Assembly: GCA_028876655.1 (NCBI GenBank)
Contig: JAGWRA010000139.1
Span: 1-49,786, forward strand
Source of the DNA: Acidobacteriota bacterium
Lineage (GTDB): Bacteria > Acidobacteriota > Vicinamibacteria > Vicinamibacterales > CAVVIG01
Reading direction: 5' to 3'
Length of the DNA: 49,786 bases
Each line of letters starts with the position of its first letter. The first letter of the stretch is position 1. Positions 1-49,786 of this stretch are shown piece after piece. The translations under genes and the position numbers were made by a program. Under the pieces are notes generated by a model that was not told the DNA's origin, searched no databases, and saw only the letters and a list, made by a program, of their open reading frames with translations.

Positions 1-1
1 C

Positions 2-385
2 ATCCGCGCGGAGATGTGGCAGAAGGTGATCGTCAACTGCGTCATCAACCCGCTGACGGCGATGACCCGCATGGAGGTCGGCTGGGCGGCCGGCGAGCCG
101 CTCGATCCGCTGAAGCGGCGGATCATCGGCGAGTGCGCGGCCGTGGCGGCCAGGGACGGCGTCGCCGTGCCGGACGGCTTCCTCGGGACGCTGAACCGGA
201 TGTACGGGCCGTCGACGAACCTGTCGTCGATGGACCAGGACCTGCGCCGCGGGCGGCGCACCGAAATCGCGTACCTGAACGGCGCGGTCGTGGATCTTGG
301 CGCGCGCCACGGCGTCGACTGCCCGGTGAACCGCGCGCTCACCGAGATCATCCAGGCGCTGCAGGAAGACGGGAGACCGCGGTGA
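2..385 (+). CDS. Ketopantoate reductase-family protein (3' part only)
   Basis: This is the C-terminal part of a PanE/ApbA-type ketopantoate reductase, cut by the window edge, so the NAD(P)-binding Rossmann half is outside. The visible 127 residues show the all-helical C-terminal dimer domain: a WQKVIVNCVINPLTA motif (the family's conserved K..N..NP segment), then a stretch containing SSMDQDLRRGRRTEIAYLNG. That segment carries the invariant S.. QDL..GR.TEI signature that lines the substrate site. Known members reduce 2-dehydropantoate with NADPH in CoA biosynthesis. Three KPR-like genes lie in this window, so this one need not be the biosynthetic enzyme. The frame is open from base 2, and the internal ATG at 14 is not the true start. 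It is followed by a 7-nt repeat array and then a KBL-like gene on the same strand. Confidence 0.85.
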   Translation: MRAEMWQKVIVNCVINPLTAMTRMEVGWAAGEPLDPLKRRIIGECAAVAARDGVAVPDGFLGTLNRMYGPSTNLSSMDQDLRRGRRTEIAYLNGAVVDLGARHGVDCPVNRALTEIIQALQEDGRPR

Positions 386-415
386 GGATGGTCTTCGGTC
401 CCGATCGCGACCGGA

Positions 416-481
416 GACTGTAGACTGTAGACCGTCGCCCGTCGCCCGTCGCCCGTCGCCCGTCGTCCGTCGCCCGTCGCC
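416..481. repeat. Heptanucleotide tandem array A (unit GCCCGTC)
   Basis: Nine in-register 7-nt units fill most of the gap between the KPR-like and KBL-like genes: GACTGTA twice, GACCGTC once, then mainly GCCCGTC with one GTCCGTC. The units drift gradually from one end to the other, as expected from stepwise duplication and mutation. The Shine-Dalgarno sequence of the next gene (AGGAG at 484-488) begins right after the array. Confidence 0.9.
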
Positions 482-494
482 AGAGGAGCATGAG

Positions 495-1724
495 ATGTCG
501 CTGCAGAAGCTGAACGCCGCATTGAAGAACGAAGTGGCCGCGCTCGAACGCGAGGGGCGCGCCAAGGCCCCCGAGCGGATCATCACCGGCTACGTGCCGC
601 CGACGGGCGGCCGCGGGCCCCGGTACCGCCTGCAGGGGAGCGACCAGGAGTTCCTCCGGATGAACTCCAACAGCTACCTGTCGCTGTCGAACCACCCGGC
701 GCTGCTGGAGGCGGCCGACGAGGCCTCGCGGCGGTTCGGAGCCGGCCCGGGCGCGGTCCGGTTCATCGACGGGACGTCGAGCGAGCACGTGGCGCTCGAG
801 GCGCGCATCGCGGCGTTCACCGGTCGCCCGGCCGCGCGCGCGTTCAACTCGGCCTACACGTCGGTGCTCGGCCTGTCGATGACGCTGGCGGGGCCCGAGA
901 CCTACTGGATCGGCGACGAGCTGAACCACAACTGCATCATCCGCGCGATGCGGATCTCGAACGTGCCGAAGGAGCTGCGGGCGATCTACCGGCACAACGA
1001 CCTGGCCGACCTCGCGCGGCAGCTCGACCAGGTCCCCGCCGGCGTCGCCCGCGTCGTCGTCATCTTCGACGGCATCTTCAGCATGCGCGGCGACAACGCG
1101 CCGGTGGCCGAGATCGAGCAGGTCGTCCGGCGGCACGAGGACAGGTACCGCGACGGTGTGGTCACGGTGATGGACGATTCCCACGGCATCGGCGCGTACG
1201 GCGCGCGCGGCCGCGGCACCGAGGACTTCTGCGGGACGCCGGTCGATATCCTGGTGGGGACGTTCGGGAAGGCCTTCGGGGTGAACGGCGGCTTCGTCGC
1301 GGGGAGCCCCGAGCTGGTCGAGGCGGTGCGGCAGAAGGCCGACACCTACATCTATACGAATCCGCTGGGGGCGGCCGACTGCGCGGCGGCCGTGGCGGCG
1401 ATCGATCTCGCCGATGGCGACGAGGGACGCGCGCGGCTGAAGAACCTGGGCGAGCGGACGCGGCAGTTGCGCGACGGGCTGACGGCGCTGGGCCTCGAAT
1501 CGATTCCCGGCCCGCATCCCGTGGTGCCGCTGCTCGTGCGCGACACCGACCGCACGCGGCAGTACGTCCGCGGCCTGTTCGACGACGGCATCCTCGCCGT
1601 CGGGCTGACCTTCCCGGTCGTGCCGCGCGGCGACGAGACCATCCGCTTCCAGGTGAACGCAGCCCACACGCCCGCCGACATCGATCAGGTGCTGGGGGCG
1701 CTGAAGCGCCTCATCTCCGGCTGA
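495..1724 (+). CDS. PLP-dependent alpha-oxoamine synthase family protein (KBL-like)
   Basis: A 409-residue fold-type I PLP enzyme of the family that holds 2-amino-3-ketobutyrate CoA ligase (Kbl), 8-amino-7-oxononanoate synthase (BioF), ALA synthase and serine palmitoyltransferase. These enzymes condense, or cleave through, an amino acid and an acyl-CoA. Visible landmarks are the cofactor-stacking region ELNHN, the DDSH motif (227-230) that contacts PLP, and the Schiff-base lysine in GTFGKAFG (about K259). The C-terminal PVVPRGDETIRFQVNAAHT matches Kbl particularly well. E. coli Kbl is 398 residues, so the length fits. The ATG at 495 has an AGGAG seven bases upstream. No threonine dehydrogenase gene is adjacent, so the Kbl role (threonine breakdown to glycine and acetyl-CoA) is a family inference. 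BioF-like or sphingolipid-type activity is the main alternative. Confidence 0.85.
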   Translation: MSLQKLNAALKNEVAALEREGRAKAPERIITGYVPPTGGRGPRYRLQGSDQEFLRMNSNSYLSLSNHPALLEAADEASRRFGAGPGAVRFIDGTSSEHVALEARIAAFTGRPAARAFNSAYTSVLGLSMTLAGPETYWIGDELNHNCIIRAMRISNVPKELRAIYRHNDLADLARQLDQVPAGVARVVVIFDGIFSMRGDNAPVAEIEQVVRRHEDRYRDGVVTVMDDSHGIGAYGARGRGTEDFCGTPVDILVGTFGKAFGVNGGFVAGSPELVEAVRQKADTYIYTNPLGAADCAAAVAAIDLADGDEGRARLKNLGERTRQLRDGLTALGLESIPGPHPVVPLLVRDTDRTRQYVRGLFDDGILAVGLTFPVVPRGDETIRFQVNAAHTPADIDQVLGALKRLISG

Positions 1725-1742
1725 CGGCCGCGCCCGCCGGCG

Positions 1743-2270
1743 TCAGCGCTTCGTCGTTCTCGCCGGCACCGTCTCCGCCACGAGGATCGATCGCGTTTCG
1801 AATCGCAGGGCCGGATCGCGCCGCCAGTGCCGCAGCCGCTCGCGCAGCGTCGTCAGCGTGCGGCGCGTGGCGTCGGCCGGCCGGAACTCGTCGAGGTAGT
1901 CGACGATCGCCAGCTCGAGGTCCGCGAGGGTGGTGCCGGGCGAGAGCGCCAGGAAGGCGCGGGTCTCGCTGAACGGGATCATCGCCACGCCGGGCAGTTC
2001 GGGGATGGCGCGCCGGTTCACGGCAATCAGCGCCCGGCGCGTGCCGACCGACACGAGTTCGGCTTCCTGGGCCGGCTCGGCGGCGGTCTCCGGGCCGCCG
2101 GTGCCGCTGCGGAAGAGGCGGACGACGGCGCGCGCCAGGTCGGGGTCGATCTGGCGGAGGCCGCGGATGACCGACTGCGGCAGCGTGAGGGCGATGAGCC
2201 GGGAGGGCTCCCCGAACTTGTGCGGCCGGCCGCGCCTGGTCCGTGGTCGGCGTGTCCTCCTGGTCTCCAT
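1743..2270 (-). CDS. Hypothetical basic protein with AT-hook-like/RHH-like N-terminus
   Basis: A 175-residue soluble protein with no function I can name. The N-terminus is strongly basic and contains RRGRPHKFGEPSR, an AT-hook-like GRP core. ALTLPQSVIRGLRQIDPDLARAVVRL follows in two parts and resembles a ribbon-helix-helix strand-helix-helix unit. The C-terminal two thirds is an alpha/beta segment without recognised motifs. I chose the ATG at 2270 because GGAGG lies about 11 bases upstream; the frame stays open further upstream, but that stretch looks non-coding. It converges with the KBL-like gene (18-bp gap) and is divergent from the membrane glycosyltransferase across an AT-rich spacer. A DNA-binding regulator is a reasonable guess but unproven. 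Confidence 0.65.
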   Translation of the reverse strand: METRRTRRPRTRRGRPHKFGEPSRLIALTLPQSVIRGLRQIDPDLARAVVRLFRSGTGGPETAAEPAQEAELVSVGTRRALIAVNRRAIPELPGVAMIPFSETRAFLALSPGTTLADLELAIVDYLDEFRPADATRRTLTTLRERLRHWRRDPALRFETRSILVAETVPARTTKR

Positions 2271-2437
2271 ACCGCCGGGGTCCTCCGCTGGAAGTTCTGT
2301 GCAACCCGCCTGTGCCGGCAACTCAGCCGGGCCCATCATAGCGGGGCCGGGCCCGGCCGTCGACCCGCCGCGCCACGACAGGATCGTACCCGCGATTACC
2401 ATTCCGGTCGTCCAGCCAGCTCGTCCGCTCCGGGGCG

Positions 2438-2482
2438 ATATTTATTTCTATAAAAATCGATCTTAATATATAAGAAAAAGAA
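2438..2482. promoter_or_regulatory. AT-rich spacer between divergent genes, likely promoter region
   Basis: Only 6 of 45 bases are G or C, in a genome that is otherwise about 70 percent GC. The stretch holds several TATA/TTAA-type hexamers on both strands, for example TATATAAG near 2467-2474. It lies between a leftward gene (start 2270) and a rightward gene (start 2504 or 2537), so a promoter/UP-element role is likely. A perfect 14-bp palindrome, GGCCGGGCCCGGCC, lies nearby at 2345-2358. Confidence 0.5.
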
Positions 2483-2536
2483 GGCCCGCAGCCAAGCTGG
2501 ACCGTGCCAGCCGTGCGGGGCGGCGAGAGCGTTGCA

Positions 2537-4123
2537 ATGCCGAGAGATGTCGTGTCGTCCCCACGCCTCCCGCGTCTCGTGCCGGTCGTGCTGGCCGTGG
2601 CCCTCCTGGCCTCGTACGCGTACTTCTATCAGGCCGGCGGCTGGAACCAGAACTCCCGGTTCGCCCTCATCGACGCGATCACCGAGACCGGCAGCCTGCA
2701 GATCGATCCCTTCCACCATCACACGGGCGATCTCGCCGTCTGGCAGGGGCACTACTACTCCGACAAGGCGCCGGGCGACGCGCTCGCCGCGGTGCCGGCC
2801 GTCTGGGCCACCGGACTCGCGTTGCGTGCCGCCGGCGTCGACCCGGGCTCGTATCGCGGCGAGACGACCCGCAGTTACGTGGCGACGGTCGTCACCGCCG
2901 GCCTCGGCATCCTGCTGGCGGCCGGCGCGATCTGGTGGCTGGGGCTGGAATGGGGCGCGGGCGACGGCGGCGCGATCTTCGCGGCGCTCGCCTTCGGGCT
3001 CGCCACCCCCGCCTGGTGCTACGCCACGCTGATGTTCGGGCACTCGCTGGCGGCGGGTGGGCTCGCCGTCGCGCTCGCCGCCGCCGTTGCGCTGCGCCGC
3101 GCCGACACGCCGCGCGCGCAGATCCGGTGCGCCCTGCTGGTCGGCCTGGCCGCCGGCTGGGCGACGGTCACCGAGTTCCCGGCCGCCGTTCCGGCGGCGG
3201 TGCTCGCGCTGCTCGCGCTCTGGGAAGCGTGGCCGCGTGGTGGTGCCGCCCGCCGGCGCGTCTTCGTCGCCGTCACCGCCGGCGCCCTGGCGTGCGCGGC
3301 GGTCCTGCTCGCCTACAACCGCGCGGCGTTCGGGTCGGCGTTCCACATCGGCTACGAGAGCGAGCAGCGGTTCCCGGGGATGCAGGAGGGGTTCTTCGGC
3401 ATCACGACCCCGGACCACTACGCCCTCAACCAGATCCTCTTCGGCCAGTATCGCGGCCTGCTGCCGATTGCGCCGATCCTCGCGCTGGCGCCCGTCTTGA
3501 TGGGCTGGCTCTGGTATCGCCGCCCCGAGGCGCGCAAGGCCCTGGTGGCCGGCGCCCTCATCGTCGTCTACTATGTACTGCTGAACGCGTCGTACCAGTA
3601 CTGGGATGGCGGCTGGGCGTTCGGGCCGCGTCACCTCGTTCCCGCGCTGCCGTTCCTCTGCCTGGGCTTCGCGCTGGCGTGGCGTGACGGCGGCCGGTTC
3701 GGGCGTGCGCTGCTGGCGGCGCTGTTCCTCTACGGAGCGGCGGTGTCGCTCGTCGCCGTCTCGACGACGCCGCAGCCGCCGGCCGATTACCGGAAGCCGC
3801 TGACGCAGCTGCTGCTGCCGGCGTTCCTGCACGGCGAGCTCGGCATCAACCACCAGTCGTTCCTCGTCTCGGCCGAGCCGGCGCCGCTGCTCGACCGGTC
3901 GGTGAAGTACTGGGCGTGGAACGTCGGCCAGCTCGCCGGGCTGCCGGGACTGGCGAGCCTGCTGCCGCTGCTGTTCGTCTGGATCGGCGCCGGTGGCCTC
4001 TCGTGGTGGGCCGTCTTGCGGGCACCGCGCGACCGCCAGGAGAACGCGGGCCGTCGCTGGATGCGTGCACTCGCGGGACCGCGCGGCACGATGGGGCCGC
4101 TGAAGGGAAACGTCAGGACATGA
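2537..4123 (+). CDS. Multi-pass membrane glycosyltransferase-like protein (GT39/ArnT-like)
   Basis: A 528-residue polytopic membrane protein with roughly ten hydrophobic segments. After a first transmembrane helix it carries a periplasmic loop with NSRFALIDAI and HYYSDKAPG. This loop is typical of the lipid-carrier-dependent glycosyltransferase superfamily (C-type GTs such as GT39/GT83), which move a sugar from a polyprenyl-phosphate donor on the outer face of the membrane. Its stop overlaps the start of a polyprenol-phosphate mannose synthase (ATGA), which would make the matching donor, so the two probably form one pathway. I chose ATG 2537; GTG 2504 in the same frame is an alternative that adds 11 residues. 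The acceptor (protein, lipid or polysaccharide) cannot be told from sequence. Confidence 0.75.
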   Translation: MPRDVVSSPRLPRLVPVVLAVALLASYAYFYQAGGWNQNSRFALIDAITETGSLQIDPFHHHTGDLAVWQGHYYSDKAPGDALAAVPAVWATGLALRAAGVDPGSYRGETTRSYVATVVTAGLGILLAAGAIWWLGLEWGAGDGGAIFAALAFGLATPAWCYATLMFGHSLAAGGLAVALAAAVALRRADTPRAQIRCALLVGLAAGWATVTEFPAAVPAAVLALLALWEAWPRGGAARRRVFVAVTAGALACAAVLLAYNRAAFGSAFHIGYESEQRFPGMQEGFFGITTPDHYALNQILFGQYRGLLPIAPILALAPVLMGWLWYRRPEARKALVAGALIVVYYVLLNASYQYWDGGWAFGPRHLVPALPFLCLGFALAWRDGGRFGRALLAALFLYGAAVSLVAVSTTPQPPADYRKPLTQLLLPAFLHGELGINHQSFLVSAEPAPLLDRSVKYWAWNVGQLAGLPGLASLLPLLFVWIGAGGLSWWAVLRAPRDRQENAGRRWMRALAGPRGTMGPLKGNVRT

Positions 4124-4926
4124 ACGTCACGCGCGCGCGAGTTGCAGCACCGGCCGCAGGCGGACCGGTCCGGGCCGCCGGCACGGGCGTGCTGGTCGTC
4201 GTGCCGACGTTCAACGAGCGCGACAACCTGCCAGGCCTCACGCAGGCGCTGCTCGATCTCGACGCGGTGCGGCTGCTCGTCGTCGACGACCGGTCGCCCG
4301 ACGGCACCGGCGCCCTGGCCGACGATCTGGCGGGGCAGCATCCGGGGCGGATCGAGGTGATGCACCGCTCGGGACCGCGCGGCCTGGGGCGGTCGTATGC
4401 CGACGGCCTGGCGCGCGCACTCGAGACCGGGGCGCCCCTCATCGCGCAGATGGACGCCGACCTGTCGCACGCCCCCGGGCACCTGCCCGCCATGGTGGCC
4501 GCCACGGCGCACGCAGATCTCGTGGTCGGCTCGCGGTATTGCGCGGGCGGCGCGATCGAGAACTGGGCGCCGCGGCGCCGGCTGCTGAGCGCCTGCGCGA
4601 ACCGGTACATCCGCGCCGTCACCGGCCTGCGCACGCAGGACTGCACCAGCGGCTACCGCTGCTGGACCCGCGAGGCCCTCGCGCGGATCCCGCTCGACCG
4701 GATCGAGTCCGACGGCTACAGCTTCCTGGTGGAGATGCTGCACGAAGCCGTGCGCGAAGGGCTCCGTGTCGCGGAGGTCCCCATCGTCTTCGTCGAGCGC
4801 CGGCTCGGCGAGTCGAAGCTCTCGACCCAGGTGCTGCTCGAGTCGGCCTTGATGCCGTGGCGGCTGCGCTTCCGTCCGCGCCCCACGCCCGCCGCCGACC
4901 GGACGGTCGGCGTGACGCCGTCCTGA
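4120..4926 (+). CDS. Polyprenol monophosphomannose synthase (GT2 family)
   Basis: A 268-residue GT-A fold glycosyltransferase family 2 protein of the dolichol/polyprenol-phosphate mannose synthase type, transferring a hexose (usually mannose from GDP-mannose) onto polyprenyl phosphate at the inner membrane face. Landmarks are VVVPTFNERDNLP near residue 27, VVDDRSPDGTG for the nucleotide site, the metal-binding DAD in QMDADLSH, and the terminal signature DCTSGYRCW followed by DGYSFLVEML and GESKLS. It has no C-terminal membrane domain, as in the single-domain bacterial Ppm1/DPMS class. The ATG overlaps the upstream stop (ATGA), showing translational coupling with the membrane glycosyltransferase that probably uses its product. 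Confidence 0.87.
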   Translation: MNVTRARVAAPAAGGPVRAAGTGVLVVVPTFNERDNLPGLTQALLDLDAVRLLVVDDRSPDGTGALADDLAGQHPGRIEVMHRSGPRGLGRSYADGLARALETGAPLIAQMDADLSHAPGHLPAMVAATAHADLVVGSRYCAGGAIENWAPRRRLLSACANRYIRAVTGLRTQDCTSGYRCWTREALARIPLDRIESDGYSFLVEMLHEAVREGLRVAEVPIVFVERRLGESKLSTQVLLESALMPWRLRFRPRPTPAADRTVGVTPS

Positions 4927-5008
4927 GTCTCCCCCCTTCTCCAGCTCATCGGTGGTAGCATGGCGCCTCGCGTCCGGCCCAGGAGTCGGACGACTCTGGA
5001 GGAGATCC

Positions 5009-7018
5009 ATGCCCAGCCCCCGAGCCACCGCTCTCCGCTTCGTCACCTGCATAGCCCTGCTGGCGCTGGGTACCGGCGGACGCGTCCCGAGCGCCGCCCA
5101 GCAGGCCCCGGAGCGCGGAGCCCGGGGCCTGAAGCCCGAAGCCCGGAGCCCGGAGCCCGCCTACGACGTGATCCTCCGCCACGGCACGATCTTCGATGGG
5201 ACGGGTGCACCGGGCTTCACCGGCGACGTGGCGATCGTGGGCGGCCACATCGCCGCGATCGGCGATCTCTCGCGCCGCCACGCGCGGCTCGAGATCGACG
5301 TCACCGGCCTCTACGTCGCCCCCGGCTTCCTCAACATCCACAGTCACGCCACGGCCGACGCCGTCCCCACGGCCGTGAACATGCTCACGCAGGGCGTGAC
5401 GACCGAGATCCTGAACCCGGATGGCGGGGGACCGACGGACATCACGAAGCAGCTGGCGGCGTTCAGCCGCCACGGGCTGGCCGAGAACATCGGCGCGTAC
5501 GTCGGCTTCAACAGCGTGTGGGCCGAGGTGATGGGGCCCGACGACCACCGGGCGAGTCCGGACGACATCACGCGGATGCGGCAGATCGTCACCGACAATC
5601 TGGAGCGCGGGGCCTGGGGCGTGTCGGCGGGGCTCGACTACAAGCCGGGCTACTACGCGACGACCGACGAGGTCGTCGAGGTCGTCTCGGCGGCGCGGCG
5701 GTGGCGGACGGACTTCCCGAACCACGATCGGCTCACGCCCGAGTCGGGCTTCAGTTCGCTCCTCGGCATGCGCGAGACGATTGCGATCGGCGAGCGGGCC
5801 GGCCTCGTGCCGGTCATCACGCACATGAAGGTGCAGGGGCACGAGCAGGGCGACGCGCCGCAGATCATCCGATCGATGGACGAGGCGACCGCGCGCGGGC
5901 ACTACACGGCCGCCGATCAGTACCCGTACCTGGCGGGGGAGACGAGCCTCGGCGCGCTGCTGGTGCCGGGCTGGGCCCAGGCCGGCGGCCGCGACGCCAT
6001 GCTGAAGCGCTTCCAGGACCCGGCGCAGCACGCCCGGATCGTCACCGACATCGAGTCGGCGATGCAGGCACGCTTCGGCGGCCCGCAGGGGGTCTACCTG
6101 CCGCAGGAGCAGCGCGAGCTGACCGACGTCATGCAGGAGATGAAGCTCGGCGCCGGAGAGACGGTGATCCGGCTGCTGCAGGAGAAGAACCGGCCGGCGA
6201 TCCTCCGCTTCGGGATCGAGTCGGACGTCGTCCGGATCATGAAGAATCCGGTGACGGCCATCGCCTGCGACTGCGGCGCCACGCTCGAGACGCACATCCA
6301 TCCGCGCTTCTACGGCACGTTCCCCCGCGTGCTCGGGCACTACGTCCGTGAGACGCACGCGCTGACCTGGCCCGACGCCATCCGGAAGATGACGGGGCTG
6401 CCGGCCAGCACCATCGGCCTGGTCGACCGCGGGTTCCTCGCGCCGGGGATGGCGGCCGACGTGACGGTGTTCGATCCGACGACGGTGATCGATCACTCGA
6501 CCTATGCGGACCCCACGCGGCCGTCCGACGGGATCGTCGACGTCTTCGTGAACGGGGAAGTGGCGCTGCGGGATGGCAAGCCGACCGGCGCGCGCGGCGG
6601 GGTCGTGCTGACGCGCACCGAGCACATGCCGAGCCGGCCGATGGCGACGAAGGGTGCGCGCGTCCTGCGCGCCCAGGGGACGGTGGCCGCGCTCGATGCG
6701 ACGCCGGCGGCGATGGCGGCCGCACCGCGCGTGAGTCTCGACGTGCGGCAGGCCGCCGGGGCGCGGCGCGCCGGCGGCACGTTCCGGTTCCACGACCCGG
6801 CCAGCGGCACCGACATCCGGATGATCGGATGGGGCCTGCTGCAGGGGACCGGGCGCTGGGGGACGGTGACGGGCATCGCGCGGGTGATGCCGGGCGGCCG
6901 CGAAGAATCGGTCACGCTGATCGTGGACCGCGCCGATCCACGGCAGCCCGGCACGCCGACCTTCAGCCTGCAGACCTCGGCGGGCTATCACGTCGAGGGG
7001 GCGGTCGCAGGACACTGA
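5009..7018 (+). CDS. Secreted amidohydrolase, D-aminoacylase/N-acyl-D-amino-acid deacylase-like
   Basis: A 669-residue protein with an N-terminal signal peptide (hydrophobic FVTCIALLALGTG, then a probable cleavage near AAQQ). The mature part is an amidohydrolase: a beta strand with DVILRHGTIFDGTG, the metal motif HSH in FLNIHSHATAD, ITHMKVQG, DQYPYLAG, and the late block HPRFYGTFPRVLG seen in N-acyl-D-amino-acid deacylases. About 100 extra residues follow the usual end. Family members cleave N-acyl-D-amino acids or similar amides. Where classical enzymes have a metal-bridging Cys in GNCG, this protein reads NPDGGG (about residues 135-140), so the metal site or substrate may differ. The start is fixed by GGAGGAG just before ATG 5009. 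A 7-nt repeat encodes the linker after the signal peptide. Confidence 0.82.
   Translation: MPSPRATALRFVTCIALLALGTGGRVPSAAQQAPERGARGLKPEARSPEPAYDVILRHGTIFDGTGAPGFTGDVAIVGGHIAAIGDLSRRHARLEIDVTGLYVAPGFLNIHSHATADAVPTAVNMLTQGVTTEILNPDGGGPTDITKQLAAFSRHGLAENIGAYVGFNSVWAEVMGPDDHRASPDDITRMRQIVTDNLERGAWGVSAGLDYKPGYYATTDEVVEVVSAARRWRTDFPNHDRLTPESGFSSLLGMRETIAIGERAGLVPVITHMKVQGHEQGDAPQIIRSMDEATARGHYTAADQYPYLAGETSLGALLVPGWAQAGGRDAMLKRFQDPAQHARIVTDIESAMQARFGGPQGVYLPQEQRELTDVMQEMKLGAGETVIRLLQEKNRPAILRFGIESDVVRIMKNPVTAIACDCGATLETHIHPRFYGTFPRVLGHYVRETHALTWPDAIRKMTGLPASTIGLVDRGFLAPGMAADVTVFDPTTVIDHSTYADPTRPSDGIVDVFVNGEVALRDGKPTGARGGVVLTRTEHMPSRPMATKGARVLRAQGTVAALDATPAAMAAAPRVSLDVRQAAGARRAGGTFRFHDPASGTDIRMIGWGLLQGTGRWGTVTGIARVMPGGREESVTLIVDRADPRQPGTPTFSLQTSAGYHVEGAVAGH
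5119..5160. repeat. Heptanucleotide array F (unit AGCCCGG) inside a coding region
   Basis: Six 7-nt units (mostly AGCCCGG or AGCCCGA, one divergent GGCCTGA) lie within the amidohydrolase gene just after the signal-peptide region and encode a Pro/Glu/Arg/Lys-rich linker. Six units make 42 bp, a multiple of three, so the reading frame is kept. The unit is the same as in the intergenic array at 14609-14650. Confidence 0.85.
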
Positions 7019-7033
7019 TCAGCGACCGATGTA

Positions 7034-7096
7034 GTTGTGAGTGGTGGGTAGTGAGTTGTGAGCTGTGAGTTATGAACTCAGAACTCAAAACTACAC
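7034..7096. repeat. Heptanucleotide array B (units GTTGTGA to ACTCAAA)
   Basis: Nine in-register 7-nt units span the gap between the convergent amidohydrolase and PEGA-protein genes: GTTGTGA, GTGGTGG, GTAGTGA, GTTGTGA, GCTGTGA, GTTATGA, ACTCAGA, ACTCAAA, ACTACAC. The left half is close to the complement of the right half. TGAGTT and AACTCA around ATG (7066-7080) form a 6-bp hairpin, so the array could act as a bidirectional transcription stop. Confidence 0.85.
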
Positions 7097-7104
7097 ACCT
7101 CGCC

Positions 7105-7737
7105 CTACCACCTCCGCACCAGGTCGCCCCGATACGGGATCATCTGCCCGGCATCGACGTCGATCCAGAACTGCATCGGCTGATAGCCGCGGGCCTGGAC
7201 GTACACCGCGTGCCGGCCCGCCATCAGCGTCAGCGGACGCCCAGGTCCGTCGAAGTCCTCGACCCGCCCCACATAGTGCCCGTCGACGTAGACCAGCGCA
7301 TCGTCGGGATGCAGGTTGAGTGTAACCGCCCCGTAGGCGCCGTACGCCGCGCCGGCGAAGACGGGCGGCGGAGCTACCCAGCGGAACGGCAGCGCCGTGC
7401 CGATGTAGAGGCCGAGGGAGAAGCGCTGGCCACCGCTCCACCACGGATACACGCGGTAGGGATTCACGACCACGGCCGGCGGGACGATCCGGACGAACGG
7501 CCGGTCGTCATCGCGCCGATACCAGTTGCGGTCGTATCGCTGGTAGGGGACCGCACGGTCGTCGCGATCCCGATGGTCGCGGTCGCGGCGGTCCCGGTCG
7601 TGACGCTGGTCACGCTGCCACTGCCGGTCGCGGCGATCGCGATCGTGATGGTCGTCCTGGTCGGCCCGGGCGGGTGCCGCCATCGCGACGGTCAGGGCGA
7701 GCAGGACCAGTGCCGTCAGAGTGTGTCGAAGTTTCAT
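7105..7737 (-). CDS. Exported Arg/Asp-rich protein with C-terminal PEGA domain
   Basis: A 210-residue exported protein. Residues 1-25 form a clear signal peptide (MKLRHTLTALVLLALTVAMA, then APARA). Residues about 26-75 are a highly charged, low-complexity Asp/Arg/His stretch of DR and DH dipeptides. A Trp/Pro/Tyr-rich middle follows, and the last 70 residues match a PEGA domain (VTLNLHPDDALVYVDGHYVG, then AGRHAVYVQARGY). PEGA domains are usually found on cell-surface or periplasmic proteins and are thought to bind other envelope components. No enzyme motif is present. The start is supported by GAGGAGG upstream. It is transcribed away from uppP across a hairpin-bearing gap, so it is probably its own unit. 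Confidence 0.8.
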   Translation of the reverse strand: MKLRHTLTALVLLALTVAMAAPARADQDDHHDRDRRDRQWQRDQRHDRDRRDRDHRDRDDRAVPYQRYDRNWYRRDDDRPFVRIVPPAVVVNPYRVYPWWSGGQRFSLGLYIGTALPFRWVAPPPVFAGAAYGAYGAVTLNLHPDDALVYVDGHYVGRVEDFDGPGRPLTLMAGRHAVYVQARGYQPMQFWIDVDAGQMIPYRGDLVRRW

Positions 7738-7753
7738 AGCCGCCTCCTCTTCG

Positions 7754-7815
7754 TCGGGGCGCTGCCCCGAACCCAGGCTGTGGGTGCTGCAGCCAGGCAG
7801 GGCAAACTCCCTGCC
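7754..7815. other. Two short hairpins between uppP and the PEGA gene
   Basis: TCGGGGC and GCCCCGA (7754-7760, 7764-7770) form 7-bp arms around a 3-nt loop. GGCAGGG and CCCTGCC (7796-7802, 7809-7815) form 7-bp arms around 6 nt. The first resembles the short GGGGC/GCCCC hairpins at 10204 and 18578. They lie upstream of the PEGA gene start on its coding strand. There is no U-run, so the function is unclear. Confidence 0.45.
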
Positions 7816-7980
7816 ATGCGGAAAACCCCTGCGGCATTGGCGCGTCGTGAGGCGGCACGTGCGGGGAATGTCCCGCCGAGGCGGCGAGGTGTCAGCCGAT
7901 GAGGACGGTACGCCGGCCGCTACCTCTTCGACGGCGCTGGCCGTTCTGACGCGGACGGGAAGAAGTTACCGGGTGGATGG

Positions 7981-7999
7981 CCGGGTGCGCATCACCCGG
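7981..7999 (-). terminator. Hairpin over the uppP stop codon, possible terminator
   Basis: CCGGGTG and CACCCGG form perfect 7-bp arms around a 5-nt loop, and the stem includes the uppP stop codon. No clear U-run follows on the minus strand, so this is a weak or factor-assisted terminator candidate. Confidence 0.3.
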
Positions 8000-8888
8000 C
8001 GAGCCGGACGATGTAGAGGAGCACGATCGCCCCGGCGGCCAGGCGGTAGATCGCGAACGGCACGAAGCCGTGCTTCCGCACCCACGCCATGAACCAGGCG
8101 ACCGAGAGGTACGCGACGACGAAGGCGACGAGCGCGCCGACGAGCAGCACGCCCCAGCCGTGCGCGTCGATGCCGGCCCCCCCGAGCGGATTGTCGCCGG
8201 CCTTCGACAGCACCGACTTCAGCAGGTCGTAGACCGTCGCGGCCGCCATGGTCGGCATCGACAGGAAGAACGAGAACTCGAGGGCCGACGCCCGCGACAT
8301 CCCCGCCACCTGGCCGGCCGCGATCGTCGACATCGATCGCGAGGTGCCCGGGAAGACGGCCGACAGGATCTGGCAGGCGCCGATCCAGATCGCCTGCGGC
8401 AGCGACATGTCGTCCATCCGCCAGGTGTGCACGCGCCCGGCGGCGGCGCCCGGTCCCAGCCGCTCGGCTCGCGCGTTCATCGCGTCGGTGAGCCACATGA
8501 TCACCCCGCCGATGACGAGCGACCAGCCCATCACGCGCAGGTCCTCGAGGTTCTTGCCGATCACCTTCGTCAGCAGGAACGCCGGCCCCGCCGTGACCAC
8601 GAAGGCGATGAGCGTCAGGCCGAGGGGATGCGTGATCGCGGTGCGGTCACCCCGCTCGCCGCGCGGAAACGTCGACAGGAAGGCCGCGATGCGCGGGCCG
8701 AAGTACACCGGCAGGCTGAGGATCGCACCGAGCTGGATGACGACGGTGTACATCTTCCAGTAGCCGCTGGCGAGGCTGATGTGGAGCAGGACCTCCGAGA
8801 TCCGGAGGTGGGCGGTGGAGCTGACCGGCAGGAATTCCGTGAGACCTTCGACGATGCCCAGGACAACCGACAACAGGTAGTCGTGCAA
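7992..8888 (-). CDS. uppP: Undecaprenyl-diphosphatase UppP (BacA family)
   Basis: A 298-residue polytopic membrane enzyme that dephosphorylates undecaprenyl diphosphate to the monophosphate, recycling the lipid carrier for peptidoglycan and other envelope sugars; family members also confer bacitracin resistance. The two family signatures are present: EGLTEFLPVSSTAHL at about residues 14-28 (usual form E(F/L)LPISSTGHL; here Ala replaces the usual Gly) and PGTSRSMSTIAAG in the second half, with the catalytic Glu, Ser and Arg retained. The length is slightly above the usual 265-280 because of a loop around residues 145-160. It sits 48 bp downstream of uspA on the same strand and may be co-transcribed with it. 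Confidence 0.93.
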   Translation of the reverse strand: MHDYLLSVVLGIVEGLTEFLPVSSTAHLRISEVLLHISLASGYWKMYTVVIQLGAILSLPVYFGPRIAAFLSTFPRGERGDRTAITHPLGLTLIAFVVTAGPAFLLTKVIGKNLEDLRVMGWSLVIGGVIMWLTDAMNARAERLGPGAAAGRVHTWRMDDMSLPQAIWIGACQILSAVFPGTSRSMSTIAAGQVAGMSRASALEFSFFLSMPTMAAATVYDLLKSVLSKAGDNPLGGAGIDAHGWGVLLVGALVAFVVAYLSVAWFMAWVRKHGFVPFAIYRLAAGAIVLLYIVRLAG

Positions 8889-8936
8889 TCCGCGCCCTCC
8901 CAGTGAGCGACCCGGGACAGGGTACTTCAGGACCTC

Positions 8937-9431
8937 TCAGCGTGCACGGCTTTCTTCGCGCGCGCCCGCGGCCTCGGTGCACGCCGGCGCGCGGACGACC
9001 TCGACGGAACAGCTGGCGCGGTGCACGACCGACTCCGCCACGCTGCCGAGCAGCAGGCGATCGAGCCCCCGCCGTCCGTGGGACCCGAGCACGATGACGT
9101 CCGGCTGCCAGCGGCCGGTTTCGTCGAGGATGGCGTCGCGGGCGCCGCCGTCGTAGACGACCGTGTCGGCCGCGAAGCCGGCCGCCGACAACCGCGCGGC
9201 GGCCGACGCGGCCAGCGCGTCGGATTCCTGCCGCCGGCGCGCCTGCAACGCCGAGATCTCGGCAGCCGCCTGGGATCCGTGCACGAACGACTCGGCCATC
9301 GTCAGTTCGTTCGGCCAGTCCATCGCGTGCAGCACGCGCACCGTGGCGGTCGCCGGCGCGAACTGCCGGATCACCGCCTCGAGCGCGGCGCGCGAACAGG
9401 GCGAGTCGTCGAACGCCAGCAGCACCTTCAT
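8937..9431 (-). CDS. Universal stress protein, UspA family
   Basis: A 164-residue single-domain Usp protein with a Rossmann-like fold. The N-terminal strand MKVLLAFDDS carries the acidic pair that contacts adenine. GSHGRRGLDRLLLGS (116-130) matches the ATP-binding G-x2-G-x9-G-S/T motif, so it belongs to the ATP-binding class. Usp proteins accumulate under starvation or stress and modulate survival. I chose ATG 9431; a GTG one codon earlier is possible. It lies 21 bp downstream of the hibernation factor/CSD gene and upstream of uppP, suggesting a stress-response transcript. Confidence 0.9.
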   Translation of the reverse strand: MKVLLAFDDSPCSRAALEAVIRQFAPATATVRVLHAMDWPNELTMAESFVHGSQAAAEISALQARRRQESDALAASAAARLSAAGFAADTVVYDGGARDAILDETGRWQPDVIVLGSHGRRGLDRLLLGSVAESVVHRASCSVEVVRAPACTEAAGAREESRAR

Positions 9432-9452
9432 CACAGACCCCCGCCGTGGCCG

Positions 9453-10073
9453 CTACGCGTAGTGATGCTTGCCGACCAGGCGGACCGTGCTCGCCTGCGG
9501 CCCCTTGTCCCCGCGCGTCTCGACGAAGGTCACCGCGGCCCCCACCGTGAGGTCCTCGAAGGCCCCGTTCACGACGCTGTCGCGATGGAAGTACACCTCG
9601 TGGCCGTCGGCGGCCTGCAGGAACCCGCACTGCTGATCGGGCAGCAGCCGCGCGACCGCTCCGTGCGGCGGCGCCTCGTGCGTCTTCACGTCGCCGCGCT
9701 GGCGCCGCGCGTAGTCCTGCAGGCGCCGGCGGGCCGTCTCGAACGCCTCGCGGATGGCGACCCGGCCGTACTTCAACCCCGTGTCCACGTCCGTGGCCTT
9801 CGTCCGCCGGGTGGCTTCCACGTCCTTCAGGTGCGCGTGCAGCGTGGCGGCGTCGTGGCTCACCACGATCTCCTCGCCCGGCACGGTGATGTCGATCCGC
9901 ACGCGGAAGCGCTTCCCCTCCTGCTGGTGGCGGTGGGGCCGCTCGATCGAGACGCGACAGGCGGTGATCCGCGGGTAATAGGTCTCCAGCTTCTCGGCGC
10001 GCCGCAGGATCTCCTGCTCGAGCGCCTCGGACCGATCCATGTCTCGAAATGTGACTTGAACAGGAAGCTGCAT
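9453..10073 (-). CDS. HPF/RaiA-type ribosome hibernation factor fused to a cold-shock domain
   Basis: A 206-residue two-domain protein. Residues 1 to about 105 are an HPF/RaiA (sigma-54 modulation) domain: MQLPVQVTFRDMDRSEALE, RRAEKLETYYPRITACRVSI, a basic strand and a helix, which in known members dock in the 30S decoding centre and silence ribosomes. Residues 137-206 are a cold-shock (OB-fold) domain with RNP-like GFL near 150 and VYFHRDS at 160-166, which bind single-stranded RNA. The linker is basic. Long HPF proteins usually carry a different C-terminal dimerisation domain, so the CSD replaces it. ATG 10073 has GGAG 10 nt upstream; the frame runs further upstream without a good start. 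It heads a probable hpf-csd, uspA, uppP transcript. Confidence 0.88.
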   Translation of the reverse strand: MQLPVQVTFRDMDRSEALEQEILRRAEKLETYYPRITACRVSIERPHRHQQEGKRFRVRIDITVPGEEIVVSHDAATLHAHLKDVEATRRTKATDVDTGLKYGRVAIREAFETARRRLQDYARRQRGDVKTHEAPPHGAVARLLPDQQCGFLQAADGHEVYFHRDSVVNGAFEDLTVGAAVTFVETRGDKGPQASTVRLVGKHHYA

Positions 10074-10203
10074 GGCTGTGCTCCGGTGGTTCGGCGTCCC
10101 GAAGACACGACGCCTCGACCATCGAGATAGCAGGAGATGTGCCAGGGCGCGATCGCGAGGCACGGCTCGACAGTCGTTCTGGCGGTGAGTGGCGGCGAGA
10201 GGC

Positions 10204-10412
10204 GGGGGACGAGTCCCCCGGGAAATGCCGCAGTCGGCTGCGGAGAATTGCCGACGGGCCGCTGCGTGCGGGGGGCGGGCGATGGCGGCCGCGCCGGCTC
10301 CGGCCCGGAAACCGGCTGATTTCAGCCGGTTTCGGCCCTGCGTGGGGACCTGCCGCTGCCGGTATCCGTCTTGCTTCCTCCCACCCGGTGCGCGCGGCCT
10401 CCGGGCGCACCG
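10204..10412 (+). promoter_or_regulatory. Hairpin-rich leader upstream of the radical SAM gene
   Basis: The gene-free gap 10074-10429 (356 bp, between divergent genes) holds four near-perfect hairpins in its right half. They are GGGGGAC/GTCCCCC (10204-10210, 10213-10219), CCGCAG/CTGCGG around a 4-nt loop (10228-10233, 10238-10243), a 26-bp palindrome with arms GAAACCGGCTGA and TCAGCCGGTTTC (10308-10319, 10322-10333), and CGGTGCGC/GCGCACCG (10386-10393, 10405-10412). The last ends two bases before the GAGGAGG Shine-Dalgarno sequence. This suggests a structured 5' leader or cis-regulatory RNA plus an operator. It does not match a riboswitch class I recognise. The left part (10074-10203) shows nothing clear apart from a GCGATCGC palindrome. 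Confidence 0.5.
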
Positions 10413-10429
10413 TGCGAGGAGGAGACGTC

Positions 10430-11614
10430 ATGACCCCGGCCCTTCGGCTCGTCTTCTGGGAAACCACCAAGGCCTGTAACCTCAGCTGCAAGCACTGCCG
10501 GGCCGTGCCCCAGCGGGCGCTCGGCCCCGACGAGCTCGACACGGCGCGCGCTTTCGAGCTCGTCGACCAGATTGCCGAAGTCGGCCGGCCGGTGCTGGTG
10601 CTGTCGGGGGGCGAGCCGCTGTTCCGGCCCGACATCTTCGACATCGGCGCGTACGGCGTCGAGCGCGGCCTGCGGATGGCGATGGCGACCAATGGCACGC
10701 TGATCACGCAGGAGATCGCGGGCCGGATCCGCGACGCCGGTTTCTCGCGCGTGGCCGTCAGTCTCGACGGCGCGCGGGCCGCGACGCACGACGCCTTCCG
10801 GAACCTGCCCGGGTCGCACGCGCGCGCCATCCGCGGCATCCAGTTCCTGCGCGAAGCGGGCGTCTCGGTGCAGATCAACTCGACCATCGCGAAGCACAAC
10901 GTCGCCGAGCTGCCCGACATGCTCGACCTGGCGCTCGACCTGACGGCCGATGCGCTGCACCTGTTCATGCTGGTGCCGGTCGGCTGCGGCGTGGAGATCG
11001 CGCCGACCCAGATGCTGCCGGCCGACGAGTACGAGCGGGTGCTGCACTGGTTCGACGAGGAATCGAAGAGCTGCCCGATCGACCTGAAGGCGACCTGTGC
11101 GCCCCACTACTACCGGATCCGGGCGCAGCGGATCGCCGAGGAGCGCAGCCGCGGCGACCTGTCCTCGTCGTTCATCGCCCCGGGGACGCGCGCCAAGGCG
11201 GCGCCGGTGCTGCTGCACGGCGAGCACGGCCCGCACGTCTCGGCCCTCTCGGCGATGACGCGCGGCTGCCTGGCCGGCACGGCCGTCTGCTTCGTCTCGA
11301 ATACGGGGAAGATCTATCCGTGCGGGTACCTGCCGGTCGAGGCGGGGGACACCCGCGCGCAGTCGTTCAAGGCGATCTGGGGCGGCTCGCCGATCTTCGC
11401 GCAGCTGCGCGACTACGACGCGCTCGAGGGGAAGTGCGGCGAGTGCCGCTTCACGGCCATCTGCGGCGGCTGCCGCGCGCGGGCCTACGCCGCCACCGGC
11501 AGCTTCCTCGCCGAGGAGCCGTTCTGCACCTACCGGCCGGATCTGGACCGGACGGCGCCGCCCCGCGGCGTCGACATCGACGTCGCACCGGCGGACATGC
11601 ATCCGCACGCCTGA
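10430..11614 (+). CDS. Radical SAM/SPASM protein, AhbD/NirJ-like
   Basis: A 394-residue radical SAM enzyme. The cluster motif is C16-x3-C20-x2-C23 in WETTKACNLSCKHC, followed by LSGGEPLFRPD for SAM binding. The C-terminus is a SPASM domain with many cysteines: IYPCGYLPV, GKCGECRF, ICGGCRARAYAATG and AEEPFC. The phrases VFWETTKACNL, CGYLPVEAGD and CGGCRARAYA are the hallmark of the AhbD/NirJ group, which acts on tetrapyrrole propionate side chains (AhbD makes heme from Fe-coproporphyrin; NirJ acts in heme d1 synthesis). No other ahb or nir gene is nearby, so the substrate is uncertain, and peptide-modifying SPASM enzymes are the alternative. ATG 10430 follows GAGGAGG. A B12-binding radical SAM gene follows 38 bp later. 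Confidence 0.82.
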   Translation: MTPALRLVFWETTKACNLSCKHCRAVPQRALGPDELDTARAFELVDQIAEVGRPVLVLSGGEPLFRPDIFDIGAYGVERGLRMAMATNGTLITQEIAGRIRDAGFSRVAVSLDGARAATHDAFRNLPGSHARAIRGIQFLREAGVSVQINSTIAKHNVAELPDMLDLALDLTADALHLFMLVPVGCGVEIAPTQMLPADEYERVLHWFDEESKSCPIDLKATCAPHYYRIRAQRIAEERSRGDLSSSFIAPGTRAKAAPVLLHGEHGPHVSALSAMTRGCLAGTAVCFVSNTGKIYPCGYLPVEAGDTRAQSFKAIWGGSPIFAQLRDYDALEGKCGECRFTAICGGCRARAYAATGSFLAEEPFCTYRPDLDRTAPPRGVDIDVAPADMHPHA

Positions 11615-11652
11615 CGCGCCGGTCCGTTCACCCTTCGGGGGATCGAGGCAAC

Positions 11653-13293
11653 ATGGTGGTTCACCCGAAGGGTGCGCGCGCCCGCGTGCTGCTGACATCG
11701 GTCTTCGGCCCCTTCGCGCAGGACGACGAGTTCGGCAGCCGCGCGATCAATCCGATCGAGCTCTATCACAACCAGGTGACCCGCGAGCAGGGGCCGTTCT
11801 CCATCCGGATGTCCCATCGGTCCTGGGGCATCATGCTCATCCAGCACAACATCGGCGCCCCGTCGACCGTCCTCGACTTCCCGACGCGCGAGCGGTTCGT
11901 CCGCGAGATCACCCGGCACCACTACGACATCATCGGGATCTCGGGCATCGTCGTGAACGTCGGCAAGGTGCGGGAGCTGTGCCGGCTGGCCCGCCTGCAC
12001 TCGCCGGACTCGACCATTGTCGTCGGCGGCCACGTGACCGCCATTCCCGGGATCGAGCGGATGCTGGACGCCGACCACGTCGTGAAGGGCGACGGCATCG
12101 CCTGGTTCCGGGCGTTCCTGGGGGAGCCGGCTGATGCGCCGATCCGGCATCCGGTGGTCTCCTCGTCGTTCGGGCAGCGCCTGATGGGGCTGAAGGGCCC
12201 GCGCGGCGGCGGGAATCCCGCGGCGACGATCATTCCGTCGGTCGGCTGCCCGATGGGCTGCAACTTCTGCACGACGTCGGCGTTCTTCGGCGGAAAGGGA
12301 CGGTTCATCAACTTCTACGAGCGCGGCGCGGACCTGTTCCGGGTGATGTGCGAGGTGGAAGCGGCGCTGAAGGTCAAGACCTTCTTCATGATGGACGAGA
12401 ACTTCCTGCTGTACCGGCGGCGGGCGATCGAGCTGCTCGACTGCATGAAGCGGGCGGGGAAGCCGTGGTCGATGTTCGTCTTCTCGTCGGCGAACGCGAT
12501 CCGCAAGTACGACATCCGCGAGCTGGTCGAGCTCGGCGTGGTCTGGGTCTGGCTGGGGCTCGAGTCGCCGCAGAGCGGCTACGCGAAGCTGAAGCAGGCC
12601 GACACGCAGGCGCTGACGCGCGAGCTGCAGTCGCACGGCATCCGGGTGCACGGCTCGACGATCATCGGCCTCGAGCATCACACGCCGGAGAACATCGGCG
12701 CCGAGATCGAGCACGCCGTCCGTCACGCGGCCGACTGCCACCAGTTCATGCTGTACACGCCGATGCCTGGCACGCCGCTCTACGACGAGGTGGCGCGGGA
12801 GGGGCGGCTGCGGCCGGACGTCGAGCTGGCCGACATCCACGGCCAGGCCGGCTTCAACTTCATCCACCGCGCCCTGCCGGTCGAGCGCGCGAAGGCGCTG
12901 CTGGACGGGGCGTTCCGCCTCGACTACGAACGCAACGGCCCGAGCCTGTACCGGCTGATGGCCACCATGTTCAACGGATGGCGGCGGTATCACGCCGATC
13001 CCGATCCGCGCGTCCGCGCGCGGGTCGCCATCGAGGGGCGGCAGCTCCGCAACGGGTACGGCGCCGCCCTGTGGGCGATGGAGCACTACCTGCGCCGCTC
13101 GAACCACGCCGTGAGCGAGCGGATCGGGGCCTTGCGCCAGTCGATTGAGCACGAGCTCGGCGGCTGGTCGCGCGTCGTCGACGCCTCCGTTGGCCCCGTG
13201 CTGCACTGGGCCGCCCGCCGCGACGCCCGCCGGTTCCCCGCCGGCCGTCCCCTCGAGCCGCCGACCTTCGTGGACCGGCGCAACTGGGCCTGA
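11653..13293 (+). CDS. Cobalamin-binding-domain radical SAM protein (B12-rSAM, class B)
   Basis: A 546-residue protein. Its N-terminal ~170 residues resemble a Rossmann-like B12-binding domain (HHYDIIGISGIVVNVGKV, IVVGGHVTAIPG) without the DxHxxG motif, as in most class B enzymes. The central radical SAM domain has C199-x3-C203-x2-C206 (CPMGCNFC), MMDENFLL, GLESPQSGY and YTPMPGTPLYDE. The C-terminal ~130 residues are helical and unique. Known relatives carry out methylations or C-C bond chemistry (for example HpnP, BchE or P-methylases), but I cannot match this one to a product. I chose ATG 11653, with GAGG close upstream. It is 38 bp downstream of the AhbD-like gene, so the two radical SAM proteins are probably co-expressed and may act in one pathway. 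Confidence 0.83.
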   Translation: MVVHPKGARARVLLTSVFGPFAQDDEFGSRAINPIELYHNQVTREQGPFSIRMSHRSWGIMLIQHNIGAPSTVLDFPTRERFVREITRHHYDIIGISGIVVNVGKVRELCRLARLHSPDSTIVVGGHVTAIPGIERMLDADHVVKGDGIAWFRAFLGEPADAPIRHPVVSSSFGQRLMGLKGPRGGGNPAATIIPSVGCPMGCNFCTTSAFFGGKGRFINFYERGADLFRVMCEVEAALKVKTFFMMDENFLLYRRRAIELLDCMKRAGKPWSMFVFSSANAIRKYDIRELVELGVVWVWLGLESPQSGYAKLKQADTQALTRELQSHGIRVHGSTIIGLEHHTPENIGAEIEHAVRHAADCHQFMLYTPMPGTPLYDEVAREGRLRPDVELADIHGQAGFNFIHRALPVERAKALLDGAFRLDYERNGPSLYRLMATMFNGWRRYHADPDPRVRARVAIEGRQLRNGYGAALWAMEHYLRRSNHAVSERIGALRQSIEHELGGWSRVVDASVGPVLHWAARRDARRFPAGRPLEPPTFVDRRNWA

Positions 13294-13339
13294 CGCCAGG
13301 CCACGAAGACACAAAGCGATGTCCGGTCCTGGCGCCGCA

Positions 13340-13416
13340 ACGGGTAACGAGCAACGGGCAATGGGCAATGGGCAACGGGTAATGGGCAATGGGCAATGGG
13401 CAATGCGCAATGGGTA
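13340..13416. repeat. Heptanucleotide array C (unit ATGGGCA)
   Basis: Eleven consecutive 7-nt units are in perfect register: ACGGGTA, ACGAGCA, ACGGGCA, ATGGGCA twice, ACGGGTA, ATGGGCA three times, ATGCGCA, ATGGGTA. Variation is confined to a few positions of the unit. The array fills part of the 211-bp gap between convergent genes, directly before array D. Confidence 0.93.
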
Positions 13417-13431
13417 TTGACCACGCCCGGC

Positions 13432-13498
13432 ACGTCGTCCGCACGTTGTACGTCGTACGTTGTACGTCTCGCACGTTGCACGTCGTACGTGACGTCTC
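13432..13498. repeat. Heptanucleotide array D (unit ACGTTGT/ACGTCGT)
   Basis: This array has an alternating 7-nt unit, ACGTTGT / ACGTCGT, interrupted by one 9-nt and one 11-nt step. The core ACGT is self-complementary, so the array can fold on itself on either strand. It ends seven bases before the stop codon of the minus-strand NHL gene. Confidence 0.85.
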
Positions 13499-13504
13499 TT
13501 TCCC

Positions 13505-14473
13505 CTACTTCCCCAGTACCAACTTCTGCACCCGCCAGTTCAGCAGCTCGGCCACGTAGAGCGTGTTCTCCGACGGGCAGGCGATCTCGTGCACCCAGCC
13601 GAATTCACCTGGCTGCTTGCCGGCCTTGCCGAAGACGCCCAGGATCTTCCCGTCGAGGTCCAGCTTGTAGATCCGTCCGGGCACCGAGTCGGAGGAGTAG
13701 AGCACCTGGTGCGATCCCGGTGTGATGCAGATGGCCCACGGCGCGCCGATGCCGGTGATCTGCCGCAGGAACCGGCCGTCGGTGTCGAAGACCTGGATCC
13801 GCTTGTTCTCCCGGTCGCCGACGTAGATATGGTCCTCGTTGTCGATCGCGATCGAGTGGACCGTGTGGAACTCGCCGGGACCCGTCCCGCGCTGGCCCCA
13901 CGCCATGAGCCAGTGACCGTCCTTGTCGTACTTCGCGACCCGCGAGTTGTTGTAGCCGTCGGCGACGTAGATGTTCCCCGCCTTGTCCCATGTGACGTCG
14001 GTCTCGCGGTTGAAGCGGTCGGGCTGCGGCTTCGGGATCGCGTCACCGGGCCCGGGCTGCTTCGGCGGGCCGTCGACCCGCTCCCACCGTCGGCCGAGCA
14101 CCATCTTCACGCGCCCCTCGGGATCGAACTCCGTGATCGTGTTCGTCCCCTCGTCCACCGCCCAGATGTTGTCGTCCTGGTCCACACGCACGGCGTGGGC
14201 CTGGTAGAAGCCGTACAGGTCCTGGCCGATCTCGCGCATGAAATTGCCGTTCGGGTCGAACTCGAAGAGCCGCGGGCCCTTGCCGCTGCGGCTGAAGACG
14301 AAGATGTCGCCGTGCGAGTTCAGGGCGACGCCGGCGGCCTCGCCGAGATACAGCCCGGTCGGCAGTTTCAGCGGGTCGCTCGCCTTGTAGGGGATTTCAG
14401 GGATGGACGCCTGCTGGGCCCAGACGGTCGCGCTCAACAGCGCCACCGCCACGGCCACGATCATCCGTCTCAC
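13505..14473 (-). CDS. Secreted NHL-repeat beta-propeller protein (peptidyl-alpha-hydroxyglycine lyase-like)
   Basis: A 322-residue protein with a signal peptide (MRRMIVAVAVALLSATVWAQ) and about six NHL-type propeller blades, each containing a phrase such as IFVFSRSG, NIWAVDEG, NIYVADGYNN, HIYVGDRENKRIQVFD and TLYVAELLNWRVQ. The pattern fits the six-bladed propeller of the peptidylglycine alpha-amidating lyase/NHL family common in environmental bacteria, where most members have no proven substrate. The GTG at 14473 is preferred because AGGAGG lies 5 nt upstream; ATG 14464 is the alternative. It is flanked by repeat arrays on both sides and has no obvious operon partner. Confidence 0.8.
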   Translation of the reverse strand: MRRMIVAVAVALLSATVWAQQASIPEIPYKASDPLKLPTGLYLGEAAGVALNSHGDIFVFSRSGKGPRLFEFDPNGNFMREIGQDLYGFYQAHAVRVDQDDNIWAVDEGTNTITEFDPEGRVKMVLGRRWERVDGPPKQPGPGDAIPKPQPDRFNRETDVTWDKAGNIYVADGYNNSRVAKYDKDGHWLMAWGQRGTGPGEFHTVHSIAIDNEDHIYVGDRENKRIQVFDTDGRFLRQITGIGAPWAICITPGSHQVLYSSDSVPGRIYKLDLDGKILGVFGKAGKQPGEFGWVHEIACPSENTLYVAELLNWRVQKLVLGK

Positions 14474-14566
14474 GGCAGCCTCCTCGGGGAATAGGTCGGC
14501 CGATTCTAGGCTGCCGGCCGGGCCGGCGCAACCCGCGGCGGCCGGCAGGCCGGGAGGCGCCGGCCG

Positions 14567-14594
14567 GTCTCCTGTCTCCGGTCTTCAGTCTTCG
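14567..14594. repeat. Short heptanucleotide array E1 (unit GTCTYCN)
   Basis: Four 7-nt units in register: GTCTCCT, GTCTCCG, GTCTTCA, GTCTTCG. They lie between the NHL and SET genes, next to array E2 and to a GCCGGCC-rich inverted-repeat stretch at 14512-14566. Confidence 0.75.
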
Positions 14595-14608
14595 GTTCCT
14601 TCACGCGG

Positions 14609-14650
14609 AGCCCGGAGCCCGCAGCCCGGAGCCCGTAGCCCGGAGCCGAC
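14609..14650. repeat. Heptanucleotide array E2 (unit AGCCCGG)
   Basis: Five AGCCCG(G/C/T) units plus a degenerate sixth abut the stop codon of the SET-domain gene. The unit is the same as in the coding array at 5119-5160, about 9.4 kb away. Confidence 0.88.
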
Positions 14651-14655
14651 CGGTC

Positions 14656-15072
14656 TCAGAGTCTGTGCTCGCACCCCGGGCTGCAGCGGCAGGGAATGCT
14701 CTGGACGCCGTCGGTGCAGTAGTCGTAGCTCAGTTCCTCGCCCGGCTGGATGAGGCGCGAGGCGCGGATCCAGATCGTCTTGTCCGTGATCTCGATCCAG
14801 CAGTTGCCATGACAGGAGTGGTTGATGAACCGGGCGACGTTGCCGCCGACGTTCGCATCGCGGCTCCAGCGCCGGTTGATGCGGAAGGTCCAGATGCAGC
14901 CCTGCGCGAGGTACCGGTCCTCGCGCTTCTCGCTTTCCTTCGTGGTGATGAGCTCGCCGGCGTAATCGATGATCCGCCGGTTCTTGGTGATCGGTTCGGC
15001 GGCAAAGACCCCGAACCCGTGCAGTTTCGATCGCTTCCTGACGATCTTCGGCAGCGGACGACGTCGCGACAT
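14656..15072 (-). CDS. SET-domain protein lysine methyltransferase
   Basis: A 138-residue compact SET-domain protein, a fold that methylates lysine side chains using SAM. The canonical motifs are in order: HGFGVFAAEPI (18-28), IIDYAGELI (34-42), RFINHSCHGN (81-90, the NHSC pseudoknot that binds SAM) and GEELSYDY with the catalytic Tyr (111-118). A post-SET-like cysteine tail (Cys128, Cys130, Cys134) may bind zinc together with the Cys of NHSC. The N-terminus is very basic (SRRRPLPKIVRKRSK). SET proteins are mainly eukaryotic, but free-living bacteria also carry small ones of unknown target. The start ATG 15072 has only a weak Shine-Dalgarno. It is a single gene with its own spacers. Confidence 0.9.
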   Translation of the reverse strand: MSRRRPLPKIVRKRSKLHGFGVFAAEPITKNRRIIDYAGELITTKESEKREDRYLAQGCIWTFRINRRWSRDANVGGNVARFINHSCHGNCWIEITDKTIWIRASRLIQPGEELSYDYCTDGVQSIPCRCSPGCEHRL

Positions 15073-15140
15073 GGGGACATTCTAACAAACGTCCGACGTC
15101 CGACGATCCACGCGTAGCCTGACGTCGCGGTCGCCTGCGC

Positions 15141-15168
15141 CAGGGGCGGCCATGGCAGGCCGCCCCTG
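15141..15168. terminator. Strong hairpin between the SET and amidohydrolase genes
   Basis: CAGGGGCGGCC (15141-15151) and GGCCGCCCCTG (15158-15168) form perfect 11-bp arms with a 6-nt loop. It lies downstream of the leftward amidohydrolase gene and upstream of the SET gene, so it can stop read-through. No U-run follows. A related imperfect inverted repeat is at 25016-25039, and both are followed by GGCGGCCCC(T/C)GGAGAC-like sequence. Confidence 0.5.
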
Positions 15169-15209
15169 CGTGAACGACACCATCGGAATGGCGGCCCCTG
15201 GAGACAAGT

Positions 15210-17054
15210 TCAGAACGCGTATCCCTGCTTCCGGTACCGCACCTGTCCTTCGACCATCGTCAGCAGCACCTTGTCGCGCATCTGGAAGCAGAGCTCGGGG
15301 TTCTCCTGCAGCGCCTTGACGTCGGGCAGATCGAGCACGACGAGGTCCGCGACCTTGCCCGCCTCGAGGCTCCCCTTGAACTGCTCCTCGTAGGTCAGAT
15401 ACGCCCCGTTGATCGTGTAGGACCGCAGCGCGTCGTCGATGCCGACCGTCTCGTCGGGGCCGTAGACCTTGCCCGTGGTCTGGTCGCGCCGCGTCAGCAG
15501 CGCGTAGAAGCCCATCCACGGGTTGTGCGTGGTCACGCTGTAGTCCGACCCGGAGGCCATCAGGACGCCGCTGTGCAGGTAGGTGCGGAACGGTTGCGTC
15601 CGCGCCATCCGCGCCTCGCCCAGGTTGGTCACGAAGCCGAAGCCCTGCTGCCACTGGAAGACGGCGTTGGTCACCGCGATGATGTGGTACCTGACCATGT
15701 CGGGCAGCACCATCGTCTTCGGCTCGATCGGCAGGTAGGCGTGGATCACGCTCCACCGCGGCAGCGGCTGGCCCGGGTGCGCTGCCGTGAACTCGTCGAG
15801 GAACTTCATGTAGAGGTCGACCACCTGCCGCATCGCCCTGTCGCCGGTCGCGTGGGTGTGCAGGTCCCAGCCGTAGGCGAGGGCGGCGCGGTACTGCGCT
15901 TCCCGCGTGGCGGTGTCGCGCATCACCGGCAGGCCGGTGTTCGGCTTCCCCTCGATGGTCTGCCAGTTGACGAACGGCTCCGAGATCCACGAGCTGCGCG
16001 TCCCGGCGCCGCCGTCGGCGTAGAACTTCGTCCCGCGCCACCGCAGGAAGTGGTTGCCGAGGTTGTTGACGTGGATGCCGGCCAGGTGCTCGCGGATCCA
16101 GTCGGGCGTCTGCGTCGTGAAGATCCCCTCGTAGACCGCCGAGATCCGGAACGGGACCCAGCCCCGGTTGGAGGCCTCCTGGTAGACCTGCATGTTGTAG
16201 CCCATGCGAGATGCCGGATCGACGATGCTGGTCACGCCGAGCGACAGCATTTCCTTCGCACCGTCGCGGACGCTCTCGACGTCCTCTTCGAAGGTGTAGG
16301 GCTTCGGATGGACGGTGAGGAGCTGGGCGCCGCGGACGCCGAGGAAGACGCCCGCCGGCACCATCAGCGCCTCCGTGTGCCCGTCGGCGAAGGTGATCGT
16401 CCGCTGCTCGCGGTAGATCCTGTCCTCGGGCGTGAAGTCCGCCGGATCCTTCAGCCACCACGCCGGCCACGTCTCCTTCTTCGCGTCGTCGATCCCCATC
16501 AGCCTGAAGACGGCCGTGTTGACCGCGATGCCGCGATAGGTGCGGGACAGCCACATCGGGTTGTCGGGGGCGACCTTGTCCAGTTCCCACCGCGTGACCA
16601 TCTGCGGGTACTTGTACTGGTCCCACTTGCTGCCGCGGATCCAGTCGCCCGGTTTCGGGTGGACCTTCGCGACGACCTGCTCGACGCCCGTGATGATGTC
16701 GGCGGCCGACTTCGCGTAGGTGAAGTCCGCCTCGCGCGTCACCTCCTCGCCGAGCGGCAGGAAGTGGATGTGCGAGTCCTGCAGGCCGGGGATCACGGTC
16801 CGGCCGTGCAGATCGACGACCTTCGTCGCCGGGCCGCGCGTCGCCAGCGCCTCGGCGTTGGTGCCGACGACGATCAGGCGGCCGTCCTTGATGGCCAGCG
16901 CCTGGGCGATCGTGAAGTCCTTGTCGACCGTCGTGACGCTGCCGTTGGTCAGGATGACGTCGGCGTACGGCGACCAGGCGTGCGGGGACGGCTGCTGGGC
17001 GCGCACGAACAGCGGTGCGGCGAGCAGCATGGCGACCAGGAGCAGTCTGCGCAT
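15210..17054 (-). CDS. Secreted amidohydrolase, YtcJ-like metal-dependent hydrolase
   Basis: A 614-residue amidohydrolase of the YtcJ/N-substituted formamide deformylase group (amidohydrolase family 3). A signal peptide (RRLLLVAMLLAAPLFVRA) precedes the enzyme, which runs through ADVILTNGSVTTVD, VIPGLQDSHIHFLPLG with the metal HxH, HTHATGDRAMRQ carrying the later metal histidines, and the final Asp in ASGSDYSVTTHNPW. The C-terminal strand is FKGSLEAGKVADLVVLD. Substrates of the family are amides, formamides or imides, and the true one here is unknown. It is followed upstream by an MFS transporter on the same strand (87-bp gap), suggesting uptake or export of a related compound. MRRLLLVAM begins at ATG 17054. 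Confidence 0.85.
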   Translation of the reverse strand: MRRLLLVAMLLAAPLFVRAQQPSPHAWSPYADVILTNGSVTTVDKDFTIAQALAIKDGRLIVVGTNAEALATRGPATKVVDLHGRTVIPGLQDSHIHFLPLGEEVTREADFTYAKSAADIITGVEQVVAKVHPKPGDWIRGSKWDQYKYPQMVTRWELDKVAPDNPMWLSRTYRGIAVNTAVFRLMGIDDAKKETWPAWWLKDPADFTPEDRIYREQRTITFADGHTEALMVPAGVFLGVRGAQLLTVHPKPYTFEEDVESVRDGAKEMLSLGVTSIVDPASRMGYNMQVYQEASNRGWVPFRISAVYEGIFTTQTPDWIREHLAGIHVNNLGNHFLRWRGTKFYADGGAGTRSSWISEPFVNWQTIEGKPNTGLPVMRDTATREAQYRAALAYGWDLHTHATGDRAMRQVVDLYMKFLDEFTAAHPGQPLPRWSVIHAYLPIEPKTMVLPDMVRYHIIAVTNAVFQWQQGFGFVTNLGEARMARTQPFRTYLHSGVLMASGSDYSVTTHNPWMGFYALLTRRDQTTGKVYGPDETVGIDDALRSYTINGAYLTYEEQFKGSLEAGKVADLVVLDLPDVKALQENPELCFQMRDKVLLTMVEGQVRYRKQGYAF

Positions 17055-17141
17055 GGGTGCAGGGTCCTTGCAATCAGAGCCGTAAGCTCATCAGTTGGCG
17101 CAAGACTATATCAGGATTGCGGGCGGGTGGCGGAGCGGCGC

Positions 17142-18362
17142 TTACGCCGCGACGGGTGTCTCGGGCAGGCGGCGGACCGAACGCGCCATGGCGATCGCCA
17201 CGACCAGCACGGCGCACACCGCGCCGACGACGGCCGTCCAGCCGCCGTCGGCCCAGACCGTGCCGGCGGCCGTGCCGAGGAGGCCGGCGCCGGCGTAGAA
17301 GGCGAGCAGGTAGATCGAGGCGGCGAGCGCCTTGGCCGTACGGGCGCGCCGGCCCACCCAGGCGGCCGCGACGGCGTGCGCCCCCAGGAACCCGCCGCTC
17401 ATCACGACCAGTCCCAGCACGATCGCCCAGAGCGGGCGGGCGAGCGTCAGTGCGACGCCCGTGATCATCACGCACAGCATCAGCCAGAGCACGGCCTGCG
17501 GGCCGTGGCGGCCCGCCAGCCGCCCGGCCCATGCGGAGCTGGCCATGCCGCCGACGTTGATGACGTAGAGCAGGCCGAGGGCCGACGTGCTCAGGTGGTA
17601 CGGCGGCGCCACCAGCCGGAACTCCACGTAATTGAAGATCGACATGTAGGTGCCGAGCAGCAGGAACCCGACGCCGAAGAGCGTGAGCAGCCCGCTGTCG
17701 GCGCAGTGGCGCGCGATCGAGTCGGTCAGTTCCGAGAAGACGGGCGCGTGCGGCGTGAAGTGGCGCGAGGGCGGCAGCAGCCAGATGAAGATCAGGCCGC
17801 CCGCGAAGGTACCGAGGCCCAGCCAGCCGAGCGCCATCCGCCACGATCCGTGGTCGGTGAGGATGCCGGTGACGACGCGGCCCAGCGTGCCGCCGCAGGC
17901 GGTGCCGGCGATGTAGAGCCCCATGGCGAGCGCGCCGGCGCGTGGCGTGAACTCCTCGCCGATGTAGGCCATGGCGGCGGCCGGCAGGCCGCACAGCGCG
18001 AGCGCCACCACCGCCCGTCCGGCGACGAGCCAGTGCCACGACGGCGCGAACGCGGTGGCGGCGGTGATGACCGCCGAGGCCAGGACGGACCATCGCATGA
18101 TCGGGACGCGCCCGCGCATCTCGGAGACCATGCCGGCCAGTACCATGCCGATGGCGAGGACGGCGAGCGTGGCCGACAGCGCGAGGCTGCTGCCGGCCGG
18201 ACTCACGTGGAACTCCCCGGCGAGCACCGGCAGGATCGGCTGCACGGCGTACATGATCGAGCAGATGCAGATCGCCCCGACGATGAGGGCGATCGTGGCG
18301 CGCCAGAAGGCGGCGGTGCCGACGTCGATCGGACGGCTCGGTTCGGCGAGGGAAGTGGTCAC
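17142..18362 (-). CDS. MFS transporter, YnfM/arabinose-efflux-like
   Basis: A 406-residue major facilitator with 12 hydrophobic segments. The motif A region between TM2 and TM3 reads GMVSEMRGRVPIMRWS, and the YAVQPILPVLAGEFHVS opening of TM1 is typical of the YnfM/YdhP-like branch (DHA1 family), usually efflux or uptake of small organic molecules. The substrate is not predictable. The start is GTG 18362 with a weak ribosome site; its promoter would sit in the 235-bp gap to the divergent MFS gene. It probably shares a transcript with the YtcJ-like amidohydrolase. Confidence 0.85.
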   Translation of the reverse strand: MTTSLAEPSRPIDVGTAAFWRATIALIVGAICICSIMYAVQPILPVLAGEFHVSPAGSSLALSATLAVLAIGMVLAGMVSEMRGRVPIMRWSVLASAVITAATAFAPSWHWLVAGRAVVALALCGLPAAAMAYIGEEFTPRAGALAMGLYIAGTACGGTLGRVVTGILTDHGSWRMALGWLGLGTFAGGLIFIWLLPPSRHFTPHAPVFSELTDSIARHCADSGLLTLFGVGFLLLGTYMSIFNYVEFRLVAPPYHLSTSALGLLYVINVGGMASSAWAGRLAGRHGPQAVLWLMLCVMITGVALTLARPLWAIVLGLVVMSGGFLGAHAVAAAWVGRRARTAKALAASIYLLAFYAGAGLLGTAAGTVWADGGWTAVVGAVCAVLVVAIAMARSVRRLPETPVAA

Positions 18363-18577
18363 CGGGATTGAACGGCGCAGGTGCGACGAGGTCGGGCGGC
18401 TCGGGCCGCGAGGGTCTCTCGTTCCACTCTATCCCGGCGGTGTCCGGCGCGCAAACCGGAACCGGTGCAGGCGCGGTCCCCGGGCGGCGCCGTGTTAACA
18501 TGGCCGCCCTCGCAGAGCGACAGACGACGGCCGCCGGCGCACGCAGCGCCGCGGAGACCGGTGAACCCGAGCCGGGG

Positions 18578-18596
18578 TCTGGGGCAGAGCCCCAGA
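18578..18596 (+). promoter_or_regulatory. Hairpin abutting the start codon of the MFSD1-like gene
   Basis: TCTGGGGC and GCCCCAGA form perfect 8-bp arms around a 3-nt AGA loop. The right arm ends one base before the ATG at 18598. It occupies the place where a Shine-Dalgarno sequence would be, and no SD is visible, so it may limit translation initiation or favour the second ATG at 18604. Confidence 0.5.
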
Positions 18597-18597
18597 A

Positions 18598-19899
18598 ATG
18601 ACTATGTCGGACACGTCGGTGGAACCTGACGTCCTGGCGAAGCCCGCCCCGACCCGCGCGGCGCGGTGGCTCGTCCTCGTGGCGATCGGCCTCGCCTGCT
18701 ACGGCGGCTACTACGCGTTCGACTACATCGGCCCGCTCGCGCCGCTGCTCAGCCGCCAGCTGCACTTCTCGGACTCCGACATCGGCCTGCTCCAGGCCGT
18801 CTACAGCCTGCCGAACATCGTCGCCATGCTCGTCTGCGGCGTCATCATCGATCGGATGGGGACGCGCAAGGCGCTGGCGATCTTCGGCGTCCTGATCTTC
18901 GCCGGCCTCGGCATCACGGCGCTGAGCCCGCGGCTGGGCGTGATGGCGGCCGGCCGCCTGCTGGTGGGATCGGGCGGCGAGGCGCTCGCCCTGGCGGCCA
19001 ACGTCGGCGTGGCCCGCTGGTTCTGGCACGACGAGCTCAGCCTCGGCTTCGGCCTGCGCGCCTCGGCCGCGCGGCTCGGATCGCTCAGCGCCCAGGTGTC
19101 GCCGACCTGGGCGTCCGCCGCGTACACCTACTGGCGCTGGCCGCTCCTGCTCGGGGTCGGCTTCGGCGCGTTCTGCCTGCTCGGTGCCCTCCTGTACTGG
19201 ATGCTCGACGCGCGGGGCGAGCGGCGGTTCACCCTGGGCCATGCCGCGCGCGAGACGAAGATCCCCGTCGGCGAGGTGTTCCGGTTCGACCGCTCGTTCT
19301 GGCTGATCGCCGCGCTCTGCGTCACCTTCTACGGCTGCATCTTTCCGTTCGAGACCTTCGGCCAGAAGTTCCTGATCGAGGCGCGCGGCGTCTCGCCACA
19401 GACCGCCTCGCTGCTCGTCGGGATGGAACCGTTCTTCTCGCTGATCGGGATGCCGATCTTCGGGCTGCTGGTCGACCGCTTCGCGCACCGGTCGGCCCTG
19501 ATGATGTTCGGCTCGCTGCTGATCGTCCCGGTGTTCCTCATGCTCGGCTATACCGACATCCCGCCGATGATCCCGATGGCGATGATGGGCGTCGCCTTCG
19601 CGCTGGTGCCGGCCGTCATGTGGCCCGCGCTCGTCTACGTCGTCGACCGGTCGCGCCTCGGGCTGGCCAACGGCATGCTCGACACGATCCAGCAGCTCGG
19701 CCTGGTCGTCATCAACCTGCTCGTCGGCTGGGCGAACGATCGCTGGCTGGCGAGCGCCACCAACGCGGCCGGGTATCATGCGGGGATGTGGATCTTCACG
19801 GCCATTGCCGTGCTGGCCGTCGTCTGCGGCTACGCGCTGTGGCGCGTGGAGACGGGCCCCCACGCGCACGGACTGGAGACGATCACGACGTCGCTGTGA
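18598..19899 (+). CDS. MFS transporter, MFSD1-like
   Basis: A 433-residue, 12-TM major facilitator. The N-terminal half (YYAFDYIGPLAPLLSRQL, then SDIGLLQAVYSLPNIV and GVIIDRMGTRKAL as motif A) resembles the MFSD1 branch, whose animal member exports dipeptides from lysosomes and whose bacterial members are uncharacterised. The C-terminal half includes LIGMPIFGLLVDRF, the mirrored motif A. Its neighbours downstream are amide and peptide hydrolases, which fits a peptide- or amide-type substrate, but that is inference. ATG 18598 and ATG 18604 are both possible; the second is the less usual family start but escapes the preceding hairpin. It heads the rightward cluster. Confidence 0.82.
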   Translation: MTMSDTSVEPDVLAKPAPTRAARWLVLVAIGLACYGGYYAFDYIGPLAPLLSRQLHFSDSDIGLLQAVYSLPNIVAMLVCGVIIDRMGTRKALAIFGVLIFAGLGITALSPRLGVMAAGRLLVGSGGEALALAANVGVARWFWHDELSLGFGLRASAARLGSLSAQVSPTWASAAYTYWRWPLLLGVGFGAFCLLGALLYWMLDARGERRFTLGHAARETKIPVGEVFRFDRSFWLIAALCVTFYGCIFPFETFGQKFLIEARGVSPQTASLLVGMEPFFSLIGMPIFGLLVDRFAHRSALMMFGSLLIVPVFLMLGYTDIPPMIPMAMMGVAFALVPAVMWPALVYVVDRSRLGLANGMLDTIQQLGLVVINLLVGWANDRWLASATNAAGYHAGMWIFTAIAVLAVVCGYALWRVETGPHAHGLETITTSL

Positions 19900-19912
19900 T
19901 CCGAACGGGGGC

Positions 19913-19979
19913 GCGTTCGCGGGCGCCGAGCGCGGCTTGCTTGGGGAGCGTTCGCAGGCGCCGAGCTTCAGCTCGGTGC
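19913..19979. repeat. 19-bp direct repeat and hairpin before the creatininase-family gene
   Basis: Two 19-bp copies with one mismatch (19913-19931 and 19948-19966, sharing GCGTTCGC and GGCGCCGAGC) are spaced 35 bp apart. The second copy runs into a hairpin, CCGAGC/GCTCGG with a TTCA loop (19961-19976), extendable by three more pairs including one G-T. It sits about 27 bp upstream of the next start. Confidence 0.6.
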
Positions 19980-20005
19980 ACAAGATGTGGTTTCGGGAGA
20001 CGCCG

Positions 20006-20707
20006 ATGAAGATCACCGACATGAACTGGATGCAGGTCGAGGCGCACGTGAAGAAGGACGGGCGGGCCGTCGTGCCGGTCGGCAGCACCGAGCAGCACGG
20101 CTACCTGAGCCTGTGCGTGGACGCCATCCTCGCCGAGCGCGTCGCCGTCGAGGCGGCCGAGCCGCTGGGCGTTCCCGTCTTCCCGGTGCTGAGCTACGGC
20201 ATCACGCCGTACTTCCGGGCGTATCCGGGCAGCGTCAGCCTGCGCCTCGACACCTACACGCGGATCGTCGCCGACATCCTGGAGAGCCTGGCGGGCGGCG
20301 GCTTCACGCGCATCCTCTTCGTGAACGGCCACGGCGGCAACACGCCCGGCGGGTCGATCCTGCAGGAGTGGATGAACGAGCATCCCGGCGTCGCGGTGAA
20401 GTGGCACAACTGGTGGAACGCGCCCCGGACGGCCGCGGCGGTCGCCGCCATCGACCCGCTGGCTTCGCACGCGTCCTGGATGGAGAACTTCCCGTGGACA
20501 CGGCTGGACGGCGTGAAGCTGCCCGATGAGACCAAGCCGATGATCGATCTCGGGCGGATGCGGCTGCGCGACGCCGCCGGTGTCCGCGAGATGCTCGGCG
20601 ACGGCAACTTCGGCGGCGCCTACTACAAGGCCGACCAGCAGATGCTGCCGATGTGGCGCGCCGGCGTGGAAGAGACCCGCGAGGCGCTGGAGGGCCCCTG
20701 GTCGTGA
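20006..20707 (+). CDS. Creatininase-family amidohydrolase
   Basis: A 233-residue metal-dependent amidohydrolase of the creatininase fold, which opens cyclic or linear amides (creatininase itself, MftE, FAPy-deformylase ArfB and others). The key residues are present: Glu29 and His31 in GSTEQHG, and the NGHGGN loop (107-112), all of which bind or surround the di-metal site. Phe/Tyr-rich GITPYFRAYPGSVSL matches the family's substrate loop. The start at 20006 has GGGAG about 6 nt upstream. The stop overlaps the next GTG (GTGA), so it is translationally coupled to the KPR-like gene. The true substrate cannot be told from sequence; the context suggests a cyclic amide or peptide-like compound. Confidence 0.88.
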   Translation: MKITDMNWMQVEAHVKKDGRAVVPVGSTEQHGYLSLCVDAILAERVAVEAAEPLGVPVFPVLSYGITPYFRAYPGSVSLRLDTYTRIVADILESLAGGGFTRILFVNGHGGNTPGGSILQEWMNEHPGVAVKWHNWWNAPRTAAAVAAIDPLASHASWMENFPWTRLDGVKLPDETKPMIDLGRMRLRDAAGVREMLGDGNFGGAYYKADQQMLPMWRAGVEETREALEGPWS

Positions 20708-21723
20708 GCGACGGCGGCGATCGGATCCTCGTCTGGGGCGCCGGCGCCATCGGCGGCACCGTGGCGGCGTACCTCCGCCGCGCGGGCCTGGACATCACGG
20801 CCGTGGACGCCAGCGCCGCGCACGTCCAGGCGATCCGCACGCGCGGCCTGTCGATCACCGGCCCCATTGAAACCTTCACGCAGGCGATGCCCGCCTTCAT
20901 GCCCGACGAGCTGACGGGCACGTGGGACACGATCTTCCTCTGCGTGAAGGCGCTGCACACCGAGGGGGCGGCCCATCAGCTGCTGCCGCACCTGACGGCC
21001 GACGGCGTGGTCGTCTCGCTCCAGAACGGCTTCAACGAACTGGCGATCGCCGCCGTCGTCGGCCGGGCGCGGACGATGGGGGCGTTCATCAATTTCGGGG
21101 CGGACGTGCTCGAGCCGGGTGTGGTGCATTTCGGCGGCCGCGGCGCCGTCGTGCTGGGGGAACTGGACGGGCGCACGACCGATCGGCTGGCGCGTGTGCA
21201 CCGGGCGCTGCGGCCCTTCGAGCCGAATGCGATCGCGTCCGACAACATCTGGGGCTACCTCTGGGGCAAGATGGGCTACGGCGCGCTGCTCTTCGCCAGC
21301 GCCCTCACCGAAGCCAGCATCGTCGACGTGCTCGCGTCGCGCGAGGCGAGGCCCGTGCTGACCGAACTCGCGCGGGAGGTGATGCGGGTGGCCGCGGCCG
21401 AAGGGGTGCAGCCGATGGGCTTCAACGGCTACGACCCGGCGGCGTTCGGGCCAGCGGGCACACCCGAGGGCGTGGAGGCGTCGTTCGATGCGATGGTGGC
21501 GTTCAACCGCCGGTCGGCGAAGACGCACAGCGGCGTCTGGCGCGACATCGCGGTGCACCACCGCAAGACCGAATGCGATGCGCAGTTCGCGCCAATCCTG
21601 GCGCTGGCGACGCAGCACGGCCTCGCCATCCCCCGCGTCGAACGGCTGGTGTCACTGATGCGCGACGTCGAGACCGGCCGCCGGCCGCAGGCGCTGGAGA
21701 ACCTCGTGCTGCTGGCGGCATAG
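20704..21723 (+). CDS. Ketopantoate reductase-like NAD(P) dehydrogenase
   Basis: A 339-residue protein with an N-terminal Rossmann motif GAGAIGGTVAAYLRRAG (dinucleotide binding), VSLQNGFNE, and a C-terminal ApbA_C-like helical domain with WGYLWGKMGYGAL. It has the two-domain layout of ketopantoate reductase, but the C-terminal signature SSM..D is degenerate (FDAMVAFNRRSAKTHSG). Together with its operon position among amide hydrolases, this suggests a catabolic oxidoreductase rather than PanE. GTG 20704 overlaps the previous stop (GTGA). The next gene follows after a 74-bp gap holding an 8-nt repeat array. Confidence 0.8.
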   Translation: MSDGGDRILVWGAGAIGGTVAAYLRRAGLDITAVDASAAHVQAIRTRGLSITGPIETFTQAMPAFMPDELTGTWDTIFLCVKALHTEGAAHQLLPHLTADGVVVSLQNGFNELAIAAVVGRARTMGAFINFGADVLEPGVVHFGGRGAVVLGELDGRTTDRLARVHRALRPFEPNAIASDNIWGYLWGKMGYGALLFASALTEASIVDVLASREARPVLTELAREVMRVAAAEGVQPMGFNGYDPAAFGPAGTPEGVEASFDAMVAFNRRSAKTHSGVWRDIAVHHRKTECDAQFAPILALATQHGLAIPRVERLVSLMRDVETGRRPQALENLVLLAA

Positions 21724-21735
21724 GATCGAACGCCC

Positions 21736-21791
21736 GAGCGTCTGATGGAACGAGCGCCTGAGCGCCTGAGTCCCTGAGCGCCTGACTGGAG
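21736..21791. repeat. Octanucleotide array G (unit GAGCGCCT)
   Basis: Seven 8-nt units are in perfect register: GAGCGTCT, GATGGAAC, GAGCGCCT twice, GAGTCCCT, GAGCGCCT, GACTGGAG. The last unit includes the GGAG ribosome-binding site of the SDR gene, whose TTG start is at 21798. Confidence 0.85.
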
Positions 21792-21797
21792 ACACCC

Positions 21798-22565
21798 TTG
21801 CACCTCCGCTTCGACCACCGGACCGTCATCGTGACCGGCGCCGCGCACGGCTTCGGCCGCGCGATTGCGCTCGCCTTCGCGGGCCTCGGCGCGCGGGTCG
21901 TGGCCTGCGACGTGCTGGAGGAGGAACTCGCGGCCACCGCGGGGATCGCGAAAGATCAGGGGACGCCGATCGACGTCCGCCTGCTCGACGTGAGCGTCCG
22001 CGACGCCGTGCAGGCGATGGTGGCCGAGACGCTGAAGGTCACCGGTCGGATCGACGTCCTGGTGAACGACGCCGGCGGCGTGCTGGGGCAGGTGGGCCGG
22101 CCGATCGAACAGATCTCCGAGGCCGACTGGCGGGCGATCTTCGCCGTGAATCTCGACGGCGCGTTCTACTGCAGCCAGGCCGTGGCGCCGGCGATGAAGG
22201 CGGCCCGCTGGGGCCGCATCATCAATATCAGCAGCGGCGCCGGACTCGGGATCAGCCTCACCGGCATCCAGGCGTACGCGTCGGCGAAGGCCGGGCAGAT
22301 CGGCCTGACCCGTCAGCTCGCGCACGAGCTCGGCCCGTGGGGGATCACGGTCAACAACATCGCGCCGGGCTTCGTCCGTTCCAACCCGACGACCGAGCGG
22401 CAGTGGGCGTCGTACGGCGAGGACGGCCAGCGGCGGCTCGTCGAGACCATCGCGTTGAAGCGGCTCGGCTCGCCGGAGGACATCGCCAACGGCGTGCTGT
22501 TCTTCGCGAGCGAGCAGGCCGGCTGGATTACCGGCCAGGTGCTGTCGATCGACGGCGGCCGGTAG
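21798..22565 (+). CDS. Short-chain dehydrogenase/reductase (SDR)
   Basis: A 255-residue classical SDR, a soluble NAD(P)-dependent oxidoreductase. TGAAHGFG (13-20) is the cofactor glycine motif, VNDAGG replaces the usual NNAG, Ser and Tyr160-x3-Lys164 (YASAK) form the catalytic set, and IAPGFVRS and the terminal SIDGG are typical. An acidic residue (Asp) after the second strand (VVACDV) suggests NAD rather than NADP preference. It starts at TTG 21798 with GGAG upstream, in the last unit of the octamer array. Its place between a KPR-like dehydrogenase and two hydrolases suggests a step in the oxidation of a hydroxylated breakdown product. Confidence 0.9.
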   Translation: MHLRFDHRTVIVTGAAHGFGRAIALAFAGLGARVVACDVLEEELAATAGIAKDQGTPIDVRLLDVSVRDAVQAMVAETLKVTGRIDVLVNDAGGVLGQVGRPIEQISEADWRAIFAVNLDGAFYCSQAVAPAMKAARWGRIINISSGAGLGISLTGIQAYASAKAGQIGLTRQLAHELGPWGITVNNIAPGFVRSNPTTERQWASYGEDGQRRLVETIALKRLGSPEDIANGVLFFASEQAGWITGQVLSIDGGR

Positions 22566-22625
22566 CAACGGGGGATCATCGTCCTCCCCGTCGTCGCAGG
22601 GACCAGTCTGAAAGAGGTGACCGTC

Positions 22626-23582
22626 GTGGCGAATCAGCTGCTGCAGGTCGGGTCGCTCTCGGCCGCGCCGGGCGAGAAGCGGTACGGCGTGAACGAGTTC
22701 TCCGTGCAGGGCCGGCCCTACCGGCTGCCGATGTGGCTGGTGAACGGCCGCGACGAGGGACCGACGCTCGTCGTCACGGCTGGCGTGCACGCGGCCGAGT
22801 ACGCGAGCATGGCCGCGGCGCTGAACCTCGGGCGCTCGCTCGAACCAGCCACCCTGCGCGGCCGCGTCGTCGTGGTGCCGGTGATGAACATGCCGGCCTT
22901 CACCGCCCGCGCGATCTACGTCTGTCCGCTCGACGGCCGGAACCTGAACCGCGTGTTCCCCGGGAAGGCGGACGGTACGGCATCCGAGCAGATCGCCCAC
23001 TGGGTGTTCCAGAACGTCATCACGCAGGCGACCTACTACGTGGACCTGCACGGCGGCGACCTCGTCGAGGCGCTCGTGCCGTTCACGATCTTCTTCCGCT
23101 CGGGCAACGAGCGCGTCGACCGGATGTCGCTCGAGATGGCGAAGGTGTTCGGCATCCACGACCTCGTGTCGAGCGAGACGCCCGGCGCCACCTTCTCGGC
23201 CGCGGCCCGGGCGGGGATCCCGGCGATCCTGGCCGAGTCGGGCGGCCAGGGGATCTGGACGCCCGAGGACGTAGCACGCCACACCAACGGCCTCGACCGG
23301 CTGATGCGGCGGCTCGACATGATTCCCGGCGGGGCGCCCGAGCCGGTGCCGTGCACGCTGCTCGAACGGTTCCTGTGGCTGCGCAGCGAGCACGAGGGGT
23401 TCTGGTATCCCGACGTCGCGGTAGGGGCGGAGGTCCGCGCGACCCAGTACCTGGGCTGCATCAAGGACGTCGAAGGGCGCGTGCTGCAGACGGCCGTGAG
23501 CCCGGCCGACGGTCGCGTGCTGTTCATCGTGTCGTCGCTCGCGATCAATGAAACCGATCCGCTGCTCGCCGTTGGCGCGTGA
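22626..23582 (+). CDS. Succinylglutamate desuccinylase/aspartoacylase-like metallohydrolase
   Basis: A 318-residue zinc hydrolase of the AstE/AspA (M14-like) family, which removes acyl groups from N-acyl amino acids or cleaves related amides. The expected metal ligands are visible: His55 and Glu58 in GVHAAEYAS, and His142 in DLHGGD. NLNRVFPG follows the usual NPDARN..R..N pattern of the substrate pocket. I chose GTG 22626 because AGAGGTG lies about 7 nt upstream; GTG 22617 overlaps that site. Its stop overlaps the next GTG (GTGA), so it is coupled with the M20 peptidase. Together these hydrolases would free amino acids from N-acyl or peptide precursors. Confidence 0.84.
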   Translation: MANQLLQVGSLSAAPGEKRYGVNEFSVQGRPYRLPMWLVNGRDEGPTLVVTAGVHAAEYASMAAALNLGRSLEPATLRGRVVVVPVMNMPAFTARAIYVCPLDGRNLNRVFPGKADGTASEQIAHWVFQNVITQATYYVDLHGGDLVEALVPFTIFFRSGNERVDRMSLEMAKVFGIHDLVSSETPGATFSAAARAGIPAILAESGGQGIWTPEDVARHTNGLDRLMRRLDMIPGGAPEPVPCTLLERFLWLRSEHEGFWYPDVAVGAEVRATQYLGCIKDVEGRVLQTAVSPADGRVLFIVSSLAINETDPLLAVGA

Positions 23583-24982
23583 GCGACCCGGAGACCCGTC
23601 GCATGGACGCCGTGCTGCAGTTCCTCGTTGACCACTTCGATCAATACCTCCGCGAGCTCGCCGAGTTCGTCGCCATCCCGTCGGTCAGCACCGATCCCGC
23701 GCGCGCGGCCGACGTGCGCCGCGCGGCTGAATGGGTGTCGCAGCGGGTGCGCCGCGCCGGCTTCACGACGGTCGAGACCTGGGAGACGCCGCGGCATCCC
23801 GCCGTCTACGCCCGCTGCGACGCGGGACCGGACGCGCCGACGGTGCTCGTCTACGGCCACATGGACGTCCAGCCGGCCGACCCGGTCGAGAAATGGCAGT
23901 CGCCGCCCTTCGAGCTGACCGCGCGCGACGGCCGTTGGTATGCCCGCGGCATCAGCGACGACAAGGCGTCGATGCTGCTGCCGATCCTCGCGGCCGAGGC
24001 CTTCTTCGCCACCGGCGCACGGCCGCCCGTGAACCTCCGCTTCCTCTTCGAGGCGGAAGAGGAAATCGGCAGCGTCGATCTGCCCGCCCTCGTCCGCGAC
24101 CGGCGCGACGCGCTGGCCTGTGACGTCGTGCTGTCGGCCGACGGCGGCATGTGGCGGCCCGAGGTGCCGAGCATCACCGTCAGCGCGCGCGGCATGGCGG
24201 GACTCGAATTCACCGTCCGCGGCCCCGGCAAGGACCTCCATTCCGGCCGCCACGGCGGCGGTGTCGCCAATCCGCTGCACGCGGCCGCCGCGTTGGTCGC
24301 ATCGCTGCACGACGGGGGACGTGTGGCGGTCGAGGGGTTCTACGACGACGTGGTGCCGATCGAGCCGGCGCTGCAGCAGGCGCTGGATCGGCTGTCGTAC
24401 GACGAACAGCAGTACTTCTCGGGCATCGGCGCGCCGGCGCCGTTCGGCGAGCCGGGCTACGGCACCCTCGCGCGCCAGTGGTATCGCCCCACGCTCGAGG
24501 TCAACGGCTTGTGGGGCGGCTATCAGGGGCCCGGCAGCAAGACGGTCCTCCCGAGCGAGGCGCACGTGAAGATCACCTGCCGCCTCGTGCCGGACCAGGA
24601 TCCGGACGATGTGGCGGGGAAGGTGCGGCGCCACCTCGAACGGCATTGCCCGCCCGGCGTCACCCTGACCTTCGGGGACGGGCACGAGGGGGCCACGGCC
24701 TATCGTGTGTCGCCGGGAACTCCTGCCGTCCGGGCCGCTGCGGACACACTCGCCGAGGTCTTCGGCACGCCGCCCGACATCGTCGGCATGGGCGGCACCG
24801 TCCCCATCGTGGCGACCTTTCGCGACGTGCTCGGCGCGGACACGGTCTTCTTCTCGTTCAGCACGGCCGACGAGGACATCCACGCGCCGAACGAGTTCTA
24901 CCGGCCCGAGCGCTTCCGCCTCGGCCTGCAGGCCTGGGCGCGCGTGTGGCGAAAGCTGGCGGAGACGCGGCGTGGCACGTGA
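23579..24982 (+). CDS. M20-family dipeptidase/amidohydrolase
   Basis: A 467-residue M20 metallopeptidase (PepV/CNDP-like dipeptidase group) using two zinc ions. His94 and Asp96 occur in YGHMDVQPAD, the bridging Asp127 in ISDDKAS, the catalytic and metal Glu pair in FEAEEEIGS, and the late metal His in DEDIHAPNEFY. A dimerisation insert spans about residues 200-370 and includes DLHSGRHGG. Family members cleave dipeptides, including unusual ones such as carnosine. The GTG start overlaps the previous stop (GTGA), and this is the last gene of the rightward cluster. The GC-rich inverted repeats downstream probably mark the end of the transcript. Confidence 0.9.
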   Translation: MSDPETRRMDAVLQFLVDHFDQYLRELAEFVAIPSVSTDPARAADVRRAAEWVSQRVRRAGFTTVETWETPRHPAVYARCDAGPDAPTVLVYGHMDVQPADPVEKWQSPPFELTARDGRWYARGISDDKASMLLPILAAEAFFATGARPPVNLRFLFEAEEEIGSVDLPALVRDRRDALACDVVLSADGGMWRPEVPSITVSARGMAGLEFTVRGPGKDLHSGRHGGGVANPLHAAAALVASLHDGGRVAVEGFYDDVVPIEPALQQALDRLSYDEQQYFSGIGAPAPFGEPGYGTLARQWYRPTLEVNGLWGGYQGPGSKTVLPSEAHVKITCRLVPDQDPDDVAGKVRRHLERHCPPGVTLTFGDGHEGATAYRVSPGTPAVRAAADTLAEVFGTPPDIVGMGGTVPIVATFRDVLGADTVFFSFSTADEDIHAPNEFYRPERFRLGLQAWARVWRKLAETRRGT

Positions 24983-25015
24983 AGCTCTAAGGGGACGTCC
25001 CTGCCGTGACGCGTA

Positions 25016-25039
25016 GGGGCGGCCCGAAGTGGCGGCCCC
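25016..25039. repeat. Imperfect inverted repeat GGGGCGGCC / GGCGGCCCC
   Basis: Arms of 9 bases at 25016-25024 and 25031-25039 pair at eight of nine positions. It follows the M20 gene and could help stop transcription. The flanks (ACGCGTAG before, GGCGGCCCCNGGAGAC after) partly match the element at 15141-15190, so it may be a dispersed repeat. A GGGACGTCCC palindrome lies just upstream (24992-25001). Confidence 0.45.
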
Positions 25040-25127
25040 CGGAGACGGCTGAGCTCGGTGCCCGCTCGAACATTCGGTGGCCCGCCGTCGTAGACTCGTG
25101 CAGGAACCCCACACAAGGAGGGGACTG

Positions 25128-25934
25128 ATGGGTCGGATTGGTCGCAGCTTTCAGCTCGTCGGCGAGTCGTACCGGGTGCTGATGCGGGACAAGGAGCTGA
25201 TGATCCTGCCGCTCATCTCCGGCGTCGTCATGTCGATCGTGGTCACCCTGTTCGCGGTGCCGATCGGCATCGGCGGCGCGGTCGAGGCGGGGCACGGGGC
25301 CGTCGCCCTCCTGTTCCTGCCGGTGTACATCGTGCTGTACGCCGTCGGGATCTTCTTCCAGGCCGCCATCGTCGCCGGCGCCACCGAGCGGATGAGGGGC
25401 GGCGACCCGACCGTGCGCTCGGCGCTGCAGGCCGCCTGGCGGCGGATCGGGCCGATCCTGATCTGGGCGGTCGTGGCCGCCACGGTCGGGATGATCATCC
25501 GCGCGATCCACGATCGCGTCGGCTTCGTCGGACGCATCGTCGCCGCGATGGCGGGCGCCGCCTGGTCGCTCGCCACCTTCTTCGTCGTCCCCGTGCTGGT
25601 GCTCGAGGACCATTCCGTCAGCGAGTCGTTCTCGAAATCGGTGCAGGTGTTCAAGAAGACCTGGGGCGAGACGGTGGTGGGGCAGGTGAGTCTCGGCGCC
25701 GCGGCCGTCTGCGCCTGGCTGACGCTCGTGGCGCTCACCGGTCTGCTCGCCTGGGCCGTCGGCCTCGCGGCGATCGCCGTCTTCGTCGTCGGCGCGATCG
25801 TGCTGATGATCTTCTTCCCGGCCCTCCAGGGAGTCTATGTCGCGTCGCTGTACCGTTACGCGACTGAAGGCGCAGCGCCGTCCGGATTCAACCCGGCGCT
25901 GCTCAATCAGGCCTTCGCGCCGAAGCGGCAGTAG
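25128..25934 (+). CDS. DUF6159-family membrane protein
   Basis: A 268-residue integral membrane protein with about six hydrophobic segments arranged as two pairs plus a final pair. FFVVPVLVLEDHSVSESFSKS followed by FKKTWGE is a phrase shared with glycerophosphoryl-diester/YihY-type and DUF6159 membrane proteins. No catalytic motif is visible, and I can give no function. The start at 25128 is marked by an excellent AAGGAGGGG. It is separated from the M20 gene by 145 bp and converges with the small PadR-linked membrane gene 19 bp downstream. Confidence 0.75.
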   Translation: MGRIGRSFQLVGESYRVLMRDKELMILPLISGVVMSIVVTLFAVPIGIGGAVEAGHGAVALLFLPVYIVLYAVGIFFQAAIVAGATERMRGGDPTVRSALQAAWRRIGPILIWAVVAATVGMIIRAIHDRVGFVGRIVAAMAGAAWSLATFFVVPVLVLEDHSVSESFSKSVQVFKKTWGETVVGQVSLGAAAVCAWLTLVALTGLLAWAVGLAAIAVFVVGAIVLMIFFPALQGVYVASLYRYATEGAAPSGFNPALLNQAFAPKRQ

Positions 25935-25953
25935 TGCATCTGCCGGCCGCGGT

Positions 25954-26454
25954 TCACCAGTACCCGATCGCCGCCAGGAAGACGAGCGTCGTCCCCATGA
26001 TCGCCGCCTGGGCCCTCCACGGCTGCCCCTTCATGATCCAGAAGGGGAAGGACAGGGTCAGCGCCACCAGGAAGCCGAACTGCGTCAGGACGCCGCCCGT
26101 CGCGGGCCAGCCGCTGGCGCTGGCGGCCTGGCCGAGGCGGGTGAGCAGGAAGGTCACGCCAATCAGGAACAAGGCCGCGATCAGCGCATCACGCACGGTG
26201 TAGCGCGCGGCGTTCCGTTCGCAGGCGAGCATCGACTTCAGCATCTGCATCCCTCCATGATTGGTCGCAGCGCGACCGCTGGCGGCCGCGCGCCGCACAT
26301 CGCCTGACAGCCAGGCGTCGATCGCCCCGCAGACGACGTCGAAAGTCTGCCGCGGGCCGAGCGGACCGGCCCCGGCCAGCGCCAGGAACTCGTCGCCATA
26401 GCGTTCGCGCCAGGCGCGCGGGTAGAGACGGAGCAGGCGGTCGGCAGCGGGCAT
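25954..26454 (-). CDS. PadR-linked membrane protein with YPxxWRxRYGDEF domain
   Basis: A 166-residue protein of unknown function. The first 50 residues hold LLRLYPRAWRERYGDEFLAL, a domain found in many acidobacterial and actinobacterial proteins next to PadR regulators, often as a cytoplasmic prefix to permease-like parts. Three hydrophobic helices follow between about residues 85 and 165. Its ATG is 2 nt after the stop of the padR gene and GGAGAG lies just before it, so the two are co-translated. It is probably the regulated target or an effector of that PadR. Confidence 0.7.
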   Translation of the reverse strand: MPAADRLLRLYPRAWRERYGDEFLALAGAGPLGPRQTFDVVCGAIDAWLSGDVRRAAASGRAATNHGGMQMLKSMLACERNAARYTVRDALIAALFLIGVTFLLTRLGQAASASGWPATGGVLTQFGFLVALTLSFPFWIMKGQPWRAQAAIMGTTLVFLAAIGYW

Positions 26455-26456
26455 GG

Positions 26457-26798
26457 TCAGCTCTCCGCGAGTCGGGCGCGGCCCACGCGGGCGACGGCAT
26501 ACAGGCTGTCGAGCCGCGCCCGCAGCACGCGGACGCCGGCGGCCGTCAGCCGGTACGGCCGGCGCCGTTCCTCGGCCGGCAGCGGCTCGATCCATTTCCG
26601 CGCTTCGAGGCGGGCAATCGCTCCGTAGAGCGTCCCCGGCCCGAGCTTCTGGCTCGTGACGGCCTCGATGTCCTGCGTCATCGCGTAGCCATGCTTCGGG
26701 CCGTCGGCAAGCGAAATCAAGATGTAGAGTGCCGGCTCCGAGAACCGTCCCAGGTCGGCCAGGTCTTCAGCGCGTGGCTTCATCGTCATTCCGTGCAT
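26457..26798 (-). CDS. PadR-family transcriptional regulator
   Basis: A 113-residue winged-helix regulator of the PadR-s1 type. ALYILISLADGPKHGYAMTQDIE, split around the helix-turn-helix, then LGPGTLYGAIARLEARKWIE (recognition helix and wing) and RRRPYRLTAAGV are typical, and a short C-terminal dimer helix follows. Three in-frame ATGs (26798, 26789, 26783) are possible, none with a strong SD. A promoter with a palindrome over its spacer lies 46 bp upstream, which fits autorepression. It is the first gene of a two-gene transcript with the small membrane protein. Confidence 0.88.
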   Translation of the reverse strand: MHGMTMKPRAEDLADLGRFSEPALYILISLADGPKHGYAMTQDIEAVTSQKLGPGTLYGAIARLEARKWIEPLPAEERRRPYRLTAAGVRVLRARLDSLYAVARVGRARLAES

Positions 26799-26840
26799 GC
26801 GCCGCCGAGTCCGTGCCGGGCGACGTCATTTACTGCGTGA

Positions 26841-26873
26841 TACGTAATACTACGTGTTGCGTAGTAGTGTCAA
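26841..26873 (-). promoter_or_regulatory. padR promoter with overlapping palindrome
   Basis: On the minus strand, TTGACA (26868-26873) and TATTAC (26844-26849) are separated by 18 bp. TACGTAA (26841-26847) and TTGCGTA (26857-26863) form an inverted repeat with one mismatch, covering the -10 and spacer. This is the expected place for PadR autorepression. Confidence 0.65.
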
Positions 26874-26911
26874 GTCCGGTGCGCGGGCCGACTGGAGCTA
26901 GAATCCGAGAC

Positions 26912-27847
26912 ATGAGCGACGGCGCAACGGTCTACGTGCTGGGGGCGGGCGCCATCGGATCCGCCCTCGCCGTTCATCTGCAGGCCAGCAGCCGGAAGGT
27001 CGTGCTGGTGCGGACCAGCCGGAGCGGCCTGGCCGAGGCGCCGGACACGCTGGTCGTGCGCAGTCTGCAGGGCGACGAAGTCCGTGCCACACTGCCGGCG
27101 GTTTCGCTCGACCGGCTTGATCGGTTCGACGGCATCCTCGTCATCTCCGCCAAGTCCTACGCGAATCCCGCGATCGCGGCAGCGCTCGCGGCCAGGGGCG
27201 CGGTCGCGCCGCTCGTCCTCCTGCAGAACGGGCTCGGGGTGGAGGAGCCCTTCCTGGCCGCCGGGCTTCCCGGTGTCTACCGGTGCGTGATCTTCGCCAC
27301 TGGCGAGAAGCGCGAGGACGGCAGCGTCTCGTTCGGCAGCGTCCGCCCGTCGCCAATCGGCGTCGTCCGTGGGGACCGGGACGCGCTGCACCAGATCGTG
27401 CAGGCGCTCGACACGCCGGCCTTCCGCTTTGCGGAGGACGGCGACATCCGCCGGACGGTCTGGCAGAAGGCGATCATCAACGCCGTCTTCAATTCCATCT
27501 GCCCGCTGCTCGAGATCGACAACGGCGTCTTCCATCGCGAGGAGGACGCGCGGCGCCTGGCGGGCGGGATCGTGACGGAAGGCGTCGCCGTCGCGCGCAG
27601 CCTCGGCGTGGACCTCGATCGCGACGGCCTGATGCAGCAGATCCTGGCGATCAGTCGTGGCTCCGACGGGCAGGCCATCTCGACGCTGCAGGACATCCGC
27701 CGCGGCCGGCCGACCGAAATCGAGTCGCTGAACCTGGAGATCGCACGCGTCGGCGGGCGCGCGACACCGCCGGTGCCGGCGGAACGGACGGAACTGCTCG
27801 GCCGGATGGTGGCGCTGAAGGCGACTCTGCGGCAGGCGGCGCGATAG
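26912..27847 (+). CDS. Ketopantoate reductase-family protein
   Basis: A 311-residue member of the PanE/ApbA family. LGAGAIGSALAVHLQ is the NADP-binding motif, LLQNGLGVEEP marks the cofactor pocket, WQKAIINAVFNSICPL is the conserved K..N..NPL segment, and TLQDIRRGRPTEIESLN is the substrate signature. It is closer to canonical PanE than the copy at 20704, so this is the best candidate of the three for genuine 2-dehydropantoate reduction, but no panB or panC is in view. ATG 26912 has only a modest SD. It is divergent from padR, and a DUF488 gene follows 64 bp later. Confidence 0.86.
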   Translation: MSDGATVYVLGAGAIGSALAVHLQASSRKVVLVRTSRSGLAEAPDTLVVRSLQGDEVRATLPAVSLDRLDRFDGILVISAKSYANPAIAAALAARGAVAPLVLLQNGLGVEEPFLAAGLPGVYRCVIFATGEKREDGSVSFGSVRPSPIGVVRGDRDALHQIVQALDTPAFRFAEDGDIRRTVWQKAIINAVFNSICPLLEIDNGVFHREEDARRLAGGIVTEGVAVARSLGVDLDRDGLMQQILAISRGSDGQAISTLQDIRRGRPTEIESLNLEIARVGGRATPPVPAERTELLGRMVALKATLRQAAR

Positions 27848-27911
27848 TCGCCCGCGTGCGCGCCGGCGGCGAGCGGTGGCGCCGCGCATCGACCCGGAGG
27901 AGGAACGACGC

Positions 27912-28298
27912 ATGGCCATTCGAGTGGTGCAGTTGGGAACCCCGCGGGCACGTGGCGAGGGGCTGCGGATCGGAACCGTCCGGCGACCGCCGCGCGGCGT
28001 GCCGAAGACGGAGTACGCCGCCCGCGACTTCTACGACGTGTGGCTGCCCGAGCTCGCGCCGTCGGACGCGCTGGTCAAGCAGGCGCAGCAGGCGGCCGAC
28101 GATCGGGCGTGGCGCCGGTTCGAGCAGCGCTACCGCGCCGAGATGAAGCGTCCGGAGGCCGCGCGCCTGCTGGCGCTGCTCGCCGCGCTGTCACAGCGGA
28201 CCGACGTCTCGGTCGGGTGCTATTGCGAGGACGAATCGCACTGTCATCGCTCGGTGCTGAAGGCGCTCCTGCAGGAGCACGGCGCGCGCCTGGCGTGA
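27912..28298 (+). CDS. DUF488-family protein
   Basis: A 128-residue protein of the DUF488 family, small soluble alpha/beta proteins of unknown function. The signature GCYCEDESHCHRSVL near the C-terminus is intact and resembles a metal or nucleic-acid-binding cysteine/histidine cluster. FYDVWLPELAPSDALV and FEQRYRAEM also fit the family. The start at 27912 is supported by GGAGGAGG. Downstream genes on the same strand are close, so it may be the first of a small accessory run. Confidence 0.85.
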   Translation: MAIRVVQLGTPRARGEGLRIGTVRRPPRGVPKTEYAARDFYDVWLPELAPSDALVKQAQQAADDRAWRRFEQRYRAEMKRPEAARLLALLAALSQRTDVSVGCYCEDESHCHRSVLKALLQEHGARLA

Positions 28299-28344
28299 GC
28301 CGGCCGCGCGGCGGGTGCGGAACCGATTGTCGGGGAGATCACTC

Positions 28345-28920
28345 GTGCTGCAGAGACTCGTGACCAACTGGGTATACGGCGGCTCGCTGGCCGGCGTGCT
28401 GCTGCTCCTGCTGGCGCCGCTCCTCACGCGGACCTGGCCCGCGTCGCTCGCGGCCACCTTTCTCCTGCTGCCGGTCTACATGGTCCATCAGTACGAGGAG
28501 CACGACGACGACCGCTTCCGGCGGTTCGTCAACGGCACGATGGGGCACGGACACGAGGTGTTGTCGCGCGGCGACGTGTTCGTGATCAACGTGCCCGGCG
28601 TCTGGGGCGTCATCGCGATTTCGGTCTACCTGGCCGCGACGGTCCACGTCGGCTTCGCCCTGATTGCCGTGTACCTCGTCCTGGTCAACGCGGTGGTCCA
28701 CGTGCTGCCCGCCCTGATCCTCCGCCGGTACAACCCCGGGCTCGTGACGGCCCTCGTGCTGTTCTTCCCGTTCGGGGGATTCGCACTCCGGCAGGTCCAG
28801 CAGGCGGGAGGCGGCGCGGCGCCCGATCAGGCGCTCGGTCTCGGGCTGGCCATCGCCATCCACGCCGCCATCATGCTGCACGTCCGGCGGAACGTGCTGG
28901 CCGCGGCCCGCGCGACGTAG
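28345..28920 (+). CDS. HXXEE-domain membrane protein
   Basis: A 191-residue membrane protein of about five hydrophobic segments with the HXXEE motif (HQYEEH) after the second helix and an NAVVHVLPALI stretch further on. The conserved His/Glu set within the membrane suggests metal or enzyme function, but the family is uncharacterised. The GTG at 28345 follows GGGGAG. The next gene begins 10 bp after its stop, so they are likely one transcript. Confidence 0.8.
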   Translation: MLQRLVTNWVYGGSLAGVLLLLLAPLLTRTWPASLAATFLLLPVYMVHQYEEHDDDRFRRFVNGTMGHGHEVLSRGDVFVINVPGVWGVIAISVYLAATVHVGFALIAVYLVLVNAVVHVLPALILRRYNPGLVTALVLFFPFGGFALRQVQQAGGGAAPDQALGLGLAIAIHAAIMLHVRRNVLAAARAT

Positions 28921-28930
28921 GAGACGGGCG

Positions 28931-29347
28931 ATGGCTGCCGACGACCAGGCGTTCCACGAGCTGTGCGGCTACACGCTCGCGCACGGCGATCCGGCGTTCA
29001 TCCATCAGCACGTGGTCGACGCCTTCGCGGCTCAGGAGGCGGACGAGGAGACGAAGCCGATCAAGATCACCTTCGCGCTGGTCGGTCTGTATCTTCACGT
29101 CGAACGCGGCCAGACGGGGCGGTGGGCGCAGCGGGTCCACATGCAGCTCGCGAAGCGGAAGCACGACTGGCCCTCGTTCACGCTGCCCGCCGACCGCGGC
29201 GCCATCACGGCCGCCGACGTGCTGGCCGTGCCCCCCGGCCCCGAGCGGGATCGGGCGATCGACGCCTGGTGCGCGTCGGTCTGGGCGGCCTATCGCGACA
29301 GCCACGGGGCCGTTGAAGCCCTGCTGCGCACGCACGGCCTCATCTGA
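28931..29347 (+). CDS. DUF5946-family protein
   Basis: A 138-residue soluble protein matching the DUF5946 pattern: CGYTLAHGDPAFIHQHVVDA, then DEETKPIKITFALVGLYLH, a GRWAQRVHMQLAK helix and a C-terminal WCASVWAAYRDS helix. Conserved His and Asp residues in GDPAFIHQH suggest a metal site. No function is known. It sits in a run of small genes (DUF488, HXXEE, this gene, cupin) with short gaps. Confidence 0.8.
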   Translation: MAADDQAFHELCGYTLAHGDPAFIHQHVVDAFAAQEADEETKPIKITFALVGLYLHVERGQTGRWAQRVHMQLAKRKHDWPSFTLPADRGAITAADVLAVPPGPERDRAIDAWCASVWAAYRDSHGAVEALLRTHGLI

Positions 29348-29372
29348 TCATCACTCGAGGAGCAGGGAGGAC

Positions 29373-29864
29373 ATGGCACCGATCCCGGACGGCACGGATG
29401 AGTTCTTCTTCTTCAATACCCGCGTGACGGTCCGCGTGCCGTTCACGGCGGGGGCGGACACGGTGAGCGTGCTGGAACACCGGGCGCCGGTCGGCGACTC
29501 GCCACCCCTGCACCGCCACGTCAACGAGGATGAAATCTTCCACGTCCTCGAGGGAACGTTCCGGTTCCGCGTCGGCGATCGCGACGTGACGGCGGGCGCG
29601 GGCGAGTGGCTGCTCGTCCCGAAGGGCGTCGTCCATTCGTATCTCGTCACGTCGACCGGCGGTGGACACTGGCTGACCGTGACGACGCAGACTGATTTCG
29701 AGCGGTTCGTGCGGGCGATCGGCCGGCCGGCGACGGGGCCCGGCCTGCCCGCGCCGTCCGGTCCGCCGACGCCGGCGCAGGTCGCGGAACTGACGCAGCT
29801 CGCGGCGCAGTTCGGCATCGAGCTCGTCGGACCGCCGCTGCACGGTGGGGATCGCACCGGCTGA
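29373..29864 (+). CDS. Cupin-domain protein
   Basis: A 163-residue single-cupin protein. Motif 1 (PPLHRHVNEDEIFHVLEG) provides two His and one Glu as metal ligands, and motif 2 (GEWLLVPKGVVHSY) provides the last His. A Pro-rich tail of about 50 residues (PTPAQVAEL onward) follows. Proteins of this type bind Fe, Mn or Zn and may be dioxygenases, isomerases or ligand sensors; the sequence does not choose. The start at 29373 is supported by GGGAGGA. Confidence 0.85.
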   Translation: MAPIPDGTDEFFFFNTRVTVRVPFTAGADTVSVLEHRAPVGDSPPLHRHVNEDEIFHVLEGTFRFRVGDRDVTAGAGEWLLVPKGVVHSYLVTSTGGGHWLTVTTQTDFERFVRAIGRPATGPGLPAPSGPPTPAQVAELTQLAAQFGIELVGPPLHGGDRTG

Positions 29865-30054
29865 GTCGACGCACGGAGCCGCCTTCGAGGCATGGTGCCG
29901 GCGGCGGACCCTTCGAGGACCCTGCGAACTGCCGGCCCCGCCTGCGCGGGACCCGAGGTGCCTCGACGTGGCGGCCCAAGACACGCAGAGGGTCCAGCCC
30001 GGGTCGGACACGACCGCGCGTCACCTGTCGGAGCCACACTCGAAAGGAGTCGCC

Positions 30055-31431
30055 ATGCGCAAGGTGCTGCTGTTCTCCGTGCTGCTCCTCGCCGGCCTGC
30101 TCGGTTCGCAGTGGCTGCCGCGGATGGCCGGGCCCGCCTGGGAGCCGGTGGCCGACGGCATCCGCGTGCTGACGATGGCCGGGCTGTCGTTCATCATGAT
30201 CCACGTCGGCTACGAGTTCGACCTCGACAAGTCGAACCTCCGCCGGTACGCCTGGGACTACGTCGTCGCCTTCACGGCGGCCAGCTTCCCGTGGATCTTC
30301 GTCACCCTGTACTTCGTCTTCGTGCTCCTGCCGCCCGCGGTCTGGTGGACCCCGGCCGCCTGGCAGGAAACGCTGCTCGCCGCCCGCTTCGCCGCGCCGA
30401 CCTCGGCGGGCGTCCTGTTCTCGATGCTGGCGGCGGCCGGGCTCGGCGCGACGTGGCTGTACCGCAAGGCCCGCATCCTGGCGATCTTCGACGACCTGGA
30501 CACGGTGCTCCTGATGATCCCGCTCAAGATGGCCATGATCGGCCTGGCCTGGCAGCTGGGCCTGATTGCCGTCGTCATGGTGGTCATGCTCGCCATCGCC
30601 TACCGCTACCTGCACGCGGTTCGGCTGCCGGTGAGCTGGCCCTGGGTGCTGGGATACGCCGGTGTCATCACTGCGGCGAGCGAGATCGTCTACAAAGCCT
30701 CCACGATCATCGACGACTCGGTGCCGGTGCACGTCGAGGTGCTGCTGCCCGCCTTCGTCCTGGGCTGCGTCCTGGCGTATCCCGATCCGAAGACCGACGG
30801 AGGCGGTCCGTCTCACGCGGAGGGACATGGCGACGCCCACACCGTGCTCGATGCGCCGGCGGAACGGCGGGTGGCCACGATCGTCGCGGCCGCGTTCATG
30901 GTCCTCGTCGGACTGTCCATGCCGCTGATCGTCGGGGGGGAGACGGTGCCCGCGGCGGGAGCTGTGCGGGCGAAGATGGAGCCGTCGCTGCGCGCCGCAG
31001 GGGCGCCGGCCGCCGAGGCGGCCGTGGCAGCCGCGGGGCGTGCCGCCGCGATCGGCCGGGTCACGGCGGCCCAGCCGCCGCCGGGCTGGTGGCTGATTGC
31101 TCTGCACGTCCTTCTCGTGACGGTGTTGTCCAACCTCGGGAAGATGTTCCCCGCGTTCTGTTACCGCCGCGAGGCCGACTGGCGGGAACGGCTGGCCCTG
31201 GCCGTCGGCATGTGGCCGCGCGGGGAAGTCGGCGCCGGCGTGCTCGTCATCGCGCTCAGCTACGGCATCGGCGGCCCCGTCGTCACCATTGCCATGCTCA
31301 GCCTCGCCCTGAACCTCGTCCTGACCGGCGCCTTCATCTATGTCGTGCGGCGGTTGACCGCGGCTGAGCGGGGCGGCGGAGTCGCCGGACCGATGGCCCT
31401 GGGCCCGGCCGGGGGTGCGATCGACGGGTGA
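30055..31431 (+). CDS. Cation:proton antiporter (CPA family, Na+/H+ exchanger-like)
   Basis: A 458-residue membrane protein with about 12 segments of the sodium/hydrogen exchanger fold. FDDLDTVLLMIPLKM holds the paired acidic residues expected in the core, and WPRGEVGAGVLVIAL provides the conserved Gly/Glu helix. A 70-residue Ala-rich hydrophilic insert (about residues 300-370) interrupts two helices and is unusual for the family. The start at 30055 follows AAAGGAG. It probably exchanges Na+ or K+ for H+, with a role in pH or salt balance. The 190-bp gap upstream shows no clear element. Confidence 0.82.
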   Translation: MRKVLLFSVLLLAGLLGSQWLPRMAGPAWEPVADGIRVLTMAGLSFIMIHVGYEFDLDKSNLRRYAWDYVVAFTAASFPWIFVTLYFVFVLLPPAVWWTPAAWQETLLAARFAAPTSAGVLFSMLAAAGLGATWLYRKARILAIFDDLDTVLLMIPLKMAMIGLAWQLGLIAVVMVVMLAIAYRYLHAVRLPVSWPWVLGYAGVITAASEIVYKASTIIDDSVPVHVEVLLPAFVLGCVLAYPDPKTDGGGPSHAEGHGDAHTVLDAPAERRVATIVAAAFMVLVGLSMPLIVGGETVPAAGAVRAKMEPSLRAAGAPAAEAAVAAAGRAAAIGRVTAAQPPPGWWLIALHVLLVTVLSNLGKMFPAFCYRREADWRERLALAVGMWPRGEVGAGVLVIALSYGIGGPVVTIAMLSLALNLVLTGAFIYVVRRLTAAERGGGVAGPMALGPAGGAIDG

Positions 31432-31521
31432 CGGAAGCGGAGAGCGGTCCCGTGCGCGCGCTCGCCGTCGTCACGATCGCGTTCGTCACGATGCTCGTCG
31501 TCCAAGTGGCAGGAGGACGTC

Positions 31522-32430
31522 ATGTCGACGGTGCTTTCGCCGTGGCGGCGGCTGCCCGTTGTCGTACGGGCGGTGCTGGTGGGCGTCGTCGTCGCCTCGG
31601 CGGGGACGCTGCCGTGGGCCTGGCTCGCCGCCGAGAACCTGCGCCATGGACGCGCGGTCCCCTGGGACGCCATGGTGATGGCCCCGTATCTGTGGGTCTA
31701 CTGGCGGTACCTCCGGGGCGCGGGCTGGCCGCGTGCGACGGCCGACGCCCGGCGCCAGGGCCTGCGCGCCAACCCACTCCCGGGTGACGCCTGGAGCACG
31801 GCGATCATGGCTGGTCTGCTCGGCCTCGTGGCGCTCGTCTTCTTCATGCAGGTCTGGGGACGGCTCGTCCAGCTGCCGCAGCAGCGGGATGCCGACCCGT
31901 CCACCGTGCCGCTGTTCACGCTGGCCGTCTCGCTGGTCATGGGCTCGCTCGTCGCCGGCTTCGTCGAGGAGGCGGCCTTCCGCGGCTACATGCAGGGGCC
32001 GATCGAGCGGCGTCACGGGCCGGTGGTTGCGATCCTCGTCACCGGCATCTGCTTCGGCTTCGCGCACTTCACGCATCCGGAAGTGTCGCTGCGGCTGATG
32101 CCGTTCTACCTGTTCATCGCCGCCATCTACGGCGGTCTCGCCTGGCTGACCAACTCCATCTGGCCGAGCATCGTGGTGCACGCCGGCAGCGACGTGCTGG
32201 GTTTCGTCCGCCTCTTCGCCACCGGCCGATCCGAATGGCAGATGACGCCGACGGTGCAGCCGCTCGTCTGGGAGAGCGGGCCGGATGCGGCGTTCTGGAC
32301 CTCGTGCGCGCTGGCCGTGGTCACGATCGCACTGGCCATCTGGGCCTACGTCGCGCTGGCCGGCGCGATGCGGAACGCAAGCACCGGCGGGCCATCACTC
32401 GGCGACTGGCGCGGCTCGACGGGGGCGTGA
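31522..32430 (+). CDS. CPBP-family intramembrane metalloprotease (CAAX protease-like)
   Basis: A 302-residue membrane protein of the CPBP/Rce1 group. Motif 1 gives the Glu149-Glu150 pair and Arg154 in EEAAFRGY, motif 2 His182 in FGFAHF, and motif 3 is VVHAGSD; together they form the metal and catalytic site. Bacterial members are linked to prenyl-like proteolysis, bacteriocin self-immunity or signalling, and the target here is unknown. The start at 31522 follows AGGAGG. It is 90 bp after the antiporter and 3 bp before the next small membrane gene. Confidence 0.87.
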   Translation: MSTVLSPWRRLPVVVRAVLVGVVVASAGTLPWAWLAAENLRHGRAVPWDAMVMAPYLWVYWRYLRGAGWPRATADARRQGLRANPLPGDAWSTAIMAGLLGLVALVFFMQVWGRLVQLPQQRDADPSTVPLFTLAVSLVMGSLVAGFVEEAAFRGYMQGPIERRHGPVVAILVTGICFGFAHFTHPEVSLRLMPFYLFIAAIYGGLAWLTNSIWPSIVVHAGSDVLGFVRLFATGRSEWQMTPTVQPLVWESGPDAAFWTSCALAVVTIALAIWAYVALAGAMRNASTGGPSLGDWRGSTGA

Positions 32431-32433
32431 ACG

Positions 32434-32883
32434 ATGACGGGAACGCGTGGGCGCGCGGCGGGCGGTGTGACGCTGGTGAAAGCGGCCGGCCTCGACTTCA
32501 TCGCCGTGTTCGCCGCCGGCTTCGTACTCGGGACGATCCGGGTCCTGTGGGTGATTCCCCATCTGGGTGAGAGAACGGCCGAACTCGTCGAGGTGCCGAT
32601 CATGCTGGTCGTCATCGTCGCATCCGCGCGCGGGACCGATCGGCGCTTCCTGGGGACCGCCCGCGCGGGGGAGCGCCTGCTGGTCGGTGTCGCGGCGCTC
32701 GTCCTGCTGCTCGCCGCAGAGATCGCGCTCGCGATGATCCTGCGCGGTGCCTCGGTGTGGCAGGCGCTGTTCGATCGCGATCCCGTCTCGGGCACCGCGT
32801 ACTACGTCGCCCTGGCGATCTTCGCAATCCTGCCGTGGTGGCTCGGGCGCCGCGCGAATCCGGCGAGTGGCCGGTCGGAGTAG
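32434..32883 (+). CDS. Small four-helix membrane protein of unknown function
   Basis: A 149-residue integral membrane protein with about four hydrophobic segments. FIAVFAAGFVLGTIRVLWVIP and ELVEVPIMLVVIVASARGT are phrases shared with small uncharacterised bacterial membrane proteins. No catalytic motif is visible. It begins three bases after the CPBP stop and is likely co-translated with it. The rightward cluster ends here, since the ADOP gene faces it 18 bp downstream. Confidence 0.7.
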   Translation: MTGTRGRAAGGVTLVKAAGLDFIAVFAAGFVLGTIRVLWVIPHLGERTAELVEVPIMLVVIVASARGTDRRFLGTARAGERLLVGVAALVLLLAAEIALAMILRGASVWQALFDRDPVSGTAYYVALAIFAILPWWLGRRANPASGRSE

Positions 32884-32901
32884 CGGGTCGGGTGCGCGCG
32901 G

Positions 32902-35538
<2,637 letters not shown>

Positions 35539-35540
35539 CG

Positions 35541-35882
35541 CTACACCTCACCAGGTCTCGTCTTCAACGCGGCCGTCATCGCCGACACCGTCCGCTCCCA
35601 GTTCGCCATCTCCTCCCGCAGCCGCGTCCGCCCGGCAGCAGTGAGCCGGTAGAACTTCGCGCGGCGGTTGTTCTCCGACGTGCCCCACGTGGAGGACAGT
35701 AGCTTCTGCTTCTCGAGGCGGTAGAGCGCCGGATAGAGCGCGCCCTGCTCGATCGTCAGCGCGCCGTCCGACATCTGCTGGATGCGGAGCAGCACGCCGT
35801 ACCCGTGCTTCGGTCCGAGCGAGACGGCTTTGAGGATGAGCAGGTCGAGCGTCCCCGGCAGGAGGGCGGCCTGGATGGTCAT
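35541..35882 (-). CDS. PadR-family transcriptional regulator (ADOP-linked)
   Basis: A 113-residue PadR winged-helix regulator: [21 protein letters not shown] (in two parts), [31 protein letters not shown] (split across the recognition helix and wing) and [14 protein letters not shown]. This is the acidobacterial PadR family nearly always found directly upstream of ADOP permeases. ATG 35882 is about 40 bp from a well-formed promoter with two ATACCTA copies around its -10. It probably represses its own transcript and the permease until an inducer binds. Confidence 0.93.
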
Positions 35883-35896
35883 CGGTGCGGCACCTG

Positions 35897-35950
35897 ATAC
35901 CTAGAGTAGTTAGGAGAGGGCAGTGTAGCGCCGCATACCTAAGCTGTCAA
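35897..35950 (-). promoter_or_regulatory. padR-ADOP promoter with ATACCTA repeats
   Basis: On the minus strand, TTGACA (35945-35950) and TACACT (35922-35927) have a 17-bp spacer. ATACCTA occurs on the plus strand at 35897-35903 and 35935-35941, 38 bp apart, one copy in the spacer and one downstream of the -10, as expected for a PadR operator. Confidence 0.65.
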
Positions 35951-36055
35951 GGAGAGCGAACAGCAATCCTTCGGCCGATGACGAAGCGTGTCGGACCGGG
36001 GATCGATACCATGCGGCGCGACGCCACAGCCCGGCCAGGCACCGGGAGCAATCGT

Positions 36056-36112
36056 GTCCATCCAAGTGGACTGATGGGAGTGGCCATTTCGTGCTAGGCT
36101 GTGGATCCACTT
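36056..36112 (+). promoter_or_regulatory. Likely MocR operator sites
   Basis: Three AAGTGGAC-like sites precede the MocR gene: AAGTGGAC (36064-36071), GAGTGGCC (36078-36085) and, inverted, ATCCACTT (36105-36112), which lies in the perfect palindrome GTGGATCCAC (36101-36110). GTCCA and TGGAC (36056-36060, 36067-36071) also form an inverted repeat. The arrangement suits autoregulation by a PLP-dependent MocR protein. Confidence 0.5.
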
Positions 36113-36132
36113 TTCACTCCTGACTGCCCACG

Positions 36133-37602
36133 ATGCCGCGCCAGACCGCCAGCCTCCCGGGTCTCACGCTCACGCCCCACAGCGATCGTCCGCTCGCCCG
36201 CCAGCTGGCGTCGGCGCTGCGCGAGTCGATGCTGTCCGGACAGCTGGGGCCGGGCGCCCGGCTGCCGTCGACGCGGCTGCTCGCGGGCGAACTCGGCGTC
36301 TCGCGCAACACCGTCCTCGAGGCCTACGCCGAGCTGCTCGCCGAGGGCTATCTGGAAGGGCAGATCGGTTCAGGCACGTTCGTCTCGCGCCTGCTGCCGG
36401 AGGAAGGCCGGGCCGTGGGCCACGCCGACACGGCGGAGGACCTGTCGACGATCGCGCTCTCAGCGCGCGGCGAGCGGATTGCCGGCGTCCGCCATTGGCA
36501 GTCGGGGGTGGAGCTGCGGCCGTTCAATCCGGGCCTGCCGGCGCTCGACCCGGCGCTGTTCGACTTCTGGTGGCGCACGGCCGCGCGCTGGCGCCGGCGA
36601 CTCGGTCCCGCCGAGTTGAACTACGGTGATGCGGCCGGCTACGGTCCGCTGCGGGAAGCGATTGCCGCGTGGGTTGGTCCGTCCCGCGGCGTCCGTTGCA
36701 CGGCCCGCCAGATCATCGTGACGGCCGGCGCCCAGCCGGCGCTGGCGCTGGCCGCGCGGCTGCTGCTCGACGTCGGCGATCAGGCCTGGATGGAGGACCC
36801 GGGCTACGAAGGAGCGAAGGGGGCCCTGATCGCCGCCGGACTGACGCTCGTCCCGGTGCCGGTGGACGATGACGGGCTGGACGTGGACGAGGGGATGGCA
36901 CGCGCGCCGGAGGCGCGGATGGCGTACGTCTCGCCATCGCACCAGTATCCGCTCGGCGTGGTCATGGCGCTGACCCGCCGGCTGCGGCTGCTCGAATGGG
37001 CCGAGCGCGCGGGCGCCTGGATCGTCGAGGACGACTACGATACCGAGTTCCGCTACGGCGGGCGTCCGCTGCCGGCGCTGCAGAGTCTGGACCGCGCATC
37101 GCGCGTCCTCTACGTCGGCACCTTCAGCAAGGTCCTCTTCCCGTCCCTCCGCCTCGGCTACATCGTCGTGCCCGACGAACTCGTCGGGGCGTTCCGCCGC
37201 GCGCAGGCGACCGCCGGCCATCGGCCGTCGACCCTCGATCAGGCGGTTCTGGCCGAGATCCTCGCCAGCGGCCAGTTCATGCGGCACGTCCGCCGCATGC
37301 GCCGCCGCTACGAGCAGCGGCGCGATCTGCTCGATGCGGAGATCCGGCGGCAGCTCGCTCCGTCACTGATGCTCACCGGAGCGCATACCGGTCTGCACGG
37401 CGTCGGCCGCCTGGCGCCCGGCTTCGACGATCGCGACGTCTCGGCGCGCGCCGCAGCCGCTGGCATCAGCGTGCCGCCGCTCTCCGCGTACTACACGGGA
37501 CCGCCCCGCGTCTCCGGCCTCGTGCTCGGGTACGGTCACCTCGACGAGAACGCCATCCGCGCCGGCGTGCGAGCGCTCGCGTCGCTGCTGCGCGCCGGAT
37601 AG
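36133..37602 (+). CDS. MocR/PdxR-type PLP-dependent transcriptional regulator
   Basis: A 489-residue chimeric protein: an N-terminal GntR-type winged helix (residues about 14-80, LPSTRLLAGELGVSRNTVLE and AEGYLEGQIGSGTFV), a linker, and a C-terminal aminotransferase-like domain. The PLP pocket includes Asp in EDDYDTEFRY and the lysine near residue 333 in GTFSKVLFPSLRLGY. These proteins sense PLP, amino acids or GABA. No enzyme gene is directly adjacent in the same direction, so the target may be its own promoter or a distant gene. ATG 36133 has no clear SD, which may mean leaderless or weak translation. Confidence 0.9.
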   Translation: MPRQTASLPGLTLTPHSDRPLARQLASALRESMLSGQLGPGARLPSTRLLAGELGVSRNTVLEAYAELLAEGYLEGQIGSGTFVSRLLPEEGRAVGHADTAEDLSTIALSARGERIAGVRHWQSGVELRPFNPGLPALDPALFDFWWRTAARWRRRLGPAELNYGDAAGYGPLREAIAAWVGPSRGVRCTARQIIVTAGAQPALALAARLLLDVGDQAWMEDPGYEGAKGALIAAGLTLVPVPVDDDGLDVDEGMARAPEARMAYVSPSHQYPLGVVMALTRRLRLLEWAERAGAWIVEDDYDTEFRYGGRPLPALQSLDRASRVLYVGTFSKVLFPSLRLGYIVVPDELVGAFRRAQATAGHRPSTLDQAVLAEILASGQFMRHVRRMRRRYEQRRDLLDAEIRRQLAPSLMLTGAHTGLHGVGRLAPGFDDRDVSARAAAAGISVPPLSAYYTGPPRVSGLVLGYGHLDENAIRAGVRALASLLRAG

Positions 37603-37644
37603 CGGAGGCACGCCGCCGCGCTGCGGCATCGGGGCATCGCGGCG

Positions 37645-40026
37645 TCACCCGCCGTGCGGGGTCGAATGCTCGGGCGAGAGCGGCGCGCCTTTGCTGCGTC
37701 GCAGCAGGACGACCTTCAGGGCGTCGATCGCCGCGAGATAGCCGGCGCCGGCGGCCGCGACGGTCACGATGACGTACGGCGGCAGCGCGGCCATCAACGT
37801 GCCCGTCACGGCCAGCAGGCTGACGAGGCCGATGTCCGCCAGCGAGACCAGCAGCAGCCAGCGGCCGGGCGCCGAATGCCAGAAGTGGGAGCGCTCGCGC
37901 ACCAGGTAGATCATCCCCTGTCCCGTGAAGACCAGGGTGACGAACACGAGCGTGCGCAGCTGCGCCAGCGGCAGGTGCAGCTGCCAGCGGCCCCACGCGA
38001 AGATCCCCAGCGACAGCCCGAGCACGCAGGCGCCGAGGGCCAGCCCGACGCGGGTCAGGGTGCCGACGTGCCAGTGGTCGGGCCGGGGCGAGAAGGAGAC
38101 GCGGTCGGTCGCAATCGCCATGGTGGCGAAGTCGTTGGTGAAGAGCAGCAGCACGATGAGCGGGGGCGTGATGATCAGGGCGTGCGCCAGCACCACGCCG
38201 ATGGTCAGGAAGAAGCCGATCTCGACGGTCTTGATGATCTTGTTCAGCGTGTAGGTCACCATCCGCTGGTAGACGCGGCGGCTGGTCTCGACGGCCGCGA
38301 TCATGTCGCTCAGACCGGGGTTGGTGAGCACGAGGCTCGCCGCCGACTTGGCCACGTCGGTCGCGCTCGCCACCGCGATGCCGACTTCTGCCTGCCGGAG
38401 CGCTGGCGCATCGTTCACGCCGTCCCCGGTCATCCCCACGAGGTGGCCCTCCCGCTGCAGCGCCCGGATCAGCGTGAACTTGTCCTCGGGCAGCGCCTCC
38501 GCCCGCACGTCGTACTGCAGCGCGTCTCCGGTCGCACGCCCCGGATCCTCGAAGCGCTGCGCGGTCGCCCGATTGCCGAGGCCGACCCGTGCCGCCACGG
38601 CCCGTGCCGTCGCCAGGCCGTCGCCGGTGATCATGATCACGCGCACGCCGAGCGCCCGCAGGGCGCCGATCGTCTGCGCCGAGTCGGGGCGAGGCGGGTC
38701 CTGGAGCGCGACGAGGCCTGCCAGGGCGAGGCGCTCCCCGCGGCCCTCGGCGACCGCGAGCACCCGTGAGCCTGTGGACGCCAGCCGTTCGACGTCGGCG
38801 GCCAGCGTGGCCGGAACCGCCGCCAGGCGCCGCGCGACCGCCTGCGGCGCCCCCTTGACGATGTGCTGCCCCGGTCCGTCGTCCGCGACGATGGATTCGG
38901 CCGTCTTCGTGGCCGGGTCGAACGGAATCAGCGTGCGAGGCGAAGGCGGTGCCGCAGGCACGCCCCGATCGCGCGCGGCGGTCAGCACGGCGAGGTCGAT
39001 GGGATCCTGGGTCGCCGCGTCGCTGGCCCACGCGGCGAGGCGCAGCAGGTCGATCTCGCTGTAGGGCGGACAGGGCTGCAGCGCGGCCACGGCGAGCCGG
39101 TTCTGCGTGAGCGTCCCGGTCTTGTCGGTGCACAGGACGTCCATCCCTGCGGCATCTTCGATGGCCGAGAGCCGCGTGGTCAGCACGCCCCGCCGCGCCA
39201 GTTCGAGCGAGCCGAGGGCCGTCGCCAGCGTGAAGGTCGCCGGCAGCGCCGCCGGGACGGAGGCGACGAGCAGGATCAGCGCGAAGGGGAGCACGTCGGC
39301 GAACGGCAGCTTCGTGGCGGCCGCGTACACGAGCAGGACGACCACGAGAGCACCGTCGAGCGCGAGCATGTAGCGGACGATGGTGAAGATGAGGGCGGAG
39401 AGGTGACTGGCCCGCGTGGCGTGACCGACGAGCTGCGCCGTGCGGCCGAAGACGGTCCGGTCGCCCGTGGCCGTCACTTCGCCGCTCGCCTCGCCGCGCT
39501 TCACGACCGCGCCGGCACGCGCCAGGGCCCCCGGGCCGGCGTCGGCCGCCACCGACTCGCCCGTGAGCATCGACTGGTCGAGCAGAATCGCGCCGTCACG
39601 CAGGGTGACGTCGGCAGGGACGATGTCGCCCAGCCGCAGGTGGACGAAGTCGCCTGGCACGAGCGCCTCGGTGGGGACCTCGCGCCACTCGCCGTCGCGC
39701 CGCACGCGCGCGTGCAGCGACAGCCGCGCGCGCAGCCGCTGCAGCGCGCGATTCGCCCGTCCCTCCTGGATCAGGCTGAGCGCGACGTTGAACAGCAGCA
39801 GGAGGCCGATGATGCCCGCCTCGAAGCGGCGCCCGAGCAGCAGTTCGAGGACGACCGTCGCTTCGAGCATCCACGGCACCGGCGCCCAGAACCGGCCGAC
39901 GAATGCCAGGAGCGGGTGCGGCTTCGCTTCGGTCACCGCGTTCGGCCCGTACTGAAGCAGGCGGGCGGCGGCGTCCTGGCTGCTGAGGCCGGGAGAAGGG
40001 CCGGTGGACTCAACGGGCGGGGGCAC
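37645..40026 (-). CDS. P3A-type plasma-membrane proton ATPase
   Basis: A 793-residue P-type ATPase. The FWAPVPWMLE hallmark of P3A pumps is in TM1, followed by the actuator motif TGES, the ion-path helix ASVPAALPATFTLA (the archaeal/bacterial P3A form), the phosphorylated Asp301 in DKTGTLT, and MITGDGLATARAVA and GDGVNDAPAL for ATP binding. Known members export protons and are normally fungal, plant or archaeal, with scattered bacterial copies. I chose GTG 40026 because GGAGG is 9 nt upstream, and TTG 40044 is the alternative. Its start overlaps the 3' end of the LLM gene by 17 bp, so the two are co-transcribed. Confidence 0.88.
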   Translation of the reverse strand: MPPPVESTGPSPGLSSQDAAARLLQYGPNAVTEAKPHPLLAFVGRFWAPVPWMLEATVVLELLLGRRFEAGIIGLLLLFNVALSLIQEGRANRALQRLRARLSLHARVRRDGEWREVPTEALVPGDFVHLRLGDIVPADVTLRDGAILLDQSMLTGESVAADAGPGALARAGAVVKRGEASGEVTATGDRTVFGRTAQLVGHATRASHLSALIFTIVRYMLALDGALVVVLLVYAAATKLPFADVLPFALILLVASVPAALPATFTLATALGSLELARRGVLTTRLSAIEDAAGMDVLCTDKTGTLTQNRLAVAALQPCPPYSEIDLLRLAAWASDAATQDPIDLAVLTAARDRGVPAAPPSPRTLIPFDPATKTAESIVADDGPGQHIVKGAPQAVARRLAAVPATLAADVERLASTGSRVLAVAEGRGERLALAGLVALQDPPRPDSAQTIGALRALGVRVIMITGDGLATARAVAARVGLGNRATAQRFEDPGRATGDALQYDVRAEALPEDKFTLIRALQREGHLVGMTGDGVNDAPALRQAEVGIAVASATDVAKSAASLVLTNPGLSDMIAAVETSRRVYQRMVTYTLNKIIKTVEIGFFLTIGVVLAHALIITPPLIVLLLFTNDFATMAIATDRVSFSPRPDHWHVGTLTRVGLALGACVLGLSLGIFAWGRWQLHLPLAQLRTLVFVTLVFTGQGMIYLVRERSHFWHSAPGRWLLLVSLADIGLVSLLAVTGTLMAALPPYVIVTVAAAGAGYLAAIDALKVVLLRRSKGAPLSPEHSTPHGG

Positions 40027-41026
40027 GGCCGAAGGCCTCCGCAATCAGCGCGTATGACCGGCAGCGCGCTTCGTGATCGTAGGTGATGGTCACGATCATG
40101 AGCTCGTCGGCCCCGTATTCCGCGGCCACCGCCTCGAGGCCCCGCCGGACGGTCGCGGGCGACCCGATCACCGCGCGGCGTCGCCGCGGGGCTCGCGGGC
40201 CTTCGCACGACTCGCGCGCCGCCAGGAAGCGGAGCGCCTTCTCGACCGGCGGTACGGGGATGAGCTCGCCCTGGTGGAGCAGCGCAAACGCCATCCGGCC
40301 GCTCGCTGCCAGCCGCTCGGCCTCGTCGTCCGTCTCGGCGCAAATCGCCGAGACGCAGACGATGACCTCGGGTGCCGCGCGGACGCCGGACGGGACGAAG
40401 GTGTCGCGGTAGCGGCGCGCATAGTCGGCGCCTTCGGGATTGATGAAGTCGGCGAAGGCGTACGGCAGGCCGATCTCCGCGGCCCACAACCCGCTCTGCG
40501 GCGAGGAGCCGAGCAGCCACGGCTCGGGCCGGTGCGCCCCGCCCGGCAACGCGGCGAGCCGTGCGAAGCGATGGCCGGCCGGGAACCGGTCGTAGAGGTA
40601 GGCGAGCAGCTCGGCCAGTTGCTGCGGGAAGTCGTCGGGTGCCGCCTGCCGGCGATCGCGCTGCAGCGCGAAGGTCGTGAGCGGGTCGGTGCCGGCGGCG
40701 CGGCCGAGGCCCAGATCGATCCGGCCGGGATGCAGGGCTGAGAGGAGGCTGAAGACCTCGGCCACCTTCAGCGGGCTGTAGTGGGGCAGCATGACGCCGC
40801 CGCTGCCGACGCGGAGGCGCGTGGTCGCGGCCGCGATCGCGCCGATCAGGATCTCGGGGGCCGCCCCGGCCAGCATCGGCGTCCCGTGGTGCTCGGCCAC
40901 CCAGTACCGGTGATAGCCTAGAGCCTCGGCGCGCCGGGCCAGGTCGATCGTTCGCTGCAGCGCCTCGCCGCCAGTCGACCCGTCCGCAATCGGCGACTGG
41001 TCCAGCACACTCACCCGCAGACTCAC
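40010..41026 (-). CDS. Luciferase-like flavin monooxygenase family protein
   Basis: A 338-residue LLM-class oxidoreductase (bacterial luciferase-like TIM barrel, YtmO/MsnO branch). LDQSPIADGSTGGEAL, YWVAEHHGTPMLAGAAPEILIG (given here in two parts) and LGLGRAAGTDP mark the FMN site and substrate loop. The cofactor is FMNH2, and substrates include alkanals, sulfur compounds and others; the sequence does not choose. I placed the start at GTG 41026, with GAGGAG about 9 nt upstream. It overlaps the P3A ATPase start, giving a redox enzyme and an H+ pump on one transcript. Confidence 0.87.
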   Translation of the reverse strand: MSLRVSVLDQSPIADGSTGGEALQRTIDLARRAEALGYHRYWVAEHHGTPMLAGAAPEILIGAIAAATTRLRVGSGGVMLPHYSPLKVAEVFSLLSALHPGRIDLGLGRAAGTDPLTTFALQRDRRQAAPDDFPQQLAELLAYLYDRFPAGHRFARLAALPGGAHRPEPWLLGSSPQSGLWAAEIGLPYAFADFINPEGADYARRYRDTFVPSGVRAAPEVIVCVSAICAETDDEAERLAASGRMAFALLHQGELIPVPPVEKALRFLAARESCEGPRAPRRRRAVIGSPATVRRGLEAVAAEYGADELMIVTITYDHEARCRSYALIAEAFGRAPAR

Positions 41027-41107
41027 GTGTCCACTCCTCGTGTCGTCCCCGTATCCTGTCACACCCCACGCGCCGCCGTCAGGTCGACGCATCTCGAGTG
41101 GCCGGGG

Positions 41108-41197
41108 CCTCCTGATCTCCTGCCCTCCTGTGAACAAGTCCCTCCTGTTCTCCTGATCTCCTGGCCTCCTGCGAACCCACCCCTCCTGATCTCCTGT
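41108..41197. repeat. Octanucleotide array H (unit CTCCTGNN) with larger-order structure
   Basis: 8-nt units of the form CCTCCTGA / TCTCCTGN repeat with two GAAC-starting units (41132-41139 and 41173-41180), giving a higher-order block of about 33-41 bp that recurs: CCTCCTGATCTCCTG begins at 41108 and again at 41182. The minus strand carries multiple AGGAG/AGGAGG sequences. It lies between the divergent LLM and XdhC genes. Confidence 0.88.
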
Positions 41198-41259
41198 TCA
41201 ACTGGCAGGCGACTCCGGCTGCGCTTGTCGGGCACCGCGCTTTGTGCCATGGTGGCGGT

Positions 41260-42372
41260 ATGGATCGCCGCGAAACGGAGCGGCTGCTGTCGGCCATCGG
41301 CGACGTCCGCGCGCGCGGCGCGCGCGCGGCGCTGGCGACGGTGATCCGTGTGCGCGGCAGTGCCTACCGGCGCGAAGGGGCGCACATGCTCGTGCGCGAG
41401 ACCGGTGCCTGGGACTGTGCCCTCTCCGGCGGCTGCCTCGAGCCGGCGGTCGCCGACGCCGCGGCGCGCGTCCTGGCCGGCGGCGAGCCGGTCGTCCTCG
41501 CCTACGACCTCCAGGACGACTCGGTCTGGGGCCTCGGCATCGGCTGTACCGGGGCCGTCGACATCCGCATCGAGCGCCTCGACGACGATCCCGTCACGCG
41601 CGCCTGGCTCGGGGTCCTCGAACGGGCGGAGCCCGCGGTGCTGGTCACGTGCCTCGACGGCACGCCTGGCCGCCTGCTCGTTCACGGCGCCGGTGGCACC
41701 ATCGGCGGTCTGTCGGACGACTCGCTGGACCGCCGGGCGGCCGCGCGGGCGCGCGAGCGGCTGCGCGAGGTCCTCGCGGGGTCTGGCACCGAGTCGATCG
41801 ACGGACGCGAGCTGTTCTTCGAGGTGGCGCTGCCGCCGCCCGTGCTCACCGTCTTCGGGGCCGGCTTCGACGCCGAACCGCTCGTCCGCCAGGCGTGGGC
41901 CGTCGGCTTTGCGGTCACGGTCATCGATCCCCGCGATGCCTTCCTCGTCCCGTCCCGCTTCCCCGGCGCCACGCTCGTCTCCAGTCACCCTGAGACGTTC
42001 GCCGGGCGCGTGGCCCTGCCGGCCGGCGGCTTCGTCGTGATCATGAACCATCACCTCGCGCGGGATCGCGAGAGCCTCCGGTTCGCGCTGGCCTCGCGCA
42101 CCGCCTATGTCGGCCTGCTCGGCCCGCGGGCCCGCTACGAGCGGCTGCTGTCCGACCTGGCCGCGGACGGATACGTCCCGGCGGCCGCCGACCTGGCGCG
42201 CGTGCGAAGCCCGATCGGCCTCGCGCTTGGCGCGGAGACGGCCGAGGAAGTGGCGCTGTCGATCGTGAGCGAGCTGGTGGCGGTGCGGAACGGGTTCGAG
42301 GGCGGCGCGCTCCGCGGCACGGCCGGCAGTCTTCATCGTTCCGCCGGCAGGCGGCTGCTGGCGCGCTCGTAG
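41260..42372 (+). CDS. XdhC/CoxF-family molybdoenzyme maturation factor
   Basis: A 370-residue two-domain XdhC-family protein. The N-terminal XdhC_CoxI domain has the family's GGCLE motif (LSGGCLEPAVADAA), and the C-terminal Rossmann-like XdhC_C domain begins at VLTVFGAGFDAEPLV. These proteins bind the molybdenum cofactor and help insert or sulfurate it in xanthine and CO dehydrogenases. A second family member with an additional YHS domain is part of the cox operon at 47211, so this copy may handle a general step. ATG 41260 lacks a clear SD. Its 3' end overlaps the convergent MocA-like gene by 40 bp. Confidence 0.88.
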   Translation: MDRRETERLLSAIGDVRARGARAALATVIRVRGSAYRREGAHMLVRETGAWDCALSGGCLEPAVADAAARVLAGGEPVVLAYDLQDDSVWGLGIGCTGAVDIRIERLDDDPVTRAWLGVLERAEPAVLVTCLDGTPGRLLVHGAGGTIGGLSDDSLDRRAAARARERLREVLAGSGTESIDGRELFFEVALPPPVLTVFGAGFDAEPLVRQAWAVGFAVTVIDPRDAFLVPSRFPGATLVSSHPETFAGRVALPAGGFVVIMNHHLARDRESLRFALASRTAYVGLLGPRARYERLLSDLAADGYVPAAADLARVRSPIGLALGAETAEEVALSIVSELVAVRNGFEGGALRGTAGSLHRSAGRRLLARS

Positions 42373-42926
42373 TCGGCCGGCGTGTCGATGTCGAAGAGCT
42401 TCCCGGGGTCGAACGGCAGGACGACCGTTCCCTCCCGGTGGCGCTGCAGCACGGGCCGCGCGCCATGTTCCAGGGCGGCGAGCTCGGGGAACAGCGCGCG
42501 GGCGAAGAGGTGGGGCGGCGCCGTGATGTCGCCGTAGCGGACGCTGACGATGGGCGGCCGCTCCGCGCGCCAGACCTCGAGCAGGCGGCGGTAGTCGTCG
42601 GCGGTCAGGAACGGCTGGTCCGCGAGTGCGAACAGCGCGGCCGCGCTGGCGGGCAGGTGGGCGACGGCGGTCCGGAACGAGCTGCCCATGCCGGTCGCGA
42701 AGTCCGCGTTCAGCGCGTGACGGATCGGCAGTCCGTCGAGGGCGGCGAGGACCTGCTCGTGGTGACTGCCGACGATGACGAGCACCTCGTCGTAGCCGGC
42801 GTCGCAGACGAGCCGGACGATCCGGCGGACGAGCGGTTCGCCGCCGAGCGGCAGCAGCAGTTTCGGCCGGCCCATCCGTGTGGAGGCGCCGGCGGCGAGC
42901 ACCACGGCGCTGATCGCGTCGCCCAT
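42333..42926 (-). CDS. mocA: Molybdenum cofactor nucleotidyltransferase, MocA-like
   Basis: A 197-residue GT-A-fold nucleotidyltransferase of the MobA/MocA group. LAAGASTRMGRPKLLLPLGG is the nucleotide and phosphate-binding start, LADQPFL holds the metal Asp, and the C-terminal FDIDTPADYERA is typical of the MocA/CoxC branch. MocA attaches CMP to the molybdenum cofactor (making MCD) for enzymes of the xanthine oxidase family, including CO dehydrogenase; its position beside the cox operon fits that. The tail overlaps the xdhC gene on the other strand. The -10-like TATACT lies only 8 bp before the ATG, so the mRNA may be leaderless. Confidence 0.87.
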   Translation of the reverse strand: MGDAISAVVLAAGASTRMGRPKLLLPLGGEPLVRRIVRLVCDAGYDEVLVIVGSHHEQVLAALDGLPIRHALNADFATGMGSSFRTAVAHLPASAAALFALADQPFLTADDYRRLLEVWRAERPPIVSVRYGDITAPPHLFARALFPELAALEHGARPVLQRHREGTVVLPFDPGKLFDIDTPADYERASSRLPAER

Positions 42927-42933
42927 GGGTGCC

Positions 42934-42943
42934 AGTATAGAAT
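42934..42943. promoter_or_regulatory. Overlapping -10-like elements between mocA and coxM
   Basis: TATACT on the minus strand (42934-42939) and TAGAAT on the plus strand (42938-42943) overlap in the 96-bp divergent gap. No clear -35 goes with either, so activators may be needed. This region is the likely cox promoter, with about 80 nt to coxM. Confidence 0.4.
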
Positions 42944-43022
42944 CGTTCCCTTCCCCGTAGCGTGGTCGTCACGCGGACGTGGCGGCCCAATCTGCGACGT
43001 CGTCCAGAAGGAGGTTCGCCCG

Positions 43023-43901
43023 GTGATACCCGCAGCCTTCGACTACATCCGCGCGCATTCCCCCGACGAGGCCTTCAGCCACCTGCAGCAGCACGGCGGT
43101 GACGCGCGCGTGCTGGCCGGCGGCCAGAGCCTCATCCCGGCCATGCGCTTCCGCCTGGCCCGGCCGGCCGTGCTGGTCGACATCAACGGTCTGGCCGACC
43201 TGGGCCGCCTCGAGCTGGGCAGGACGGCGCTGGCCATCGGCGCCATCGCCCGCGACAGCGCGATCGAGCGCGCGCCGTGGATCGGCGAGACGCGCTGGAG
43301 CCTGTTGCACGACGTCTCCCGCGTGGTCGCCGATCCGGTCGTGCGGCAGATGGGGACGGTCGTCGGCAGCCTGTGCCACAACGATCCGTCCGGCGACTGG
43401 ACGGCGGTGGCCCTCGCCGCCCGCGCCGCCGTGGTCGTCCGCGGCAGGCAGGGGACGCGCACGGTGCCGATCGACGACTTCCTGGTCGACAGTTTCACGA
43501 CGGCCGTCGGCGAAGGCGAGATGGCGCTGGCCGTCCACTTCCCGGTCCCGGGCGATCGAACGGCCGGCTCCTACCAGAAGGTCGAGCGGAAGGTGGGCGA
43601 CTTCGCGACCGCCGCAGCGGCCGTGCAGGTCACGCTCGACGGCAAGGGCGCGATCAAGGAAGCCGGCATCGCGTTGTCGGCCGCCGGTCCGTGCGCCGTC
43701 CGCGTGACGGAGGCCGAGCAGGCGCTGGTCGGCCAGAAGCCGACCGCGGACGTCATCCGTGCCGCAGCCGACGCGGCCTCGAAGCGGAGCGAACCGCAGG
43801 CCGACCTGCGGGGCAGCGTCGAGTACAAGAAGAACCTGGCGGGCGTGCTCGTGGCCCGCGGTCTGCGCCAGGCCCTGGCGCGTCTGGGGGTGCAGGCATG
43901 A
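43023..43901 (+). CDS. coxM: CO dehydrogenase medium (FAD-binding) subunit CoxM
   Basis: A 292-residue FAD subunit of the CO dehydrogenase/xanthine oxidase family. AGGQSLIPAMRF and VVGSLCHNDPSGDW are the two loops that bind the FAD pyrophosphate and flavin, and QKVERKVGDFATAAAAVQV begins the C-terminal domain. Electrons from the Mo site pass through the CoxS iron-sulfur clusters to this FAD and on to the quinone pool. GTG 43023 has AGGAGG about 9 nt upstream. The stop overlaps the coxS start (ATGA). Gene order M-S-L is the standard cox order. Confidence 0.93.
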   Translation: MIPAAFDYIRAHSPDEAFSHLQQHGGDARVLAGGQSLIPAMRFRLARPAVLVDINGLADLGRLELGRTALAIGAIARDSAIERAPWIGETRWSLLHDVSRVVADPVVRQMGTVVGSLCHNDPSGDWTAVALAARAAVVVRGRQGTRTVPIDDFLVDSFTTAVGEGEMALAVHFPVPGDRTAGSYQKVERKVGDFATAAAAVQVTLDGKGAIKEAGIALSAAGPCAVRVTEAEQALVGQKPTADVIRAAADAASKRSEPQADLRGSVEYKKNLAGVLVARGLRQALARLGVQA

Positions 43902-44383
43902 AGGTCACGATCACGGTGAACGGCACGCCGTACACGCGCGACGTCGAGCCGCGCACGCTGCTCGCCTACTTCCTGCGCGAGCACTGCGGGCTCACCGGCA
44001 CGCACGTCGGCTGCGATACGTCGAGCTGCGGCTGCTGCGTGGCGGTGCTCGACGGCCAGACGGCGGTGAAGACCTGCACGATGTTCGCGGTGCAGGCCGA
44101 CGGCCACGAGATCCTCACGGTCGAGGGGCTCGCGGCGGGCGGCGCCCTGCACCCGATCCAGCAGGCGTTCTCCGATCAGCACGGGCTGCACTGCGGCTAC
44201 TGCACGCCCGGCATGATGCTGACCACCGTTGCGCTCCTCAAGCACACGCCGGCGCCGACCGAGGCCCAGATCCGCGAGGGGCTGGCGGGGAACCTGTGCC
44301 GGTGCACCGGCTACAACAACATCGTGAAGGCCGTGCAGCAGGCCGCCGACGTGCTGCGCCAGCCGGCCGCGGCCACCAAGTGA
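43898..44383 (+). CDS. coxS: CO dehydrogenase small (2Fe-2S) subunit CoxS
   Basis: A 161-residue protein with two [2Fe-2S] clusters. The plant-type N-terminal cluster uses Cys39, Cys44, Cys47 and Cys60 (GCDTSSCGCC region), and the C-terminal helical cluster uses Cys99, Cys102, Cys134 and Cys136 (HCGYCTPG and LCRCTGY). It carries electrons from the Mo-Cu site in CoxL to FAD in CoxM. Its start overlaps coxM (ATGA), and coxL follows after 21 bp. Confidence 0.95.
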   Translation: MKVTITVNGTPYTRDVEPRTLLAYFLREHCGLTGTHVGCDTSSCGCCVAVLDGQTAVKTCTMFAVQADGHEILTVEGLAAGGALHPIQQAFSDQHGLHCGYCTPGMMLTTVALLKHTPAPTEAQIREGLAGNLCRCTGYNNIVKAVQQAADVLRQPAAATK

Positions 44384-44404
44384 TGCCGGACGCGAGGGAT
44401 CATC

Positions 44405-46768
44405 ATGAGTGCTGATGTGAAGGCAGGACATGCGATCGGCGTCGCGATGAAGCGCAAGGAGGATCCGCGCTTCGTCCAGGGCAAGGGACACTACGTCGAC
44501 GACTTCTCGTTCCCCGGCATGCTGTTCATGGCGCTGGTCCGCAGCCCGTATCCGCATGCCACCATCAAGAGCATCGACATCTCGGCGGCAATGAAGGTGC
44601 CGGGGGTCAAGGCCGTCATCACCGGCAAGGACCTCGAGGCCGCCGGCCTGGGCTGGCTGCCGACCTTCCACGGCCTCGACAAGCAGATGGTGCTGGCCAT
44701 CGGCAAGGTGCTGTTCCAGTACCAGGAAGTGGCGGCCGTCTTCGCCGAGTCGCGCGAGGCGGCGGCCGACGGCGCCGAGCAGGTGCAGGTCGACTACGAC
44801 CCGCTGCCGGTCGTCGCCGATCCGTTCGCGTCGAAGACCGACACGGTGCTCCTGCGGCCCGATCGCGAGCAGAAGACGAACCACATCTATCACTGGGAGG
44901 TCGGCGATCGGGACAGGACCGACCAGACGCTCGCGAAGAGCGCGAAGCGGGTGAAGCAGCGGATCTGGTTCCAGCGCTGCCATCCGGCGCCGCTCGAGCC
45001 GTGCGGCTGCGTGGCGTTCTTCGACACGATGGGCCGCCTGCAGTTCTACGTGACCTCGCAGGCGCCGCACGTCTACCGCACCGCGCTGTCGCTCGTCACC
45101 GGCATCCCCGAGGACCGGATCCACGTGATCTCGCCCGACATCGGCGGCGGGTTCGGCAACAAGGTCCCCGTCTATCCCGGCTACGTCTGCGCGGTGGTCG
45201 GCGCGTTGAAGCTGGGCCATCCGGTCAAGTGGATCGAGACGCGCACCGAGAACCTCACGAGCACCGGCTTCGCGCGCGACTACCACATGGACGTCGAACT
45301 GGGCGCGACCGCCGACGGGAAGCTGACGGCCGTCAAGGTGGCGACGACGGCGGACCACGGGGCGTTCGACTGTGCGGCCGATCCCACGAAGTATCCGGCC
45401 GGCATGTTCGGCATCTGCACCGGCAGCTACGACGTGCCGGTGGCCCACGCCGAGGTCGACGCCTACTTCACGAACAAGGCGCCCGGCGGCATCGCCTACC
45501 GCTGCTCGTTCCGCGTGACCGAGGCGAGCTACGCCATCGAGCGGACGATGGACGTCCTGGCCGACGAGCTGGGGATCGACGCCGTGGAGCTGCGGCGGAA
45601 GAACTTCGTGAAGAAGGAGCAGTTCCCCTACGCGTCGGCGCTGGGCTTCACCTACGACAGCGGCGACTACGAGAAGACGCTGCAGAAGGCGCTCGACACG
45701 ATCGGCTACCAGGCGCTGCTGAAGGAGCAGCAGGAGAAGCGCGCCCGCGGCGAGCTGATGGGGATCGGCTTCTCGACCTTCACCGAGGTCGTGGGGGCCG
45801 GGCCGTCGAAGCACTTCGACATCCTCGGCATCAAGATGTTCGACAGCGCCGAGATCCGCATCCATCCCACCGGCGCCGGCATCGTCCGGGCCGGGACGAA
45901 GTCGCAGGGGCAGGGGCACGAGACCACCTGGGCCCAGATCGTCGCCGAGGAACTCGGCCTCGACCCGCAGCAGATCATGGTCGAGGAGGGCGACACCGAC
46001 ACGGCGCCGTACGGGCTGGGGACCTACGCGAGCCGCAGCACGCCGGTGGCCGGCGCGGCGATTGCGATGGCCGCCCGCCGCATCCGCGAGAAGGCGCGCA
46101 AGATCGCCGCCCACCTGCTCGAGGTGGGCGAGGCGGACGTCGAGTGGGTCGACTACAGGTTCCAGGTGAAGGGGGTGCCGGCGAAGACGGTCACGATGAA
46201 GGAGGTCGCCTTCGCCGCGTACACGAACATGGCGCAGAACGAGCCCGGGCTCGAGGCGACCTTCTACTACGACCCGCCGAACATGACGTTCCCCAACGGC
46301 ACCTACGTCGCCGTCGTGGACGTCGACCGCGAGACGGGCGAGGTGAAGGTGCGCCGCTTCCTGGCCGTCGACGACTGCGGCACGATCATCAACCCGATGA
46401 TCGTGGAAGGGCAGGTGCACGGCGGTCTCACCGAGGGGTTCGCCATCGCGTTCATGCAGGAGATCCAGTACGACGCCGACGGCAACAACCTGAACACCAA
46501 CTTCACCGACTACCTCGTGCCGACCGCGCAGGAGGCGCCGCACTGGGAGACGGCTCAGACCGTGACGCCGAGCCCGCACCATCCGATCGGCGCCAAGGGC
46601 GTGGGCGAGAGCCCGAACGTCGGCAGCCCGGCGGCGTTCGTGAACGCCGTCGTCGACGCGCTGTCGCCGCTCGGCGTGCGCCACCTCGAGATGCCGGTGA
46701 CGCGCGAGAAGGTGTGGCGCGCCATCCGCGAGGCGGAGGCGGGGAAGGGAAAGGCGGCCCGGACGTGA
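44405..46768 (+). CDS. coxL: Form I carbon monoxide dehydrogenase large subunit CoxL
   Basis: A 787-residue molybdopterin subunit that oxidises CO to CO2. AYRCSFR (Cys at residue 367) is the form I signature; its Cys carries the S-Cu-Mo bridge of true aerobic CO dehydrogenases, while form II and other family members have AYRGAGR-type loops. The active-site Glu is in GVGESPNVG (Glu735). GGGFGNK, GQGHETTWAQIVAEE and EEGDTDTAPYG are cofactor-binding segments that match CoxL very closely. N-terminal KEDPRFVQGKGHYVDD is also typical. ATG 44405 lies 21 bp after coxS, and the stop overlaps coxG (GTGA). The enzyme is cytoplasmic and membrane-associated and supplies electrons to respiration. Confidence 0.96.
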   Translation: MSADVKAGHAIGVAMKRKEDPRFVQGKGHYVDDFSFPGMLFMALVRSPYPHATIKSIDISAAMKVPGVKAVITGKDLEAAGLGWLPTFHGLDKQMVLAIGKVLFQYQEVAAVFAESREAAADGAEQVQVDYDPLPVVADPFASKTDTVLLRPDREQKTNHIYHWEVGDRDRTDQTLAKSAKRVKQRIWFQRCHPAPLEPCGCVAFFDTMGRLQFYVTSQAPHVYRTALSLVTGIPEDRIHVISPDIGGGFGNKVPVYPGYVCAVVGALKLGHPVKWIETRTENLTSTGFARDYHMDVELGATADGKLTAVKVATTADHGAFDCAADPTKYPAGMFGICTGSYDVPVAHAEVDAYFTNKAPGGIAYRCSFRVTEASYAIERTMDVLADELGIDAVELRRKNFVKKEQFPYASALGFTYDSGDYEKTLQKALDTIGYQALLKEQQEKRARGELMGIGFSTFTEVVGAGPSKHFDILGIKMFDSAEIRIHPTGAGIVRAGTKSQGQGHETTWAQIVAEELGLDPQQIMVEEGDTDTAPYGLGTYASRSTPVAGAAIAMAARRIREKARKIAAHLLEVGEADVEWVDYRFQVKGVPAKTVTMKEVAFAAYTNMAQNEPGLEATFYYDPPNMTFPNGTYVAVVDVDRETGEVKVRRFLAVDDCGTIINPMIVEGQVHGGLTEGFAIAFMQEIQYDADGNNLNTNFTDYLVPTAQEAPHWETAQTVTPSPHHPIGAKGVGESPNVGSPAAFVNAVVDALSPLGVRHLEMPVTREKVWRAIREAEAGKGKAART

Positions 46769-47214
46769 ACCTGAAGTACAACGGACAGGAGAAGGTCCCG
46801 GCTCCAATGGACGCCGTCTGGGCCTTCGTGCGCGATCCGGACAAGGTCGGCCGCTGCCTGCCGGACGTGGTCGAGGTGACCGTGCACGACCCGCAGCACT
46901 TCGACGCGGTCGTGCAGGTCGCCGTCGGTCCCGTCCGGGGCAAGTTCAAGCTGAAGTTCGAGATGACGGCGAACGAGGCGACCCACCACGTCGACATGAA
47001 GGTGTCGGGGGGCGGGTTCGGCAGCGCCGTCGATCTCACGGCCACCGCCGATCTTGCCGACGGCGGTGCGGGGACGACCCTGCTGAACTGGAGCGGTGAA
47101 GCGATCGCCCGCGGGCCGGTGGCGGCCGTCGGCGGCCGCGTGCTCGACGGCCAGGCGAAGAAGCTGATCGAGCAGACGTTCGCGACGGTGAGCCAGCGGG
47201 TGCGACAGGCATGA
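46765..47214 (+). CDS. coxG: CoxG-like SRPBCC protein (CO dehydrogenase membrane anchor)
   Basis: A 149-residue SRPBCC-fold protein of the CoxG family. LKYNGQEKVPAPMDAVWAFV and the C-terminal helix LIEQTFATVSQRV are typical. In Oligotropha CoxG is needed to anchor CO dehydrogenase to the membrane, and in mycobacteria it has been shown to carry quinone to the enzyme. The GTG start overlaps the coxL stop, and the stop overlaps the next start (ATGA). No C-terminal transmembrane extension is present here; this is the short form. Confidence 0.9.
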   Translation: MNLKYNGQEKVPAPMDAVWAFVRDPDKVGRCLPDVVEVTVHDPQHFDAVVQVAVGPVRGKFKLKFEMTANEATHHVDMKVSGGGFGSAVDLTATADLADGGAGTTLLNWSGEAIARGPVAAVGGRVLDGQAKKLIEQTFATVSQRVRQA

Positions 47215-48224
47215 GCGGCAGGCTCGACGAATTCTTCCGACGCGTCGCGGCGTTGCAGCGCGACGGGCAGCCGTTCGTGATTGCCACGGTCGTGGCGCGG
47301 CGCCCGCCGGTGTCGGCCCACCTGGGCGATCGCGCGATCGTCCTGGCCGACGGCCGGATGGAAGGGTTCGTCGGCGGCGCCTGCTCGCGCGAGATCGTCC
47401 GCCGGCAGGCGCTCGAGGCGCTGGCGGCGCGGCGGGGGCGGCTCGTCTCCATCCGGCCCGACGCGAAGGAGCGGTCGGCCGATGCCGAGCACGTGACCGT
47501 GCCGATGACCTGTGCATCGGAGGGGGCCGTGGATGTCTACGTGGAACCCGTGCTGAACGCGCGACGGCTCGTGATCGCCGGGGCGACCCCGGTGGCCGAT
47601 GCGCTGATGCGGCTCGGCCGCAGTCTGCAGTACGACGTCGTGCGCGTGGTCGACGCGCGCGAGACGAATGACGTGGAGGCCGCGGCCGCGCCCCTGGACG
47701 TGCCGGTGATCACCCTCGACGCACTGGCGGGGCGGCTGGCCGGCCTGCCGCCGGACACCGCGGCCGTCGTCGCGTCGCAGGGGCACTACGACGACGAGGC
47801 GCTCGAGCGGCTGCTGCGGGCCGGCGTGCCGTACGTCGGATTCGTGGCGTCGCGGAAGCGCGGCGCCACGGTGCTCGGGCTGCTGCAGGAGCGGGGCGTG
47901 CCGAACGTCACCGCCGTCCGGAACCCGGCGGGGCTCGACCTCGGCGCCCGAACGCCGCCGGAAGTGGCCCTGTCGGTCCTCGCGGAGATCGTCCAGTGGA
48001 GGCCGGCAGAGGGTCTCGCCGCGGAAGCCGCCTCTGCCGCGGTCCTGCCACCGGCCGCGGCCGCGCCGGCCACGGCCATCGATCCTGTGTGCGGCATGGA
48101 CGTCGACGTCGCCACCGCGACGCACACCGCCGAACTGGACGGCCGGACCTGGTACTTCTGCTGCGGCCACTGCCGCGCCGCCTTCCTCAAGGAGCCGGAC
48201 CGGTACCGGCCGCGGGCGTCATGA
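47211..48224 (+). CDS. coxF: CoxF/XdhC-family maturation factor with C-terminal YHS domain
   Basis: A 337-residue protein. Residues 1 to about 265 are an XdhC/CoxF protein: an N-terminal domain with VGGACSREIVRRQALEAL and a Rossmann-like second part (VLNARRLVIAGATPVADALMRLG), as in CO dehydrogenase maturation. Residues 290-335 form a YHS domain (IDPVCGM from 290, then WYFCCGHC at 314-321), a small Cys-rich fold that binds heavy metals such as copper. A Pro/Ala linker joins the two. CO dehydrogenase needs a Cu-S-Mo site, so a metal-delivery role is plausible but inferred. ATG overlaps the coxG stop, and the stop overlaps the coxD ATG. The other XdhC protein (41260) has no YHS domain. Confidence 0.88.
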   Translation: MSGRLDEFFRRVAALQRDGQPFVIATVVARRPPVSAHLGDRAIVLADGRMEGFVGGACSREIVRRQALEALAARRGRLVSIRPDAKERSADAEHVTVPMTCASEGAVDVYVEPVLNARRLVIAGATPVADALMRLGRSLQYDVVRVVDARETNDVEAAAAPLDVPVITLDALAGRLAGLPPDTAAVVASQGHYDDEALERLLRAGVPYVGFVASRKRGATVLGLLQERGVPNVTAVRNPAGLDLGARTPPEVALSVLAEIVQWRPAEGLAAEAASAAVLPPAAAAPATAIDPVCGMDVDVATATHTAELDGRTWYFCCGHCRAAFLKEPDRYRPRAS

Positions 48225-49171
48225 TCGACGCCACCACGATCCGCGCCCGCTTCCGCGAGCGCGCCTTCATCGTCGACGATGCCTTCGCCACGGCCCTGCA
48301 GGTGATGCTGGCCCTCGAGAAGCCGCTGCTCATCGAGGGGCCGGCCGGCGTCGGCAAGACCGAGACCGCCAAGGTGCTGGCCGCGGCGCTCGACACGCGG
48401 CTCATCCGCCTGCAGTGTTACGAGGGGCTCGACGCGATGGCGGCGCTCTACGAGTGGAACTACCCGCGCCAGATGCTGCGGGCCCGCCTCAGCGAGAGCG
48501 AGGGGACGACGCTCGAGGAGCGCGAGGCGCAGATCTTCAGCGAGACCTTCCTGCTGAAGCGGCCGCTGCTCGAGGCGATCACGCAGGACCGGCCGCCAGT
48601 GCTGCTGATCGACGAGGTGGACCGGGCGGACGAGGCGTTCGAGGCGTTCCTGCTGGAAGTCCTGGCCGAGTGGCAGGTGACGATCCCCGAGCTCGGCACG
48701 ATCCGCGCGCGACAGAAGCCGCGCGTCGTCCTCACCAGCAACCGGACCCGCGAGCTGTCGGACGCCCTGCGCCGCCGCTGCCTGTACCTCTGGCTGCCGT
48801 ACCCGTCGATGGAGCACGAGATCGAGATCCTGCACGCGCGCGTCCCCGGCCTGTCCGACCGGCTGGCGGCGCAGATCGCCCGGATCATGCACGCGCTGCG
48901 CGAGCTGCCGCTGCAGAAGGCGCCGGGCGTGGCCGAAAGCCTGGATTGGGCGATGGCGCTGATGAGCCTGCACCGCGGTCACCTCGACGCGGCGACGCTC
49001 GCGCAGACGCTCGGCTGCATCCTCAAGGTGCACGAGGACCAGCACGTCGTCGAGGCGCACCGCGCCGCGCTCGATCCGATCCTGGGCGGCGGCCCGGAGA
49101 CGACGGCCTCGGGCGGCTACGGCCTGAAGACCGACTTCGGCGTCGGCACGGTCTCGCTGCCGGGCGAGTGA
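48221..49171 (+). CDS. coxD: MoxR-type AAA+ ATPase CoxD
   Basis: A 316-residue MoxR-family AAA+ ATPase. Walker A is GPAGVGKT (40-47), Walker B VLLIDE (127-132), sensor 1 is VVLTSNRTREL, and RRRCLYLWLPYP holds the arginine finger. In Oligotropha, CoxD is the chaperone-like ATPase that drives assembly of the Cu-S-Mo centre (sulfuration step), and CoxE/CoxF act with it. Its start overlaps the coxF stop (ATGA), and its stop overlaps the following start (TGATG), the typical MoxR/VWA pairing. Confidence 0.92.
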   Translation: MIDATTIRARFRERAFIVDDAFATALQVMLALEKPLLIEGPAGVGKTETAKVLAAALDTRLIRLQCYEGLDAMAALYEWNYPRQMLRARLSESEGTTLEEREAQIFSETFLLKRPLLEAITQDRPPVLLIDEVDRADEAFEAFLLEVLAEWQVTIPELGTIRARQKPRVVLTSNRTRELSDALRRRCLYLWLPYPSMEHEIEILHARVPGLSDRLAAQIARIMHALRELPLQKAPGVAESLDWAMALMSLHRGHLDAATLAQTLGCILKVHEDQHVVEAHRAALDPILGGGPETTASGGYGLKTDFGVGTVSLPGE

Positions 49172-49786
49172 TGTACCCGTTCGAGAGCCTTCCCGAGAAC
49201 CTCACGGCTTTCTGCAGCCTGCTTCGCGACGAACACGGCTTCCGCATCGGCGCGCGCGAGCTGCACGACGCGGCACGTGTGCTGGAGGTCGTGCCGATCG
49301 GCGACCAGCAGGCGGTGCGCGATGCGCTCCGGCCGATTCTCTGCAGCCGGCAGGACGATGTCCGTGTGTTCGACCGGGCGTTCACCCGCTTCTTCTTTCC
49401 CGGACCGCCGGGCGTGCCGCAGGCGCGGATGGCGCCGGTCGAGCGGGAGCCAGGAGGAGCATCGCAGCGGCGGCGGGAGGCGACCCGGCGCCGTCCCGTC
49501 CCGACCGCGCCCGGGAGCGCCGACGAGACGGGTGAGGGAGGACGTCCGCAGCCGGTGCCGCTCGACGTCGGCGAGAGCGTGGACGAGGAAGCAGCCGCGA
49601 CCGCGCACGCCGCCTGGAGCCCGATGGAGTCCCCGGCGGGCGAGTCGCCCGCCGTGACGCGGGCGGACGCGCCGTGGCAGGAGGCCGCGCGGGCGTTCGT
49701 GCGGCGGCTGCTCGTCGGGCTCTCGCGCCGGTGGCGGCCGGCACGCCGCGGCCTGCGGTTCGACCTGCGGCGCACGGTGCGGGCGA
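49171..49786 (+). CDS. coxE: CoxE-like VWA protein (5' part, cut by window end)
   Basis: Only the first 205 residues are visible. The N-terminal 70 residues (LPENLTAFCSLLRDEHGFRIGA split, IGDQQAVRDALRPILCS, FDRAFTRFFF) match CoxE/VWA proteins paired with MoxR ATPases, in which the von Willebrand A domain comes later, outside the window. A roughly 90-residue low-complexity, Pro/Glu/Arg-rich linker follows, then the basic RRGLRFDLRRTVRA stretch that precedes the VWA domain in this family. ATG 49171 overlaps the coxD stop by one base (TGATG). With CoxD it would form the CO dehydrogenase assembly chaperone. Confidence 0.82.
   Translation, partial: MYPFESLPENLTAFCSLLRDEHGFRIGARELHDAARVLEVVPIGDQQAVRDALRPILCSRQDDVRVFDRAFTRFFFPGPPGVPQARMAPVEREPGGASQRRREATRRRPVPTAPGSADETGEGGRPQPVPLDVGESVDEEAAATAHAAWSPMESPAGESPAVTRADAPWQEAARAFVRRLLVGLSRRWRPARRGLRFDLRRTVRA

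Follow-up and report, generated by a model that had tools for sequence, protein, structure and literature searches.

The best-described relative of the protein considered here is CoxF of Oligotropha carboxidovorans, a 280-residue protein with an XdhC_CoxI plus XdhC_C core, encoded in a form I cox operon together with coxD, coxE, and coxG, and required for Cu insertion (PMC4240915). Past the core it has just a short tail, with neither a YHS nor an HMA domain. CO dehydrogenase from an Oligotropha coxF::km mutant contained, in mol/mol, 1.85 Mo, 1.40 sulfane S, and 0.043 Cu, the wild-type Cu content being 1.62 (Pelzmann 2014, PMC4240915). In Oligotropha, then, the enzyme acquires Mo and S without CoxF, but its Cu depends on CoxF (PMC4240915). 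It was proposed that CoxF supplies copper by means of a phytase motif and an MCPSHGTM site (Pelzmann 2014, PMC4240915). The XdhC chaperones of xanthine dehydrogenase-type enzymes (structures 2we7/2we8 and 3on5) share the fold of the N-terminal 265 residues of the CoxF described below, but they have no metal-binding tail and no C-x-S insertion, and they fall outside the CoxF clade.

Two kinds of small metal-binding domain also enter the comparison. The YHS domain of the Mycobacterium phlei adenylyl cyclase is C-terminal and tied to a catalytic partner, and copper-specific activation of the cyclase has been shown (PMC4626032). A set of one Asp and three Cys was inferred for this Cu-responsive domain (PMC4626032), and the same set is found in the YHS domains of P1B Cu-ATPases and of CoxF. 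The cyclase and ATPase domains differ from that of CoxF in serving in a sensor or a transporter rather than in enzyme maturation. HMA chaperones of the CopZ/Atx1 type share their fold and an MxCxxC-type motif with the CoxF tail of Rhodothermia, but they are free-standing or are carried on ATPases.

The window, a 49,786-nucleotide contig of an Acidobacteriota genome, ends within a cox operon. Its features, all on the forward strand except where indicated, are as follows.

41242..42372, +: second, ordinary XdhC (CoxI-like), without YHS (Pfam)
42333..42926, −: MocA-like Mo-cofactor nucleotidyltransferase (Pfam NTP_transf_3; TIGR03310 144 bits, under its cut-off)
43023..43901, start approximate, +: coxM, FAD subunit (ORF sequence)
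43898..44383, +: coxS, 2Fe-2S subunit (ORF sequence)
44405..46768, +: coxL, form I CO dehydrogenase large subunit with AYRCSFR (TIGR02416 1179 bits)
46765..47214, +: coxG (SRPBCC/CoxG; Pfam COXG 104 bits; ATGA overlap with coxF)
47211..48224, +: coxF-YHS, intact ORF (Pfam XdhC_CoxI, residues 16–80; XdhC_C Rossmann, 120–260; YHS, 290–334)
47382..47384, +: Cys58 in the GG-x-C of the XdhC domain, a residue conserved across CoxF and ordinary XdhC
47505..47519, +: M-T-C101-A-S103 loop; Cys101 is in nearly all XdhC, and the two-residue C-x-S insertion is typical of CoxF
48003..48074, +: Ala/Pro-rich flexible linker between XdhC and YHS, residues 265–288 (pLDDT below 50 at 277–283)
48078..48212, +: YHS domain with putative ligands D291, C294, C317, and C321, M296 and C318 being near (Pfam; alignment; pLDDT about 94)
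48221..49171, +: coxD, MoxR-type AAA+ ATPase (Pfam AAA_5; MadB-family similarity; ATGA overlap with coxF)
49168..49786, +: 5′ part of coxE, cut by the contig end (ORF; homologues come after coxD in other loci)

The gene order is thus coxM-S-L-G-F-D-E, tightly packed, with coxL two genes upstream of coxF; the stop codons of coxG and of coxF each share an ATGA with the next start. Just upstream of the cox unit lie the ordinary XdhC gene and, on the opposite strand, the MocA-like gene. Kilobases upstream of the operon there is a P-type ATPase gene (DKTGT motif; 37645–40044, − strand), adjoined by a MocR-like regulator gene (36133–37602). The CoxL product scores 1179 bits against TIGR02416, for which the form I cut-off is 991 bits, and its AYRCSFR matches the AYXCSFR active-site motif. 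The fused gene is assigned as coxF on the basis of its XdhC_CoxI and XdhC_C domains, the adjacent form I coxL with coxD and coxE, and its place in the CoxF clade.

The XdhC-YHS fusion reported in the preliminary description is real, and no assembly join. The ORF runs from ATG to TGA, encoding 337 residues with no internal stops, and all three domains score above their Pfam cut-offs: XdhC_CoxI at 58.8 bits, XdhC_C at 89.9 bits, and YHS (PF04945) at 46.6 bits against a gathering cut-off of 30.3. Frameshift or misassembly as the source of the fusion was ruled out by three observations. Two related genomes (G018 and G124) encode orthologues of the same architecture at 60–65% identity, GC3 is nearly equal in the XdhC and YHS parts (0.93 and 0.92), and ATGA overlaps join the gene to both neighbors.

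The two motifs said to form the Cys-rich tail, IDPVCGM and WYFCCGHC, are both present. Together they hold the putative set of one Asp and three Cys, D291, C294, C317, and C321. Among 144 distinct CoxF-YHS sequences, C294, C317, and C321 are kept in all, D291 in 142, and M296 in 141. The AlphaFold model of the protein has a mean pLDDT of 90.9, with the XdhC core and the YHS domain confident and residues 277–283 disordered; the linker ranges from 14 to 153 residues among homologues, with a median of 24. The disordered stretch and the variable linkers suggest a YHS domain that acts as a tethered, mobile carrier. When the whole model was compared with the PDB, the N-terminal 265 residues matched XdhC structures 2we7/2we8 and 3on5 (Z 17.8–19.8), a comparison that tested mainly the Rossmann part. 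The resemblance to the XdhC Moco chaperones consists of the fold and two common cysteines, C58 and C101. In a PDB sequence search the main matches of the YHS domain were to ribosomal L24e, and these were weak. The nearest YHS domains in related genomes are 59–65% identical and include the N-termini of P1B ATPases with CPC, YN, and MxxSS motifs. The host genome has only one other YHS domain (G000:C174:42747-42881), near the N-terminus of an 829-residue P1B ATPase with the same CPC, YN, and MxxSS motifs, which are of the copper type.

How usual is the fusion? The preliminary description held that CoxF ordinarily has no YHS domain, which is true of Oligotropha (PMC4240915) and of a Pseudomonadota sample but not of CoxF at large. 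Across the loci collected, CoxF-type scores were obtained for 173 XdhC proteins, of which three (in L107, L306, and L080) are paralogues without the CoxF insertion; 170 remain. A YHS domain is carried by 147 of the 170; the others are 12 Proteobacterial proteins without a tail, one protein with an HMA domain, four cut by contig ends, and six others. In ordinary XdhC of the collected loci YHS was found in 0 of 44, versus 147 of the 173 CoxF-type proteins, and two low-scoring YHS matches proved to be fragments of broken CoxF genes. Given these counts, the presence of YHS on CoxF-type proteins is not chance. YHS-bearing CoxFs span many bacterial phyla and the archaea.

Part of this collection came from a one-genome-per-species scan with the fusion alignment, from which 80 loci (L070–L149) were kept. 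Being chosen by similarity, this set overstates the fusion's share (71 of 79 CoxF-type proteins have YHS), and hence three other samples were taken. The similarity-chosen loci come from Deinococcota, Chloroflexota, Actinomycetota, Myxococcota, Gemmatimonadota, Bacteroidota, Verrucomicrobiota, a Thermoplasmata MAG, and others. In 249 genomes of Gemmatimonadota, form I CoxL was found in 34; the stretches fetched held 21 CoxF-type proteins, 20 with YHS. In 299 genomes of Pseudomonadota, form I CoxL was found in 13; in 12 of these the stretch also encoded CoxF, always without YHS. Some Burkholderiales do have a plasmid-borne CoxF-YHS (Paraburkholderia aromaticivorans, Caballeronia). The fusion also occurs in cultured organisms, among them Thermomicrobium roseum (TRD_RS11740) and the haloarchaeon Natronorubrum bangense, in which the protein is annotated only as "XdhC family protein". 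It follows from these surveys that CoxF-YHS is the usual CoxF architecture outside most Proteobacteria, not an exception. No paper naming the XdhC-YHS fusion was found in a literature search that covered few subscription journals, so that an earlier mention is possible.

Several loci showed further peculiarities. The form I cox operon of N. bangense, which includes CoxF-YHS, has a DUF364-domain gene right after coxE (L341:9502-10422), possibly a further metal-handling part. In a Bacillota MAG (L148:9935 and 10330) and at L289:2642, CoxF-YHS is truncated or broken into two ORFs, the second of which carries the YHS; this may reflect a frameshift, a pseudogene, or an assembly error. The CoxF of a record titled Gammaproteobacteria SB0675_bin_31 (L140) groups with those of Gemmatimonadota, and its genome was assigned to the phylum of a Gemmatimonadetes MAG, so that the title looks wrong.

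A survey of XdhC-YHS against form I coxL had been proposed as a check, and the two were found to co-occur. Among 396 Acidobacteriota genomes, eight have form I CoxL over the cut-off; CoxF is present in all eight and YHS in seven, the exception (G169) being a CoxF that ends in a CC stub. A further Acidobacteriota genome (G319) has a CoxF of this type and holds a truncated, dense CoxL match. The association of CoxF with form I CoxL in Acidobacteriota has a Fisher p of 6e-16, uncorrected for kinship and, as the genome samples are kin-structured, descriptive. A scan of 246 Actinomycetota genomes gave two-peaked scores; among the matches listed, those reaching into YHS were all CoxF-type and the ordinary XdhC matches ended near residues 260–298.

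At the level of the locus, CoxF-YHS shares a stretch with form I coxL or a fragment of it in 36 of 39 cases in Actinomycetota (a set centred on CoxF; the other three lie at contig edges), in 20 of 20 in Gemmatimonadota (a set centred on coxL), in 12 of 17 in Acidobacteriota, and in 62 of 72 in the similarity-chosen set. Of the remaining CoxF-YHS genes, most are found at the edge of a contig or in a genome that carries form I coxL on a different contig. Where no form I coxL lies within reach of the fusion (L076, L093, and G140/L318), the assembly is fragmented. As far as the assemblies allow, then, the YHS fusions track form I coxL. Fusions beside copper-free molybdoenzymes, which would have spoken against a link to copper, were not found in the loci and phylum samples examined.

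A tree of 209 XdhC domains, quickly built and with its deep forks open, separates CoxF from ordinary XdhC (31 rows) with an SH-aLRT of 99. The window protein falls on the CoxF side together with the Proteobacterial CoxFs, which make up a single clade (99) nested in a larger group (96) that includes YHS- and HMA-bearing CoxFs as well. The ordinary XdhC proteins of other loci are outside the CoxF clade. A small clade of XdhC paralogues, encoded beside CoxF-YHS (L107:7361, L306:5517, and L080:4539), is sister to CoxF; these proteins have neither YHS nor the C-x-S insertion. Because YHS is found across the CoxF clade as a whole, with ordinary XdhC outside it, the simplest interpretation is that YHS was acquired early and later lost or exchanged. 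The Proteobacteria sampled here would have lost it in their common ancestor, and Rhodothermia would have swapped it for HMA, with a few more recent losses elsewhere.

The exchange was seen initially in a Rhodothermales MAG (L138, 9965–11017), where CoxF has no YHS and its last ~60 residues are an HMA domain (Pfam 31.3 bits; cut-off 24.8). A search of 148 Rhodothermia genomes gave seven more CoxFs matching this one over the full length (L328–L334), with HMA scores of 39–45 bits. In all eight, HMA replaces YHS and has the motif M-S-C-x-H-C, and all eight are encoded in form I cox operons. The best solved relatives of these domains are CopA, CopZ, and ATP7B. No mention of HMA on an XdhC protein, or of the Rhodothermia exchange, was found in the literature. 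YHS and HMA are unrelated folds; what would unite them at this position is soft-metal binding, and the HMA appears to be of the copper class. That Rhodothermia swapped YHS for a copper-chaperone domain suggests that the tail is the copper-carrying part of CoxF.

Other CoxFs have lost or reduced the tail. Two Actinomadura proteins without YHS have tails ending in CCHH or HCC; in L302 and L207 there is only a Cys-rich stub, and in L276 and L119 no tail. In Deinococcus sp. AJ005 (L344:5995-7056) the YHS is recognisable, with two of the three ligand cysteines lost (SPVDGE...YYFTCANC); at this locus a TIGR02466-family gene lies between coxG and coxF. No free YHS ORF, as would be expected of split genes, was found near tail-less CoxF in the loci fetched. 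Elsewhere in the genomes with tail-less CoxF (Hoeflea, Phytohabitans, Actinomadura, and the Rhodothermales MAG), the only YHS ORFs were two in Hoeflea, both about 810 residues, the size of a P-type ATPase.

We propose that the window gene encodes the CoxF of a form I Mo-Cu CO dehydrogenase and that its YHS tail is a tethered Cu carrier feeding the Mo-S site, a reading we consider probable. The XdhC-type core would dock on folded apo-enzyme that already holds Mo and S. The YHS domain, on its flexible linker, would take copper from the cytosolic pool through D291, C294, C317, and C321, and pass Cu(I) by way of the substrate channel to the site formed by Mo-S(H) and the Cys of AYRCSFR, perhaps assisted by CoxD, an AAA+ ATPase, and CoxE, a VWA protein. 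The docking role of the core, copper binding by YHS, and delivery of Cu to CO dehydrogenase are all inferred.

The source of copper in Oligotropha, as envisaged by Pelzmann et al., differs: CoxF frees Cu2+ from phytate by the phytase motif and holds it at MCPSHGTM. The lack of Cu in the coxF::km enzyme agrees with this proposal (PMC4240915), but the sequence comparison gives it no support. In the alignment the MCPSHGTM cysteine corresponds to Cys101, a residue that 96% of ordinary XdhC serving copper-free enzymes also have; the neighboring Met is not conserved; and the short basic C-terminus that holds the phytase motif was seen in Proteobacteria alone. For the XdhC core, an M-x-C copper motif (M99-T-C101) was likewise rejected: only 53% of CoxF-YHS have Met at position 99, 83% of Proteobacterial CoxF have Asn there, and C101 is in nearly all XdhC. 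We therefore regard phytate-derived copper held at MCPSHGTM as very improbable, and wherever a tail exists, it is a better candidate for the copper site than either motif. On the other hand, because Oligotropha and all 12 sampled Pseudomonadota CoxFs lack such a tail, the YHS domain is not universally essential. The Deinococcus sp. AJ005 YHS with its two lost ligand cysteines, and the few other CoxFs with no tail or a mere Cys-rich stub, also weigh against it. Tail-less CoxFs such as that of Oligotropha may receive copper from another carrier or have it delivered straight to the core.

That Proteobacterial CoxF works without a tail would also fit a structural or docking module, for example, a zinc knuckle binding CoxD, CoxE, or CoxL, with copper handled by the XdhC core alone. 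Zinc-type relatives within the YHS/TRASH domains count against a copper carrier and in the same direction, the L24e-type TRASH domains having Zn/Cd-type sites (PMC4626032). Docking or zinc binding can hardly explain a swap for an HMA of the CopZ/CopA class, however, and the closest YHS domains sit on Cu-ATPases, so that we think a structural tail unlikely. We give a little less weight still to a tail that is a copper sensor, binding Cu and gating CoxF so that maturation waits for copper, with no donation of the ion: the unrelated HMA fold would need the same allosteric coupling in the same place, and a linker free to vary so widely in length argues against tight coupling of the domains.

With the tail read as a copper carrier, it is tempting to generalize. 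We favor, with some reservation, a view of CoxF as a modular Cu-delivery factor with an exchangeable C-terminal carrier: YHS in most phyla, HMA in Rhodothermia, CC, HCC, or CCHH stubs in a few, and none in the sampled Proteobacteria, where a separate carrier would act. The suggestion in the preliminary description that the fusion is a copper-delivery candidate accordingly stands in part. It fits the sequence tests and the HMA swap, but the fusion is common, the tail is not required everywhere, and CoxF had already been put forward as a copper supplier (PMC4240915). The tail as the copper site and the HMA exchange are new.

Form I CO dehydrogenase has a unique Mo-S-Cu site, and the copper route to this site is known from one organism, whose CoxF is tail-less. 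If the tail is a copper carrier, this step would become directly testable with small soluble domains, and Thermomicrobium roseum and Paraburkholderia would be useful models beside Oligotropha. Production of active CO dehydrogenase in heterologous hosts could then use a CoxF with its own carrier, and an XdhC-YHS or XdhC-HMA fusion would serve as a sequence marker for the copper enzymes of the family.
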